A stretch of DNA of 54,920 bases from Caldifarciminota bacterium (GTDB lineage Bacteria; Hydrothermota; Hydrothermia; B15-G9): assembly GCA_015489175.1 (NCBI GenBank), contig WGAI01000037.1, forward strand, positions 1 to 54,920, written 5' to 3'. The notes below the pieces were generated by a model. It worked only from the letters and a program-made list of their open reading frames with translations. It had not been told where the DNA came from and searched no databases. Shown here piece by piece: positions 1 to 54,920 of this stretch. Position numbers and translations under genes: made by a program. The stretch's first letter is position 1. Each line of letters begins with the position of its first letter.

Positions 1-1113
1 GAGCGCGCCGAGCCGTTCGAGCGCCCTGAAAAACAGCCTTTTGACATGGAATTCGTAAAAGTTCGACCGTGAACCCGCGTTTTTGAGGGTCTCAATCCCG
101 CCAAAGAACGCCATCTCGATTGCCATCTTGAGCATCAACGGGTTCTCCAGCGAGTCCTTGAGCGCACCGTGCTTGTGCTCGATGGCATCTAAAATCGCCT
201 GCGGCTCTGGCGGCTGGATGTCGGGATGGTCGGTTTTCAACCTGTTAAGCCACAGCTCGACGAATGTCCTGCGGTCTTCCGATTCCGTGAGCGGCATAAG
301 CTCGTAGGTCGAGCGAAGTTCCTCCGGCACATTGAGTTCCCTGAAGTTTGCCACTCGCATCGATACGATAATTCGAACATTCGGATGATGTTGTGCGAAA
401 TCACCAAATCCGTTGAGCAATCCCTGCCTGACAGGTTGGCCAGCCTCATCCAGTGCGTCGAAAAGCAGCATCAACGGCCAATCCCTGAGCATACCTCGCA
501 CGAATTTGCGATCGTCGAACAGCGCTTTGACATCTTCACGGGTGTTTTTGACCAGCTCTCTGAGCGCATCGAAGACCAGCCTCTCGACACCCAGTTCCTC
601 GTTGATCCCGCCAAGCGGCACGAAGACGGGCAGATAGGCCGCATCGAGCGACAGGGTGGGATTGAAGTCCCTGAAATTCTCGAGCTTTTCACTATTCCAG
701 TCGATTTTCAGTCCGAGTTCCCTTGCGAGTCCGACGGCGAAGTTGATTGCGATGTATCGCAGGGTCGTGGTCTTGCCGCCGCCCGGCTCCCCGATCAGGA
801 TAAACTTAGGTTTCTCAACTGCTTCCTGAAGCTCAACCGTCCTGCCATAGGCGGGTTCGACCTCAATTTGCGGTCGGGTCAGGGACGAAGCATCCATAGG
901 GATGCCCGAACGGTGCGGTTCAACCATGCGTAGAGCGTCAGATGGGACTTCTCTCGGTTTGCTCCTGACTTCTCTTTCTCTCAGCTGGACATAGACATCT
1001 GTTATCGGGACATCAGGCGCGTCGGGGAAATAACCGTGTTCTTCTAAAAGCTCCTCGATGTAGCTGGTGAGGAAGGCTTTTTCGAGTTCGCTCAGGTTCT
1101 CAAATTCTCTCAT
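1..1113 (-). CDS. NACHT-family NTPase, C-terminus cut by the window edge
   Basis: Reading the minus strand from the ATG at 1113 gives 371 codons without a stop to position 1, so the C-terminal part is outside the window. A leader of about 105 residues is followed by a P-loop GEPGGGKTT near residue 107, a Walker B stretch LMLLFDALDE near residue 215, a sensor-like VRIIVSMRVANF and the NPLML motif, in the order expected for NACHT-type STAND ATPases. Such proteins are signal-transducing switches whose C-terminal repeats sense a ligand; many bacterial ones act in phage defence. Neither the sensor nor an effector domain can be seen here, so the role is open. No Shine-Dalgarno sequence precedes the ATG; a promoter lies 8 nt upstream. 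It stands alone, divergent from the hydrolase at 1321. Confidence 0.85.
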   Translation of the reverse strand, partial: MREFENLSELEKAFLTSYIEELLEEHGYFPDAPDVPITDVYVQLREREVRSKPREVPSDALRMVEPHRSGIPMDASSLTRPQIEVEPAYGRTVELQEAVEKPKFILIGEPGGGKTTTLRYIAINFAVGLARELGLKIDWNSEKLENFRDFNPTLSLDAAYLPVFVPLGGINEELGVERLVFDALRELVKNTREDVKALFDDRKFVRGMLRDWPLMLLFDALDEAGQPVRQGLLNGFGDFAQHHPNVRIIVSMRVANFRELNVPEELRSTYELMPLTESEDRRTFVELWLNRLKTDHPDIQPPEPQAILDAIEHKHGALKDSLENPLMLKMAIEMAFFGGIETLKNAGSRSNFYEFHVKRLFFRALERLGAL

Positions 1114-1121
1114 CGCTGCAA

Positions 1122-1150
1122 ATTTTAGGTTATCGAAGCCCGAAGTTCAA
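1122..1150 (-). promoter_or_regulatory. Sigma-70-like promoter of the NACHT gene
   Basis: On the minus strand TTGAAC (1150-1145), a 17-nt spacer and TAAAAT (1127-1122). The -10 box ends 8 nt before the ATG at 1113, so the transcript would be leaderless or nearly so, which fits the missing Shine-Dalgarno sequence. Confidence 0.55.
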
Positions 1151-1270
1151 ACGCTGGAAAGATTTCAGGTCTTTAGTCGATGATAGATCGTTGGGATGGG
1201 ATACTGGAAAATACCCTATTGGCCTCACCGAACGCATTTTGCAGCTTAACAGGCGCTTATCCCGATTTCC

Positions 1271-1298
1271 TTGACTTTTATTTAGATGTTAGTAAAAA
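1271..1298 (+). promoter_or_regulatory. Putative promoter of the hydrolase gene
   Basis: TTGACT (1271-1276) and, after 16 nt, TAAAAA (1293-1298) lie upstream of the ATG at 1321. The -35 box is good and the -10 box is weak. Confidence 0.4.
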
Positions 1299-1306
1299 TA
1301 TCTAAA
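1281..1306. repeat. Inverted repeat overlapping the promoter
   Basis: TTTAGAT (1281-1287) and ATCTAAA (1300-1306) are perfect 7-bp inverted arms, 19 bp apart centre to centre. They sit between the -35 and the start codon, as an operator for a dimeric repressor would. The regulator is unknown. Confidence 0.35.
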
Positions 1307-1320
1307 CTGGAGGTGGGAAT

Positions 1321-2808
1321 ATGATTCAGCTGGCAATTCTGGCCTCGATGTTGTTTTCCCCGAATTCGGGGAAATACATCATCACTATGGGCGATAAAAA
1401 GCTGGGCGAGGAGACCTTTGTGGTCAAAAACGCTGACATCAGCTCGAGGGTCAGGCTCGAGATCAAGGGAAGGAAGGTTGAGATGAATGTCAGCTATCAC
1501 ACGGTGGACATGGGGCTCGGAGATTATCTCCTTTTGGCGGATGTGAACGGTCAAAAACAGGAAGTTAGGGCGCGCGTGAGCGATACCTTGCTCGTGGAAG
1601 ACATCTACATCGAAGGTGAGAACAAGCTCCATAAGACGGAAAAGGTGACGCATCCAATTTACCTATTGGACAACAACATACCTTCACAAATCGCTTTGCT
1701 TCTTAAGGTTATGCCTGATAGCGGGAAATTCAGGGTATGGGTGCCTCAGGTTGCAAAATTCGTGGATGTCAAAATCATTGGCCGTAGCAAGGGAGAGGTG
1801 GTTGACCGAAACGGCAGAGTCCTTGTCACCGACAAAGTAACAATTGCGCCGGGATATGTGCGATATGACATCTACTATCGCGGCGATACCATGTTTGTGG
1901 TATCAGCCATGAAAGGCGCCATACTGATCTCGCTGAACGGTGAGTATTCGCCGAGAAAGGAGTTCAAGCCTTCGTTTAAAATCAAGAAGTTCAGCGTGAG
2001 GTTACCTGACGGCAAGGTCAAAGGCGAGTTCGATCTGCCGTTGCAAAATCCAGCTGGCGTTGTGGTGCTAATTCAGGGCTCAGGCGATGTTGACAGACAT
2101 GAGATAGGCGTGTTCGATGACATAGCCTCATGTCTAACCTCGCACGGCTTCATCGTCGCCAGATACGACAAGCCCGGCACAGGGAGAAGCTACAAAAAAG
2201 AGATAATCGGGCTGGATGAGCTCATTCAGGCGGCGGACTCCGTCCTATCGAAGATACGTTGGACATATCCAAAGCTGCCTGTTTTCGTTCTGGGCCATTC
2301 TGAGGGCGGCGACATAGCGCTTGCGCTCGGTTCAAAGGGAGGAATAGCGGGACTAATCCTCATGGCCACGCCGTCGTCGCCGCTCGACACGCTACTTTTG
2401 CAACAGGTAGCTCGACTTATGAAGGCCTACGGGATGGAGGAAGCCGATATCGACAGCACAATCTCGATCATAGCCTCGAAGCTGGACTCAGTTAGGAAAT
2501 CGGAGATCAAAAGGGATTATGTTGAGCTGCCTTATCTCGGTAAGACGCCAACGAAATGGCTTGAGGAACACATCAACTTCCATCCCGTTTCTTATGCCAG
2601 AAAGGTACAAATACCTGTCCTGCTCCTCTACGGCTCAGACGACCTTCAGGTGCCAGTCAGTGAGATGGAGCGGCTTAAGTTCGCCATGCAGCCCGATACC
2701 CGGGTGGACACGACGGTGATCGAAGGGGTAACCCACTTTTTTGAGGACAGGAAAAAGCTGTGCGAAGAGCTGTCCCGATGGCTTATCGAGAATGCGGGCC
2801 AGAAATAG
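1321..2808 (+). CDS. Secreted alpha/beta hydrolase
   Basis: A 495-residue protein starting with a short hydrophobic leader (about residues 1-14). Residues 15-220 form a beta-rich region I do not recognise. From about residue 230 there is an alpha/beta-hydrolase domain: oxyanion-loop motif IQGSG (about 251-255), nucleophile elbow GHSEGG with Ser327, acid candidate Asp440 or Asp441 in YGSDD, and His472 in VTHFF. Together these make a complete Ser-Asp-His triad of the serine aminopeptidase/esterase type. The substrate cannot be read from sequence. GGAGGTGG lies 4 nt before the ATG. It is a single gene that converges, with a 6-nt gap, on the gene at 2815. Confidence 0.85.
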   Translation: MIQLAILASMLFSPNSGKYIITMGDKKLGEETFVVKNADISSRVRLEIKGRKVEMNVSYHTVDMGLGDYLLLADVNGQKQEVRARVSDTLLVEDIYIEGENKLHKTEKVTHPIYLLDNNIPSQIALLLKVMPDSGKFRVWVPQVAKFVDVKIIGRSKGEVVDRNGRVLVTDKVTIAPGYVRYDIYYRGDTMFVVSAMKGAILISLNGEYSPRKEFKPSFKIKKFSVRLPDGKVKGEFDLPLQNPAGVVVLIQGSGDVDRHEIGVFDDIASCLTSHGFIVARYDKPGTGRSYKKEIIGLDELIQAADSVLSKIRWTYPKLPVFVLGHSEGGDIALALGSKGGIAGLILMATPSSPLDTLLLQQVARLMKAYGMEEADIDSTISIIASKLDSVRKSEIKRDYVELPYLGKTPTKWLEEHINFHPVSYARKVQIPVLLLYGSDDLQVPVSEMERLKFAMQPDTRVDTTVIEGVTHFFEDRKKLCEELSRWLIENAGQK

Positions 2809-2814
2809 GGCCGT

Positions 2815-3504
2815 TCATTTTTTCGTGAAGTAAGATATCAGGCCTTTCAGGCGGCCGACCGTCGATTTAGCAGGTGAGAGGTCTCTCCCGATAAAGGCGA
2901 AACTGTTGAATATCTCAGACATCTCGGCTTTGACCTGCGGCGGAAGGCCGTCAATTATGTTGCTCGCACTCAATGTGAAAATTCGCCTGCCCTTTTTGAT
3001 GAATTTCTGGAGCTGGTAAATCCGCCTGCCATCGACATCGGCATAGATGGTTGAGAATCCGATGTCGCCTTGAGGCGCCATGCCCGTGCCCTCTTCGACG
3101 AACTTGAGATTTTTTGACCCTATCAGCACCTGGAGGTTTTCCCGAATGTAATCCTCGAGTTTCATATCCTTTTTGGGCTGGTGCACGAACAGGTTTATGG
3201 ACGGCATGGCTCCATCCCATTGGTAGCGTGATGAGATCGAGATCGGAATCCAGAGGTTTTCAGGTTTGGAAATGCGCTTGTTCCCTGTCTCGGATTCCTT
3301 TGAGCTCTGAGTTTCTTCAAACACCTCCTCGCCTTCCCTCGGCAGTTCCCACAGGAACCAGTTGTCGGTGTTCCAGCCTATCACAAACCCGAATTTGCGG
3401 TTGATGTAAATCGCGCGTGGCTTGTTGTGAGTCGCCAGCCTCTCAATTCGGTCGATCGATATCACCTCGATATCGAGCAGCCCGATTATTGACTTAAATC
3501 TCAT
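2815..3504 (-). CDS. Conserved-looking protein of unknown function
   Basis: A 229-residue soluble protein without signal peptide or membrane segment, preceded by GGGAGGCT at SD distance. An N-terminal part of about 60 residues (YINRKFGFVIGW) is followed by a charged linker. The C-terminal 130 residues (LEDYIRENLQVLIG, GFSTIYADVDGRRIYQLQKF, then a closing amphipathic helix MSEIFNSFAF) resemble in layout the PsbP/Mog1/DcrB-type fold. That resemblance is only an impression from the strand-helix pattern. I do not recognise a named family. Confidence 0.6.
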   Translation of the reverse strand: MRFKSIIGLLDIEVISIDRIERLATHNKPRAIYINRKFGFVIGWNTDNWFLWELPREGEEVFEETQSSKESETGNKRISKPENLWIPISISSRYQWDGAMPSINLFVHQPKKDMKLEDYIRENLQVLIGSKNLKFVEEGTGMAPQGDIGFSTIYADVDGRRIYQLQKFIKKGRRIFTLSASNIIDGLPPQVKAEMSEIFNSFAFIGRDLSPAKSTVGRLKGLISYFTKK

Positions 3505-3568
3505 GACTTCGCAGCCTCCCTATGTTTGAAGCAAATTTTAATTCAAAACGGCCTGTGGCGTATTTTTT

Positions 3569-4132
3569 TTACGATTTAGCCATTGATTTTGCCCTATTAA
3601 CGAAGATCTCGGTGGTCTTTTGGTCGATGTTGCACAGCCTAACGGTTTTAATGCTGGTGTTTTCCTCCTTCAGGAACCTAACCACCTCGTCAAGGATGAT
3701 TTTCGCCCCTCTTTCCTTTGGAAATCCGAAGATGCCTGTGCTGATAGCTGGGAGCGAGATCGATTTCAGGCCGAGCTCAGTGGCTCGTTTCAGGGCGTTC
3801 CTGACGGCGCTCCTGAGCTTTTCGTCCTCGTTGCCCTCGCCCCAGCGCGGGCCAACTGTGTGAATCACATACTTCGCCTTAAGGCTGCCAGCGGATGTCA
3901 CAACTGCCTCTCCGACGGGCACAGGCCCGTTCTTCCTGACCAGCTCATCACTTTCGCGCTGGATTTCATACCCGCCTCGTCTGACGATAGCGCCTGCGAC
4001 GCCGCCTCCGTGCTTCAAATAGCTGTTGGCGGCATTGACTATGGCATCGACCTCCTCGAGTGTGATGTCACCGTGCACTACCTGCACCTTTTTGCCGTCG
4101 ATTTCCACCTCGAAAACAACCTCATTGGCCAT
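3569..4132 (-). CDS. Macrodomain protein, probable ADP-ribose (O-acetyl-ADP-ribose) hydrolase
   Basis: A 187-residue single-domain protein of the YmdB/MacroD type. [18 protein letters not shown] and the glycine loop HGGGVAGAI form the ADP-ribose pocket. [24 protein letters not shown] and [12 protein letters not shown] are the other hallmark segments. Family members remove ADP-ribose from proteins, nucleic acids or O-acetyl-ADP-ribose. I chose the ATG at 4132 because GGGGGGTGAG lies just before it; an upstream ATG at 4147 overlaps that SD and has none of its own. The gene is preceded by the rpsA terminator, so it is probably expressed on its own. An ART-like protein is encoded at 17.7 kb, but nothing links the two directly. 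Confidence 0.9.
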
Positions 4133-4193
4133 TTTCTCACCCCCCATGTTTCGGGACTTATTTTAACGAAATGTCGGGGCGCGGAAAATAAAA

Positions 4194-4216
4194 GGGGCGC
4201 AGCGTAGCTGCGCCCC
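4194..4216 (-). terminator. Rho-independent terminator of rpsA
   Basis: Ten-bp stem GGGGCGCAGC/GCTGCGCCCC around a GTA loop, followed on the minus strand by TTTTATTTT. It lies 26 nt beyond the rpsA stop. Confidence 0.9.
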
Positions 4217-4241
4217 TTAAAGCATAGGATTCAACCGGATG

Positions 4242-6065
4242 TTATTCGGCCTTAGTCTCTTCGCTGTTCCCTTCTTCGTTGCTGTTGTTTTCTTCTTCAC
4301 TGCTTTCCTCTTCTTCACCACTCATAAGTTCTTGAAGTTTCTCAAGTTCCGTCTTGAGAATCTCGCCGAGGTTAATCTTGACGGGTTCAGATGACGCGCG
4401 CCTTGCGTTGAGCTCTGCCCTTTCCCGCTCGCGCTCTTTTGCCCTCCGCTCCGCCTCAATAGCACGGTAGTATTCGCGCTCGGAAAGGAGGATTCTCTTG
4501 CGCTCAGGCTCTATTTTCAGGACCTTGAGGTTGAGCTCTTCGCCGGGCTGATAGTTTTCTTTTGGGTTGCCGCGCTTGTGGAGCTGCGACTGCGGCACAA
4601 ATCCTTCAAGCCCTTCATCCACTTTGACGGTCACGCCACGCTCTCCGACCTCGATGATGGGCGCCTTGATGGCTGTGCCTACAGGCAGTTTCTCCATGAT
4701 CTCAGGCCACGGGTTGGGTCTCAACTGTTTCAGGCCGAGTTCCAGCAAACGGCTCTTGCGGTCGATGTTCAGGACTTTTAGTTTTAGCTTCTGCCCCTTG
4801 CGAAGTGCCTCAGATGGATGGCCAAACCGTTTCGTCCACGATATGTCGGCCACATGCAGGAATCCCTCAATCCCTTCCTCAAGCTCGATGTAAGCGCCAA
4901 AATTGCCGAACTCCTTGACCACGCCCTTGACGACCGAGCCGATGGGGTATTTCTCCTCTATCATCGACCATGGATCCGGCTTGGCCTGCTTCATCCCGAG
5001 CGAGATACGCTGTTTTTCGATATCAACATTCAAGACAACCACATCCACCTGATCGCCCTCTTGAACGAGATCTGACGGATGACGAGGCGGTTTGCCCCAT
5101 GTCATTTCGCTTATGTGGACGAGCCCCTCGATGCCGGGTTCCAACTCCACAAATGCACCGTAATCAACCACTTTCTTGACGATACCGGTGACCTTGGCGC
5201 CGATCGGGTATTTGCGGGCAACCTCTTCCCACGGATGCGGCATGAGGTGCTTGAGGGACAATGACAGCCTCATGTTGTCAGGATCGACATCGACGACCTT
5301 CGCCTGAATTCTATCGCCCTCTTTAACAACCTCAGATGGATGTTTGACCTTGTTCCATGACAGATCTGAGATGTGGATAAGGCCGTCTATCCCGCCGACA
5401 TCCACGAATACACCGAAATCGGTGATCGTCTTGACAGTGCCTTCCACAACATCGCCCTTTTTGAGCTGCATAAGGCGCTGTCGTGCTTCCTCTATCTGTT
5501 CCTCGATGACCTCGCGGCGGGATACGACAATGTTTTTGCGCGCCTTGTTTATCTTGATAACCTTAACTTTTATGTCCTTGCCAACGAATGCCGCTATGCT
5601 TTTAACACGCCGAACATCGATCTGGGATCCTGGCAGAAATGCATCAACGCCAAACACCTCGACTATCAGGCCACCTTTAACCTGACGAAGCACTTTGGCA
5701 TCAACAGTCTCGTTGTTTTGGTAGGCATCCTTTATGCGGTCCCACGCCATCAGGAAATCTGCTTTGTGTTTGGACACGATAGTTCTGCCGCCTTTCCCAT
5801 CGATAGCTTCCACATACACCTTTACCTTTTGCCCCGGCTCAAGGTTCATCTTACGGAATTCCGTCAGCGGAGCTACGCCTTCCGACTTAGCGCCGATGTC
5901 AATAAAGACTTCCTGAGGGGTAATTTTAACAATCGTCCCCTCAACGATATCTCCCTCCTTGGGAGGGTGCATACTTTGACTTAGTAACTTCTCGAACTCG
6001 TCAAGATCACCCCCTTTCATGGGTTCTTCTGGTGTTCCTCCAGTGTTCAGCCTTTCCTCTTGCAT
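4242..6065 (-). CDS. rpsA: 30S ribosomal protein S1
   Basis: A 607-residue protein with six consecutive S1 (OB-fold) domains of 70-80 residues. Domains 3-5 are the canonical ones ([68 protein letters not shown]). Domains 1 and 2 are the diverged ribosome-binding pair. A long charged helix ([19 protein letters not shown]) and a very acidic tail close the protein. S1 binds mRNA on the 30S subunit and helps initiation. The start at 6065 is set by AAGGAGGACT seven nt upstream. It is divergent from recA with its own promoter, and the terminator at 4194 ends the unit. Confidence 0.96.
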
Positions 6066-6113
6066 GGCTATAAGTCCTCCTTCAGAATGGATTTTGAAAA
6101 ACAAAGAGGTTTA

Positions 6114-6142
6114 ATTATCCATTGTTGGGCAGCGATTTGCAA
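6114..6142 (-). promoter_or_regulatory. Promoter of rpsA
   Basis: Minus strand: TTGCAA (6142-6137), 17 nt, GATAAT (6119-6114), about 48 nt before the rpsA ATG. Confidence 0.6.
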
Positions 6143-6226
6143 GTCAAAGGACGGAGCAGCCCGTCTTTTCTTACCTGAAGTTCAGATATGGCTATTACAT
6201 TTAAAGCCTCGAATAGCTCTAAAAAC

Positions 6227-6256
6227 TTGCGTGATAGCGATTTTTTGGGGTATAAT
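6227..6256 (+). promoter_or_regulatory. Promoter of the recA block
   Basis: TTGCGT (6227-6232), 18 nt, perfect TATAAT (6251-6256), 46 nt before the recA ATG. I see no convincing LexA box around it. Confidence 0.7.
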
Positions 6257-6302
6257 GTTGGCCTTGAATTTCAGGCCTATCAACCTTTTATTGGGGGAAA
6301 CC

Positions 6303-7355
6303 ATGAGCAAAGATAAAGGAAATATAGACAAGAAAAAGATACTTGAAATGTCCCTCAAGCAGATAGAGAAATCGCATGGTAAAGGTGCTGTCATGCGGCT
6401 TGGGGACATGGCTTCTCAGAAAGTTCCTGTTATACCAACCGGTTCTTTAAGTCTCGACATGGCGCTTGGCATAGGCGGCTATCCTCGCGGCAGGGTCGTG
6501 GAGATATTCGGCCCTGAATCATCTGGTAAAACTACTCTTGCACTTCACGCGATAGCTGAGGTTCAGAAAAGTGGCGGAGTGGCTGTTTTCATAGATGCTG
6601 AGCATGCAATGGATCCGATTTACGCCCAAGCACTTGGTGTTAAGTTGGAGGATCTTCTGGTGTCGCAGCCGGATACCGGAGAGCAGGCACTCGACATAGC
6701 TGAGACGCTCGTCAGGAGCGGTGCGGTTGACCTGATAGTTGTCGATTCAGTTGCTGCACTTGTGCCGAGAGCTGAGATAGACGGTGAGATGAGCGATATG
6801 CAGGTCGGCCTTCAGGCCCGTTTGATGGCAAAGGCTATGCGTAAACTCGTCAGCGTCATGTCAAAATCGAACACATGCGCCATTTTCATAAACCAGATAA
6901 GGCATAAAATCGGATCAATTGGGTATGGGCCGCAGGAAACAACTCCCGGCGGTCTTGCTTTAAAATTTCACGCCAGCGTCAGACTGGACATCAGGCGTAT
7001 AGCCACGCTTAAGGCCGGGGATACGCCTGTTGGCAACAGGGTCAGGGTCAAGGTCGTAAAAAATAAGCTTGCGCCGCCTTTCAGGGTGGCTGAATTTGAC
7101 ATTATTTACGGTAAGGGGATTTCTCGTGAAGGTGAGCTTATCGATTATGGTGTCAAATTCGGGATAATCACGAAATCCGGGACATGGTATCGTTATGAGC
7201 AGTCACAACTTGGGCAGGGGCGTGAGAATGCACGCCGTTTCCTTGAAGAAAATCCTGAAATAGCCATGGAAATCGAATCTAAGATCAGGGAAACGCTTGG
7301 CATGTCGCCTCTTGTCCTTGGGGTGGAGGAGGAATCAGGAGAGAAGGAGAAATGA
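6303..7355 (+). CDS. recA: Recombinase RecA
   Basis: A 350-residue protein of usual RecA length. It has Walker [10 protein letters not shown] (about residues 70-78), Walker [16 protein letters not shown], the L1/L2 region with [16 protein letters not shown] and [17 protein letters not shown], and the C-terminal lobe ending in an acidic tail. It forms filaments on single-stranded DNA for strand exchange and the SOS response. The reading frame extends upstream, but the promoter lies inside that extension, so the ATG at 6303 (weak GGGGG SD) is the start. It overlaps tpiA by ATGA, so repair and glycolysis genes share a transcript. Confidence 0.97.
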
Positions 7356-8104
7356 GAGAAAAGATAATAGCTGGTAACTGGAAGATGCACAAAACTGTTC
7401 CTGAGGCCTTAAGCCTCGTTCAGGAGATCAAAATAAAACTTTCGAGGAGTGACTATAAAGTTGTTGTGATGCCGCCTTTTACGGCTCTCTATTCTGTGGG
7501 TGGAGCTATAAGCGGATCGCCGATAAAACTCGGAGCTCAGGATGTTTTTTGGGAGGACGAGGGCGCATACACCGGGGAAATTTCACCCCTGATGCTTTCG
7601 GATTTAGGTGTCGAATATGTTATCGTGGGTCACTCTGAAAGGCGTAAATACTTCGGTGAGACCGATGAGATAGTGAACAGGAAAATCAAAGCTGTCCTTG
7701 CCCACAACATGACGCCAATCGTCTGTGTAGGTGAAAACCTTGAGGAGCGTGAGAGCGGCAAAACAATCGATGTGGTCACAAAACAGCTCAAAGGCGCTTT
7801 TGAGGGCATCCTTATAGAGGAAGTTGAAAACATTGTGATCGCTTACGAGCCTATCTGGGCTATAGGCACTGGCAAAAACGCCAACCCGTTGCAGGTTCAG
7901 ACGGTGCATGCATTTATCAGGGAAGAAATTAACGCCATTTACGGCAATGACATTGGCGATAGAATAACCATCCTTTATGGCGGCAGTGTGAAGCCTGAGA
8001 ACGCCGCCGAGTTGACCAGCATGCCAGATGTTGATGGTGCGCTCGTGGGAGGCGCATCTCTCAATGCGGATAGCTTCATCGGCATAATCAATAACGCAAA
8101 ATAG
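7352..8104 (+). CDS. tpiA: Triosephosphate isomerase
   Basis: A 250-residue TIM-barrel enzyme interconverting dihydroxyacetone phosphate and glyceraldehyde 3-phosphate. All catalytic residues are present: Asn9 and Lys11 in GNWKMHK, His94 in VGHSERR, Glu166 in [11 protein letters not shown], and the phosphate loop GGSVKPEN. The ATGA overlap with recA and GGAGAGAAGGAG before the start fix the beginning. secG follows 18 nt downstream, the tpiA-secG order common in bacteria. Confidence 0.97.
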
Positions 8105-8122
8105 CGCAGAAGGAGGCAAAAA

Positions 8123-8446
8123 ATGCTCTACACATTGCTTGTTGCGATCTACATTTTGATAGTTCTTCTTCTTATTGCCGTGGTGCTGATACAGCAGCCG
8201 CGTGGCGGTGGTTTGGGTGCAATTGGCGGACTTGGTGGCATCGAGAATGTGCTTGGTGTTCGCGGGGCTCCAACATTTTTCACCAAGTTAACCGCTATAC
8301 TCGGAACGCTGTTCTTCGTGCTTTCGCTTACACTCTCTGCTATCCATTCGCCGACAAGCACAGGCAGCGCACTCGAAAAAGCGCAGAAGTCCGGTACTCT
8401 CAACCTGCCACCTGTCGCTCCGCAGCAAGGACAGGGTGGCCAGTAA
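8123..8446 (+). CDS. secG: Preprotein translocase subunit SecG
   Basis: A 107-residue membrane protein of SecG type: an N-terminal transmembrane helix (about residues 3-23), the glycine-rich loop QQPRGGGLGAIGG, a second helix (about 53-74) and a Pro/Gln/Gly-rich tail. SecG joins SecY and SecE in the inner-membrane channel and aids SecA-driven export. AGAAGGAGG lies before the ATG. Confidence 0.93.
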   Translation: MLYTLLVAIYILIVLLLIAVVLIQQPRGGGLGAIGGLGGIENVLGVRGAPTFFTKLTAILGTLFFVLSLTLSAIHSPTSTGSALEKAQKSGTLNLPPVAPQQGQGGQ

Positions 8447-8482
8447 TACCACATCCATATCTTCAAACGGGAGGTGTCTGAA

Positions 8483-8797
8483 ATGTATGCAATAATTGAT
8501 GCAATGGGAAAACAGTTGAAAGTCCATGAAAATGAGAAGGTCTTGATACCAAAACAGGATGTGAAGAAGGGCGACGAGATCGTCATTTCAAAAGTCCTTA
8601 TGGTCTCAGACGGCAACACCGTTAAGGTCGGAACCCCAACTGTGGAGGGGGCGAGGGTGGTTGCCGAGGTGATAGGCCACAAAAAGTTGCCCAAAGTGAT
8701 CGTATTTAAGTTCAAGAGAAGAAAAAAATATCGCCGCAAAAAGGGACACAGGCAGCCTGTCACTGAGATCCTTATCAAGGACATCGTTGTTGAATAA
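8483..8797 (+). CDS. rplU: 50S ribosomal protein L21
   Basis: A 104-residue protein with the L21 core MYAIIDAMGKQLKVHENE, the segment VGTPTVEGARVVAEVIGH and the basic motif KFKRRKKYRRKKGHRQ that contacts 23S rRNA. The start is the ATG at 8483, 8 nt after GGGAGGTG; a GTG at 8474 lies inside that SD. L21 is usually followed by rpmA (L27), but here prfA follows directly and no L27 gene is in the window. Confidence 0.95.
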   Translation: MYAIIDAMGKQLKVHENEKVLIPKQDVKKGDEIVISKVLMVSDGNTVKVGTPTVEGARVVAEVIGHKKLPKVIVFKFKRRKKYRRKKGHRQPVTEILIKDIVVE

Positions 8798-8825
8798 GCG
8801 CTTAAGGCCCTGTTGATAACTCACT

Positions 8826-9911
8826 ATGGAACGCCAGGGACTGGAGAAAATACTGCAGCGGTTTTCGGAGATCGAGAATTCGCTGGGCAAACCTGAGATA
8901 GTCTCCGACCAGAAAAAATACAAGCAGTTGGCAAAAGAGTATTCAGATTTAAAGCCGCTTGCTGATGCAGCCCGCGATTACCTGCGGCTTGTTGAAGAAA
9001 TCCATTCCGCTCAGGAGATGCTTGCCGAAACGGACGACCCGGAGATGCGTGAATACCTGCAAGAGGAGCTGGAGAGCTATCGGTCTCAGCTGGAGAAGCT
9101 TGAAGAAGAATTGAAAAGGCTTTTACTGCCTCAGGATCCTGACGACAGGAAAAACGCAGTAGTTGAAATTCGGGCTGGAACCGGGGGAGAGGAAGCTGCT
9201 CTCTTCGCAAGAGATCTATTTAAGATGTATGTCCGCTATGCTGAGGACAGGGGGTGGAAGGTCTCGGTCACGGAACTGCATGAAACGGAATTGGGCGGCT
9301 ACAAAGAGGTCGTTTTCCTTGTTGAAGGTGATGGCGCTTATGGCAGGCTGAAATACGAGTCAGGCGTCCACAGGGTACAGCGGATACCTGTCACGGAGTC
9401 AGGCGGCAGGATACACACATCCACCGCCTCAGTGGTCGTGCTTCCGGAGTCGGAAGAGGTGGACGATGTTGACATCAATCCGGATGAGTTGAAAATCGAG
9501 ACATTCAGGGCAGGCGGCCCCGGCGGACAGCATGTTAACATGACAGATTCCGCTGTCAGGATTACCCATCTTCCCACCGGCATAGTTGTGACATGCCAGG
9601 ATGAGCGTTCCCAGCACAAAAACAGGGCCAAGGCCATGCGAATACTTAAGGCACGGCTGCTTGACATGCAAAAGAAGCAGCGGGAGAGAGAACTCGGGCA
9701 ACTCAGGCGCAGCTACATCGGCACAGGCGATAGGAGTGAGAAGATCAGGACATACAATTTCCCGCAAAATCGAGTTACTGACCACAGAATTGGCCTTACG
9801 ATTTACAACCTCGAATCTGTGCTTGAGGGTAACCTTGACCTCGTGATTGCGCCGCTCCTGCAGGAGGAAGAGCGGCGTAAGCTGGAGGAACTGGAAAAAT
9901 CGGAGAAATGA
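8826..9911 (+). CDS. prfA: Peptide chain release factor 1
   Basis: A 361-residue class I release factor. The GGQ motif that triggers peptidyl-tRNA hydrolysis is at 233-235 (AGGPGGQHVN). The stop-codon-reading tripeptide is PVT at 188-190 within RIPVTESGGRIHTS, which marks RF1 (UAA/UAG) and not RF2. The N-terminal coiled domain is complete. No clear SD precedes the ATG, so it may rely on coupling to rplU 28 nt upstream. It overlaps prmC, which modifies the GGQ glutamine, by ATGA. Confidence 0.96.
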   Translation: MERQGLEKILQRFSEIENSLGKPEIVSDQKKYKQLAKEYSDLKPLADAARDYLRLVEEIHSAQEMLAETDDPEMREYLQEELESYRSQLEKLEEELKRLLLPQDPDDRKNAVVEIRAGTGGEEAALFARDLFKMYVRYAEDRGWKVSVTELHETELGGYKEVVFLVEGDGAYGRLKYESGVHRVQRIPVTESGGRIHTSTASVVVLPESEEVDDVDINPDELKIETFRAGGPGGQHVNMTDSAVRITHLPTGIVVTCQDERSQHKNRAKAMRILKARLLDMQKKQRERELGQLRRSYIGTGDRSEKIRTYNFPQNRVTDHRIGLTIYNLESVLEGNLDLVIAPLLQEEERRKLEELEKSEK

Positions 9912-10777
9912 CAATAGGACAATCCATTCGGAACACCACATTTACGACATCCACAGGGTTTCAACAGCTCAGGAGGAAGCTTGCTCTCGTCTCGCATAAC
10001 CCTGACTACGAACTGAAGATGGCTGTCGAATACCTGCTTAAGCGCGATTTCTGGAGATTCCGAATCGGCATAGCTGAATTCTCAGAGAAAGAGCTCAGGC
10101 TTGTCGGAAAGGCGATCGAGCTGCGCATAAAAACCAGACTGCCAATGCCTTACATCCTTGGTAAAGCTCCATTTTTCGGCAATGATTTCTATGTTGACCA
10201 AAATGTCCTGATACCCCGCATGGAGACAGAGTTGCTTGTCGAGATAGCGCTCGATCTTGTCCCGCGCAATGGGGAAACGCTGTGTGCCGATGTGGGCACC
10301 GGAAGCGGTTGTATCGCAATCTCAATGCTGAAGGAGAGGGTAAATCTGCGCTGTGTGGCTACGGACATCTCACCAAAAGCCCTTGCAATCGCCCGCAAGA
10401 ACAGCGCTCTGCACGATGTGGAAGATAGAATCAAATTCGTGCTCACGGATGTCCTCAGCAATGTCAGAGGAAAATTCGACCTCATCGTTTCCAATCCGCC
10501 ATACATCATGACTTCGGAATTCAGCTCTTTGCCCGTTGAAGTAAAGGCGGAGCCCGCAATCGCATTGCATGGAGGCGAAGATGGGCTTGAAGTGATCCGA
10601 AAACTTGTAAAGCAGGCGCAGAAACGGCTTAAAAAGGGCGGGAGGCTTATATTTGAGATCTCCCCTACGATAGAAAAGCATGTCGAGGAGCTGATGCAGG
10701 AAAGCGGCTGGTCGTTCCGCGTAGAAAACGACCTCGCAGGTCTGCCGAGGATTGTTGTAGCTTGTAGAAAAGAATGA
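9908..10777 (+). CDS. prmC: Release factor glutamine methyltransferase PrmC
   Basis: A 289-residue enzyme that N5-methylates the Gln of the release-factor GGQ motif using S-adenosylmethionine. It has a small N-terminal helical domain, then LIPRMETE (usual IPRPETE, with Pro replaced by Met), the SAM motif DVGTGSGCIAISM and the catalytic NPPY at residues 196-199. prfA-prmC adjacency with ATGA overlap is the standard functional pair. Confidence 0.95.
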   Translation: MTIGQSIRNTTFTTSTGFQQLRRKLALVSHNPDYELKMAVEYLLKRDFWRFRIGIAEFSEKELRLVGKAIELRIKTRLPMPYILGKAPFFGNDFYVDQNVLIPRMETELLVEIALDLVPRNGETLCADVGTGSGCIAISMLKERVNLRCVATDISPKALAIARKNSALHDVEDRIKFVLTDVLSNVRGKFDLIVSNPPYIMTSEFSSLPVEVKAEPAIALHGGEDGLEVIRKLVKQAQKRLKKGGRLIFEISPTIEKHVEELMQESGWSFRVENDLAGLPRIVVACRKE

Positions 10778-10831
10778 TGGATGCTCGCTCAGGCGGAAGT
10801 ATCCTTGCATCAATAGAGGAGAAAGTGAAAG

Positions 10832-11512
10832 ATGAATTTCGGGGAATGGGTATTGAAAGAGATTGACGGACGCAAATATCTCGAGTTCACAACCGAACTG
10901 CCTTTCAGGATAGTTTTCACCTGCAAGCAGGGCAGGGCTTTCCTGGACACGCTTGGAATTCGTAACATAGCTCACCTCAAGCAGATACACAGTGCAAAGA
11001 TCTATCAGGTTGACGCTCCTATGGACGGAGAACTTGAGGGGGACGGACTTGTGTCGTCCCGCATCGGGTTGTTCCTCGCTGTCAAAGTAGCAGACTGTTA
11101 CCCGATTTTTCTCATGGATCCTGAGCGCATGGCGTTCGGGGCTATCCATGCTGGATGGCGCGGCTCCGTAAAGGGCATAGCCTCAAAAGCGGTCGAGACC
11201 ATGCATGATAGGTTTGGGAGTGATCCTAAGGACATCCATGTTGCCATCGGTCCCGGTATATGCGGCAAGTGCTATCGCGTGGGCGAAGATGTAGCTAAAC
11301 TGTTCGATCACGGCGTCTCCATCAGGGATGGAGACTTCTACCTCGACCTCGTCGAATACAACAGGCACAGGCTTGTCGAGGCTGGTGTTAAGCTTGAAAA
11401 CATCGTGGATTCCGGACTCTGCACATACGAAAGGGCGGATCTTCTGAATTCATATCGCAGGGAAGGCAGGGTTCAAAACATGTGGGGTGCCATAGGACTG
11501 GCATCCAGATGA
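10832..11512 (+). CDS. pgeF: YfiH/YlmD-family (PgeF) purine nucleoside phosphorylase/peptidoglycan-editing protein
   Basis: A 226-residue member of the family once called multicopper polyphenol oxidase, now known for zinc-dependent purine nucleoside phosphorylase/deaminase activity and implicated in cell-wall quality control. The three zinc-site residues are His53 (LKQIHS), Cys89 (VADCYP) and His106 (HAGWRG); IGPGICGKCYRVGEDV is the other signature. GAGGAGAAAG precedes the ATG. It follows prmC by 54 nt. The in vivo role in this organism is not visible. Confidence 0.88.
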   Translation: MNFGEWVLKEIDGRKYLEFTTELPFRIVFTCKQGRAFLDTLGIRNIAHLKQIHSAKIYQVDAPMDGELEGDGLVSSRIGLFLAVKVADCYPIFLMDPERMAFGAIHAGWRGSVKGIASKAVETMHDRFGSDPKDIHVAIGPGICGKCYRVGEDVAKLFDHGVSIRDGDFYLDLVEYNRHRLVEAGVKLENIVDSGLCTYERADLLNSYRREGRVQNMWGAIGLASR

Positions 11513-11528
11513 TAGGAAGGTGATAAAA

Positions 11529-12674
11529 ATGGCATTTTTCATTTTTTCGCTTGCGATTTTGTTTGCTCTCGTAGTTTCAGTCTGGCTCAGGAATCAGCAT
11601 GCCAGACTTCTTGAAGGCAAAAAAGTTGAAGGTAAGGGAAAGGAAGGAGAAAATGGCCTCCCATCGGCTGAGAAGACCTCAGGAACGGCGTCAGGGAAGG
11701 CCTTTTTAGTGGTTGCAGCGTCGCAGGACACAAAGATAACTCTGAAACAGGACGGTTCGGCCATCAAACGCTCGTCTAACGGCACTCTGAACATCCATCT
11801 ATCTCCCGGAACTTACCAGATAGAAATCCTTTATCCGTCAGGATTTAAAGCTGTGAAAGAAATCGAGGTCAAAGGCAAGGACACGATCGAATACCACATA
11901 AATTCAGGCATTCTGAAGCTGAACTATGGGGGCAAACCCAACCGCGCGGCCTGTGAGCTGAGGCTTGTTTCGTCAAAAAACGGATTTGGGGGCAAATTCA
12001 GAAAGATGGTGGACAAAGGCGAGACGACCTTTATCCTGCCAGAAGGCCGTTATGAGGTTGAGCTATCGGCAAATGGCAACTACATACCGTTTAAAACCAC
12101 CGTCGATGTCCGCAGCAAGAGTGAGACGGTGGTGAATGGAGAGGTTCTTCAGCCTGGGACGCTCGATTTCCATACTCAGGACGGCGCCAGAGTGTTCCTC
12201 GATAATCGCTCGATCGGCGAGATTGGCTCGATCAAACCGATAAAGGTGGATCCCGGGCGGCACATAGTTAGGATTCTCTTTCCGAGCGGATTTGACTATC
12301 GGGAGAGCATCGATGTGAGAAGCGGCGGCCGCACGACGGTCAGGATCGATGTGGAAAAAGTTAAATTCAAGATGAAAGAAGGGCCGAAGGTCGGCAAACT
12401 GGATATCTCGTTGAACAGCAAACGCTCAAGCGGCAAACTCAGGGTTGAATTGCCCCTTAACCGCACTCTCGTCCTAACGCTGCCGACCGGCAACTACACC
12501 TATGTCATAGATGGAAACGGATTTCACCCTGTAAAAGGCGTTTTCAACCTCAAAACGGGCCACCCGTTGACCATCGAGGAGAAGCTTCAGCAGTCAAGGC
12601 GCTCCAAAAACGGGCGTGCAAGGCGATACAAGCCGAGAAAAAATCACAATGGGCCTTACAAAAAGAAGCATTAA
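11529..12674 (+). CDS. Membrane-anchored PEGA-repeat protein
   Basis: A 381-residue protein with one N-terminal transmembrane helix (about residues 2-18), a charged linker, then about four beta-rich repeats of roughly 75 residues. Each carries a PEGA-like core: PGTYQIEILYPSGF, PEGRYEVELSANGN, PGRHIVRILFPSGF and PTGNYTYVIDGNGF. The last 30 residues are strongly basic. PEGA modules occur in surface and S-layer-linked proteins; the ligand is unknown. The ATG at 11529 is chosen over GTG 11520 because AGGAAGGTGA precedes it. The 3' end overlaps the next gene by 26 nt. Confidence 0.75.
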   Translation: MAFFIFSLAILFALVVSVWLRNQHARLLEGKKVEGKGKEGENGLPSAEKTSGTASGKAFLVVAASQDTKITLKQDGSAIKRSSNGTLNIHLSPGTYQIEILYPSGFKAVKEIEVKGKDTIEYHINSGILKLNYGGKPNRAACELRLVSSKNGFGGKFRKMVDKGETTFILPEGRYEVELSANGNYIPFKTTVDVRSKSETVVNGEVLQPGTLDFHTQDGARVFLDNRSIGEIGSIKPIKVDPGRHIVRILFPSGFDYRESIDVRSGGRTTVRIDVEKVKFKMKEGPKVGKLDISLNSKRSSGKLRVELPLNRTLVLTLPTGNYTYVIDGNGFHPVKGVFNLKTGHPLTIEEKLQQSRRSKNGRARRYKPRKNHNGPYKKKH

Positions 12675-13515
12675 AGCTCTCTTTCTCGCTGTTCTGACAG
12701 CTTTTTACGGATGTCACACGGCGCAGAAAGTTAGAAGGCCGTCAGCTGTCTCGCTCGTCCCGTCTGTGACGGAGACCATATTTGCCATGCACGCAGAGAA
12801 TCATCTCTTGGGTGTGTCCGATTTCTGCGATTATCCGCCTGAAGCCAGAAAATTGCCACATGTCGGTTCGCTACTCTCCCCGTCTTATGAGCGCATTCTG
12901 GAGCTTAGACCAGACATCGTGTTTGTCACGCTACCGATGCAGAAAGAGGTCAAACAGAACTTAGAAAAACTTGGAATGAAGACCGCTGACATCTCACCGG
13001 AATCCATATCCGAAATCCTGAACTCCATCGTTGAGGTTGGAACGCTACTTGACGAAACCGGAAAGTCCATAAAGCTCAGAGATAGCCTGAAGTCCGAATA
13101 TGAAAAGCTGTTGAAATCAATCCCGACAGATGGTGAAACGCTGAAGGTCTATGTCGAACTTTCGGGCAGGCCGCTTTACACGGTGGGTAAAAACTCGTTC
13201 ATCAGCGAGTATCTGTCAGTTATCGGATGGAAAAATGCATTTGACGATGTTGAGCAGGCTTACTTTGCAGTTAACGATGAGGAGGTTGTGAGGCGCAACC
13301 CTCAGGTCATCATCCTGCTTTATAAGAACGGGAATTCAGAAGAGGTCAGAAAGAGGGTGGGATGGAGTGATATAGATGCGGTGAGAAATGGCAGAATTTT
13401 CGTTGTGAACGATCCCGATGTGTTCCTGCGGCCTGGACCAAGATTTTTAGATGCTATTAAATGGTTAGTGGAGACCAAATCGGAACTTAGAAACCAGGAG
13501 CGAGGGAGAGTATAA
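12649..13515 (+). CDS. BtuF-like periplasmic binding lipoprotein (cobalamin/siderophore type)
   Basis: A 288-residue substrate-binding protein of the helical-backbone (BtuF/FepB) class: SLVPSVTETIFAM, LLGVSDFCDYPPEA, VGSLLSPSYERILELRPDIV and the closing LRPGPRFLDAIKWL. The ATG at 12649 gives a signal sequence with a possible lipoprotein Cys in FYGC, though the lipobox is poor. Family members feed cobalamin, heme or Fe-siderophores to an ABC importer. No permease or ATPase gene is adjacent, so the importer must be elsewhere or this is an orphan. The gene overlaps the PEGA gene upstream and, tail to tail by 29 bp, the GGDEF gene. Confidence 0.85.
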   Translation: MGLTKRSIKALFLAVLTAFYGCHTAQKVRRPSAVSLVPSVTETIFAMHAENHLLGVSDFCDYPPEARKLPHVGSLLSPSYERILELRPDIVFVTLPMQKEVKQNLEKLGMKTADISPESISEILNSIVEVGTLLDETGKSIKLRDSLKSEYEKLLKSIPTDGETLKVYVELSGRPLYTVGKNSFISEYLSVIGWKNAFDDVEQAYFAVNDEEVVRRNPQVIILLYKNGNSEEVRKRVGWSDIDAVRNGRIFVVNDPDVFLRPGPRFLDAIKWLVETKSELRNQERGRV

Positions 13516-14662
13516 CTCGGTTCTTCCCCTGCCGTTTTGCCTCGTAGAGGGCTGAGTCGGCACGGGTGATGAAGTTATCGATCGATTCGCCCGGAACATA
13601 CTCGGTTATGCCGAAAGATACGGTAACCTTGCCCCTGCCAACTGGCGGGGCAAACTTGTAGCTCTCAACTTTCTCCCTAATTCTTTCGGCGATTTGATAA
13701 GCGGTTTCCGCATTTTCTTTCAAAAGGATTATGAATTCGTCTCCACCCCATCTTGCGACAATTCCCCGATCGTCCACTTCGTCCTTCAATAGATTAGCAA
13801 ATTCGATCAACACCTGATCGCCGATTTTATGTCCGAAACTGTCGTTGAGCTCCTTGAAACCGTCGAGGTCAAGCACTGCTGCGCTCAGAGCGCCTCCGCC
13901 CTCGTTTAGATATTCCTTTAAAAACTTGAACACATACCGCCTGTTGTAAACCCTTGTGAGCTCATCTGTATGCGATAGTTTCTCCAGTTCAACATTTTTT
14001 CTCCTTAATTCTGCATTAAGTCTCTTGAGTTCCTCGTAGAGCAAATCTAACTCTTCCTCGAAGCTCAAACCTGTGTAAATCCGCATCGCCATGAAAAGCT
14101 CATCCTCGCTCCATTTTGTTTTAGGCATACCCACAAACACGCAATTTTGTGCCCCTCTGAGGACACATTCTTTTTCCTGTGCGATAATTTTTCTTTTGAA
14201 GTAAGCCGAAGTGTAACCGCTGAGATAGCCGCTGGTGAACCAGCAGCCGCTAAAATTCTCAAGCAGATTTCCAACGAATATGCGCTGAACCTCAGCCTCG
14301 CCTGAATGGGAGACGACAAATCTGAAATAGAAGTTGGGAGGGTTGTCTATGCTTTCTATGTGCAAGCTTTTTATTTTATATAATCCCATCTTTTCAGGCA
14401 GTATAAAGCCGGCTCTCAGCCATTCTTCAGGTGAATCCCAATTTATTGCGTCCCTGATGTTTAGGGCGAAGCTGTATCCTGAGGCAAATCCGACCCTGAC
14501 CAAAAACTGAGCGACACGCCGCGGGTTTAGCACCTGCACAAGGTTTTGTATCAATCGACCTGCTGTGTTTTTGTCTATGATCAGGTATGGGGCCTGTAAC
14601 ACGAAATTGGAACCCTCGAGTTCGAAGAAGAAGTCCACAGGATGCAGGTCCTCCGCCCTCAT
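13487..14662 (-). CDS. V4R-GGDEF diguanylate cyclase
   Basis: A 391-residue soluble protein. Residues 1-100 are an unnamed sensory lead-in. Residues about 100-180 resemble a V4R domain (GCWFTSGYLSGYTSAYF, then Cys140, Cys166, Cys174), a small-molecule or metal sensor fold. A coiled coil (about 200-230) leads into a GGDEF domain with intact GGDEF at 306-310 and substrate segment LDLDGFKELND. The inhibitory I-site RxxD expected five residues before the motif reads DDRG, so product inhibition is probably absent. It should make cyclic di-GMP in the cytoplasm. It starts inside the end of the FIST gene (ATGA overlap), pointing to one signalling unit. Confidence 0.88.
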   Translation of the reverse strand: MRAEDLHPVDFFFELEGSNFVLQAPYLIIDKNTAGRLIQNLVQVLNPRRVAQFLVRVGFASGYSFALNIRDAINWDSPEEWLRAGFILPEKMGLYKIKSLHIESIDNPPNFYFRFVVSHSGEAEVQRIFVGNLLENFSGCWFTSGYLSGYTSAYFKRKIIAQEKECVLRGAQNCVFVGMPKTKWSEDELFMAMRIYTGLSFEEELDLLYEELKRLNAELRRKNVELEKLSHTDELTRVYNRRYVFKFLKEYLNEGGGALSAAVLDLDGFKELNDSFGHKIGDQVLIEFANLLKDEVDDRGIVARWGGDEFIILLKENAETAYQIAERIREKVESYKFAPPVGRGKVTVSFGITEYVPGESIDNFITRADSALYEAKRQGKNRVILSLAPGF

Positions 14663-15879
14663 AGTATCTTCTCCTCCCCGAATAGCACGACCACTATCGT
14701 CATGTTATGGAATCCGCTGAGTTCTCCTTCAAGCCATGCTATTTCTCCAAAAGAGTGGTATCCCATGAATGGCACATCAGGCAAAAGTTGATTTAGCACA
14801 TCGAGTTCGTCATGGATGCGTTCCTTAAGTATTTCTTTCCTCCCAAGGCATTCAATTATTATGCCACCGGAAAGTTCCATGCCGTTTAATTTATAACTTG
14901 CCTTTTTCACGGCGCGCCTCATGGATTCGATTATGTCTTCCTGTGTGGCGCTCATTATCATGAATTTTGAATTTTCGGGTAGGGGAGTTGTCATGACCAC
15001 GCGCCCGTCGTTAAGCGGTATGAGTGGAGTTCGCATAAGGAACTTGCCGTTCGGCAATGTTATGCCGATTTGATATTTGTGTAAAAGGTCAGATAGCTTT
15101 TCCACATCTGATGGTATTTTGTCGCCGTGTTCTTTGGCTATCGACAGGAAAAACTCCAGTGCGGCCTGCCCGTCCACTTCTATCAGCGTATTTCCTTTTG
15201 CGCTTGTGACAACATGCTGCTTGTAGTCGAGCGGGCGCCACCCGTGCTCTACAGCTATGCCCACGGGGACATTTGCGAGGACCTCGCCTATGACAAGGCC
15301 GTTATCCCACACCCCGTCCTCTGTGAACACAAACGAAACGGTTTTCTCATCAAGTATAGGAGGCATTGAAGCCAGTCCACCTACGACAGCGTAGTCCATC
15401 TGCGTGTTTAAAATGAGTTCCTCTACGATCTGACTTGCGTGCCATGCAGTTCCATGCATGAACGAGAATAACATTTTAGTGTTGTAATATCTGCGGTGCC
15501 TCCCCGGATGTTTCTCCTTCAACATCGAGAGTGCGTTCATGACAGCTGCAATCGGTGATTCGTCGATATTTTCTGCGTATGATGTCACGATGCTAATCTC
15601 AGTGGATTCGTCTGTCGCAGCGAGCAGGATCACGACGGCAGAATGCTCAAAAATCCCTTCGTTTGAGAATGTGCTTACTGACGAGCCGCCGAGTATCGGC
15701 GTTTTCGGCATGAGCCTTGTCAAGGTGTGTTGCACGAGGCGATAATCGTGGTCGTAGGTGGGGAATGTCATGATGAAGACAGGGGACATGTTACGGACTT
15801 TGTCAATAGCCTGCCTTAGAGCCTCTTCGGTGGCCCTTATAGTGTCAGTATGCCTTGATATGCCAATACCTATTCTCAT
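14659..15879 (-). CDS. FIST-domain sensor protein
   Basis: A 406-residue protein with the two-part FIST architecture. FIST_N spans about residues 30-220 (PVFIMTFPTYDHD, PILGGSSVSTF, YAVVGGLAS). FIST_C spans about 230-400 (LPNGKFLMRTPLIPLNDGRVVMTTPLPENSKFMIM and the terminal GYHSFGEIA). FIST domains are sensory modules thought to bind small ligands such as amino acids, and are often joined to cyclases, kinases or chemoreceptors. Here the sensor is a separate protein, with the V4R-GGDEF cyclase encoded immediately downstream. It has no signal peptide and is cytoplasmic. It is also translationally coupled to dxr by an ATGA overlap. Confidence 0.88.
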   Translation of the reverse strand: MRIGIGISRHTDTIRATEEALRQAIDKVRNMSPVFIMTFPTYDHDYRLVQHTLTRLMPKTPILGGSSVSTFSNEGIFEHSAVVILLAATDESTEISIVTSYAENIDESPIAAVMNALSMLKEKHPGRHRRYYNTKMLFSFMHGTAWHASQIVEELILNTQMDYAVVGGLASMPPILDEKTVSFVFTEDGVWDNGLVIGEVLANVPVGIAVEHGWRPLDYKQHVVTSAKGNTLIEVDGQAALEFFLSIAKEHGDKIPSDVEKLSDLLHKYQIGITLPNGKFLMRTPLIPLNDGRVVMTTPLPENSKFMIMSATQEDIIESMRRAVKKASYKLNGMELSGGIIIECLGRKEILKERIHDELDVLNQLLPDVPFMGYHSFGEIAWLEGELSGFHNMTIVVVLFGEEKIL

Positions 15880-17021
15880 GTCATCTTTTTAATGAGTTTG
15901 AGTGCTTCTCCCCTTGCCCACCTATCAGCATCAAAGAGCTCCTCAAGCGTGTCGCCCGATACGGGGTGATGCTTCCCCATCACACCCTCAACTACTTTCG
16001 GTATGTCAGTAAACCTAATTTTGCCCTCAAGGAAGGCGTAAACGGCCACCTCGTTTGAAGCGTTTAAGACGGCCGGATAAGAACCGTTCATTTTAAGGGC
16101 ATCGTATGCCAATTTTAAAGCAGGAAACCTATTTATGTCCGGCTTCTCAAATGTGAGTTTTCCTATATCAACAAGGTCTATGGGTTTAACTGGTGGCTTC
16201 AATCTGTTCGGGAAACTCAATGCATATTGGATTGGCAATTTCATGTCCGTCGCAGAAAGATGAGCGAGTATTGCCCCGTCCTTCAGCGTGACCATGCCGT
16301 GTATTATAGATTGCGGATGCACCACGACATCGATTTTCTCGATTGGATACCCGAAAAGCCAGTAAGCCTCGATAACCTCAAGTCCTTTGTTCATCAGTGT
16401 GGCTGAGTCGATGGTGATTTTACTCCCCATTGACCATGTGGGATGTTTCAGGGCGTCCTGCACAGTGGCGTTCTCGAGCTGTTCCACGCTCCATGTGCGA
16501 AACGGGCCACCTGATGCAGTCAGCACGATTTTATCTACCTCCTCGCGTTTGACCCCGTTCAGAAGCTGGAAAATGGCTGAGTGTTCTGAATCCACGGGTA
16601 TGATCTCCCCGTCTCCACTTTTAAGCACATCTGTAACGACTTTGCCGAACGAGACGAGTGTCTCCTTGTTTGCAAGCGCCACTCTCTTGCCGTTCTTGAG
16701 CGCTTCGATCGTGGGAAACACACCGACGATGCCAGATGTTGCAACAAGAACGATATCCACATCCGGGTGAGCGGCAACCTCTTTTAGCCCATCTATGCCC
16801 CTCAGTAGGGTAATTCCATCAGGAACCGAGATCTGGTTATCCGATGTGACAACGACATAGTCGGGCTTGAAGTCATTGGCAATTCTGGATAGAAGCTCGA
16901 CATTGGTGTGGCCTGAGACTGCGAAGAGCCTGAACAGTTCGTTGTTGTTTTTTATCACTTCTATCGCATTGCGGCCTATCGAACCCGTGGCCCCAAACAA
17001 AGCGACATTTTTGACTTTCAT
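15876..17021 (-). CDS. dxr: 1-deoxy-D-xylulose 5-phosphate reductoisomerase
   Basis: A 381-residue enzyme converting DXP to methylerythritol phosphate with NADPH, the committed step of the MEP isoprenoid pathway. It has the nucleotide loop GATGSIG, ANKETLVS, the metal-binding PVDSEHSAIFQ, the flexible flap HPTWSMGSKITIDSATLMNKGLEVIEA and IHGMV. AAAGGAGAAGGCGT before the ATG at 17021 decides the start over an upstream ATG at 17048. It is followed with an ATGA overlap by the FIST and GGDEF genes, which have no obvious metabolic link. Confidence 0.97.
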   Translation of the reverse strand: MKVKNVALFGATGSIGRNAIEVIKNNNELFRLFAVSGHTNVELLSRIANDFKPDYVVVTSDNQISVPDGITLLRGIDGLKEVAAHPDVDIVLVATSGIVGVFPTIEALKNGKRVALANKETLVSFGKVVTDVLKSGDGEIIPVDSEHSAIFQLLNGVKREEVDKIVLTASGGPFRTWSVEQLENATVQDALKHPTWSMGSKITIDSATLMNKGLEVIEAYWLFGYPIEKIDVVVHPQSIIHGMVTLKDGAILAHLSATDMKLPIQYALSFPNRLKPPVKPIDLVDIGKLTFEKPDINRFPALKLAYDALKMNGSYPAVLNASNEVAVYAFLEGKIRFTDIPKVVEGVMGKHHPVSGDTLEELFDADRWARGEALKLIKKMT

Positions 17022-17078
17022 ACGCCTTCTCCTTTCAGTTGTGGACAAACGGTTTTATGTGTTTAGAACAGTATGTGT

Positions 17079-17633
17079 TCACTCAAGAAGCGCTTGCCAT
17101 TGAACCTGCCATTTTGTAATGTCTTTGGGATCGGTGACCTTCAGAATTAGCGCCACTGCGGACAGCCCGTCTTCTGCTATGACAAGCACGAGGTCATCGC
17201 TCAAAAACCTCACATTTTGTGCACTTGTGCACATCCATCCTCGATCAGGAGTTGTTGGTTTAAACTTCACGAGTTTGGTCAAATCCGGGTTATTTAACAA
17301 AGTGTTCAAAATCTCCTGCTCATGTTTTGTGAGAGTCGGTTTCCAGCCTCTAAGTTCCGATTTGAGTTGCTGATTCTCCTCCTGAAGTTTCTGGACGCGA
17401 TACGCCAATCGTCCCACATCGCTTTTCGTCCACACATCTTCCATTTGTTGCAGTTTTATGTTTAACACCTTGATCTCGTTTTTCAGACTATCAATTGTCA
17501 TCGTCATCTCGGCTTCCTCGATATCCACATTCGATAGTCGCTCGCGATAATCCCGAATTTTTACATACTCGAATGCCGCAGCCACCAGAAATATGAAGGC
17601 GATCACCCAACCGATTTTGTAGAATGTTTTCAT
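17079..17633 (-). CDS. Single-pass membrane protein with coiled coil, unknown function
   Basis: A 184-residue protein: one N-terminal transmembrane helix (about residues 7-24), a coiled coil (about 28-95, with KLQEENQQLKSEL heptads), and a small C-terminal domain of about 60 residues. That domain contains GWMCTSAQNVRFLSDDLVLVIAEDG and ends in two strands. CGGAGG precedes the ATG, with TATAAT at 17662-17657 further up but no good -35. The layout resembles FtsL/FtsB-like or DivIC-like proteins only in its helix plus coil. I do not recognise the family. Confidence 0.7.
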   Translation of the reverse strand: MKTFYKIGWVIAFIFLVAAAFEYVKIRDYRERLSNVDIEEAEMTMTIDSLKNEIKVLNIKLQQMEDVWTKSDVGRLAYRVQKLQEENQQLKSELRGWKPTLTKHEQEILNTLLNNPDLTKLVKFKPTTPDRGWMCTSAQNVRFLSDDLVLVIAEDGLSAVALILKVTDPKDITKWQVQWQALLE

Positions 17634-17673
17634 GATTCAGCCTCCGATTTGACTAAATTATACACAGATAACC

Positions 17674-18729
17674 TTACTTTTGTATAACAAATGGCCTAAA
17701 TCCATACAATGTTTCGATTTCCAGCGCCTCATCCTCCTCGTTTACGAGGAGGAGAAAAGCGTCAGTGGGCACTTTGTGAAGGCTAAAATCTCCGATAAAA
17801 CGGTATTCGTGCTCCATAACCCACCTGTCATCCCGGCCGTAAGGCTGAAAGTATGGCTTGAGCTCCTCTTTCAGCTTCCTGAAATCGTTTTCGTTGCCGT
17901 AGATAACAGGCTGGATGCCAAGCTCTATCGCGACATCCTTCCTTATCGCCACTCCGTAAGGTTCCCAGTAGTAGCGTGTTTTTGACGGTCTCCACTTCAT
18001 GAACTGTGCTGACTGAGATGGTGGCAGGCTGGTGAAAGATACGCCCCTTACCCCGCTCCTGAAGGCTGGCGAGCCGTAAATCATGCCGTTGTTCAGTATC
18101 GATTTGAGGTTTGAAAACGCTGAGTATGGGTATCTTTTCCCTGAGTTAATGATTTTTCTGAAAAAGTCCCGTTTGGTTTCGTGCGGAAGCGGCTCAAATG
18201 TTGTGTGCACCCAGTGGACGAGATGGTTCCAATCTGGTGGATCCACGATGTTCTCTGCAACGGGCTTTTTGAACCTGCCGCTGCAGTCCGAGTTGTAATC
18301 CACTTTGAACCTGTCAATGATGGATTTCATGGCCGAAAACTCTTTCAAAAGCCCATCGAAATTGCCGTTTTTCCTGATCGACACGGGAATCAGCACATCA
18401 GCCGCCTCGAAAATGGCTCTGTCTCTCGCTCGCCACCAATTCCTTCCTTTGCCTGAGACGATTTGAAGCTCAACTGAGAGAGGTTCCATCTCAAATTCCT
18501 GAACGATATGAGATGGTTCTGCCGAACGGGAAACAATGACCAGTGCTTTGCCGCCGAATTCCGCAACCGCCCACAGGACAAGCTCGTGGTTCTTAAGGCC
18601 GATGGATGTGACTACTTCCCACCCCATTTCGATGGCGTAGCGCACGGCTTTGAGCGTGTTCTGCACCCACAAATCGTCACCTAAAACGATTCTGCACTGG
18701 CGTGAGTTTAAAATGGCGGCTCGTTTCAT
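17674..18729 (-). CDS. SLOG-like Rossmann domain fused to an ART-like/DUF2971-like domain
   Basis: A 351-residue soluble protein with two parts. Residues 1-120 look like a DprA/SLOG nucleotide-binding fold: [20 protein letters not shown], a hydrophobic strand, then [23 protein letters not shown], which matches the RxR...AD...V...G pattern. Residues about 205-340 ([57 protein letters not shown]) match by eye the DUF2971/AbiGi-like fold proposed to be an ADP-ribosyltransferase relative. SLOG-effector fusions are frequent in phage-defence systems. The ATG at 18729 is preferred over TTG 18765, which lies in the promoter. No SD is present. It stands alone after the lon terminator. Confidence 0.7.
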
Positions 18730-18736
18730 GAACGAG

Positions 18737-18765
18737 AAAATAAGACAAAAATCCGCATTTTTCAA
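18737..18765 (-). promoter_or_regulatory. Promoter of the SLOG-ART-like gene
   Basis: Minus strand: TTGAAA (18765-18760), 17 nt, TATTTT (18742-18737), ending 7 nt before the ATG at 18729. It predicts a leaderless transcript. Confidence 0.55.
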
Positions 18766-18781
18766 CAGGTTGCAAATAAAA

Positions 18782-18801
18782 ACGGGGCCCGAAGGCCCCG
18801 T
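18782..18801 (-). terminator. Rho-independent terminator of the tig-clpP-clpX-lon operon
   Basis: Stem ACGGGGCC/GGCCCCGT with CGAA loop, then TTTTTATTTG on the minus strand, 30 nt beyond the lon stop. Confidence 0.88.
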
Positions 18802-18830
18802 CCTGTTTCAGGTTTATGCAAAATGACAGC

Positions 18831-21257
18831 TCACTGCATGCCTATCCACGCAGCGTATTCCTGCCCCTTGACATCGCCTATGCTCGCCCATGCGTTCTCA
18901 GGGAACACTTTTTCCACGAATTCATCGAGTGTTTCGACGAATATCAGCTCGATATTCTCTTTGATTTCCGCCTTCATCTCATCGATTTCAGGTCTGTTGG
19001 CTGCGGGCAACAGCACCCGTTTTATGCCGCTCCGCTTTGCAGCAAGTATCTTCTCCTCAAGTCCGCCGACAGGCAACACTTCACCCGTAAGTGTAATCTC
19101 TCCCGTCATGGCGATTTCGCCGGGAACAGGCGTTCTCGTGAGGGCTGAAATCATTGCTGCAAGGATTGCCACACCGGCCGAAGGCCCGTCCTTTGGAATT
19201 GCGCCTTCAGGCAAATGCAGATGGATGTCCACATTGGCGTAAAAGTCCTGCGGCAGGTTAAATCTGCGGTAATGAGCCCTGATGTAGGTCAGCGCCGCTT
19301 TTGCCGACTCCTTCATGACATCGCCGAGCTGACCAGTCAGGTTGAGCCCACCTTTGCCCTGCATTACAGCCACTTCAACCTTCAGGATTTCACCTCCGTA
19401 AGCTGTCCATGCAAGGCCGTAGGCTGCGCCAACAGGCAGGACTTTAACCGCTTCCTTCTTGCGGTATTTGGGTTTGCCGAGATAGCTCTCGAGGTTCTTT
19501 GCGGTTATGCGTGCCCCTTTCCCCCTCTCGACATAAAGCCGTGCCACTTTTCGCAAAACACGCGATATGACCCTTTCCAGCTCGCGCACACCGGCTTCTC
19601 TCGTGTATTCCCGTATCATCCTCATTATCGCTTCGTCGTCGAACCGCACCTTGCCTTTTGGAATGCCCACGCGCTCAATCTGTTTGGGAATGAGATGGCG
19701 CTTCGCTATCTGTAATTTTTCAAAGTCCAGATATCCGCGCAGCTTGATTACCTCCATTCTATCGAGGAGTGGGCGCGGTATCGTGTGCAAGGTGTTGGCT
19801 GTGGTGATGAAAAGGACTTCGGACAGGTCGAAATCTACCTCAATGTAGTGGTCCTGGAAGCTCTTGTTAACCTCAGGGTCAAGCACCTCCATGAGTGCGG
19901 CCTGGGGATCGCCTCGCCAGTCCTGACCGACCTTGTCAATTTCATCGAGGAGGAAAACCGGGTTCTTTGTGCCGGCTCTCCTGATTTGCTGAATTATTCT
20001 ACCCGGCATTGCACCGATGTATGTTCGCCTGTGTCCTCTGATTTCCGCTTCGTCCCTCAATCCGCCAAGCGAAATGCGGACAAATTTTCGTCCAAGCGCA
20101 CGGGCGATGGATTTTGCAAGTGATGTTTTGCCCACGCCGGGCGGCCCGACGAAGCAGATGACCTGCCCTTGAAGTTTACCCCTGAGTTTTAGAACCGAAA
20201 GGTATTCCAGTATCCGCTCTTTAGGTTCTTCAAGCCCGTAATGGTCCTCATCTAACACCTTGCGGGCATGTTTGATGTCGAGGTTGTCTTCGCTCCTCCT
20301 GCTCCACGGCAGGCTGACCATCCAATCGAGATAATTCCTTATCACCGTTGCCTCAGGCGACATCGGCGGCATCCTGCGTAGCTTCTTGAGCTCGGACATG
20401 GCGCGCTCCTCGACCTCCGGTGGCATTCCGGCGTTCTTTATCTTCTCCTCGATGACCAGAAACTCATCCTCTTCCTCGTATCCAAGCTCCTTCTGAATCT
20501 CTTTCAGCTCCTGTTGGAGGAAATACTGGCGCTGGCTTTTGTTCATCTCCTCGCGAACGCGCTTTTCAATTTCCATTTTGAGCTTCTGGAATTCCAGCTC
20601 GCGGATCAAGATGGAAACCACCTTGTGGAGCATGTCTTTGACGGACGGCATGGACAGGATTTCGATTTTCTCCTCGGTCGAGCCGGGCACATACGGCCCG
20701 AACGCCGTAACAAACATGTAAGGGTCGGAAAGCGCACGGGAGTTTATAAGTTCCACGACCTCCTCTGGTATATTGGCATGTGTGCCCTGCAGGTAGGTGC
20801 GGAAGTAGTCGAGTGCCAGTCTTACGAGTTGCTTCTCCTCGTTCGAGTTCGCAAATTTAACAGGTGCAGGTGTGACGACGGCCTCAAAGTATTCGTCTGT
20901 TTCGTTGTAGTAGAAATCCTCGATTTTCACCCTGTAAAGGCCTTGGATGAGCGCTCTAATGCTGCCGTCCGGAGGGTTTATGTGCTGGATAAAGCGTGCA
21001 ACGACGCCGTAGGAGGCTATGTCGTCCTTTGTGGGTTCCTCAATGGATGCATCGACTTGAGGCACAAAGACTGCAAGCTGGTCGGTTGCCAGTGCCGTCC
21101 GCGCAGCGTGCAGCGAAAACGGCCTCGCAATGAATATAGGTAAGGCAGAGTTGGGGAAGATGACTACATCCCTCAATGGGATAGCCGGAAACACGCTCTT
21201 GTCTTTCATGTCCTTGCTTTCATTGTTTTCATTTTTGTTATTTTTCTTGAATATCAT
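18831..21257 (-). CDS. lon: ATP-dependent protease Lon
   Basis: An 808-residue Lon of normal length. The N-terminal substrate-binding domain starts at [15 protein letters not shown] (about residue 26). The AAA+ module has Walker [10 protein letters not shown] at 371-379 and Walker [10 protein letters not shown]. The proteolytic domain carries the Ser693-Lys736 dyad in PKDGPSAG and GGLEEK. It degrades misfolded and regulatory proteins in the cytoplasm. A Lys/Asn-rich 20-residue lead precedes the first domain. It starts within the clpX stop (ATGA) and ends the operon before the terminator at 18801. Confidence 0.98.
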
Positions 21258-22534
21258 AGTTTTGCCCTTCTTTTTCTCCTGATTTCTCTGGCTGTAATGA
21301 TATGCGGTTCTTCGCCTTTTTCAATGGTGTCAGCTGTAACCACCACCTCAACAACATCTTTCATCGACGGGAGCTTGAACATGGTGTCAAGCAAAGCGGA
21401 TTCGATGATCGCCCTCAGGCCGCGCGCACCGGTCTTCCGCTTTATTGCCACACGAGCTATAGCACTTAGCCCGTCTTCGGTTATCACTAAACGCACGCCT
21501 TCCGTCTCGAAATACTTCTCGAACTGGCGCAATACGGAATTGCGGGGTTCGGTCAAGATCCGAATTAGGTGTTCCTCGTTGAGCGGATGGAGCGGAGCGA
21601 TTATCGGGACCCTGCCGACCAATTCAGGTATAAGTCCATATTTCACAAGGTCTTCAGGTTCGATGTAGAACAGTATCTCGTCGTCAGGTATATCAACGGG
21701 GTCGATCTCCTCTGTCGCAAATCCCATGCTCCTGCCCTTTCTCAGCCTTTCCCTTATGATCTCCTGAATTCCATCGAAAGTTCCGCCTAAGATGAACAAT
21801 ATGTTGCTCGTGTCGAGCTGAATAAACGGCTGTTCGGGGTGCTTTCGCCCGCCTTCCGGCGGCACATTTGCAACTGTCCCTTCGATAATCTTCAAGAGGG
21901 CCTGCTGCACCCCCTCGCCTGAGACATCCCTCGTGATTGATGGGGATTCGGATTTACGGGCCAGTTTGTCTATCTCGTCGAGGTAGATTATCCCTTCCTC
22001 GGCGGCCTCTACATCGTAATCGGTCACCTGAAGCAATCTCGAGAGGATATTTTCGACATCCTCGCCCACATAACCTGCTTCTGTGAGCGGGGTTGCATCG
22101 TAGATTGTGAATGGGACATCTAAAAATCTGGCGAGCGTTTTCGCCAGCAAAGTTTTTCCGGTCCCAGTAGGGCCAATCAGGAGCACATTCGACTTGTCGA
22201 ACTCGACATCGCTGTTGCGGTAAGGAAACTGCAACCGCTTGTAGTGATTGTAAACTGCAACAGAAATGACCTTTTTGGCATATTCCTGTCCGACGACATA
22301 CTGGTCGAGGTATTCCTTGATCTTTTCCGGCGGGGGCGGCGCAATCCGTTTGCTTTCAGCTTCCCGTTCCTCTTCCTCGATAAGGATTTCATAGGCTAAT
22401 TTCACGCAATCCGCACAGATGTAAGCGTTGGCCCCTGCAATGAGCTTGCCGGTGACCGATTCAGGACGACCGCAGAACGAGCATCTACGCTCAACCTTTT
22501 TTCTGTTCTTTTGGCCCGTTTTTCCTGTGCTCAT
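21254..22534 (-). CDS. clpX: ATP-dependent Clp protease unfoldase ClpX
   Basis: A 426-residue AAA+ unfoldase that feeds substrates to ClpP. The N-terminal C4 zinc finger is Cys18, Cys21, Cys40, Cys43. Walker A GPTGTGKT spans 121-128, Walker B is IIYLDEIDK, and the RERLRKG and [10 protein letters not shown] segments are present. The ClpP-contacting loop would lie in [25 protein letters not shown] lies 5 nt before the ATG at 22534, inside the 3' end of clpP. The 44-nt overlap with clpP is longer than usual but required by the zinc finger. Confidence 0.98.
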
Positions 22535-23135
22535 GTGACCTCAGCTCCTTACGCGACACAATAACACTGTCGATTATGCCATATTTTTTCGCCTCTTCGG
22601 CAGACATGAAGAAATTGCGGTCCGTGTCACGCTCAATCTTATCGATGGGCTGGCCGGTATGTTTAGCGAGAATCTCGTTGATGATCTGGCGCAGCCTCAT
22701 TATTTCGCGCGCATGGATGGCAATGTCGATGGCCTGCCCCTCTACGCCCCCCATCGGCTGGTGAATCATTATCCTGGAATGAGGCAGAGCAAATCTTTTG
22801 CCTTTCGAGCCAGCGGCCAGTAAAACGGCCGCCATCGAAGCCGCCATGCCGACGCAGATGGTCGTTACATCGGGTTTCACATATTGCATCGTGTCGTAAA
22901 TTGCCAGTCCGGACGAAATTATCCCGCCCGGCGAATTTATGTAAAGGTAAATGTCCTTTTCCGGATCCTCAGCTTCGAGGAACAGAAGCTGGGCTATGAC
23001 AAGATTGGCAACACGATCATCGATAGGACTGCCGATGAAAACTATGCGGTCCTTGAGGAGGCGGGAATAGATGTCATATACCCGCTCTCCTCTTGCTGTT
23101 TGTTCTATGACATAAGGCACATATTGTGCTTTCAC
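22491..23135 (-). CDS. clpP: ATP-dependent Clp protease proteolytic subunit ClpP, with Asn at the catalytic Asp site
   Basis: A 214-residue ClpP. Ser100 (GMAASMAA) and His125 (MIHQPMGG) of the triad are present. Counting 49 residues from the His, as in E. coli ClpP (His122 to Asp171), falls on Asn174 in DTDRNFFMS, where most ClpPs have Asp. The codon is AAT. Listeria ClpP1 is a known case with Asn there and altered activation. The N-terminal propeptide region and handle domain look normal. A Lys/Arg/Gly-rich C-terminal tail overlaps clpX. Start ATGA overlaps tig. It is the only clpP in the window. Confidence 0.97.
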
Positions 23136-24397
23136 TCGAAAACCACCTCCACTTTAACGCCGCCCTTGAGGTATTCCCATGCTTTGCGGCGTTTAATATC
23201 TTCTTTTATTCTTTCCATGACCTCTTCGTATCTCCCGCGCTTTTTGAGCTCCTGAACATAAGCATCCACGGCAAGACGATTTTCTTTTGCCAGCTTATTC
23301 AACTCTTCCTGAATTTCCTCATCGGTGGTCTCAGGTTCAATCTCCTCAATGGTGTTGAAGATGACTATCTCCTTGATTGCGAGCTCAGTGGCAACCTGCT
23401 CGATAAGGGCTTTAAGCTCGCCTTCGGGCTCATCTTTCAGGCCGAACACCCTTTCACGCAGGAACTTCTTGTTGCTGTCAATCATAAATTGCGGAACTTC
23501 AAAGCCGACGACTTCATGGATTTTCAGTGCGATTTCGGTTTCAAGGTCTTTTTCGGAATTCTCATGTACTTTTTTCTCAAGCTCTTCCTGAATTTTCTGA
23601 CGCATGTCTTCGACTGACTCATAGCCCAGATCCTGGGCCACTTCGTCATCCAATTCGGGCACAACAAATTCGCGGACAGACCTAATGTGATAGACATACT
23701 TTAATTTCCTTGTCTTTCCATCTTCCAGTTTTACATCTTCTTCCAGCTCAACGGTGTCGTCGGCCTTCTTTCCCACAAATTGGGACAAAAGGCCTTCAGA
23801 AATTTCCTTTTTGTCAAGTGCCAGCATCCTGTTTTCGTATTTTTTGATAGGTCTTAGTTTCCCTTTAGGCGTGTGCTCGTATATGGTGAGATCAAAAAAT
23901 ATGAAGTCTCCTTCTTTTGCTTCTCTGTCAACTGGAACATACTCGCCAAGTTTCGCGAGTTGCCGTTCTATTTCCTGATCCACATCGGCGCTTGTTACCT
24001 TCTTTATCCGCTTGACTACTTCTAACTTGGAAAGCGGTGGGAGGTCAAATCTCGGAATCGTGTCGAATTCGACCGTCACCGTGTAACCGCTGCCATCCGG
24101 CTTTTCCCTGAAGTCTGTGAACTCTATATTGCTCACATATCCAATCTTCCTGGCCTTAAGCTCTTTGTCAAAAAAGAATTTTGTCGCATCTTCAATGGCA
24201 TCGGCTTTTATAGCCGAGCCATACCTTGTCATAACAACGGCATCAGGTGCTTTACCCACTCTGAAGCCGGGTATACGGGCGATCTTTTTGTATCTTTTAA
24301 GTGCCTCACGCTCAAATTTTTCTAAATCCGAAGCTGGTATATCGAGAGTTATTACCCTGTGAACTTTTTTATCATCAGGTGTTAAAAGTCTTGCCAT
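23132..24397 (-). CDS. tig: Trigger factor (ribosome-associated chaperone/prolyl isomerase)
   Basis: A 421-residue trigger factor. The ribosome-docking signature [14 protein letters not shown] is near residue 43. An FKBP-type PPIase region spans about 155-245 ([28 protein letters not shown]). The rest is the helical C-terminal chaperone arms ([15 protein letters not shown]). It binds nascent chains at the exit tunnel. AAGGAGGG precedes the ATG. It heads the tig-clpP-clpX-lon operon, a common protein-quality-control arrangement. Confidence 0.96.
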
Positions 24398-24510
24398 TAT
24401 TTTCCCTCCTTGAGATAAGTGCTTGAAATTTGTGCTTTTGCAAGGTTAGAAGGGTAAAGGAAAAATCCAGTTTTAACAACTTGTAGCGGTTGGCGCAAAA
24501 TAAAAAAGAA

Positions 24511-24583
24511 AGCCACCGGGCGGATTCGAACCGCCGACCTACGGTTTACGAAACCGTTGCTCTGCCGACTGAGCTACGGTGGC
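24511..24583 (-). tRNA. tRNA-Thr (anticodon CGT)
   Basis: 73 nt with a 7-bp acceptor stem GCCACCG/CGGTGGC, D arm GCTC...GAGC, anticodon stem ACGGT/ACCGT around loop TTCGTAA, T arm GGCGG TTCGAAT CCGCC and discriminator T. It reads ACG codons. CCA is not encoded. A run of T (TTCTTTTTT) follows at once and probably terminates transcription. Confidence 0.95.
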
Positions 24584-24601
24584 AATTTTGTGAGGAGCTA
24601 A

Positions 24602-24630
24602 ATTTTAACATGGGGGATAAATTTAAACAA
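24602..24630 (-). promoter_or_regulatory. Promoter of tRNA-Thr
   Basis: Minus strand: TTGTTT (24630-24625), 17 nt, TAAAAT (24607-24602), 18 nt before the tRNA. Confidence 0.55.
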
Positions 24631-24755
24631 GCGTCAGAATTGGCTGACCTGAGGGATAGCCGAACCATCCATCCTCTGCCTGTCTCACGCTAAAATCGAA
24701 CTCAGACGGTTACGCTTCACATTGTGATACCCCTCAGTCAAGTGCAAAAGCGTTT

Positions 24756-26144
24756 TTATCTGTTCAAAATGTGGATTGCTTTCCCATCGACTGCCTCGGC
24801 GGCCTCCATCAGGGTCTCCGATAGGGTTGGATGAGGATGAACCGTTGAACCAAGATCCTCGACCGTAAGACCGTTTTGTATTGCAATGACTGCCTCTCCT
24901 ATTAGGTTGGACGCGTCCGGACCGATGATGTGGACGCCAAGAACACGGCCGCTGTCTGCCTCGGCAACGATTTTGGTAAATCCCTCAAGATAACCCATAG
25001 ACAGAGCCCGCCCGTTTGCGCCGAACGGGAACTTGCCCGTGCGGACATCGATGCCCTTTTCCTTCGCCTCGCTCTCTGTCAGCCCTGCTGTGGCTATCTC
25101 AGGATCGGTGAATATCGCTGCGGGTATGATCGGCATGTCCCTTTTATCGCGCACTCCCGCAATAATTTCGGCCACCATGACGCCTTCCTTGTGGGCTTTG
25201 TGCGCGAGCAACGGCATAGAAGCCACATCCCCGATGGCGTAAATCCCTTCAACGGATGTCATGAACCTATCGTCCGTGGTTATAAATCCTCGTCTGTCAG
25301 TTTTGACGCCGAGTTCATCAAGCCCAAACCCTTTGCTCCTCGGCCGGCGTCCGATCGCTACCATCACTTTGTCAGCCTCAACTTTAACTTCCTTATCCCC
25401 CTGCCTTGCGATTAGAGTGACTTTTCCATTGTCTGTATCTATGGCTTCCACTCTCGTGCCCGTGAGCACCTTAATCTTCATGCGTTTGAGAAATCTGAGC
25501 ATCAGGGAGGCGATATCCTTGTCGATGCCGGGTAAAACCTGATCCATCATCTCAACGATAGTCACATTGGTGCCAAGTCTGGCATAGGTCATACCTATCT
25601 CGAGCCCTATCACGCCGCCGCCGACGATTGCAAGGTTCAGGGAGGAGGGGTCGAGTTTCAGGTCAAGCAGTTCCTTGCTTGTGAGGATGTTCTCGCCATC
25701 GAATTCGATGCCGGGGATAGGTAGCGGTTCCGAGCCGGTGGCAACGATGATGTTCTCCGCAGTGTAAACCTCTCCGTCAACCACCACTTCGCCTGGAGCG
25801 CGAACAACAGCGTCTCCCATTACGAAATTAACTCCATTTCCTTTGAAAAGAGTCTCTATGCCTCTGGCGAGCTTTGCGGAGACCGATTCCTTCCACGACT
25901 TCAGCTTGCCCATATCTACGGAGATGTTTTCAACGGTTATCCCGGCCCTTGAATACCTCTTCGGCGCATGCATCGCCTCTGTAGCAGAGATCAGGGCTTT
26001 GGTCGGTATGCATCCGTAATGGAGGCAGGTGCCGCCGATTTTGTCCTTTTCGACAACAAGGACGCTTTTTTTCAACTGTGCAAGACGGATGGCTGCCACA
26101 TACCCGGCTGAACCGGCGCCAATGACGATCGCATCGAATTTCAT
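24756..26144 (-). CDS. lpdA: Dihydrolipoyl dehydrogenase
   Basis: A 462-residue FAD/NAD disulfide oxidoreductase. It has the FAD motif GAGSAGYVAA at residue 9, the redox-active disulfide Cys40-Cys45 in GGTCLHYGCIPTK, the NAD motif IVGGGVIGLEIG, YAIGDVAS, and the C-terminal HPHPTLSE with the catalytic His-Glu pair. It reoxidises lipoamide in 2-oxoacid dehydrogenases or the glycine cleavage system. No E1/E2 or gcv gene is nearby, so the partner complex is elsewhere. Its start overlaps the holA stop by ATGA. Confidence 0.95.
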   Translation of the reverse strand: MKFDAIVIGAGSAGYVAAIRLAQLKKSVLVVEKDKIGGTCLHYGCIPTKALISATEAMHAPKRYSRAGITVENISVDMGKLKSWKESVSAKLARGIETLFKGNGVNFVMGDAVVRAPGEVVVDGEVYTAENIIVATGSEPLPIPGIEFDGENILTSKELLDLKLDPSSLNLAIVGGGVIGLEIGMTYARLGTNVTIVEMMDQVLPGIDKDIASLMLRFLKRMKIKVLTGTRVEAIDTDNGKVTLIARQGDKEVKVEADKVMVAIGRRPRSKGFGLDELGVKTDRRGFITTDDRFMTSVEGIYAIGDVASMPLLAHKAHKEGVMVAEIIAGVRDKRDMPIIPAAIFTDPEIATAGLTESEAKEKGIDVRTGKFPFGANGRALSMGYLEGFTKIVAEADSGRVLGVHIIGPDASNLIGEAVIAIQNGLTVEDLGSTVHPHPTLSETLMEAAEAVDGKAIHILNR

Positions 26145-27181
26145 CTCTTTTTCCTCCTTTTTGATTTACCGCTTGAAATATGAATTAAAACCTCAAGGAA
26201 CATCGTTTTCAAAAGCGTGGGACTGTCCTGAGGGTAAGTTTTCATGGCCATATCTGCTTCGACAAAACTGTCAAACACGGCCAGAAGCTCATAAACCCGC
26301 TTTTTACTGACAAACTCACGGTATTTTCTCACTAAGAATGACGGGAGCCTGACGCGCTGCTCGCCGTTTTTCAGGCTCAGCATCTTGACGAAAGAGCTCG
26401 CCGTTGTGGCCATTATCTGTCCAGCATAGACCCCATCGTTCAGGAGTACCTCGATGGTGGAAATTAGGGCTCTGCTGTTTCCATCCACAAGCATATTGGT
26501 TATCGCAAGCCCTTCTGCTTCACCAGAAGCGGCAAGGAAATTTAACATAGCCGCTTTGTCTATTTCACCGCCGTTTTCACCGAAATAAAGTGCTATTTTG
26601 TCCAGCTCATTGAGGATTGGTCTCATCTTGTCGGGCAATAGGTTGATGAACTCCTGCCACACCATGCGGTTGACTTTGAGCTTTCGCTTATCCAGCTCCC
26701 TTTTCAGCCACTGCTTGAACAGCGGCCCATCTTTGTCAAGAGTGGGGAAATGCACATAAACTGTTTGAGACGGAAGTATCTTTTTCAAACTTTTCTCAAT
26801 TCTGGATGGTTTGATGGAATAGTTTGTCTTGAACCACCTTTTAGATAACTCCTCAACGGAATCAGCGACAAGGATTATCACTCCATTTCGGATGGCCTCG
26901 TGAGCTCTAAACCCCATTTTCCAGTTCTTCAGTCTGTAAACCTGCCTAACTACCTCAACAATCGTAGAACTACTGCCGAAAAGATCGAGTTTACCAAGCT
27001 CCTGGAGAATGGCAGATGGCGTAGTTTCATCGCCCCAGAACACCCGTTTTTCAGCTTTAAGTCTTTCGACCATCCGGTCTATGGCGACATCTATGAGATA
27101 GTCCTCATCTCCTAAGAAAAAATAAAACGGGGAAAGCTTTATTCCCTGTATTTTCTTTAAAAATTCAATTCCATCAAGCAT
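26141..27181 (-). CDS. holA: DNA polymerase III subunit delta
   Basis: A 346-residue clamp-loader subunit. The N-terminal beta-clamp contact region is FYFFLGDEDYLIDVAIDRMVERL, followed by FGSSSTIVEV, IEKSLKKILPSQTVYVHFP, the LPDKMRPILNELDKIALYFG hinge and a helical C-terminal collar domain (LAITNMLVDGNSRALISTIEVLLNDG pattern). The P-loop is absent, as expected for delta. A basic tail KSKRRKKR ends the protein. It is divergent from the saccharopine dehydrogenase gene and co-transcribed with lpdA. Confidence 0.93.
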   Translation of the reverse strand: MLDGIEFLKKIQGIKLSPFYFFLGDEDYLIDVAIDRMVERLKAEKRVFWGDETTPSAILQELGKLDLFGSSSTIVEVVRQVYRLKNWKMGFRAHEAIRNGVIILVADSVEELSKRWFKTNYSIKPSRIEKSLKKILPSQTVYVHFPTLDKDGPLFKQWLKRELDKRKLKVNRMVWQEFINLLPDKMRPILNELDKIALYFGENGGEIDKAAMLNFLAASGEAEGLAITNMLVDGNSRALISTIEVLLNDGVYAGQIMATTASSFVKMLSLKNGEQRVRLPSFLVRKYREFVSKKRVYELLAVFDSFVEADMAMKTYPQDSPTLLKTMFLEVLIHISSGKSKRRKKR

Positions 27182-27292
27182 GAGGAATAAATTTTAAAGG
27201 TTTTTGAAATGCTTTAAAATTTAGCATGTGCGATGTCATTATTCGCATTCAATCAAAATCCCCCTTTGTAAAAATCAGAAAGGAGCGGAAAG

Positions 27293-28615
27293 ATGAAAAA
27301 AGTAGTCGTGTTTGGGGCTGGGATGGTAGCTGCGCCCCATGTGAGATACCTGTTGGAGCATGGCTATGAAGTAACTGTTGCAACGAGAACGGTCAGCAAA
27401 GCGGACAGGATAATTGCGGGACACGAGCACGGGCACTCCGCCTCCGTGACGGTCACAGATCCTGAGACATTGAGGCCTTACATCAAAGATGCAGATGTGG
27501 CTGTCAGCCTTTTGCCTCCACCTTATCACCCTATGGTTGCAAAGATATGCATTGAGGAGAAAACCCATCTCGTTACTACATCTTATGTTAGCGATGCGAT
27601 GAAGGAGCTACACGAAGACGCCGTCAAAGCTGACATCATCTTGCTGAACGAATTGGGGCTCGATCCGGGGATCGACCACATGTCGGCCAAGAAGGTCATC
27701 GATGAAGTGCACAGCAAAGGCGGGAAAATCGATGGATTTTTGTCGCTATGCGGTGCCCTGCCGTCGCCTCAGGCAAACAACAACCCGTTTGGCTACAAGT
27801 TCTCATGGTCGCCACGCGGCGTTTTGCTTGCGTCAAGAAACTCAGCCAAATTTATGATAGATGGCCAGATAGTGGATGTGCCGGGAGAAGAACTGTTTGC
27901 TCATTACAAATTCCATTATGTCGAAGGGTTCGGATGGGTTGAGAACTATCCCAATCGCAATTCACTACCATACATCGACCTCTACGGGATAAAGGAGACC
28001 AAGACGATGTATCGAGGCACGCTCCGCTACATCGGATGGTCGGAGACCATGAAGAGGATCGCTGACCTGAAGCTATTGGATGTCACGGAGAAAAACCTGA
28101 GCAAGACGACTTACCGCCAGCTGATTGCCGAGATAGTAGGGGCGAGCGAGCAAGATGATATCGTCGATGCAGTTGCCAGATACCTTGGGACAGAGCCATA
28201 TTCGACGGTTGTCAGGAAGCTGGAATGGCTCGGCCTGTTCAGCGACCGCGTGATCGGCCTTGAAAGGGGGTCAAATCTGGACGCCCTTGTGCAGCTCATG
28301 CTTGAAAAGCTGCGCTATGAGCCGGGCGAGGTGGATGTTGATCTCATGCAGCACCATTTCTTTGTCAGCTATCCGGATGGCAGTAAGAAGGAGCTTGTCT
28401 CAACGCTTATCGACTACGGCATACCGAACGGCGACACATCCGTTGCCAGAACCGTCGGACTGCCGGCCGCAATAGGCGTGAGGCTTATCCTCGAAGGGAA
28501 AATCAGCCTGCGCGGCGTGCAGATACCCGTCCATCCCGAGATTTACAGGCCTGTCCTCGAAGAACTTGAGAACCTCGGCATCAAATTCCATGAAAAAGAG
28601 AAAGAAATTAACTAA
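27293..28615 (+). CDS. Saccharopine dehydrogenase-family oxidoreductase (LYS9-like)
   Basis: A 440-residue Rossmann enzyme with GAGMVAAPHVRYL at the N-terminus, LLPPPYHP, ELGLDPGIDHMSA and SLCGALPSPQANNNPFGYKFSWSP. The C-terminal signature is TVGLPAAIGVRLILEGKI with RGVQIPVHPEIYRPVLEEL. This pattern is that of saccharopine reductase (glutamate-forming) rather than of the short saccharopine-dehydrogenase-like proteins. The reaction links lysine, glutamate and 2-aminoadipate semialdehyde. Whether it runs in lysine breakdown or biosynthesis cannot be said, as no partner gene is adjacent. AAAGGAGCGG precedes the ATG, and a hairpin follows the stop. Confidence 0.9.
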   Translation: MKKVVVFGAGMVAAPHVRYLLEHGYEVTVATRTVSKADRIIAGHEHGHSASVTVTDPETLRPYIKDADVAVSLLPPPYHPMVAKICIEEKTHLVTTSYVSDAMKELHEDAVKADIILLNELGLDPGIDHMSAKKVIDEVHSKGGKIDGFLSLCGALPSPQANNNPFGYKFSWSPRGVLLASRNSAKFMIDGQIVDVPGEELFAHYKFHYVEGFGWVENYPNRNSLPYIDLYGIKETKTMYRGTLRYIGWSETMKRIADLKLLDVTEKNLSKTTYRQLIAEIVGASEQDDIVDAVARYLGTEPYSTVVRKLEWLGLFSDRVIGLERGSNLDALVQLMLEKLRYEPGEVDVDLMQHHFFVSYPDGSKKELVSTLIDYGIPNGDTSVARTVGLPAAIGVRLILEGKISLRGVQIPVHPEIYRPVLEELENLGIKFHEKEKEIN

Positions 28616-28620
28616 TTTTG

Positions 28621-28648
28621 CAGGGCGGGGCAGCACCGCTCCGCCCTG
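28621..28648 (+). terminator. Hairpin terminator after the saccharopine dehydrogenase gene
   Basis: Eleven-bp stem CAGGGCGGGGC/GCTCCGCCCTG (one G-T pair) with loop AGCACC, followed by only a short T run (CCGTTT). Its tail overlaps the next promoter. Confidence 0.65.
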
Positions 28649-28651
28649 CCG

Positions 28652-28681
28652 TTTACACCTACTCAATTTTTACTTGATAAT
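28652..28681 (+). promoter_or_regulatory. Promoter of the LytR_C-lpxB operon
   Basis: TTTACA (28652-28657), 18 nt, GATAAT (28676-28681), ending 9 nt before the ATG at 28691. It predicts a leaderless or near-leaderless mRNA. Confidence 0.5.
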
Positions 28682-28690
28682 AAAGATGGA

Positions 28691-29122
28691 ATGGATGGAG
28701 CATCTCACTTCAAAAAGTTCATGTTAATCGCCGTCCTCGTTGCGACGGTTCTCGTAGCTGGCTGCAAATCCAGTAAGGAGCCCGTTACAGTTCGAAAGCA
28801 GAAGATAAAGGGTAACTTGAAAGTCGCTGTTATAAATTGTTCTGGCGTTGCAGACCTTGCGCGTAGAGTGACTTTCTGGCTCAGGGACATGGGGTATGAT
28901 GTCATTTACTATGGCTCTGAGTCAAAGCCCCTCGATAAGACTACGATTATCGACCACATAAAACGCAACAGGAAATATGGAAAAATGCTTGGAGTTTCAA
29001 TAGGTTGCGGAAATATCATCTATGAGCCTGACCCCGATTCCCTTTTCGATGTGACGCTTCTCATTGGAAAGGATTACAAAAAGTATTTCCGAGACGCCGC
29101 GCGTGAGAGGAAGCTCTACTGA
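28691..29122 (+). CDS. LytR_C-domain lipoprotein
   Basis: A 143-residue lipoprotein: KK-containing n-region, hydrophobic core and lipobox LVAGC with Cys25. The mature part matches the LytR_C domain found at the end of LytR-CpsA-Psr proteins: KVAVINCSGVADLARRV, a loop with T-rich connector, and the closing DVTLLIGKDYKKYF. The catalytic LCP domain is absent, so it is a stand-alone envelope module of unknown ligand. It is first in the operon; its stop overlaps the lpxB ATG (TGATG). Confidence 0.82.
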   Translation: MDGASHFKKFMLIAVLVATVLVAGCKSSKEPVTVRKQKIKGNLKVAVINCSGVADLARRVTFWLRDMGYDVIYYGSESKPLDKTTIIDHIKRNRKYGKMLGVSIGCGNIIYEPDPDSLFDVTLLIGKDYKKYFRDAARERKLY

Positions 29123-30234
29123 TGGGGATGAGGATCTTCATATCCGCCGGTGAGCCGTCCGGCGATCTGCATGCCTCTGCACTTGTAAGGTCGCTAAAAC
29201 GGCTGTTGCCAGACGCTCACTTTTTCGGCATGGGCGGCTCCTTGATGCGCAAGGAGGGCGTTGAGCTGATTCATTCTTTTGAAGAGAGATCGGTTATAGG
29301 TTTCCTTGAGGCTATCTTCGAGTTCCAACACCTGCACAGGATAATGGCCGATCTCGTGCGTGCTGCCCGAACGGCCGACATCGCCATAATGGTGGACTAC
29401 CCCGGATTTAACCTCACGCTCGCATCACACATAAAGCGCTACGACATCAACACAGTTTACTACATCGTTCCTCAGGTGTGGGCGTGGGGCGGATGGCGCA
29501 TCAGGAGTTTGAAACGATACATAGATCTTGCGCTGGTCATACTCCCGTTTGAGGAGCCGTTACTCAGGCGGTATGGGATAGATGCGAGATTTGTTGGCCA
29601 TCCCATCGTGGACATGATTGAGAGCGATAACGACATCGTTGAACTAAATCACGGTAAGCGGTGGACAGTTGGGCTATTGCCGGGTTCAAGGCCGGACGAA
29701 ATAAGGAGGCTCCTTCCGAGGATGCTGGAAATCAAGCGTCGGCTTGCTGAGAAGTTAAATCAGGATGTGTTTTTTCTGCTTTCGTTAGTGGACAATCGTT
29801 TCCTGAACGATGAAATTTTGGACGACCCTGACATCATGGTGCTTCAGGGCAGGGCTCGTGGCATAATGAGGGCGTCGGATATCGTTTTGCTCGCCTCCGG
29901 GACGGCATCGCTTGAGGCCGGACTGATCGGTGTGCCGATGGTTGTCCTTTACATGCTTTCCGATGTTTCATGGCTTCTTGCAAAGCTTATGGCCCGCGTG
30001 GAATACACAAGCCTCGTTAACATACTACTGAACGAAGAGGTTGTGCCCGAATTTATACAGCATGTGCATGCCGATGAGATCGCCGAACTTATGCATGACC
30101 TCATCACGAACTACGAGCTCAGGCAGAAGATGATTAACAGGCTTGCTGAGTTGCATGGCCTCCTTTCCAGACGGGGAGCGGCTGAAAGGGCTGCCGGGTA
30201 TATCGTCGAAAAATTCGTTGTCTCAAAGCTGTGA
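29122..30234 (+). CDS. lpxB: Lipid-A-disaccharide synthase
   Basis: A 370-residue GT19 glycosyltransferase joining UDP-2,3-diacylglucosamine and lipid X. It has FISAGEPSGDLHASAL at the N-terminus, MVDYPGFNLTLA, YYIVPQVWAWG, FVGHPIVD, LLPGSRPDEI, and the C-terminal LLASGTASLEAGLIGVPMVVLY with a family-typical Glu. It acts at the inner face of the cytoplasmic membrane. This is the clearest evidence that the cell has a lipid A outer membrane. It is coupled to neighbours on both sides (TGATG; GTGA). Confidence 0.96.
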   Translation: MGMRIFISAGEPSGDLHASALVRSLKRLLPDAHFFGMGGSLMRKEGVELIHSFEERSVIGFLEAIFEFQHLHRIMADLVRAARTADIAIMVDYPGFNLTLASHIKRYDINTVYYIVPQVWAWGGWRIRSLKRYIDLALVILPFEEPLLRRYGIDARFVGHPIVDMIESDNDIVELNHGKRWTVGLLPGSRPDEIRRLLPRMLEIKRRLAEKLNQDVFFLLSLVDNRFLNDEILDDPDIMVLQGRARGIMRASDIVLLASGTASLEAGLIGVPMVVLYMLSDVSWLLAKLMARVEYTSLVNILLNEEVVPEFIQHVHADEIAELMHDLITNYELRQKMINRLAELHGLLSRRGAAERAAGYIVEKFVVSKL

Positions 30235-31784
30235 ACGGACTGCTCATCATCATAGCCATAAGTTCAGGGCGCCTGTTTGCATCCTTTGACCTGTTCGAGA
30301 ACCTGTCTGCTGCCTCTTTCATCTATCAGCACGACACATCAAGCATGTCGTTCAGCCTCTCCTCGTTCTCAAAAAACGACTGGTTGATCAACCGCCGCAT
30401 CAGGCAGTTGGAGTTCCTGACCTCTTTCAGGAATAGAATCGGCATTGCCTCAATGGAGTTCAGGTTTGTAGGCTCGGAGAGAAGGGAAAACATGGCGCTC
30501 GCAAGGGAAATGAAGTTCGATGCGATCTCTTCGGTCTCAATTCGCCAGAACTTTGAGTTTAACAACGATGTCCGGTTCGATCTCCAGAAACTCGGTGGCG
30601 CAGTTTACACCGCTGACAATTCAGGCGTTAGCATAGACAGCAGGCTTGGCTGGTCGAGCGAGGAACAATCCGCCTCTCTTTACACCAGAATGGACAACAA
30701 AAGGCTGATAACACGGGCGTTGCATGGAGTTCAGTTCTCGTCTAAATGGCATCATATCGGGCTCAACATCGACGGAAAAGCGGAATACGAGACCAACAGC
30801 TACGAGCTGGCGGGCGTGAGGGATAGGGAATTCAGGAAAGGTGGAGAGCTCTCCTCTCGGTTTTCCAATTCATCCGTAACAGTGGAAGTGAATGCAGGTG
30901 CATGGGATTACACCTACCTGAAGTCACGGACGCGCAACCATTTCGTCAAAAGTCTGGATTTTACGGCCAGAAGCCAGCTCGACTGGGGGGCATCCGTCAT
31001 GAACATAGAGTTCTCCAGTGGATTGAACGACAACATATTGAGCACGATATCATTGTGGGAGAAGGTCCGCTCTCACACCCTTCAATTTAACTACACGCAC
31101 GGTGAATTCGTCGGCAGGTTCAGAGCATCGATAAAGCGGTTCTATTATCCGTCTGTAAAACCGGACGACAGGGATGAGAGGTTGATCGAGACATCCGTTG
31201 CACTCCTCAAACATCCAATATGGAACTCGTTTTTTGACATTGAATTAGGCGTCAGGCAAAACGATTTTGTGTTCGTCAGGGCGGAACGCTCCGCTAACAC
31301 CCGCAGGCGCCAGATATACTTCATCAAGAACGGATACATTTACAACGGCCCCGTTGAGGTCAAGGCGTCGAATGAGATCGCTGCGTTTTACACATTCTAT
31401 CGGTTTGACCCGGCTCACGATATGCTGTTGCGCTACATTGACATTGACATAGACATTTCCAGAAAATTTAATTTCACCGTGTTGAACATATCGGTGAGGC
31501 ATAAGTTAAGCGATTATGGCCGATTTTTCGAGGATGTGTATTACCGCCGTTCGGCATCGCGGGAATACTGGATAGACTGGGGCGTGTTGATAACTCGTGT
31601 GCATGGCTTTAATCTCAACCTACGCATGGAAAATTACATGAAAACGGAGAGGATTTTGAGGTATATGGAATCGAAACTTAGCGTCACCCTTCAGAAAAGG
31701 GATGAGAAGTTTGGGTTGTCATGGGTAAATCGAAATGGCAGGAAGTTCTTGACCATGTCACTCAGCTTCGAAAGGGGGTTTTAA
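30231..31784 (+). CDS. Probable outer-membrane beta-barrel protein, unknown function
   Basis: A 517-residue protein starting at a GTG that overlaps the lpxB stop. A hydrophobic leader (about residues 2-18) is followed by repeated amphipathic strands with alternating aromatic and polar residues (SMSFSLSSFS, ASMEFRFVGSE, FNYTHGEFVGRFRASIKRF). It ends LTMSLSFERGF with a terminal Phe, as beta-barrel proteins recognised by BamA do. I recognise no family. Its place after lpxB suggests an envelope role, and the KaiC-like ATPase gene follows after 1 nt. Confidence 0.7.
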   Translation: MNGLLIIIAISSGRLFASFDLFENLSAASFIYQHDTSSMSFSLSSFSKNDWLINRRIRQLEFLTSFRNRIGIASMEFRFVGSERRENMALAREMKFDAISSVSIRQNFEFNNDVRFDLQKLGGAVYTADNSGVSIDSRLGWSSEEQSASLYTRMDNKRLITRALHGVQFSSKWHHIGLNIDGKAEYETNSYELAGVRDREFRKGGELSSRFSNSSVTVEVNAGAWDYTYLKSRTRNHFVKSLDFTARSQLDWGASVMNIEFSSGLNDNILSTISLWEKVRSHTLQFNYTHGEFVGRFRASIKRFYYPSVKPDDRDERLIETSVALLKHPIWNSFFDIELGVRQNDFVFVRAERSANTRRRQIYFIKNGYIYNGPVEVKASNEIAAFYTFYRFDPAHDMLLRYIDIDIDISRKFNFTVLNISVRHKLSDYGRFFEDVYYRRSASREYWIDWGVLITRVHGFNLNLRMENYMKTERILRYMESKLSVTLQKRDEKFGLSWVNRNGRKFLTMSLSFERGF

Positions 31785-31785
31785 G

Positions 31786-32667
31786 ATGGCACAGGATCGC
31801 GAGAGGAAGGTCATCAAAGATGGAGTTGAGCTCCTTGGCGAGGCTGCTGAGCGGGCACCTGAGTTAAAAGGCGTGCCGAGCGGCGTTGAGGGTCTCGACG
31901 AACTTTTCTTTTACTCGAAAATAGAGGACGGAAGACCCAGAAAAATTCCGCTTGGCGGCTATCCCGCTTATGCCGTGGTCAACCTCACCGGCGTGCCCGA
32001 CACTGGTAAATCACTTATGGCAGAGCAGTTCGCAGTGAAACAGGCTTCGCTTGGAAAAAGGGTGGCGTTTATCACGGTGGAAAGCCCATCTGCGTTCGCT
32101 TCATCTGCTTTGAAAATACGGGCGATGGCGATGGGAATAGATCCGGCTGAGATCGAAGACAAAATTGTCCTGATCGATGCAGCGTCGTATGCGGTTCTGC
32201 GGGAGGATATCCCATCACTGTTGGATACACTCGCCTATGCCATAAAGACATACAAGATCAAATACACGGTCATCGATTCGATAACCGGTTTATACGAAGC
32301 GAAGGAGATGCTGGCCCGGAGCATCGTCAGGCAGCTTTTCAATTTCATGAAAAAGTGGTATCAAACCGCCATCTTCGTCTCACAGAAGCGGTCAGGGCAT
32401 GAGGAACTGTCGGCGGAGGCAGCCGGCGGTTACGCAATAGCTCACATAGTCGATTGCACGCTGGTGTTGTCCAAAACCATGATCAAAAGCCGCTACGATG
32501 AAGCGCTTTACAATCGGCCGATAGGTGAGCTTGTGAGGCTGTTCAGGATAGATGGATGCAGGCTTTGCGGACATGACACGGACACGCATTTCATGGAGAT
32601 AACCGAGACCGGGCTTGTGAAGATCGGCCCATCGTTAAAAGAATTAAAAACAGCGAGCAAAAAATAA
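31786..32667 (+). CDS. KaiC/RecA-like ATPase with C-terminal Cys-His motif
   Basis: A 293-residue cytoplasmic RecA-fold ATPase with GVPSGVEGLDELFF at the entry, Walker A GVPDTGKS (69-76), FITVESPS with possible catalytic Glu99, and Walker B TVIDS (Asp164). A C-terminal DGCRLCGHDTDTH carries Cys258, Cys261, His263 and His268, which could bind a metal. Similar single-domain KaiC-like proteins are common in archaea and seen in scattered bacteria; their job is mostly unknown. It is not RadA (no N-terminal zinc finger, no Lon-like domain). GGGGGTT lies before the ATG. It is embedded in an envelope operon with two small membrane proteins behind it. Confidence 0.85.
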   Translation: MAQDRERKVIKDGVELLGEAAERAPELKGVPSGVEGLDELFFYSKIEDGRPRKIPLGGYPAYAVVNLTGVPDTGKSLMAEQFAVKQASLGKRVAFITVESPSAFASSALKIRAMAMGIDPAEIEDKIVLIDAASYAVLREDIPSLLDTLAYAIKTYKIKYTVIDSITGLYEAKEMLARSIVRQLFNFMKKWYQTAIFVSQKRSGHEELSAEAAGGYAIAHIVDCTLVLSKTMIKSRYDEALYNRPIGELVRLFRIDGCRLCGHDTDTHFMEITETGLVKIGPSLKELKTASKK

Positions 32668-32669
32668 CC

Positions 32670-32888
32670 ATGGCAAAAAGGACATGGCTGACAAAAGAGA
32701 GAAAGCAAAAACTTGGGGGATACATCATCGACATGAGCAAGATCCTCGCCGGTGGCTATCTGCTTAAGTATCTGACCGGCGAGCGTGAGATGAACTATCC
32801 GCAACTCGCTCTGGTGACAATTTTGTGGATTTTGATGTTATACATAGGATTGTATCTTGTTGCGCCAAAGGAGGAGAGAAGGAAATGA
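32670..32888 (+). CDS. Small membrane protein, unknown function
   Basis: A 72-residue protein with a basic N-terminus (KRTWLTKERKQK), a possible short amphipathic helix and one clear transmembrane helix (about residues 46-66), ending in a charged tail PKEERRK. Gap to the KaiC-like gene is 2 nt, and it overlaps the next gene by ATGA. No SD is visible, so translation probably depends on coupling. I recognise no family. Confidence 0.7.
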   Translation: MAKRTWLTKERKQKLGGYIIDMSKILAGGYLLKYLTGEREMNYPQLALVTILWILMLYIGLYLVAPKEERRK

Positions 32889-33514
32889 GTTTCCTTATTT
32901 TGATAAGCATAATCCTGCTTTTTATAGGCCTTGCCATACTGTGGAGTGAATGTGATGAGGGCGAAGGGGGACCGTGTTATATCAAGTGGGGGATCCTGTG
33001 GCTGTTCAGGAAGAAAGGGATTTTGGTGCTTTTGATCCTCGTTATAGGCGGAGGAATTGCAGGGTATTTCGTTTATTACATGCCACTTGCCTCTAAAATG
33101 CAGCCTGCCCGTTTGCCGAGGGGCGATGTCTCTCAGCCCCGCTTTTTCATAAACCGCGTCGGAGAACACGGCAAAGTCACATCAACGAAGCTCCCGTCAG
33201 CTTATATAAACGATGAAGGTGAGCTCGAGATAGTCATCGGCAGCGGCACGGCTGCGCAGAGCGAGGTGCTCGGCCCCGTCGTGATCTACTACACGGAAAA
33301 CTCCGTCCCGGTGAGGGCTAAGGTGCTGTTGAGATCCGAGAAGGGCATTCCGGAGATCGAGTACGACGGGCAGCTCGGAATTATCTCGATAATTTTCAGA
33401 CCTAATGCTCGAATTGCGAAAGCCGTAAGCAGCGGGAAAGGCGTTGCCTATTTCGACAAGAACGGCAACATCGTTCGGGTCGAGATCCCGAATGTCCATA
33501 TACCCGGTGAATGA
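32885..33514 (+). CDS. Two-helix membrane protein with soluble C-terminal domain, unknown function
   Basis: A 209-residue protein with transmembrane helices at about residues 1-18 and 44-64, a short loop holding Cys23 and Cys31, and a 140-residue outer or periplasmic domain rich in beta strands (YINDEGELEIVIG, LGPVVIYYTEN, GVAYFDKNGNIVRVEI). AGGAGAGAAGG and the ATGA overlap fix the start at 32885. It is the last gene of the lpxB operon. No family is recognised. Confidence 0.72.
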   Translation: MSFLILISIILLFIGLAILWSECDEGEGGPCYIKWGILWLFRKKGILVLLILVIGGGIAGYFVYYMPLASKMQPARLPRGDVSQPRFFINRVGEHGKVTSTKLPSAYINDEGELEIVIGSGTAAQSEVLGPVVIYYTENSVPVRAKVLLRSEKGIPEIEYDGQLGIISIIFRPNARIAKAVSSGKGVAYFDKNGNIVRVEIPNVHIPGE

Positions 33515-33789
33515 GTGAGACATGTGGTTTAGCGTGAGCCTAACATCTTTCAAAAGCATTATGGACGAATTTAGGAGGACTTAAGAAGCCGTGCATGAGT
33601 TTGTAGATGTTCATCCCTGACAACTAAAATCCCCACGCCATTGAGCCGGCATGCCCTTTGAACCAATAAGCTATCGAGCTTAGTAAATCAGGTTGTAGCA
33701 TGGGGGCAAATCGATCTCAGATCCCGTTGTATATGGAGCTTGCGGAGCCACATGAGTTATAATCAAAGCAAATTTAAGGGGGAATGAAA
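33515..33789. other. Intergenic stretch without a recognisable gene
   Basis: 275 nt between two plus-strand genes. It holds a 20-codon frame (33535-33597) and another 20-codon frame ending at 33763 that end in TAA, but neither has an SD or a recognisable sequence. AAGGGGGA at 33776-33783 is the SD of the next gene. No clear terminator or promoter was found. Confidence 0.6.
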
Positions 33790-36324
33790 ATGGCCGATGG
33801 TAAGAATAAAACAAAAGCGGTAATAATGGCTGGAGGTTTTGGAACACGCATAAGGCCTCTTACAACCAATCTCCCGAAACCGATGCTGCCGCTCGTCAAC
33901 CGCCCCATACTTGAGCACATAATTGGGCTTCTGAAGAAACACGGCCTCGACGACATCATAATGCTGCTCTATTACCACCCGGATGTGATCAAAAACTACT
34001 TCGGAGACGGCAGCGAATTCGGCGTTTATATCGAATACACGATGCCGGACAGGGATTACGGGACAGCCGGTGCCGTCCGATACGCAAGGGAGCTCATCGG
34101 AGATAGCAGGGTGCTTATCATAAGTGGTGATGTGCTAACCGATTTTGACATCTCAAGCCTCCTTAAGTTCCACATGTCAAAAAAGGCAGAGGCCACTATA
34201 GGGCTGACACGCGTCGAAAATCCACTCCAGTTCGGCATAGTCATAACGGACGAGAAAAACCGAATTATTAAATTTCTCGAAAAGCCAACATGGGGCGAGG
34301 TCTTTTCTGACACTATCAACACCGGCATCTATGTGCTCGAACCGTCGGCCATCGACTCCATACCGGAAGGCGAAGAATACGATTTTTCCAAGAACCTGTT
34401 TCCGAAAATGCTGTCCGAGAGCCGTCCTCTTTTCGGCTACATCATGGAAGGATATTGGCGCGACATAGGCGATCCGGATTCTTACAGGGAAGCGCACTAT
34501 GACATATTTGAGGGCAAAGTTGAGGTGGATGTCCCCGGCGAGAAACTCGACCTTGTCGGGCGCGATGTTCGCGTTGGCAAGGATGTGGCCATCGGCCCAA
34601 GGACAACATTTAAGGGCACGGTGATAATCGGTAATAACACTCGAATTCATGGCCATGCAGTGCTTGAGGACTGCGTCATCGGCGCAAACTGCATCGTCGA
34701 GGAAGGTGTCAAGCTCAGCAGGGCGATAATCTGGGACAACGCTTACATCAGAGAGAACGCCACTGTCATGGGCGCCGTCGTTATGAACGGAGTTCGCGTC
34801 GGAGAGGATGCGGTCATCGAAGAAGGAGCGATCATAGGCGAGGAATGTTCCATCGGCAGGGAGGCGCACATCCAGAAAGGCATCAAGATCTGGCCGAAAA
34901 AGGTCATCGAGGAGGGAGCGGTTGTCTCTCAAAACCTCGTATGGGGCGAAAAATGGCGCAAGTCTCTGTTCGAGGGCGCAAAAGTCACAGGGCTGACCAA
35001 CATAGAACTGACTCCTGAGTTGTGTGCCAAACTGGGAGCTGCTTACGGCTCGATCCTGCCGAAAGGTGCGAGTGTCCTGACAGGCAGGGATTCACATCCG
35101 TCATCTCGTATGTTGCGCAGGGCTTTCGTAGGAGGACTTGCGTCCACTGGCGTTGACATCAAAGACGCCCGCGAGGTGCCCATCCCGATATTCAGATACA
35201 AACTTCAGAGTTTCGGCGAACTCGGCGGCGTGTTCTTCAGACAGGCGCCTGACGACCCGCCGTCAACTGAGATCCATTTCTACGACTCGAGCGGACTTGA
35301 CCTGCCTACGGGAACGGGGAAATCCATAGAGAGGATCTTCTACCGCGAGGATTTCCGCCGTGCTCATTTCAACGAACCGGGCGAAATCATACCGATGCCT
35401 TACCTCTTCGAGTTCTACAAGGAGGGTTACCTGAAGGCTCTGGACATCGAGGCTATCAAATCGCGCAAATTCAAAGCGGTTATAGATTTCTCTCATGGCT
35501 CAACGGCACTGGATTTCCCGGAGATATTGAACAACCTCGATGTGGACTTCGTCACCCTCAACGCTTACATCGACTATCTCAAACTCTCGAAAACAGAGGA
35601 CGAGATAAACAAAGCGCTAAGTCGGCTTGCGACAATCGTTACCACCCTGCAGAGCGACACCGGGTTCTACCTGTTCCCCAACGGCGAGCGACTGATACTC
35701 GTCGATGAAGAGGGGAAAATCCATCGCGGACTTGACCTTGTGCTTCTCATCTCGGCGCTCGTCATGGAGGCTTCGGAGGAGCCCGGCAACATAGCGGTGC
35801 CTGTTTATGCCCCATCCACGCTTGACGAACTGGCTCGGAAAAAGGGCTTTACCGTGAAACGCATTTCCAGCGCCCCGCGCAACCTCTCAGAAGCCGCTCA
35901 GGAATATGGAACTGTGCTTGTGGCATCGGCTTATGGTGAATTTATATTCCCTGAATTCCAGATCGTGCCCGATGGCATGTTCACAATAGGGAAGCTGATG
36001 GAGATAATGTCCAAACTCAACTTGAAGCTGTCCGAATTTGCTGCCGATCTCCCACGAAGGGCGATGGAATACACGAGGGTGGCCTGCCCGTGGGATCTCA
36101 AGGGCACCGTGATGCGCAAAATGAGCGAGCTTGCGCAGTCATACGAAGAAGCATCTTTCCTCGACGGCGTCAAGGTGTTCGACGGAAACGATTGGGCGAT
36201 GGTGCATCCTGATCAATTTAAACCTTACATCCACATCTTCGCAGAATCCGATTCGCCCGGGAAAGCAAAAGAGTTGCTGAACGAGTTCTCCGCCAGAGTT
36301 AAAGAGTGGATAGAAGGAAAGTGA
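33790..36324 (+). CDS. Sugar-1-phosphate nucleotidyltransferase fused to a degenerate phosphomannomutase-like domain
   Basis: An 844-residue fusion. Residues 8-235 are a nucleotidyltransferase (IMAGGFGTRIRPLT, LPKPMLP, ISGDVLTDFD, FLEKPTWGE, NTGIYVLEP). Residues about 250-385 are left-handed beta-helix hexapeptide repeats. The rest has the length and order of a phosphohexomutase, but the phosphoserine loop TASHNP is replaced (GGVFFRQAPDDPP, 479-491) and the metal loop DxDxDR by SDTGFYLFPNGERL (622-635). The mutase half is therefore probably inactive and regulatory. This architecture is usually annotated mannose-1-phosphate guanylyltransferase; the sugar is uncertain. The ATG at 33790 is preferred over 33784 for its 7-nt SD spacing. 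Confidence 0.88.
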   Translation: MADGKNKTKAVIMAGGFGTRIRPLTTNLPKPMLPLVNRPILEHIIGLLKKHGLDDIIMLLYYHPDVIKNYFGDGSEFGVYIEYTMPDRDYGTAGAVRYARELIGDSRVLIISGDVLTDFDISSLLKFHMSKKAEATIGLTRVENPLQFGIVITDEKNRIIKFLEKPTWGEVFSDTINTGIYVLEPSAIDSIPEGEEYDFSKNLFPKMLSESRPLFGYIMEGYWRDIGDPDSYREAHYDIFEGKVEVDVPGEKLDLVGRDVRVGKDVAIGPRTTFKGTVIIGNNTRIHGHAVLEDCVIGANCIVEEGVKLSRAIIWDNAYIRENATVMGAVVMNGVRVGEDAVIEEGAIIGEECSIGREAHIQKGIKIWPKKVIEEGAVVSQNLVWGEKWRKSLFEGAKVTGLTNIELTPELCAKLGAAYGSILPKGASVLTGRDSHPSSRMLRRAFVGGLASTGVDIKDAREVPIPIFRYKLQSFGELGGVFFRQAPDDPPSTEIHFYDSSGLDLPTGTGKSIERIFYREDFRRAHFNEPGEIIPMPYLFEFYKEGYLKALDIEAIKSRKFKAVIDFSHGSTALDFPEILNNLDVDFVTLNAYIDYLKLSKTEDEINKALSRLATIVTTLQSDTGFYLFPNGERLILVDEEGKIHRGLDLVLLISALVMEASEEPGNIAVPVYAPSTLDELARKKGFTVKRISSAPRNLSEAAQEYGTVLVASAYGEFIFPEFQIVPDGMFTIGKLMEIMSKLNLKLSEFAADLPRRAMEYTRVACPWDLKGTVMRKMSELAQSYEEASFLDGVKVFDGNDWAMVHPDQFKPYIHIFAESDSPGKAKELLNEFSARVKEWIEGK

Positions 36325-36325
36325 C

Positions 36326-36964
36326 ATGCCGCGCATAGAGCCGTTCGAGACCTTTACTTCCGATTACGAGGAATGGTTTGACCGTCACAAAAATGTTTAT
36401 GAGGCCGAGCTCAGAGCCGTCAAGCCGCACATACCGCCCGACGGGATTGGATTGGAGATAGGTGTTGGCACAGGCCGATTTGCCGCTCCGTTAGGGATAA
36501 AGTTTGGTGTCGAACCGTCTCATAAGATGGCTAAGATAGCGCGTGAAAGGGGCATCAATGTGGTCGAAGGTGTCGCCGAAAGCCTGCCGTTCCCGGATGA
36601 GACATTCGACTATGTGCTCATGGTTACAACCATCTGTTTTGTCGATGACCCACTAAAATCCATAAAAGAGGCCTTCAGAGTCATCAAAAAGGGAGGAAAA
36701 CTGATAATCGGATTTGTTGATAGGGAGAGCTCGCTGGGGAAGCTATACGAACAGAATAAGCAGAAAAGCCGTTTCTACCGTGTGGCCAGATTTTTTTCGA
36801 CTGATGAGATAGTCGAAATGATGCGGAATGCCGGATTCGCCGATTTCAAGTTCACTCAGACCATTTTTGAGCCTCTCGACATGGTTCCACGGGACGAGCC
36901 GGTCAGGGAAGGACACGGCGAAGGCTCATTTGTGGTTGTGAGTGGGGTGAAACCGCAGGGATAG
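36326..36964 (+). CDS. Class I SAM-dependent methyltransferase
   Basis: A 212-residue Methyltransf_11-type enzyme: SAM motif I GLEIGVGTGRFAAPLG, motif II GVEPSHKMAKIA, LPFPDETFDYVLMVTTICFVDD, and the later ALRVIKKGGKL-like segment FRVIKKGGKLIIGF. The N-terminus (FTSDYEEWFDRHKNVYEAE) is typical of the UbiE/BioC-like group acting on small molecules. GGAAAGTGAC lies before the ATG, 1 nt after the previous stop, so it is probably co-transcribed with the nucleotidyltransferase gene and may modify a surface sugar or lipid. The substrate is unknown. Confidence 0.85.
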   Translation: MPRIEPFETFTSDYEEWFDRHKNVYEAELRAVKPHIPPDGIGLEIGVGTGRFAAPLGIKFGVEPSHKMAKIARERGINVVEGVAESLPFPDETFDYVLMVTTICFVDDPLKSIKEAFRVIKKGGKLIIGFVDRESSLGKLYEQNKQKSRFYRVARFFSTDEIVEMMRNAGFADFKFTQTIFEPLDMVPRDEPVREGHGEGSFVVVSGVKPQG

Positions 36965-37042
36965 AAATTTATGCTCTTCTTCTCAAATAATGGGTTTGTG
37001 TTTTAGGAATTTTCTAAGCTAATTGAGACTCATTCACGATTC

Positions 37043-37071
37043 TTGACGCTATCCATTGATAAAACTATAAT
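37043..37071 (+). promoter_or_regulatory. Promoter of the DUF5320-GYD-NifX cluster
   Basis: TTGACG (37043-37048), 17 nt, TATAAT (37066-37071), 30 nt before the ATG at 37102. Near-consensus and probably strong. Confidence 0.75.
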
Positions 37072-37101
37072 TACATTCAACAATAACATGGAGGTGAGAC
37101 C

Positions 37102-37428
37102 ATGCCCTGGGGTTGGGGATATGGAAGAGGTTGGTTTGGTAGAGGCTTCGGATGGGGCCGCGGCTTTGGCTGGGGCGCGCGGCTCGGTTATTGCCCGTGG
37201 ACAGGCCTGCCAAGAGGATGGAGATGGTGGGGCTACTACGGATATCCTTACGATTACGGATACAATTACCCATACCCTAACGCTCCTTACGATTATGGGT
37301 ATCAGGCTCCTTATCAGCCTGAGGACGAGCTTACGGCTTTGAAGCAGCAGGCCGAATACCTTGAGAACGAGCTCGCCGCCATAAGACAGAGAATAGCCGA
37401 ATTAGAAAAGGGGCAGGCGAACAAATGA
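37102..37428 (+). CDS. DUF5320-type Gly/Trp/Tyr-rich small protein
   Basis: A 108-residue protein. Residues 1-75 are made almost only of Gly, Trp, Tyr, Arg, Phe and Pro (GWGYGRGWFGRGFGWGRG; repeated YDYGY). Residues 76-105 form a coiled coil (ELTALKQQAEYLENELAAIRQRIAEL). This is the DUF5320 layout, found in anaerobes next to NifX-like and MinD-type ATPase genes. Function is unknown; the coil suggests oligomers. GGAGGTGAG precedes the ATG, and ATGA overlaps the GYD gene. Confidence 0.85.
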   Translation: MPWGWGYGRGWFGRGFGWGRGFGWGARLGYCPWTGLPRGWRWWGYYGYPYDYGYNYPYPNAPYDYGYQAPYQPEDELTALKQQAEYLENELAAIRQRIAELEKGQANK

Positions 37429-37733
37429 CAGCCACTTACATTGTGCTGATGGAAATGACAGAGCTTGGTCTTGAAGAGATTTTTGAAATTCCTGAACTTA
37501 TCAACCAATTCAAACTGAAACTTAAAGACATAGGTGGGGAGCTGAAGGGATTTTACAAGGTCATGGGCGAAATTGACTATGTGGCCATCTTCGAGGCTCC
37601 TGACGATGAGAAAGCGCTCGCTTTTGTCATGGCGCTCGGTAAGTCCGGCTACTTCAAGACCACTACTTTGAAGGCATACGACATGGATGGCATGAGAAAA
37701 GCGCTCTCAATTTACGAGAAAACATTTGAGTAA
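37425..37733 (+). CDS. GYD-domain protein
   Basis: A 102-residue single-domain protein with the GYD pattern: YIVLMEMTELGLEEI, KLKDIGGELKGFYKVMGEIDYVAIFEAPDDEKA (the GxxDY core) and TTTLKAYDMDGM. The fold is a dimeric ferredoxin-like alpha/beta barrel; the function is not known. It is encoded between DUF5320 and the NifX-like gene, so it probably serves the same process. Confidence 0.85.
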   Translation: MTATYIVLMEMTELGLEEIFEIPELINQFKLKLKDIGGELKGFYKVMGEIDYVAIFEAPDDEKALAFVMALGKSGYFKTTTLKAYDMDGMRKALSIYEKTFE

Positions 37734-37753
37734 GCTTGAGGAGGAATTGAGAA

Positions 37754-38278
37754 ATGAGAATAGCCATATCTGCAAGCGGTCCCACTCTCGATGATATGGT
37801 GGATCCGCGCTTTGGTAGATGTCCTTATTTCATCATAATCGACACGGAGACCATGAATTACGAAGCTGTGCCCAATCCGTCGGCGGCGGCTCCAAGCGGT
37901 GCAGGCATTCAGGCAGCTCAATTTGTGGTATCAAAAGGCGTTCAGGCGGTAGTATCCAGCAGTTTTGGCCCTAACGCTTCCGCTGTTCTACAATCCGCCG
38001 GCGTCCAGATGATACCTTTCAGCGGAAGGGTCAGAGATGCCGTTGAGATGGTGAAATCGGGCAAATACACAGCTCAGACACCACCACCACCTGCCGGTGG
38101 TTTTGGTGGCCCTGGCGGTGGCTGGGGTCGTGGTGGCGGTCGTGGCCCCGGCGGTGGTCGTGGTGGTTGGGGCCGTGGCGGCGGCTGGGGTCGCGGCGGA
38201 GGCCGCGGTTCTGGCGGTGGTTGGGGCCGTGGTGGCGGTCGTGGCCCCGGCGGCGGTCGTGGTGGCTGGCCATGGTGA
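37754..38278 (+). CDS. NifX/NifB-like Fe-Mo cofactor domain protein with Arg/Gly-rich tail
   Basis: A 174-residue protein. Residues 1-110 are the dinitrogenase iron-molybdenum cofactor domain (DDMVDPRFGRCPYFIIID, QAAQFVVSKGVQAVVSSSFGPNA, VRDAVEMVKSGK), which carries metal clusters or their precursors. Residues 115-174 are a low-complexity tail of Gly, Arg, Trp and Pro (GRGGGRGPGGGRGG). No nitrogenase gene is present, so the role is in another Fe-S or Mo/W process. GAGGAGGAATT precedes the ATG, and a hairpin follows the stop. Confidence 0.87.
   Translation: MRIAISASGPTLDDMVDPRFGRCPYFIIIDTETMNYEAVPNPSAAAPSGAGIQAAQFVVSKGVQAVVSSSFGPNASAVLQSAGVQMIPFSGRVRDAVEMVKSGKYTAQTPPPPAGGFGGPGGGWGRGGGRGPGGGRGGWGRGGGWGRGGGRGSGGGWGRGGGRGPGGGRGGWPW
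38120..38269 (+). repeat. Internal direct repeat encoding the RGG-like tail
   Basis: A 51-nt unit at 38120-38170 recurs at 38219-38269 with only third-position changes, 99 nt (33 codons) apart. Shorter related units lie between. It encodes GWGRGGGRGPGGGRGGW twice. Confidence 0.85.
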
Positions 38279-38283
38279 AAGGT

Positions 38284-38306
38284 AGAGGCGGCCTTCGGCC
38301 GCCTCT
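38284..38306 (+). terminator. Hairpin between the NifX-like and first MinD-like genes
   Basis: Ten-bp stem AGAGGCGGCC/GGCCGCCTCT with a TTC loop, 6 nt after the stop, followed by a weak CTTAATTCCTT tract. It may terminate partly, lowering expression of the ATPase genes behind it. Confidence 0.7.
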
Positions 38307-38338
38307 CTTAATTCCTTACAAACCAAAAGGATAAAACT

Positions 38339-39187
38339 ATGAAAATAGCGGTAGCAAGTGGAAAAGGGGGAACCGGTAAAACTACAGTTGCCACAGCTGT
38401 GGCACTGACCCTAAAAAAAGGTGTTTTCCTCGATGCGGATGTCGAGGAACCTGATGCCCATATCTTTTTGAAACCCGAAATGAAAAAGACGCATTCCGTG
38501 CCCATAATGATTCCGCGCGTCGATTACTCAAAATGCGATTTCTGCGGAGAGTGCGCTAAGGCATGCGCATACAACGCAATTGCAGTCGTTCCGGGTAAGG
38601 TTCTAATCTTCGATGAGGTGTGCAAAGGCTGCGGCACATGCACGATCGCATGTCCTCAACGAGCCATATACGAAATACCTCGGGAGATTGGGGTTATCAA
38701 CGAAGGAACTGCCAACAACGGTGCGATTCATTTCTTCGAGGGGAAACTGAACATCGGTGAATCCGCAACCACATATCTGATCAGGGAACTCAAGAAGTTC
38801 GCTGACACGAACGAAGATGTGGTTATAGATGCGCCACCGGGCACATCATGTCCCATGCTTGAAGCCACCAAAAGTGTGGACTTTGTGATACTCGTGGCAG
38901 AACCCACGCCGTTTGGCGTTTATGACCTCAATCTATCGCTTCAAGCCTTAAAAGATACAGGAATCAAAATGGGCATCGTGGTGAACAAATACGGGATAGG
39001 CAACGATGATGTGTTCAGATTGGCAGAAAAACATGATGTTCCCGTCCTTATGAAGATACCGTTTGACAGGGGGCTCGCCGCTGCCTATTCGATGGGAACT
39101 CCACTGACGGAGGCAAAACCTGAGATGATCCCTGAGATAGAAGCCATGATCGAGCGCATTAAATCAATAGCTGGAGGTGCGGCATGA
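38339..39187 (+). CDS. MinD/Mrp-type ATPase with inserted 2[4Fe-4S] ferredoxin domain (first copy)
   Basis: A 282-residue P-loop ATPase with deviant Walker A SGKGGTGKTT (residues 7-16) and switch region LDADVEEPDAH. A ferredoxin insert follows (Cys66, 69, 72, 76 and Cys95, 98, 101, 105), and the ATPase resumes with VVIDAPPGTSCPM. This is the anaerobe-type nucleotide-binding protein related to Mrp/NBP35, thought to load or move metal clusters. AAAGGATA precedes the ATG. ATGA overlap joins it to its paralogue. Confidence 0.9.
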   Translation: MKIAVASGKGGTGKTTVATAVALTLKKGVFLDADVEEPDAHIFLKPEMKKTHSVPIMIPRVDYSKCDFCGECAKACAYNAIAVVPGKVLIFDEVCKGCGTCTIACPQRAIYEIPREIGVINEGTANNGAIHFFEGKLNIGESATTYLIRELKKFADTNEDVVIDAPPGTSCPMLEATKSVDFVILVAEPTPFGVYDLNLSLQALKDTGIKMGIVVNKYGIGNDDVFRLAEKHDVPVLMKIPFDRGLAAAYSMGTPLTEAKPEMIPEIEAMIERIKSIAGGAA

Positions 39188-40062
39188 TCAAGCAAGCTGT
39201 GCCAGAGATAGTCGTTCTGAGCGGGAAAGGCGGTACAGGGAAGACGACACTTGCCGGGGCGTTCGCGGCGCTCGCACAGAACAAGGTTATCGCCGATCTC
39301 GATGTCGATGCACCTGACCTTCACATCATCCTGAAACCGCATCCGATCGCCGAAAAGGATTTCTACGGCATGGAACGGGCAAGGATCGACCTCGAGCGAT
39401 GCACACAATGTGGCCTCTGCATCGAGGCATGTCGGTTTGATGCCATCACAGATGATTTCGTAGTCAACGAGAACTTCTGCGAAGGTTGCCGCGCCTGCAA
39501 ATATGTATGCCCTGTCGATGCCGTTCAGATGTTGCCTCACATCGCGGGCAAATGGTTCATTTCTGAAACAAGATACGGGCCAATGGTGCACGGTCAGCTT
39601 GGCATTGCGGAAGAGAACTCCGGAAAACTCGTCACCGTGATACGAAATCAGGCCAAATTTACAGCCCAGAAAGGTGGTTATGGGCTTATCATCTCCGATG
39701 GGCCTCCCGGAATAGGCTGTCCGGTTACATCATCGATCACGGGTGCCCCGTTCTCTGTCGTCATCACGGAACCCACACAGTCTGGACTGCATGATTTAGA
39801 CAGGCTGTTCGACCTGTTCATCCATTTCAGCGTCACTGGCTTCCTCGTTGTGAACAAATACGACCTCAACATGGATATGACCGAACAGATCGAGCGGTAT
39901 GCCGCCGAGCGGGGCGTGAAGCCTATCGGACGGATTCCATTCGATGAAAATGTGGTTGAGGCCCTTGTGAACGGCGTTCCGGTTGTCGAATACAAAGATG
40001 GGCCGGCCAGAGATGCCATAGTTAAGATCTGGGAGAAAGTGAAGGCGGAGATGGGCATTTAG
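39184..40062 (+). CDS. MinD/Mrp-type ATPase with inserted 2[4Fe-4S] ferredoxin domain (second copy)
   Basis: A 292-residue paralogue of the preceding protein with the same order: Walker A SGKGGTGKTT (13-22), DLDVDAPDLH, ferredoxin insert (Cys73, 76, 79, 83 and Cys99, 102, 105, 109), then IISDGPPGIGCPV and VNKYDLN. The two ATPases differ enough to form a heterodimer. With DUF5320, GYD and NifX-like proteins they make a recurrent cluster in anaerobes whose exact client is unknown. Confidence 0.9.
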   Translation: MIKQAVPEIVVLSGKGGTGKTTLAGAFAALAQNKVIADLDVDAPDLHIILKPHPIAEKDFYGMERARIDLERCTQCGLCIEACRFDAITDDFVVNENFCEGCRACKYVCPVDAVQMLPHIAGKWFISETRYGPMVHGQLGIAEENSGKLVTVIRNQAKFTAQKGGYGLIISDGPPGIGCPVTSSITGAPFSVVITEPTQSGLHDLDRLFDLFIHFSVTGFLVVNKYDLNMDMTEQIERYAAERGVKPIGRIPFDENVVEALVNGVPVVEYKDGPARDAIVKIWEKVKAEMGI

Positions 40063-40153
40063 CGCATGAGCTTGTTCATAGGTAAGGGACGGCAATCTTA
40101 TCTGTCTCAACATATTGGTGGAGAATTGATTGTGATGAAACAATCATAAAAAG

Positions 40154-40182
40154 TTGACAGGTAGGTCAAGGATAAATATAAT
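40154..40182 (+). promoter_or_regulatory. Consensus promoter of tRNA-Leu
   Basis: Perfect TTGACA (40154-40159), 17 nt, perfect TATAAT (40177-40182), 16 nt before the tRNA. A 7-bp inverted repeat TGATTGT/ACAATCA (40127-40146) lies just upstream. Confidence 0.85.
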
Positions 40183-40198
40183 TTGTGAGGTTTTTCAG

Positions 40199-40283
40199 GC
40201 CGGGATGGCGGAATTGGCAGACGCGCTGGGTTCAGGACCCAGTGGGAGTTTATCCCGTGGGGGTTCGAGTCCCCCTCCCGGCA
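40199..40283 (+). tRNA. tRNA-Leu (anticodon CAG)
   Basis: 85 nt class II tRNA. Acceptor stem GCCGGGA/TCCCGGC, anticodon stem CTGGG/CCCAG with loop TTCAGGA, long variable arm TGGGAGTTTATCCCG, T arm GGGGG TTCGAGT CCCCC, discriminator A. It reads CTG. CCA is not encoded; TTATTTTTT follows. Confidence 0.96.
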
Positions 40284-40331
40284 TTATTTTTTCGGCACCC
40301 GCCGTCAAAACCCTCAAACAAGGAGGTAGTC

Positions 40332-40568
40332 ATGGATGTATTCAAGAAACTGAAGAGGATCATCGCAGATCAGCTCTCTGTGCCTGAGGATGAGATCACA
40401 CTGGAGTCCAACTTTCAGAGAGACCTCGGAGCAGACTCCCTTGATGTCGTTGAGCTTGTGATGAAAATCGAGGAGGAGTTCGACATCGAGGTGCCCGATC
40501 AGGACGCTGAGAAGATCCAGACTGTTGGCGATGCCGTGGAGTATATCAAGGCGAAACTTCAGAAGTAA
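40332..40568 (+). CDS. acpP: Acyl carrier protein
   Basis: A 78-residue acidic protein with Ser36 in [12 protein letters not shown], the site for 4'-phosphopantetheine, and the helix [20 protein letters not shown]. It carries fatty-acyl intermediates for the type II synthase and for lipid A. AAGGAGGTAG lies before the ATG. It is 3 nt from fabF, and the tRNA-Leu promoter 150 nt upstream may contribute. Confidence 0.97.
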
Positions 40569-40571
40569 CAG

Positions 40572-41819
40572 ATGAATAATGAGCGAGTTGTTGTAACAGG
40601 TCTTGGCGCCCTCACCCCCATCGGTAAAAATGTGGCTGAGTTCTGGCAGGGTCTCCTGAAGGGGAAAAACGGCATCGTTCGAATATCCCGATTTGACCCG
40701 TCCGAATTTGGCAGTCAGATAGCAGGTGAGATTAAGGATTTCGATCCGCTTGAGCGGCTTGAGCGCAAAGAGGTCAAACGGCTTGACCCGTTCGCTCAAT
40801 ATGCGTTATACGCAGCCGTCGAAGCGGTTGAGGACTCCGGTCTCCTGCAATACGATGGCCTCGATAAGCACAGGGTGGGGGTGATCGTGTCCTCCGGCAT
40901 CGGCGGCATCGACACCCTTGAGCGCGAAATGCAAAAGATGTTTCAGAAAGGGCCTTCCCGCGTTAGTCCGTTCCTCGTGCCGATGATGATACCCGACATC
41001 GCCGCCGGGCATGTTGCAATAAAGTACGGGTTCAAAGGGCCGAATTTCTGCGTAGTTTCGGCATGTGCGTCATCAGCACATGCCATAGGTGAGGCCATGA
41101 AAATGATTCAGCGCGGCGATGCCGATGTGGTTGTCGTCGGAGGAGCGGAAGCACCAATAATCAAGACAGCCCTCGCCGGGTTCTCGTCTGCAAGGGCCCT
41201 ATCGACCCGCAACGATGAACCTGAGAAGGCCTCACGGCCGTTTGATGCTGAAAGGGACGGTTTTGTGATGGGGGAAGGCGCTGGCATCGTGGTTATAGAA
41301 AGTCTGAGTCACGCTTTGAAAAGGGACGCCCGTATTTACGCGGAGCTCAAGGGATACGGTGCCACGGCTGATGCATATCACATCACAGCCCCCGACCCGT
41401 CAGGTGAGGGCGCTCGAAGATCCATGCAGATAGCCATTGAGGATGCCGGACTTACAATCGACGATATCGACTACATAAACGCACACGGGACCTCCACAAA
41501 GCTCAACGATAAGACAGAAACTCTTGCGATCAAACAGGTTTTCGGCGATAGAGCTTACAAGATTCCGATCTCATCGACAAAATCGATGGTCGGACATCTG
41601 CTCGGCGCTGCTGGAGCTGTTGAATTCATCGTATCAGTCCTTTCTGTCATCAATGATACCGTTCACAAGACCAGAAACTACGAACATCCTGACCCGGAAT
41701 GTGACCTCGACTATGTGCCAGACGGGCCGAGAAAGGTTACAGTCAGAAACGCCCTCTCTAATTCGTTTGGATTTGGCGGACATAACGCTTCACTAATAGT
41801 TGGGAAATTCGAAGGTTAA
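40572..41819 (+). CDS. fabF: Beta-ketoacyl-ACP synthase II
   Basis: A 415-residue condensing enzyme with the Cys-His-His triad: Cys165 in VSACASSAHAIGEA, His305 in NAHGTSTKLND and His342 in GHLLGAAGA. The C-terminal SNSFGFGGHNASLI motif is present. It elongates acyl-ACP with malonyl-ACP. It follows acpP as in classical fab clusters, but fabD, fabG and fabH are not in the window. A strong hairpin begins at its stop codon. Confidence 0.97.
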   Translation: MNNERVVVTGLGALTPIGKNVAEFWQGLLKGKNGIVRISRFDPSEFGSQIAGEIKDFDPLERLERKEVKRLDPFAQYALYAAVEAVEDSGLLQYDGLDKHRVGVIVSSGIGGIDTLEREMQKMFQKGPSRVSPFLVPMMIPDIAAGHVAIKYGFKGPNFCVVSACASSAHAIGEAMKMIQRGDADVVVVGGAEAPIIKTALAGFSSARALSTRNDEPEKASRPFDAERDGFVMGEGAGIVVIESLSHALKRDARIYAELKGYGATADAYHITAPDPSGEGARRSMQIAIEDAGLTIDDIDYINAHGTSTKLNDKTETLAIKQVFGDRAYKIPISSTKSMVGHLLGAAGAVEFIVSVLSVINDTVHKTRNYEHPDPECDLDYVPDGPRKVTVRNALSNSFGFGGHNASLIVGKFEG

Positions 41820-41850
41820 TCACGGAGGGGGACGAACACCCCTCCGTGAT
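41819..41850 (+). terminator. Terminator between fabF and guaA
   Basis: Twelve-bp perfect stem ATCACGGAGGGG/CCCCTCCGTGAT with 8-nt loop, then TTTCTGGATTTTGATTT. The guaA ATG lies only 17 nt after the stem, so it could also act as an attenuator. Confidence 0.8.
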
Positions 41851-41866
41851 TTCTGGATTTTGATTT

Positions 41867-43393
41867 ATGACCTACAACTCAGACCTCACCGGACATTCCA
41901 GAGAACATGTCCTTGTCCTCGATTACGGTTCACAATACACCTTCTTGATTGCAAGGAGGTTGCGCGAAAACGGTGCGTTTTCCATAGTTGGCGATGTTCC
42001 GAGCCCGAAAACGCGTGCCGTGGTCATCTCAGGCAGCCCCGAAAGCGTGAATTCCCCGAATGCACCGATGCCTGACCCGAACTTCTTGAATACGGGCCTT
42101 CCGATACTTGGGATATGTTACGGGTTTCAGGCACTTAGCAAATTGCTTGGTGGTTCAGTCGAACCGTCCGAGCATCCTGAATTTGGCCCCACGACCGTGA
42201 AGGTGATTGAGCAGGGCATCATCCTGAATGGTTTTCCTTCCAAATTCACGGCATGGATGAGCCATTCCGATGAGGTAAAATCGCCTCCGCCTGATGCTAA
42301 AGTGCTTGCTGTATCTGAGAATGGACAGATCGCTGCATGGGAGATCCCTCAACGGAAACTGTTCGCCGTCCAGTTCCATCCTGAGGTTTCGCATACGGAG
42401 CACGGCGGACAGTTGTTCAAGAACTTCGTTGAATTCGTCGGGCTTGATGAAAAATGGGATCTCAGAAGGTTCATCGCCGAGAAAAGGGATTGGGTCAGGA
42501 GTATGGTGGGCGGAAATCCGGTCCTTCTTGCCCTCTCTGGAGGTGTTGATTCGGGCGTGCTTGCTTATTTCCTTCGCGAGGCACTTGGCGAAGATCTGGT
42601 TTTCCCTGTGTTTGTGGACACGGGATTGCTTAAGAAGGGGGAGGCACAACGGATAAAACGACTTTTCAGCGATTTTAGGAACCTGAAGATTATCGATGCC
42701 GCCAGCGAATTCCTGAATGCGTTGCGTGGCAAAGAAAATCCGTCGGAAAAGAGGAAGATCATAGGCTCCCTGTTTATCGAAGTATTTTCAAGGTATGCCA
42801 GAGGATTCCATTTTCTCGGACAGGGGACACTCTATCCTGATGTGGTAGAAAGCGGCGCAACCACATCCAAAACATCGGTGATCAAACTCCACCACAATGT
42901 GGGTGGGCTGCCCGAAAAGATGGGTTTTGAGCTGGTCGAGCCGTTTCGAGAACTTTTTAAAGACGAGGTCAGAGAAATAGGTAGATTGTTGGGCGTGCCT
43001 GAAGAGATAATCTCAAGGCAACCGTTCCCCGGACCGGGATTTGCGGTCAGAATTGAGGGCGAGGTGACGCCTGAGAAAGTCGAGCTCTTGCGCGAAGTCG
43101 ATTGGATAGTAGAAAGATTAGCTCGGGACAGCGGCGTGTATGAGGAGACATGGCAGATATTCCCGATTTTGCCATCATGTATGAGCACCGGGGTTAAAGG
43201 TGATGTCGGCGTGTTCGGAAAAGTTATTGTCCTCAGAGCCGTGAGTAGTTTTGATGGAATGACAGCTCGCCCATACGAATTGCCCGATGAGTTCGTTCAA
43301 AAAGTTGTTCAGGAGTTGACCGCCATTCCGAATATCGTCAGAGTGCTCGTTGATGTGACTCCAAAACCTCCCGGCACCATAGAGTTTTTTTAA
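41867..43393 (+). CDS. guaA: GMP synthase (glutamine-hydrolysing)
   Basis: A 508-residue enzyme making GMP from XMP, ATP and glutamine. The class I amidotransferase half has Cys84 in GICYGFQ and HPEVSHTEHG with the His-Glu pair. The ATP-pyrophosphatase half has the PP-loop ALSGGVDSGV, and the dimerisation domain ends PPGTIEFF (usual PPATIEWE). No Shine-Dalgarno sequence is seen before the ATG and the fabF hairpin lies directly upstream, so how it is translated is unclear. A start further in would lose part of the amidotransferase fold. Confidence 0.95.
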   Translation: MTYNSDLTGHSREHVLVLDYGSQYTFLIARRLRENGAFSIVGDVPSPKTRAVVISGSPESVNSPNAPMPDPNFLNTGLPILGICYGFQALSKLLGGSVEPSEHPEFGPTTVKVIEQGIILNGFPSKFTAWMSHSDEVKSPPPDAKVLAVSENGQIAAWEIPQRKLFAVQFHPEVSHTEHGGQLFKNFVEFVGLDEKWDLRRFIAEKRDWVRSMVGGNPVLLALSGGVDSGVLAYFLREALGEDLVFPVFVDTGLLKKGEAQRIKRLFSDFRNLKIIDAASEFLNALRGKENPSEKRKIIGSLFIEVFSRYARGFHFLGQGTLYPDVVESGATTSKTSVIKLHHNVGGLPEKMGFELVEPFRELFKDEVREIGRLLGVPEEIISRQPFPGPGFAVRIEGEVTPEKVELLREVDWIVERLARDSGVYEETWQIFPILPSCMSTGVKGDVGVFGKVIVLRAVSSFDGMTARPYELPDEFVQKVVQELTAIPNIVRVLVDVTPKPPGTIEFF

Positions 43394-43581
43394 TCCACCG
43401 GTTTGTCAATTTGATAGACCAACATGTTTTCCACCTGCAGCAACTCGCCTTGACGCAAAATCGGACAACTGTAAAATGCCTCAGGTTAAAATTAAGGTCG
43501 ATACAGGTAAGAATTTTACAAGCCGCTTCCTCGAGCGTGTTCCGGTATAAAACTTAGTGTGAGGATTTATTAAAAACAGCA

Positions 43582-44329
43582 ATGCAAAGAGAGATGATCA
43601 TAATGTGTAAAAGGATTTTGCTGGTGACGGCAGTGCTGGCGTTCGTCGCTACTGCCTCAGCAACCGGACAGTATGTAGGTATAGTCGTCACAACGGGAAA
43701 TGGCTCCATAGGTTTCTCCAAAATCGTTCCCAAAGCGGCTTTTTCAGCAGAAAGCAAGTCTTCAATCACCCAATTGGCAGAAGGTGGCGAAAAGTTAAGT
43801 GTGGGTAACCATGTTGAGGAATCCAAAGGGCCGGGCGATAGTTTCTATTATTACACCTCAGTCGATTATTACTATATTGGATCAGGTGGTGAGGCGATTT
43901 ATCAAGCCGCGATAAGGCTTACACCTGAAGAATTTGCTCCCCATAACGGCTATGCTATAACGGATGTATATTTCTATCATCATGAACAACGCACCATCGT
44001 GGTCGCATAATCATTTATGATGAAGGAACGCCGACATCACCCGGTGACACCCTATCCATTAAGCCTTATGTGGTTAACACGGATGGATGGTTCTCCCATC
44101 CTGTTTTTATAGATGGGACAAGGGACATCTGGGTCTAGTTAGAAATAACTATTACACAAGTTCACATCCCATTTTAGTTGATCAGGGACCTGCTGTTCTG
44201 GGGAAAGGGAATTGGTATTACTCCCCCTCTTTATTGGGCGACACACTATGGCACCAACTCATTGAGTTCGAACGATTCTATCTCCCGATGGACTACAACT
44301 GGAATATCGGAGCGATAGTTGGGTATTAG
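43582..44329 (+). pseudogene. Decayed gene for a secreted beta-rich protein
   Basis: The first frame (43582-44010) has a signal peptide (CKRILLVTAVLAFVATASA), then beta-rich sequence up to DVYFYHHEQRTIVV. Near 44003 the sense continues one frame over (RIIIYDEGTPTSPGDTLS through GTRDIWV), meets TAG at 44136, and near 44150 shifts again to NYYTSSHPILVDQGPAV, ending DYNWNIGAIVGY at 44329. Each shift fits a 1-nt deletion. The joined product of about 240 residues looks like a secreted domain of the kind found in FCB-group extracellular proteins, by general appearance only. Two frameshifts plus a stop argue for a real pseudogene rather than a single sequencing error. Confidence 0.75.
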
Positions 44330-44471
44330 GGCTTGCTAAGACCTGAGAAATTCGCCCCCTCCCTCTTCCTAATTTACCATGTGATTTTGGGCATAGTTCA
44401 CCTTTTATGGGTAACATCATCTGGTATGTGGTTTTGTTTCTGCAAAATTTTAAATGAGTGATAACGGCTCG

Positions 44472-44500
44472 TTGACACTCTCAAACGCTACAGATATAAT
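44472..44500 (+). promoter_or_regulatory. Consensus promoter of tRNA-Ser
   Basis: Perfect TTGACA (44472-44477), 17 nt, perfect TATAAT (44495-44500), 12 nt before the tRNA. Confidence 0.85.
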
Positions 44501-44512
44501 TTTCTCCGACAC

Positions 44513-44594
44513 GGAGGGTTAGCCTAATTGGTAAGGCGGCGGATTTGAAATCCGCTGGGCTCTGCCCTTGGGGGTTCGAGTCCCTCACCCTCCG
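44513..44594 (+). tRNA. tRNA-Ser (anticodon TGA)
   Basis: 82 nt class II tRNA. Acceptor stem GGAGGGT/ACCCTCC, anticodon stem GCGGA/TCCGC with loop TTTGAAA, variable arm TGGGCTCTGCCCTTG, T arm GGGGG TTCGAGT CCCTC, discriminator G. It reads TCA. CCA is not encoded; TTTTTT follows. Confidence 0.96.
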
Positions 44595-44648
44595 TTTTTT
44601 ATTTGTCCTTGTAGCTTTAAAATAGTGCCGAAAATCAGGAGGTTTTAA

Positions 44649-45344
44649 ATGCTTTTTCCGATCAGGGATGAAAACCCATCTCGTGAAAGGCCTATCGTTA
44701 ATTACATCCTCATCGGGATAAACATTCTGGTTTTCCTTTATGAGATCTCCCTCGGTTCTAATACGCGAACCGTATTCTTCCATAGATTTGGCATTGTCCC
44801 TTACGAATACACTCACAGGGCTGATATCTTTGTGCCGAGTGCTATACCTATCAATTTGATAACTGCAATGTTTATTCATGGTGGATTCTGGCATATATTC
44901 GGCAACATGTGGTTTCTTTACATCTTCGGTGATAATGTGGAAGATGCAATGGGTCATGTCAGGTATTTGATTTTCTACTTGCTATCAGGAATTATTGCGA
45001 GTGCAACTCATATCATCTTCAATCCCGGTTCCAGAGTTCCCATGATAGGGGCATCAGGTGCTATTTCAGGGGTTCTTGGGGCGTATTTTGTGCTTTATCC
45101 GAGTGCGCGAATTGTATCGATCGTTTTTCTCGGGTTTTTTATAACTTCTGTTATCCTACCCGCATACCTTTATCTCGGAATTTGGATAATTATGCAGACA
45201 ATTTTCGCTTTCAGCTCCATAGGCGTTGATGCCGCCTCGGGCGTTGCGTGGTTTGCTCATGTTGGTGGCTTTGTGGGGGGTATTCTTCTGTTGCCATTGT
45301 TTGCGAGGAGGAGGCGAACTCCCCCAAGAGTTTACTGGTGGTGA
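44649..45344 (+). CDS. Rhomboid-family intramembrane serine protease
   Basis: A 231-residue polytopic membrane protein. The catalytic dyad is Ser136 in GASGAIS and His204 in AHVGGFVGG. The oxyanion/entry motif HGGFWHIFGNMWFLYIFGDNVED supplies His77, His82 and Asn86, as in GlpG-type rhomboids. It cleaves transmembrane substrates within the inner membrane; the substrate is unknown. AGGAGGTTTT precedes the ATG. It stands between tRNA-Ser and the ligase gene 34 nt downstream. Confidence 0.94.
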   Translation: MLFPIRDENPSRERPIVNYILIGINILVFLYEISLGSNTRTVFFHRFGIVPYEYTHRADIFVPSAIPINLITAMFIHGGFWHIFGNMWFLYIFGDNVEDAMGHVRYLIFYLLSGIIASATHIIFNPGSRVPMIGASGAISGVLGAYFVLYPSARIVSIVFLGFFITSVILPAYLYLGIWIIMQTIFAFSSIGVDAASGVAWFAHVGGFVGGILLLPLFARRRRTPPRVYWW

Positions 45345-45378
45345 AATCTTTATCTTTCATAAATTCAGGAGGAGGAAG

Positions 45379-46884
45379 ATGAACCTTAGCAAAGGCTTAA
45401 TGGAAAGCGCAAAGAGGCATTTGGACAAGAGTGCCATCTATTTTACAGGCAATTGGATATCTTACAACGAGCTTGAGAGAGCAACGAATGCGCTCGCGCG
45501 CAGGCTTTACTCGATGGGAGTAAAGCCCGGCGTTCATGTGGGATACCTTCTATTTAACACACCTAATGCGGTTATCACTTACCACGCGGTCGTCAGGGCA
45601 GGCGGCACCGTCGTCCCCATGAATTTCATGTTCAAACCTTACGAGCTTTCATACCTATTTGATCATTCCGATATTTCGGTTCTGGTGTATGAGCCTCAGC
45701 TGGAGGAGTTGGTAAGGGCAACCCTCGAACACAGTCAGAACAGGCCAGCTCTTTTGAGAAGTGACGAGTTCCAGTCCATATTTTCGTCAGAGTCAGCTGA
45801 ACCATACATTACTGAGATGGAGCCTGACGACACGGCTGCTATACTTTACACATCGGGCACCACTGGTCGGCCCAAAGGTGCAATGTTGACTCACAAAAAC
45901 CTGACATCCAATGTGGATTCTGTGATAGATGGCATCAAGGCGACGCCTGAAGATGTCTTTACGCTTGTCCTTCCCCTGTTTCATTCTTTTGGCATCACGG
46001 TTGGCATGCTCACGCCTCTGACGCTCGGCGCGCGGATAGCTTTGTTGCCGAAATTCATGCCCGATATGCTGCTTCAGACGATCCAGTCAGCCGGTGGGAG
46101 CATCTTTATGGGTGTTCCGTCGATGTTCGCTGTGCTGGCCGATGTTCCTGACATAAGCAAGTGGGATCTCTCATCGTGGAGGTTTTCGATTTCCGGAGGC
46201 GCACCTATGCCGCTGGCCGTGATGGAGGCGTTTGAACAGAAATATCATGTCCTGATTTACGAAGGAGATGGCCCGACAGAGTGCTCTCCTGTCACATCGG
46301 TTAACCCTGTGGGTGGGAAAAGGAAGCCCGGCTCGATAGGCCTGCCGATTAAGAATGTTGAGATGCGGATCGCAGATGACGAGGGCAATTTCCTGCCGCC
46401 GGAAACCATCGGCGAGATAGTTGTCAAAGGGCCGAATGTCATGAAGGGATATTACAAAGATCCTGAGGCCACTAAAAAAGCGTTTTTCGGCCATTACTTC
46501 AGAACCGGGGACATAGGCAAAGTCGATGAGGATGGCTATTTCTACATACTTGACCGCAAAAAGGACATGATAATCTTTGACGGGCTGAACATATACCCGC
46601 GCGAGATAGAAGAATTGCTTTATAAACACCCAGCTATCAAAGAGGTTGCGATCATCGGTGTGCCACATAGGCTACATGGTGAGATACCAAGGGCTTACAT
46701 TGTATTGAACGAGGGGTATAACCTCAAAAGGCGTGATGTTGTCGAGTATCTTAGACCGCATATAGCCCATTTCAAGCTACCCAGAGAGGTCGTTTTTGTT
46801 AAGGAGCTTCCCAAAACGGCCACCGGGAAAATAGCCAAGCATGTCCTCAAGAAGATGGCACGAGGCGAACACGGTCAACAATGA
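45379..46884 (+). CDS. Long-chain acyl-CoA ligase-type AMP-binding enzyme
   Basis: A 501-residue ANL-superfamily enzyme. The P-loop-like YTSGTTGRPKGAML, the A5 motif YEGDGPTECSPVTS, TGDIGKVDEDGYFYILDRKKDMI and the catalytic Lys in PKTATGKIAKHVLKK are all present. It activates a carboxylic acid (probably fatty) to the acyl-adenylate and then CoA thioester. GGAGGAGGAAG before the ATG at 45379 decides the start over longer frames that run into the rhomboid gene. ATGA overlaps the ferredoxin gene. Confidence 0.92.
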   Translation: MNLSKGLMESAKRHLDKSAIYFTGNWISYNELERATNALARRLYSMGVKPGVHVGYLLFNTPNAVITYHAVVRAGGTVVPMNFMFKPYELSYLFDHSDISVLVYEPQLEELVRATLEHSQNRPALLRSDEFQSIFSSESAEPYITEMEPDDTAAILYTSGTTGRPKGAMLTHKNLTSNVDSVIDGIKATPEDVFTLVLPLFHSFGITVGMLTPLTLGARIALLPKFMPDMLLQTIQSAGGSIFMGVPSMFAVLADVPDISKWDLSSWRFSISGGAPMPLAVMEAFEQKYHVLIYEGDGPTECSPVTSVNPVGGKRKPGSIGLPIKNVEMRIADDEGNFLPPETIGEIVVKGPNVMKGYYKDPEATKKAFFGHYFRTGDIGKVDEDGYFYILDRKKDMIIFDGLNIYPREIEELLYKHPAIKEVAIIGVPHRLHGEIPRAYIVLNEGYNLKRRDVVEYLRPHIAHFKLPREVVFVKELPKTATGKIAKHVLKKMARGEHGQQ

Positions 46885-47687
46885 AACTGTTTTTGCTTTA
46901 CTACTCAGGCGCGGGTAACACACAGCTGGTCGCCACATACCTCATGCGGCAACTCCGCCGTATGGGGCATAGCGTTACGACCAAATTTGCCAAAAAGGGT
47001 CTCAAGTTACCATCCATTTCCGGGTATGATGGGCTTATTGTTGGCAGTCCGGTCTATGCCTATCAGCCTCCGGACACGCTCCTTGAAGTCGTGAAACATC
47101 TACCGAAGCTTAAATCGATGCCAGTTTACACATTCATGACCAAGGGGCTTATATCGGGGAATGCGCCTCTCGCCCTTGCCAACGCAATAGAATCAAAGGG
47201 CGGAATTGTCATCGGACACTCTGAGATCCTTATGGCGGATACGCTTTTCCTGTTGACATCGCATAGGGGTTCATTGTGGGAGTGGTTCATGCTTCAGGCC
47301 AATATGCTGGCTGTTAGGCAGATCAAGCGACTGCCGCACAAAGTAATCAAAGCATTTGAGCGCAAGTCCCGATACAGATTCAGGAAAAAGCTCTATGTCC
47401 CGCTTACCAACATCATCGCTCGAGAATTCCACAGGTTCGTCGAGGAGAAAAGCAGGTTGTTTTTCGCGGATGAGAAGTGCGATCTCTGCGGTGCGTGCGT
47501 GGGCCTGTGTCCCAATTCCAACATCAGGATTGTTGATGAAAAGGTGATTTTTGGTGAAGATTGCGACCTCTGCGTTAGATGCGTGCACAGGTGCCCTCAG
47601 GAGGCTATCCAGATAGGCAGATACATAGCTAAGGCGCCGAGGTATGTGCCGCAGCGGGACAGATACCTGCGTGAGCTTATGAAATAA
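46881..47687 (+). CDS. EFR1-type flavodoxin-ferredoxin fusion
   Basis: A 268-residue electron carrier. The N-terminal flavodoxin-like domain has FMN loop YYSGAGNTQLVA and GSPVYAYQPPD. A basic helical linker leads to a C-terminal 2[4Fe-4S] ferredoxin with CDLCGACVGLCPN and CDLCVRCVHRCPQ. Such EFR1 proteins are typical of anaerobes, with unknown redox partners. Translational coupling to the acyl-CoA ligase suggests a joint role, perhaps in reduction of an activated acid, which is inference. It ends at a bidirectional terminator. Confidence 0.9.
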   Translation: MKLFLLYYSGAGNTQLVATYLMRQLRRMGHSVTTKFAKKGLKLPSISGYDGLIVGSPVYAYQPPDTLLEVVKHLPKLKSMPVYTFMTKGLISGNAPLALANAIESKGGIVIGHSEILMADTLFLLTSHRGSLWEWFMLQANMLAVRQIKRLPHKVIKAFERKSRYRFRKKLYVPLTNIIAREFHRFVEEKSRLFFADEKCDLCGACVGLCPNSNIRIVDEKVIFGEDCDLCVRCVHRCPQEAIQIGRYIAKAPRYVPQRDRYLRELMK

Positions 47688-47713
47688 AAAAGGCCGCTTT
47701 AAGCGGCCTTTTT
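47687..47713. terminator. Bidirectional terminator
   Basis: Stem AAAAAGGCCGC/GCGGCCTTTTT with TTTAA loop. The A and T flanks give a U tract in both directions, ending the EFR1 gene (+) and hsp20 (-). Confidence 0.93.
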
Positions 47714-47734
47714 CTTCTCAAGTGGCTTGAAAAG

Positions 47735-48181
47735 TTACTTGATTTCGATCTCGATTTCTTTCGGTTTGGCTTTCTCGGATTTGGGCACCTCTATCACCAG
47801 GATGCCATCTTTGTATGAAGCTTTGGCTTTGTCGGGTTCCACAGGTGCAGGGAACGCTATCGCTCTCTGGAACTTACCGTAAGCCATCTCCACCCTGTGG
47901 TAGGTTTTCCCTTTCTCTTCTTTCTCGAACTTGCGCTCGCCGGAGATCAGGATGCCGTCCTCGGTGACCTGCACCTTGATGTCTTCTTTCGACATGCCCG
48001 GAAGCTCAGCTTTCACGATGAACTTGTCCTCCGTCTCCTCAAGGTTTATCGCAGGATACCACATCGTCTCGCGCTCGACCATCGCAGGAGTCCTGCCGAA
48101 AAAGCTGTCAAAAAGCCTGTCAATTTCATCTCTCAGATTTGTTATATCCCTCAGAGGATCCCATCTGGTGATGTCCATCAT
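47735..48181 (-). CDS. hsp20: Small heat shock protein (Hsp20/alpha-crystallin family)
   Basis: A 148-residue holdase chaperone. A short N-terminal arm (WDPLRDITNLRDEIDRLFDSFFG) is followed by the alpha-crystallin domain (about residues 42-135: KFIVKAELPGMSKEDIKV, GILISGERK, ASYKDGILVIEVPK) and a C-terminal IEIEI segment that docks neighbouring subunits. AAGGAGGTGA before the ATG at 48181 decides the start. It has its own promoter at 48278; no CIRCE element is seen. Confidence 0.95.
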   Translation of the reverse strand: MMDITRWDPLRDITNLRDEIDRLFDSFFGRTPAMVERETMWYPAINLEETEDKFIVKAELPGMSKEDIKVQVTEDGILISGERKFEKEEKGKTYHRVEMAYGKFQRAIAFPAPVEPDKAKASYKDGILVIEVPKSEKAKPKEIEIEIK

Positions 48182-48249
48182 GCCTCTCACCTCCTTTTTG
48201 GATTTTCCCTGACTTATTTTTCAAAGAACAGGTTTGATTTGCAGAATTA

Positions 48250-48278
48250 AAAATAAAAATTCAGCAAGTGGTTGTCAA
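48250..48278 (-). promoter_or_regulatory. Promoter of hsp20
   Basis: Minus strand: TTGACA (48278-48273), 17 nt, TATTTT (48255-48250), 68 nt before the ATG. A sigma-70 type box rather than a sigma-32 type. Confidence 0.6.
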
Positions 48279-48352
48279 GGGGGGTAACACGCTGGCTACA
48301 AAAGATATGCAGCGGCTCGATTTTTCGCTGATGAACCAGTTGAGGAGCGAAT

Positions 48353-49432
48353 TTACGGACACACGATGATGTTTCTCCACCACAGACAATCTGCGCAGGA
48401 GGGAGAATTGCCCCAGCAGTCGTTTTCTGTGTCCTGCACAAAAAAGCAACCATCGCGGAAATCGCAATCGGTGCACGACGGAAAGAGGTTGTTTTTCACC
48501 TTGAAACGGAACCATGTGTATTCGCGCGATGTCCAGATTTCGCCGAGTGAGCTTTCCATGATGTTCCCGAACGAATGTGCGTGGATTTCCTTCGGAAGAC
48601 CATACACATACTCGGTTGACGAATGCAGAAAGCGGTAGCATGGCGCGACTTCACCATCCCACCTGACAACTGTAGCCTTCTTTTCCACGAAATTGCAGTG
48701 CCTTTCGGTTTTCAATTCGAAGTGGGGCAACTCAGATTTCACACGGTCAACGATGTATTCCGAAACGAACTTTCTCAGGTCTATCCCTTCAGGGGGATGC
48801 ACATACAGCGGCAGATGTGTATGAGCTTCAAATACGGGCAGTATGTTTGAGACTATCACGCGCCTGACACCGTGCGGGATAAGTTCGGACAGCGTGGCAG
48901 GGAAGTCCTTATAGTTCTGAGTGGTCAAAATGGTCTCTATCGAGATTGCAGGTTTGCCAGTGCCCTTTTTCTCCTTCATTGCTTCAATTCTTTGTAGCAA
49001 CTTTTTGACAAATCTAACGCTTGGATGGCCGTAATCGCCTGTTTCAGCGGAAATTATCAGCTCATCTATGCGGAGATCTATGATCTTTTCAAGCGTCTGG
49101 CGAATTAGCAGGGTGCCGTTGGTGGAAACTGAGAGCAGCAGGTCGCGCTCCTTGATCTTTTTCGCCATCTTGAAGAAATTTGGGTTTACGAGCGGCTCGC
49201 CTATACCTCCAAACAACACATGTTCAAGTTGAGGGAAGTCGTCTAAATCGGAGAGCAGCTTCTCAAATGTGGAATACTCCATCGTGCCGAACTCTGATTT
49301 GAACGCATTTCTGAAGCACATCGGGCACTTCAAGTTACATTCCGACGACAGCTCTATGTAAAGTTTCTTTAAATCATACTGTGGCTCTATGTCCACTGTT
49401 ATACCGGGCGAAAGTGCGAATTTATAACCCAT
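48353..49432 (-). CDS. Radical SAM protein with C-terminal SPASM-like domain, probable tungsten-oxidoreductase maturase
   Basis: A 359-residue radical SAM enzyme. The [4Fe-4S]/SAM motif CNLKCPMC gives Cys32, Cys36 and Cys39, followed by GGIGEPLVNP and STNGTLL. The C-terminal third is Cys-rich (CYRFLHSS, HSFGNIMESSLGEIWTS, CTDCDFRDGC, DCWGNSPSCADCLWWR, IIVCP), the layout I associate with the maturase that accompanies AOR-family tungsten enzymes. An AOR gene lies 3 kb away. A general SPASM peptide-modifying enzyme is the alternative. GGAGGATTTTT precedes the ATG. It is the last gene of the minus-strand operon diverging from AOR. Confidence 0.85.
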   Translation of the reverse strand: MGYKFALSPGITVDIEPQYDLKKLYIELSSECNLKCPMCFRNAFKSEFGTMEYSTFEKLLSDLDDFPQLEHVLFGGIGEPLVNPNFFKMAKKIKERDLLLSVSTNGTLLIRQTLEKIIDLRIDELIISAETGDYGHPSVRFVKKLLQRIEAMKEKKGTGKPAISIETILTTQNYKDFPATLSELIPHGVRRVIVSNILPVFEAHTHLPLYVHPPEGIDLRKFVSEYIVDRVKSELPHFELKTERHCNFVEKKATVVRWDGEVAPCYRFLHSSTEYVYGLPKEIHAHSFGNIMESSLGEIWTSREYTWFRFKVKNNLFPSCTDCDFRDGCFFVQDTENDCWGNSPSCADCLWWRNIIVCP

Positions 49433-49486
49433 CGAAAAATCCTCCTGCGATCCAGATCAAAATTGCGGGCTCAGGGGCCCTTAAAA

Positions 49487-50851
49487 CTATTTTTTCTTCG
49501 GATTTCCAGAGTTCTTTGCCTTCTTGCCCTTGGAACCCTTTCCGGACTGATCCTTTGGTGTGGCCTTCTTGGCAGACGGGTTCATGCCGGTCGTGTCGCT
49601 CGTCGTCTGCTTGTATTCCACGCCGTATTTCTTGCGGAGCTCTTCCTTAAGCTGCTCAAACAGCTGTTTCTCTTTCTCGCGTTTAAGTTTCGCCTCTATC
49701 GAAAGCTTAACCTCATCAAGCTTGCGGTATTTTTCAGGGTGTTTGGCAAGGAGCTTGAATATCACGAAGTTGCCTTTGGAGGTTTTAAGCATCTTGAGCT
49801 CGCCGGGCTTCATCTTGAATGCCGCCTCAGAAACCTCTTTCGGGCTGGCGCCTTTCGTTATCCCTTTTAGCAATCCACCCCTCTTACCATCAGGTGTGAT
49901 CGAGTATTTCCTTGCAAGGGAATCGAAAAGTGCTGAGTCTCCTTTGGCTTTTTGTAGGATGTTGAAGAGCGAATCTGCAGTGGCGCTGTCCTTGACGACT
50001 ATCCGTATGATATCAACACGTTCGGGCACTTTGTATTCGTCTTTGTGCTCTTCATAGTATTTTTTGATTTCGTCGTCCGTGACATTAACCTTATTCCTGA
50101 CTTCTTTGTCGTAGAGTGCCCTCTGGAGGATGAGCGTGCGCTGCTGGTCCAGTTTCCTGCGGACATCGGAATCGAGGTAAAGCTGCTGCTTTTCGGCCTC
50201 CATCCTCATCAACCTTTCGAGAATGAGCTGCTCGAGGAGCTGTTTCCTACCCTCAGGTGTCTCATATCTTGTGCGGTAGAAGGGCGGTATCTCGTCGAGC
50301 CTATTTTCCAGCTCCATCTCGGTAATCGGTTCACCGCCCACAACGGCGACCACTTCAGGCACATTCTTTGCAAATACCTTGTCGATCTCTTTCATCGCCT
50401 GCTTGGAATACCATTTGAGCATCTTGTTGGTCTCTTTTGAATATTTCTTGCTGGGTCTGAAGGCGGAATCGATAACGACGGTCTGGAACTCGTCAGCGGC
50501 ATCGATATATCTGCCGAGTGCCTCATAAGCAAGTCCTTTGCGATAATGGACTTTCACCTGACGTGGGTCGTCTTTGGGAATGAGCTCTGAAGCCATGATT
50601 ATGTGAGCCAGAGCGTCCTGCGGAGAGTGCATAAGGTCAAGCTCCATGTCAGCCATTTCGAGAAGGAGGTCGAATTTGCGGCCGTTATCTTTGCACTCCT
50701 TGATCGCCGCCTGATAGAGGCTATCGGCTGCCACATAAAGCCCCTTTTCCTTCATCTCCCGTGCCTGCTGTGCGAGAGAATTGGCATCAGCAAAGGCAGA
50801 TACAACAAATGCTGTAACGAGAAGCAGCAAGGCCAATCCCGTTTTTTTCAT
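49487..50851 (-). CDS. SurA/PpiC-like periplasmic peptidyl-prolyl isomerase with TPR-like N-terminus
   Basis: A 454-residue exported protein. The signal peptide is about residues 1-22. Helical TPR-like repeats span 24-150 (SLYQAAIKEC, YRKGLAYEALGRYIDAADEF). A SurA-type chaperone segment spans about 165-265 (VVAVVGGEPITEMELENRL, LLEQLILERLMRMEAE). A parvulin domain spans about 275-375 (SLARKYSITPDGKRGGLLKGI, VSEAAFKMKPGELKMLKTSKGNFVIFKL). The last 40 residues are Lys/Ser/Gly-rich and disordered. It should help fold outer-membrane proteins, such as the PorV-like one two genes upstream. AAGGAGGATTTATC precedes the ATG. Confidence 0.9.
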   Translation of the reverse strand: MKKTGLALLLLVTAFVVSAFADANSLAQQAREMKEKGLYVAADSLYQAAIKECKDNGRKFDLLLEMADMELDLMHSPQDALAHIIMASELIPKDDPRQVKVHYRKGLAYEALGRYIDAADEFQTVVIDSAFRPSKKYSKETNKMLKWYSKQAMKEIDKVFAKNVPEVVAVVGGEPITEMELENRLDEIPPFYRTRYETPEGRKQLLEQLILERLMRMEAEKQQLYLDSDVRRKLDQQRTLILQRALYDKEVRNKVNVTDDEIKKYYEEHKDEYKVPERVDIIRIVVKDSATADSLFNILQKAKGDSALFDSLARKYSITPDGKRGGLLKGITKGASPKEVSEAAFKMKPGELKMLKTSKGNFVIFKLLAKHPEKYRKLDEVKLSIEAKLKREKEKQLFEQLKEELRKKYGVEYKQTTSDTTGMNPSAKKATPKDQSGKGSKGKKAKNSGNPKKK

Positions 50852-50867
50852 GATAAATCCTCCTTGT

Positions 50868-51527
50868 TCATGAGAAGAGTTTTAACAAAATTTGCATAAT
50901 AGCCCCTGAGCCCAACAAAACCAACACATTATCGTCTATGGGCGATTCAATAAGTTCAATCGCCGCTGCTGAAATCGCACCTAACACTCGCACGATAAGC
51001 GTAAGCGTAGGATACATGAACCCTGCAACAAGTGCCACAGTCAGAAAAGCCAATGACCCCTCAATAGATTTTGAGCCCCAGATCCTGTGTTTCCCGAAAT
51101 TCCTGCCAACTATGCTTGCTACAGGATCGCCAAGGCTCAGAAAAAACAGCGATGTTATCACCACATGCCAGTTAAATAGAAACGACGAAAGGAGAGCAGT
51201 TACGACATACGCCGTTGCCCCCGTGAGATTTTCAACCTCCTTCTTTTTAAGCATGTCCCCGAAAAGTGCATTGAATATGTTGTGAAACAGGCTTGTTTCA
51301 AGTCTTAAAAATTCGGAAATAACGGCAATTAGAACGAGCACTGCAAGGAAAAACCTCCCCCTGTAAGGCCCCATCCTCACGAGGATAATGGGCAGCAGGA
51401 CTGTGCCCATGTGTATGAGTTTCCTTAAAAGCTCCTTATCGGGCCTTAGAAGTTCACTGTTATCGAAATTCTGTGGCTTCCTCCCAATGCTGTATGAGAC
51501 AGAAAAGCGTAATCTATTGTTGCCCAT
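50868..51527 (-). CDS. SEC59/DGK1/VTE5-family CTP-dependent lipid or polyprenol kinase-like membrane protein
   Basis: A 219-residue polytopic membrane protein with the family entry motif ELLRKLIHMG (about residues 32-41) and the CTP-site loop GDPVASIVGRNFGKHRIWGSKSIEGSLAF, in five to seven helices. Relatives phosphorylate dolichol, diacylglycerol or phytol with CTP or act as phosphatidate cytidylyltransferases; the substrate here is unknown. The only start codon before the conserved motif is the ATG at 51527, which puts the first 27 codons inside the PorV-like gene in another frame. A start at the Met within the motif would truncate it. Confidence 0.85.
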   Translation of the reverse strand: MGNNRLRFSVSYSIGRKPQNFDNSELLRPDKELLRKLIHMGTVLLPIILVRMGPYRGRFFLAVLVLIAVISEFLRLETSLFHNIFNALFGDMLKKKEVENLTGATAYVVTALLSSFLFNWHVVITSLFFLSLGDPVASIVGRNFGKHRIWGSKSIEGSLAFLTVALVAGFMYPTLTLIVRVLGAISAAAIELIESPIDDNVLVLLGSGAIMQILLKLFS

Positions 51528-52348
51528 TTTGTGCTGAACCCCGCTCCAAATGCAGGAATTGTGCGGTCAAGTCCTGCTCTGACCGAAAAACTATCCCCAT
51601 CGTTGATGACCTTTTTCTCAATTCTGGCTTCCACTCCTATGTGTGGATCGACCGACATGATGCCGATGTTGAAGGTTGACGCCGCTCGTATGTTCTCGAA
51701 CCTTATCTCTGCCTCGGCGACCGATGTCAACCAGCGATAAGAGTATGCTATCCCAAGTCTGGCGTTTGGAAGCACAGCCTCTTTTTTGCCTGTTGACCAG
51801 ATTATGGGCGTTGAGGAGAGGTCATGAACAACCGCTCCAACCCTCACGCCCCCAATTCTTTTTTGAACGCCGATGTCAAGCCCAATTCCTATCGCCGTAA
51901 TGGTGTCAATGCTCTCATGGACAGCCTTGATGGCAATACCGATATCGCCTTTCGCTGCCCCGAAATACACGGTGCTGAAGTTGTAATCGAATTCGCCGAC
52001 AGGTACTACCGTGCCGGATGTGGTGTCGTAGGATGTCCTTGTCAATCCAGCTGAAGATACCATGTAGAGCCCGGCGGCAAAGCCCCATGCCCCTTTTTTC
52101 ATGCCTGCCATGATGGAGTTCACCGAAACCATGCCCGAGAACGATGAAGCATGGTCGAGCATGACCTGTTTGCCGTCCATACGGGAGAGTCCGGACGGGT
52201 TCCACATCAAACTACTAACCCCTTTGCTAATGGGGGTCATAGCCGATCCCATCCCGGTTCCGTAGGCTCCAGCAGCGAAATAGAAAGGCTCACCAGCATA
52301 TTTACCCTGCCCAAATGAGATTATTGTCCAGATCAGGAGTGCTTTCAT
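51446..52348 (-). CDS. PorV/UPF0164-like outer-membrane beta-barrel protein
   Basis: A 300-residue exported protein. The short signal is followed by the family hallmark near the mature start: FYFAAGAYGTGMGSAMT...GVSSLMWNPSGLSRM. Alternating amphipathic strands then run to the C-terminal HRISITVNF, ending in Phe as Bam substrates do. PorV relatives (FadL-like fold) are shuttle or pore proteins in FCB-group bacteria. The ATG at 52348 gives a clean signal; the upstream TTG at 52387 is the -35 box. No SD is present. The 3' end overlaps the SEC59-like gene by 82 nt. Confidence 0.87.
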   Translation of the reverse strand: MKALLIWTIISFGQGKYAGEPFYFAAGAYGTGMGSAMTPISKGVSSLMWNPSGLSRMDGKQVMLDHASSFSGMVSVNSIMAGMKKGAWGFAAGLYMVSSAGLTRTSYDTTSGTVVPVGEFDYNFSTVYFGAAKGDIGIAIKAVHESIDTITAIGIGLDIGVQKRIGGVRVGAVVHDLSSTPIIWSTGKKEAVLPNARLGIAYSYRWLTSVAEAEIRFENIRAASTFNIGIMSVDPHIGVEARIEKKVINDGDSFSVRAGLDRTIPAFGAGFSTKWATIDYAFLSHTALGGSHRISITVNF

Positions 52349-52357
52349 ATGGCGTTT

Positions 52358-52387
52358 ATGATATTTCCAGTATGCAAAATGTGTCAA
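52358..52387 (-). promoter_or_regulatory. Promoter of the PorV-like operon
   Basis: Minus strand: perfect TTGACA (52387-52382), 18 nt, TATCAT (52363-52358), 9 nt before the ATG at 52348, giving a nearly leaderless mRNA. Confidence 0.6.
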
Positions 52388-52423
52388 TGATTTTGAGGTT
52401 ATTCCGGGTTCAATCTTGCAATA

Positions 52424-52452
52424 TTGTTAATCTGTTAGATTGGTTTTATCAT
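52424..52452 (+). promoter_or_regulatory. Putative promoter of the AOR gene
   Basis: TTGTTA (52424-52429), 17 nt, TATCAT (52447-52452), 25 nt before the ATG. It has the same -10 hexamer as the divergent promoter. Confidence 0.45.
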
Positions 52453-52477
52453 GATATGCAATACATGGAGGTGTGAC

Positions 52478-54292
52478 ATGGCAGCGAACCGTTATTACGG
52501 AAAAATTCTCGATATTGACCTTACAACTCAATCCTATGAAGTCAAAGAGTTCCCTGAGGATTGGGTTTATAAATACATCGGCGGCAAAGGAATAGGTGCA
52601 AGGATTTTGTATGACGAGCTGAAGCCGAACACCGATCCGCTCAGCCCTGAGAACATCCTTATCTTCATCCCCGGTCCTCTGTCAGGCACGATAGCACCGA
52701 CTGCGGGGCGATGGGCGATTGTGACTAAATCTCCGCATACCGGCCTTTATCTCGATTCTCAGGTTGGTGGCCATTTTGTGCCAAAGATGAGGAAAACAGG
52801 CTACGACATATTCGTAATTCGGGGTAAGGCCGAGAAACCCGTTTACCTTTACATCGATGATGAAAAGGTTGAGTTTCATGATGCTTCGTTTTTGTGGGGG
52901 AAAGGCATTTTTGAGACAGAGGACACCCTGAAAAGCATGTATCCCGGCTCAGAGGTCGGTTCAATAGGTCCTGCTGGTGAAAATCTGGTCACATTTGCGC
53001 TTATTGGGTTTAACAAGTATCGTCATGCGGGAAGGGGCGGTGCCGGCGCCGTTATGGGGTCAAAGAACCTCAAAGCAGTTGTTGTGAGAGGCACTAAGAG
53101 ACTTGAATACTATGATCCGAAAGGCTTGAGGGAACTGACGCGCGAGCTGAACAAGATCATCGCCATGCATCCGGTTATGAAGAAAAGGCGCGACATTGGA
53201 ACTCCGATGTGGGTTAGAATGGCTAACGAAGGCGGATTCCTGCCCACGCGGAACTATTCAAGGGGCGTTTTTGAATACGCAGAGGAGATTTCTGGCGAGA
53301 GGATGAGGGAAACCATCTGGGTCAGGAACAAAGCGTGTTATGCCTGCACCATAGCCTGCGGTAAGCTGACACATGTCCGTGAAGGCGAATTCAAGTGCAC
53401 TGAGGTGGAAGGGCCAGAATACGAGACCCTTGCTCTCATGGGATCTAACACGGAGGTGCGCGATCTCAACGCTGTGGCATACGCGAACAAACTCTGCGAC
53501 GATCTCGGACTTGACACGATTTCCATGGGCAATGTGACAGGTTTCGCAATGGAGGCATACGAGAGAGGCCTGATAAAGGATTCGGATGTGGACGGGCTTG
53601 AGCTCAGGTTTGGAAACTACCACGCCATGATCGAGCTCATCAAGAGGGTAGCCTACCGTGAAGGCGCTGTTGGAGAACTGTTCTCGCATGGCGTCAAACC
53701 GGCTGCCGAGAAAATAGGACAGGGGGCCGAAAAGTTTGCCATCCATGTGAAAGGCCTTGAGCTTCCGGGAGTTGAGCCGCGCGCATCGTGGGGTATGGCG
53801 TTGGCTTTTGCCACAGCCGATCGCGGCGGATGCCATCAGAGATGCTGGACGCCTACGGCTGAACTCAACGGTATTTTACCAAGGTTTTCGACCGAGGGCG
53901 TGCCCAAATTCGTCAAAGAAACCCAGGACGAGAGGGCTGCCTGCTTCTCGCTGGTGCTTTGCGATTTTGCCCCGTTCGATGTATCCCATTTCGCAAAACT
54001 TCTCTACTACGCAACCGGCGTCGCACTTAGCGATGAAGAATACCTTAAGGCTGGCGAGAGAATTTGGAACCTCGCAAGGATGTTCAATGTCAGAGAAGGA
54101 TTTACCCGCAAAGATGATACGCTTCCGGGCAGGATAATGGAGGAGCCAGCTCCCGTCGGCCCGGCTAAGGGACTAAAAATCACTCAGGAGATACTGGATA
54201 AGATGTTGGACGAGTATTACGAGCTGAGAGGCTGGGACAAGAACGGCATTCCGACCGAAGAGAAGCTAAAAGAACTTGGACTGGAGTGGTAG
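52478..54292 (+). CDS. aor: Tungsten-type aldehyde:ferredoxin oxidoreductase
   Basis: A 604-residue enzyme of the AOR family, full length. The N-terminal domain binds the bis-pterin W cofactor (GKGIGARILYDEL, PGPLSGTIAPTAGRW, GPAGENLV, GRGGAGAVMGSKNLKAVVV). The [4Fe-4S] ligands Cys287, Cys290, Cys294 and Cys495 match the spacing of the Pyrococcus enzyme. It oxidises aldehydes to acids with ferredoxin, or the reverse, in the cytoplasm. GGAGGTG before the ATG at 52478 sets the start over an upstream ATG at 52451. It is a single gene closed by a strong terminator, and the probable maturase lies in the divergent operon. Confidence 0.95.
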   Translation: MAANRYYGKILDIDLTTQSYEVKEFPEDWVYKYIGGKGIGARILYDELKPNTDPLSPENILIFIPGPLSGTIAPTAGRWAIVTKSPHTGLYLDSQVGGHFVPKMRKTGYDIFVIRGKAEKPVYLYIDDEKVEFHDASFLWGKGIFETEDTLKSMYPGSEVGSIGPAGENLVTFALIGFNKYRHAGRGGAGAVMGSKNLKAVVVRGTKRLEYYDPKGLRELTRELNKIIAMHPVMKKRRDIGTPMWVRMANEGGFLPTRNYSRGVFEYAEEISGERMRETIWVRNKACYACTIACGKLTHVREGEFKCTEVEGPEYETLALMGSNTEVRDLNAVAYANKLCDDLGLDTISMGNVTGFAMEAYERGLIKDSDVDGLELRFGNYHAMIELIKRVAYREGAVGELFSHGVKPAAEKIGQGAEKFAIHVKGLELPGVEPRASWGMALAFATADRGGCHQRCWTPTAELNGILPRFSTEGVPKFVKETQDERAACFSLVLCDFAPFDVSHFAKLLYYATGVALSDEEYLKAGERIWNLARMFNVREGFTRKDDTLPGRIMEEPAPVGPAKGLKITQEILDKMLDEYYELRGWDKNGIPTEEKLKELGLEW

Positions 54293-54312
54293 ATCGATTT
54301 ACGACCGTTTTC

Positions 54313-54339
54313 TTGCGGCGGGGCGAAGCCCCGCCGCAA
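54313..54339 (+). terminator. Rho-independent terminator of AOR
   Basis: Twelve-bp stem TTGCGGCGGGGC/GCCCCGCCGCAA with GAA loop, then ACTTTTTCC. Confidence 0.92.
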
Positions 54340-54631
54340 ACTTTTTCCTCACCCCGTAAAGCAATGACATGGCATCAAAACATCAGGCCGTATCTGCCAA
54401 ACGGATGAACCTTATCCAACCTACCTTTGGCTAATCATGGACCGTTTCCGAAATCTGTGTGGAGTTTCCTGTTCTTTTCCGCGGCATTTAACCCTGATAA
54501 CGGGCAAAGGCTGTCCTGTTACGACGATCGGCATCCCATTTTGACTCTGAAGATTAACAGATTAAGCCAGGATCAACTCTTAAGACACTACCTGTGGCGG
54601 GCAGATCGAGAGGATTTTTTCAGAAGCGGGT
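54340..54631. other. Intergenic stretch without a recognisable gene
   Basis: 292 nt between the AOR terminator and the hairpin at 54632. A 75-codon open frame (54427-54654) runs through it into that hairpin but has no SD, no recognisable sequence and unusual composition, so I do not call it. Confidence 0.6.
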
Positions 54632-54675
54632 TAACCGAGGGGGCTGCCTCTTAAGAGGCAGCCCTGTGTCGGTTA
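54632..54675 (-). terminator. Large hairpin at the end of the right-edge gene
   Basis: Inner 10-bp stem GGGCTGCCTC/GAGGCAGCCC with TTAA loop (54641-54664) and outer 7-bp stem TAACCGA/TCGGTTA (54632-54638, 54669-54675). The outer arm contains the stop codon of the minus-strand gene. No good U tract follows on either strand. Confidence 0.6.
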
Positions 54676-54920
54676 TTGGCCTGGGCATTTATAAATCTTG
54701 GCCGTCTTGAATGCCAGGGTGAAGCTGCCGCCGAGTGCGTTCAAAAGGTAATCAACCACTGTAAATTCAGTCTGAACGACAACATTCCCTTTCTGAGGCA
54801 TTATGCTTGATGTGGTGTTATCCCCAAGAGGCACAAGACCATACAGCAGATAAACATAACGCTTCTGAGCATACAGAGTGCATCCAGCTATGCCTGACTG
54901 TCCTGTCTGAGCCAGTTTCA
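54673..54920 (-). CDS. C-terminal part of a small Bor-like protein, start beyond the window
   Basis: Minus-strand reading from the right edge gives about 82 codons to TAA at 54675-54673. Visible sequence includes GCTLYAQKRYVYLLYGLVPLG, then VVVQTEFTVVDYLLNALGGS and a closing KTAKIYKCPGQ. The pattern of a YxxxGLVPLG segment, a TE-x-TVVDxLLN segment and a final basic Cys strand resembles the Bor/Iss-type small lipoprotein family. The N-terminus and any lipobox are outside the window, so this is tentative. Confidence 0.6.
   Translation of the reverse strand, partial: KLAQTGQSGIAGCTLYAQKRYVYLLYGLVPLGDNTTSSIMPQKGNVVVQTEFTVVDYLLNALGGSFTLAFKTAKIYKCPGQ

Follow-up and report, generated by a model that had tools for sequence, protein, structure and literature searches.

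A TIGR03878 KaiC-like ATPase next to a probable outer-membrane barrel and two small membrane proteins in a family of Hydrothermota

The six-gene array and its products

In this work we analysed a 54.9-kb stretch of Hydrothermota DNA (54,920 nucleotides, referred to below in its entirety as the window), in which six genes of the forward strand follow each other at positions 28691-33514. The first codes for a LytR_C-domain lipoprotein-like protein of 143 aa (28691-29122; PF13399, 46 bits against a cut-off of 22.2, E 1e-11) and the second is lpxB, specifying the 370-aa lipid-A-disaccharide synthase (29122-30234; TIGR00215, 259 bits against a cut-off of 190; LpxB 7.9e-87). These are followed by a GTG-initiated gene for a probable outer-membrane beta-barrel of 517 aa (30231-31784), the gene of a 293-aa RecA/KaiC-fold ATPase (31786-32667; TIGR03878, thermo_KaiC_2; KaiC/PF06745, 5.9e-57), and genes for two membrane proteins of 72 aa (32670-32888) and 209 aa (32885-33514). 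The successive junctions are a 1-nt overlap, a 4-nt overlap, a 1-nt gap, a 2-nt gap and a 4-nt overlap. The array thus agrees with the first-pass annotation in its open reading frames and tight junctions, and the LytR_C, lpxB and KaiC-fold identities given there are confirmed by Pfam/TIGR scores well above cut-off. Comparison with a congener, G001 (95% complete), gave dN/dS values of 0.05-0.14 for all six genes, which indicates purifying selection, so none of them is a chance reading frame.

Two further genes of the window deserve mention. At 33784-36324 a fusion protein of 846 aa combines a nucleotidyltransferase, hexapeptide repeats and a phosphoglucomutase/phosphomannomutase-like part, scoring below all NCBIfam cut-offs shown, and at 26141-27181 of the reverse strand a 346-aa product matches PF21694 weakly, below the cut-off, and is probably a DNA polymerase III delta subunit that has diverged very far.

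The 517-aa product had no Pfam match. Its AlphaFold model, of low confidence (mean pLDDT 50), consists of almost nothing but strands, about 25 in number, and nearly all Foldseek matches at E<=0.001 were outer-membrane barrels, with low TM-score; judged from this model, the protein is probably an outer-membrane beta-barrel. Distant homologues within the class lie on contigs other than that of the ATPase and have varied neighbours. Two of them (L195:4974-9282 and L202:4448-7868) are located directly before DUF58-like and BatA-type-like genes, as read by eye.

Hydropathy analysis found one strong helix in the 72-aa protein and two in the 209-aa protein, as had been predicted for both. The former is weakly DUF6722-like (PF20482): it scored 21.3 bits (E 3.3e-4) and its orthologue from the sister genus, G003, 25.7 bits (E 1.4e-5), both below the gathering cut-off of 27. 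In the latter, two N-terminal helices enclose a strongly conserved Cys-containing loop and are followed by a beta-rich domain; this C-terminal part resembles DUF2283 weakly, with matches at corresponding positions of two orthologues (14.9 and 14.8 bits, below the cut-off of 23). Profile searches of 147 genomes of the phylum returned clear members of the 72-aa family from the window's genome (G000), G001 and G003 only, and of the 209-aa family from the same three genomes together with a contig-end fragment in G002. More distant relatives of either protein in the phylum gave weak matches only (E 1.5e-4 to 0.009), and three of these, when checked, had neither the ATPase nor the partner gene in their neighbourhood. 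Defence-system, phage and PDB searches with the membrane proteins yielded no convincing match, and Foldseek with the 209-aa model none at E<=0.001. As far as these searches reach, the two appear to be uncharacterised membrane proteins restricted to the window's family.

The ATPase and its helix-turn-helix partner

The ATPase aligns with positions 1-258 of the 259 of the TIGR03878 profile at 436.6 bits (cut-off 232.2) and, by this match, is clearly assigned as an ordinary member of this known thermophile family. In an alignment of 94 sequences its Walker A motif, GVPDTGKS, is conserved family-wide. The C-terminal Cys-Cys-His-His motif mentioned in the first-pass annotation is present as C-x2-C-x-H-x4-H at residues 258, 261, 263 and 268, and belongs to a signature of the whole family, FRIDGCRxCGHD (C258 100%, C261 84%, H263 100% and H268 87% of the same 94 sequences); being family-wide, it tells nothing special about the window operon. 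Members scoring above the cut-off were found in 28 of 60 relatives, and the loci that we sampled, the best 80 of 124 related places in the genome collection, carry mostly thermophile labels (Aquificota, Desulfurobacteriaceae, Nitratiruptor, Dictyoglomaceae), although such bin labels may err. A literature search on TIGR03878, TIGR03879 and DUF505 found no papers.

Other KaiC-like proteins are related more remotely. The RecA/KaiC fold is shared, by sequence, with the circadian KaiC kinase and with archaeal KaiC-like ATPases (PH0284, 2dr3), but circadian KaiC has a double KaiC domain, whereas the window protein has one, and it reaches 29.4 bits against the circ_KaiC equivalog cut-off of 546.25; there is no sign of a circadian clock. 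ArlH/FlaH, the KaiC-like ATPase at the archaellum membrane motor, has the fold in common and offers a precedent for a membrane-associated role, but with 32 bits the window protein is far under the ArlH cut-off of 215.

The commonest recognised neighbour of the ATPase gene encodes a helix-turn-helix protein, TIGR03879 ("near_KaiC_dom"). Of the sampled loci, 75 extend 800 nt or more on the downstream side; in 30 of them it follows within 1.2 kb, and in the remaining 45 no such neighbour is recognisable there; in relatives from the same class a TIGR03879-domain protein of about 205 aa often directly follows the ATPase. In 40 class-level genomes the two families co-occur in 26, both are missing from 11 and one stands alone in 3 (26/1/2/11; Fisher p 3.8e-7, which is only a guide as the genomes are related and shared ancestry was left uncorrected). 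Two of the three discordant genomes, G002 and G036, are highly fragmented assemblies.

In several class relatives (L045/L124, L057/L114, L132, L136) the order ATPase, TIGR03879, DUF505, SDH-type Clp-fold protease recurs. A macro-domain gene comes after the ATPase and TIGR03879 genes at L040/L118, L059/L123 and L078/L131, and at L118 an AIM24 gene lies between the two. Neighbours in other classes, identified by eye from the sequence, include a helix-turn-helix protein, a PP2C-like phosphatase and flagellar-like genes. At four Aquificaceae-labelled loci (L048, L050, L064, L071) the next gene after that of the ATPase encodes a 71-72-aa XRE-type-HTH-like protein, perhaps another DNA-binding partner. 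We considered this gene as a homologue of the 72-aa gene of the window and rejected it, as its product has no membrane helix and looks, by eye, XRE-type-HTH-like.

Where relatives often have the TIGR03879 gene alongside, the window ATPase has the barrel and the two membrane proteins instead. The partner module is nevertheless encoded in the window's genome (2.06 Mb, 77 contigs, 96% complete), on other contigs. An intact stand-alone TIGR03879 gene of 204 aa lies on contig C73 (5606-6220; match at 5858-6142, 118.9 bits), away from the ATPase and with opposite-strand neighbours on both sides, and a DUF505 protein is encoded on contig C33, also apart from the ATPase. From these two positions it follows that in this genome the pair was split with both parts retained, and the C73 protein is likely the partner of the window ATPase, separated from it in the window's family. 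In G001 the search for TIGR03879 gave no match.

The four-gene block and the genes upstream of it

In G003, a sister genus of the same family (about 80% complete), the order barrel, ATPase, 72-aa protein, 209-aa protein is kept together with the short spacing, the barrel orthologue standing directly upstream of the ATPase. The 11-kb contig of G003 has no further gene with a counterpart in the window, and as the block represents the only synteny that contig and window share, there is good evidence that it forms a family-specific four-gene operon. The first-pass annotation had asked whether the ATPase and the two membrane genes are conserved together: they are so in G000, G001 and G003, which represent two genera of the window's family and where the barrel joins them as the fourth gene, but, as far as searched, nowhere else. 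Among the best 80 of 124 related loci, only two, both of the window's family, contained the 72-aa, 209-aa or barrel genes. TIGR03878 genes occur in dozens of unrelated contexts without those partners, an outcome that the first-pass annotation had itself named as refuting its interpretation; that interpretation is thus supported in part, for the operon and for the joint conservation of the genes within the family. We regard the arrangement as mostly ordinary, a lineage-specific variant around an ordinary ATPase.

The upstream genes change. The genomes in which LytR_C, lpxB and barrel genes were seen in this order, G000, G001 and G002, belong to a single genus, a LytR_C orthologue preceding lpxB in both G001 and G002; the assembly of G002 is highly fragmented, with pieces of the block at contig ends. 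In G003 it is metK that lies upstream of the barrel, 6 nt away, and lpxB is not at that place. Some caution is needed here, as lpxB was not found anywhere in this assembly of about 80% completeness. The lpxB loci of other orders have neither the barrel nor the ATPase gene and often continue with genes for an isomerase-like protein and a nucleotidyltransferase (read by eye, apart from BLAST matches). The upstream genes are thus probably incidental, because the block follows lytR_C-lpxB in the window's genus and metK in its sister genus.

It had been suggested at first that an ATPase-membrane complex could serve lipid A synthesis or transport. The 4-nt overlap of lpxB with the barrel gene and the recurrence of this order in G001 and G002 speak for such a complex; metK in place of lpxB before the block of the sister genus, the lack of lpxB near any of the roughly 80 sampled ATPase loci (best 80 of 124) and the different neighbours of lpxB in other orders speak against it. 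Taken together they confine the pairing to a single genus and make such a complex very improbable, so we rejected the link; the connection is probably local to the genus and incidental. None of our analyses gave support for an ATP-driven complex that exports lipid A or the barrel.

Possible roles of the ATPase in the operon

The explanation that we favour, and hold somewhat probable, is that an envelope operon has captured the gene of a regulatory ATPase, which acts in trans together with the TIGR03879 helix-turn-helix protein. The ATPase would be an oligomeric, ATP-dependent regulator working together with that protein. In an ancestor of the Hydrothermota family its gene would have left the place beside the TIGR03879 partner and become the second gene of an operon with the barrel, 72-aa and 209-aa genes, and its product would still act with the partner, now encoded alone elsewhere in the genome. 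As we know of no characterised TIGR03878 protein, a regulatory role rests on context. It is suggested by the helix-turn-helix partner and by the role proposed for KaiC-like ATPases in archaea, that of hubs of signal transduction (stated in PMC5847659). Counted against the regulatory explanation are the lack of a TIGR03879 match in G001, the 45 of 75 loci without a recognisable downstream copy and the tight linkage of the four genes, which could reflect a genuine link in function between the ATPase and the membrane proteins.

Such a link would be expected if the ATPase and the 72-aa and 209-aa proteins formed a membrane-tethered, ATP-driven or ATP-gated complex that serves the barrel in its assembly, in gating or in surface export, an old ATPase having been put to a use specific to this family. 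The order and tight spacing of the block in two genera, on a contig otherwise unmatched in the window, agree with this, as do the strongly conserved loop with Cys that joins the two helices of the 209-aa product and the purifying selection on all genes. On the other hand, the ATPases of the window's family differ from the rest at only two family-specific, otherwise conserved positions, a mild argument against a heavily remodelled interface, since a new essential one would probably have left more, and the barrel has homologues in the class with no ATPase nearby. We consider a complex of this kind unlikely, and more doubtful still is its fullest form, a four-protein envelope machine that has recruited a KaiC-like regulatory ATPase and uses two new membrane proteins to link the ATP cycle of the latter to the barrel. 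The four genes might also be merely co-transcribed in a compact thermophile genome, sharing a promoter and no common function. The variable contexts of the ATPase across taxa and the different upstream gene in the two genera fit this possibility, which we consider about as unlikely as the complex; it is opposed by the retention of exactly four genes across two genera when the rest of the 11-kb contig has no counterpart in the window.

With the regulatory ATPase and its partner in trans as the preferred explanation, what looked like an odd pairing of a KaiC-like protein with lipid A synthesis becomes a widespread but, to our knowledge, unstudied thermophile ATPase with a recurrent helix-turn-helix partner, and one lineage where both have been separated. 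That lineage represents a natural experiment on whether the ATPase depends on its helix-turn-helix partner or is able to adopt new ones in the membrane.
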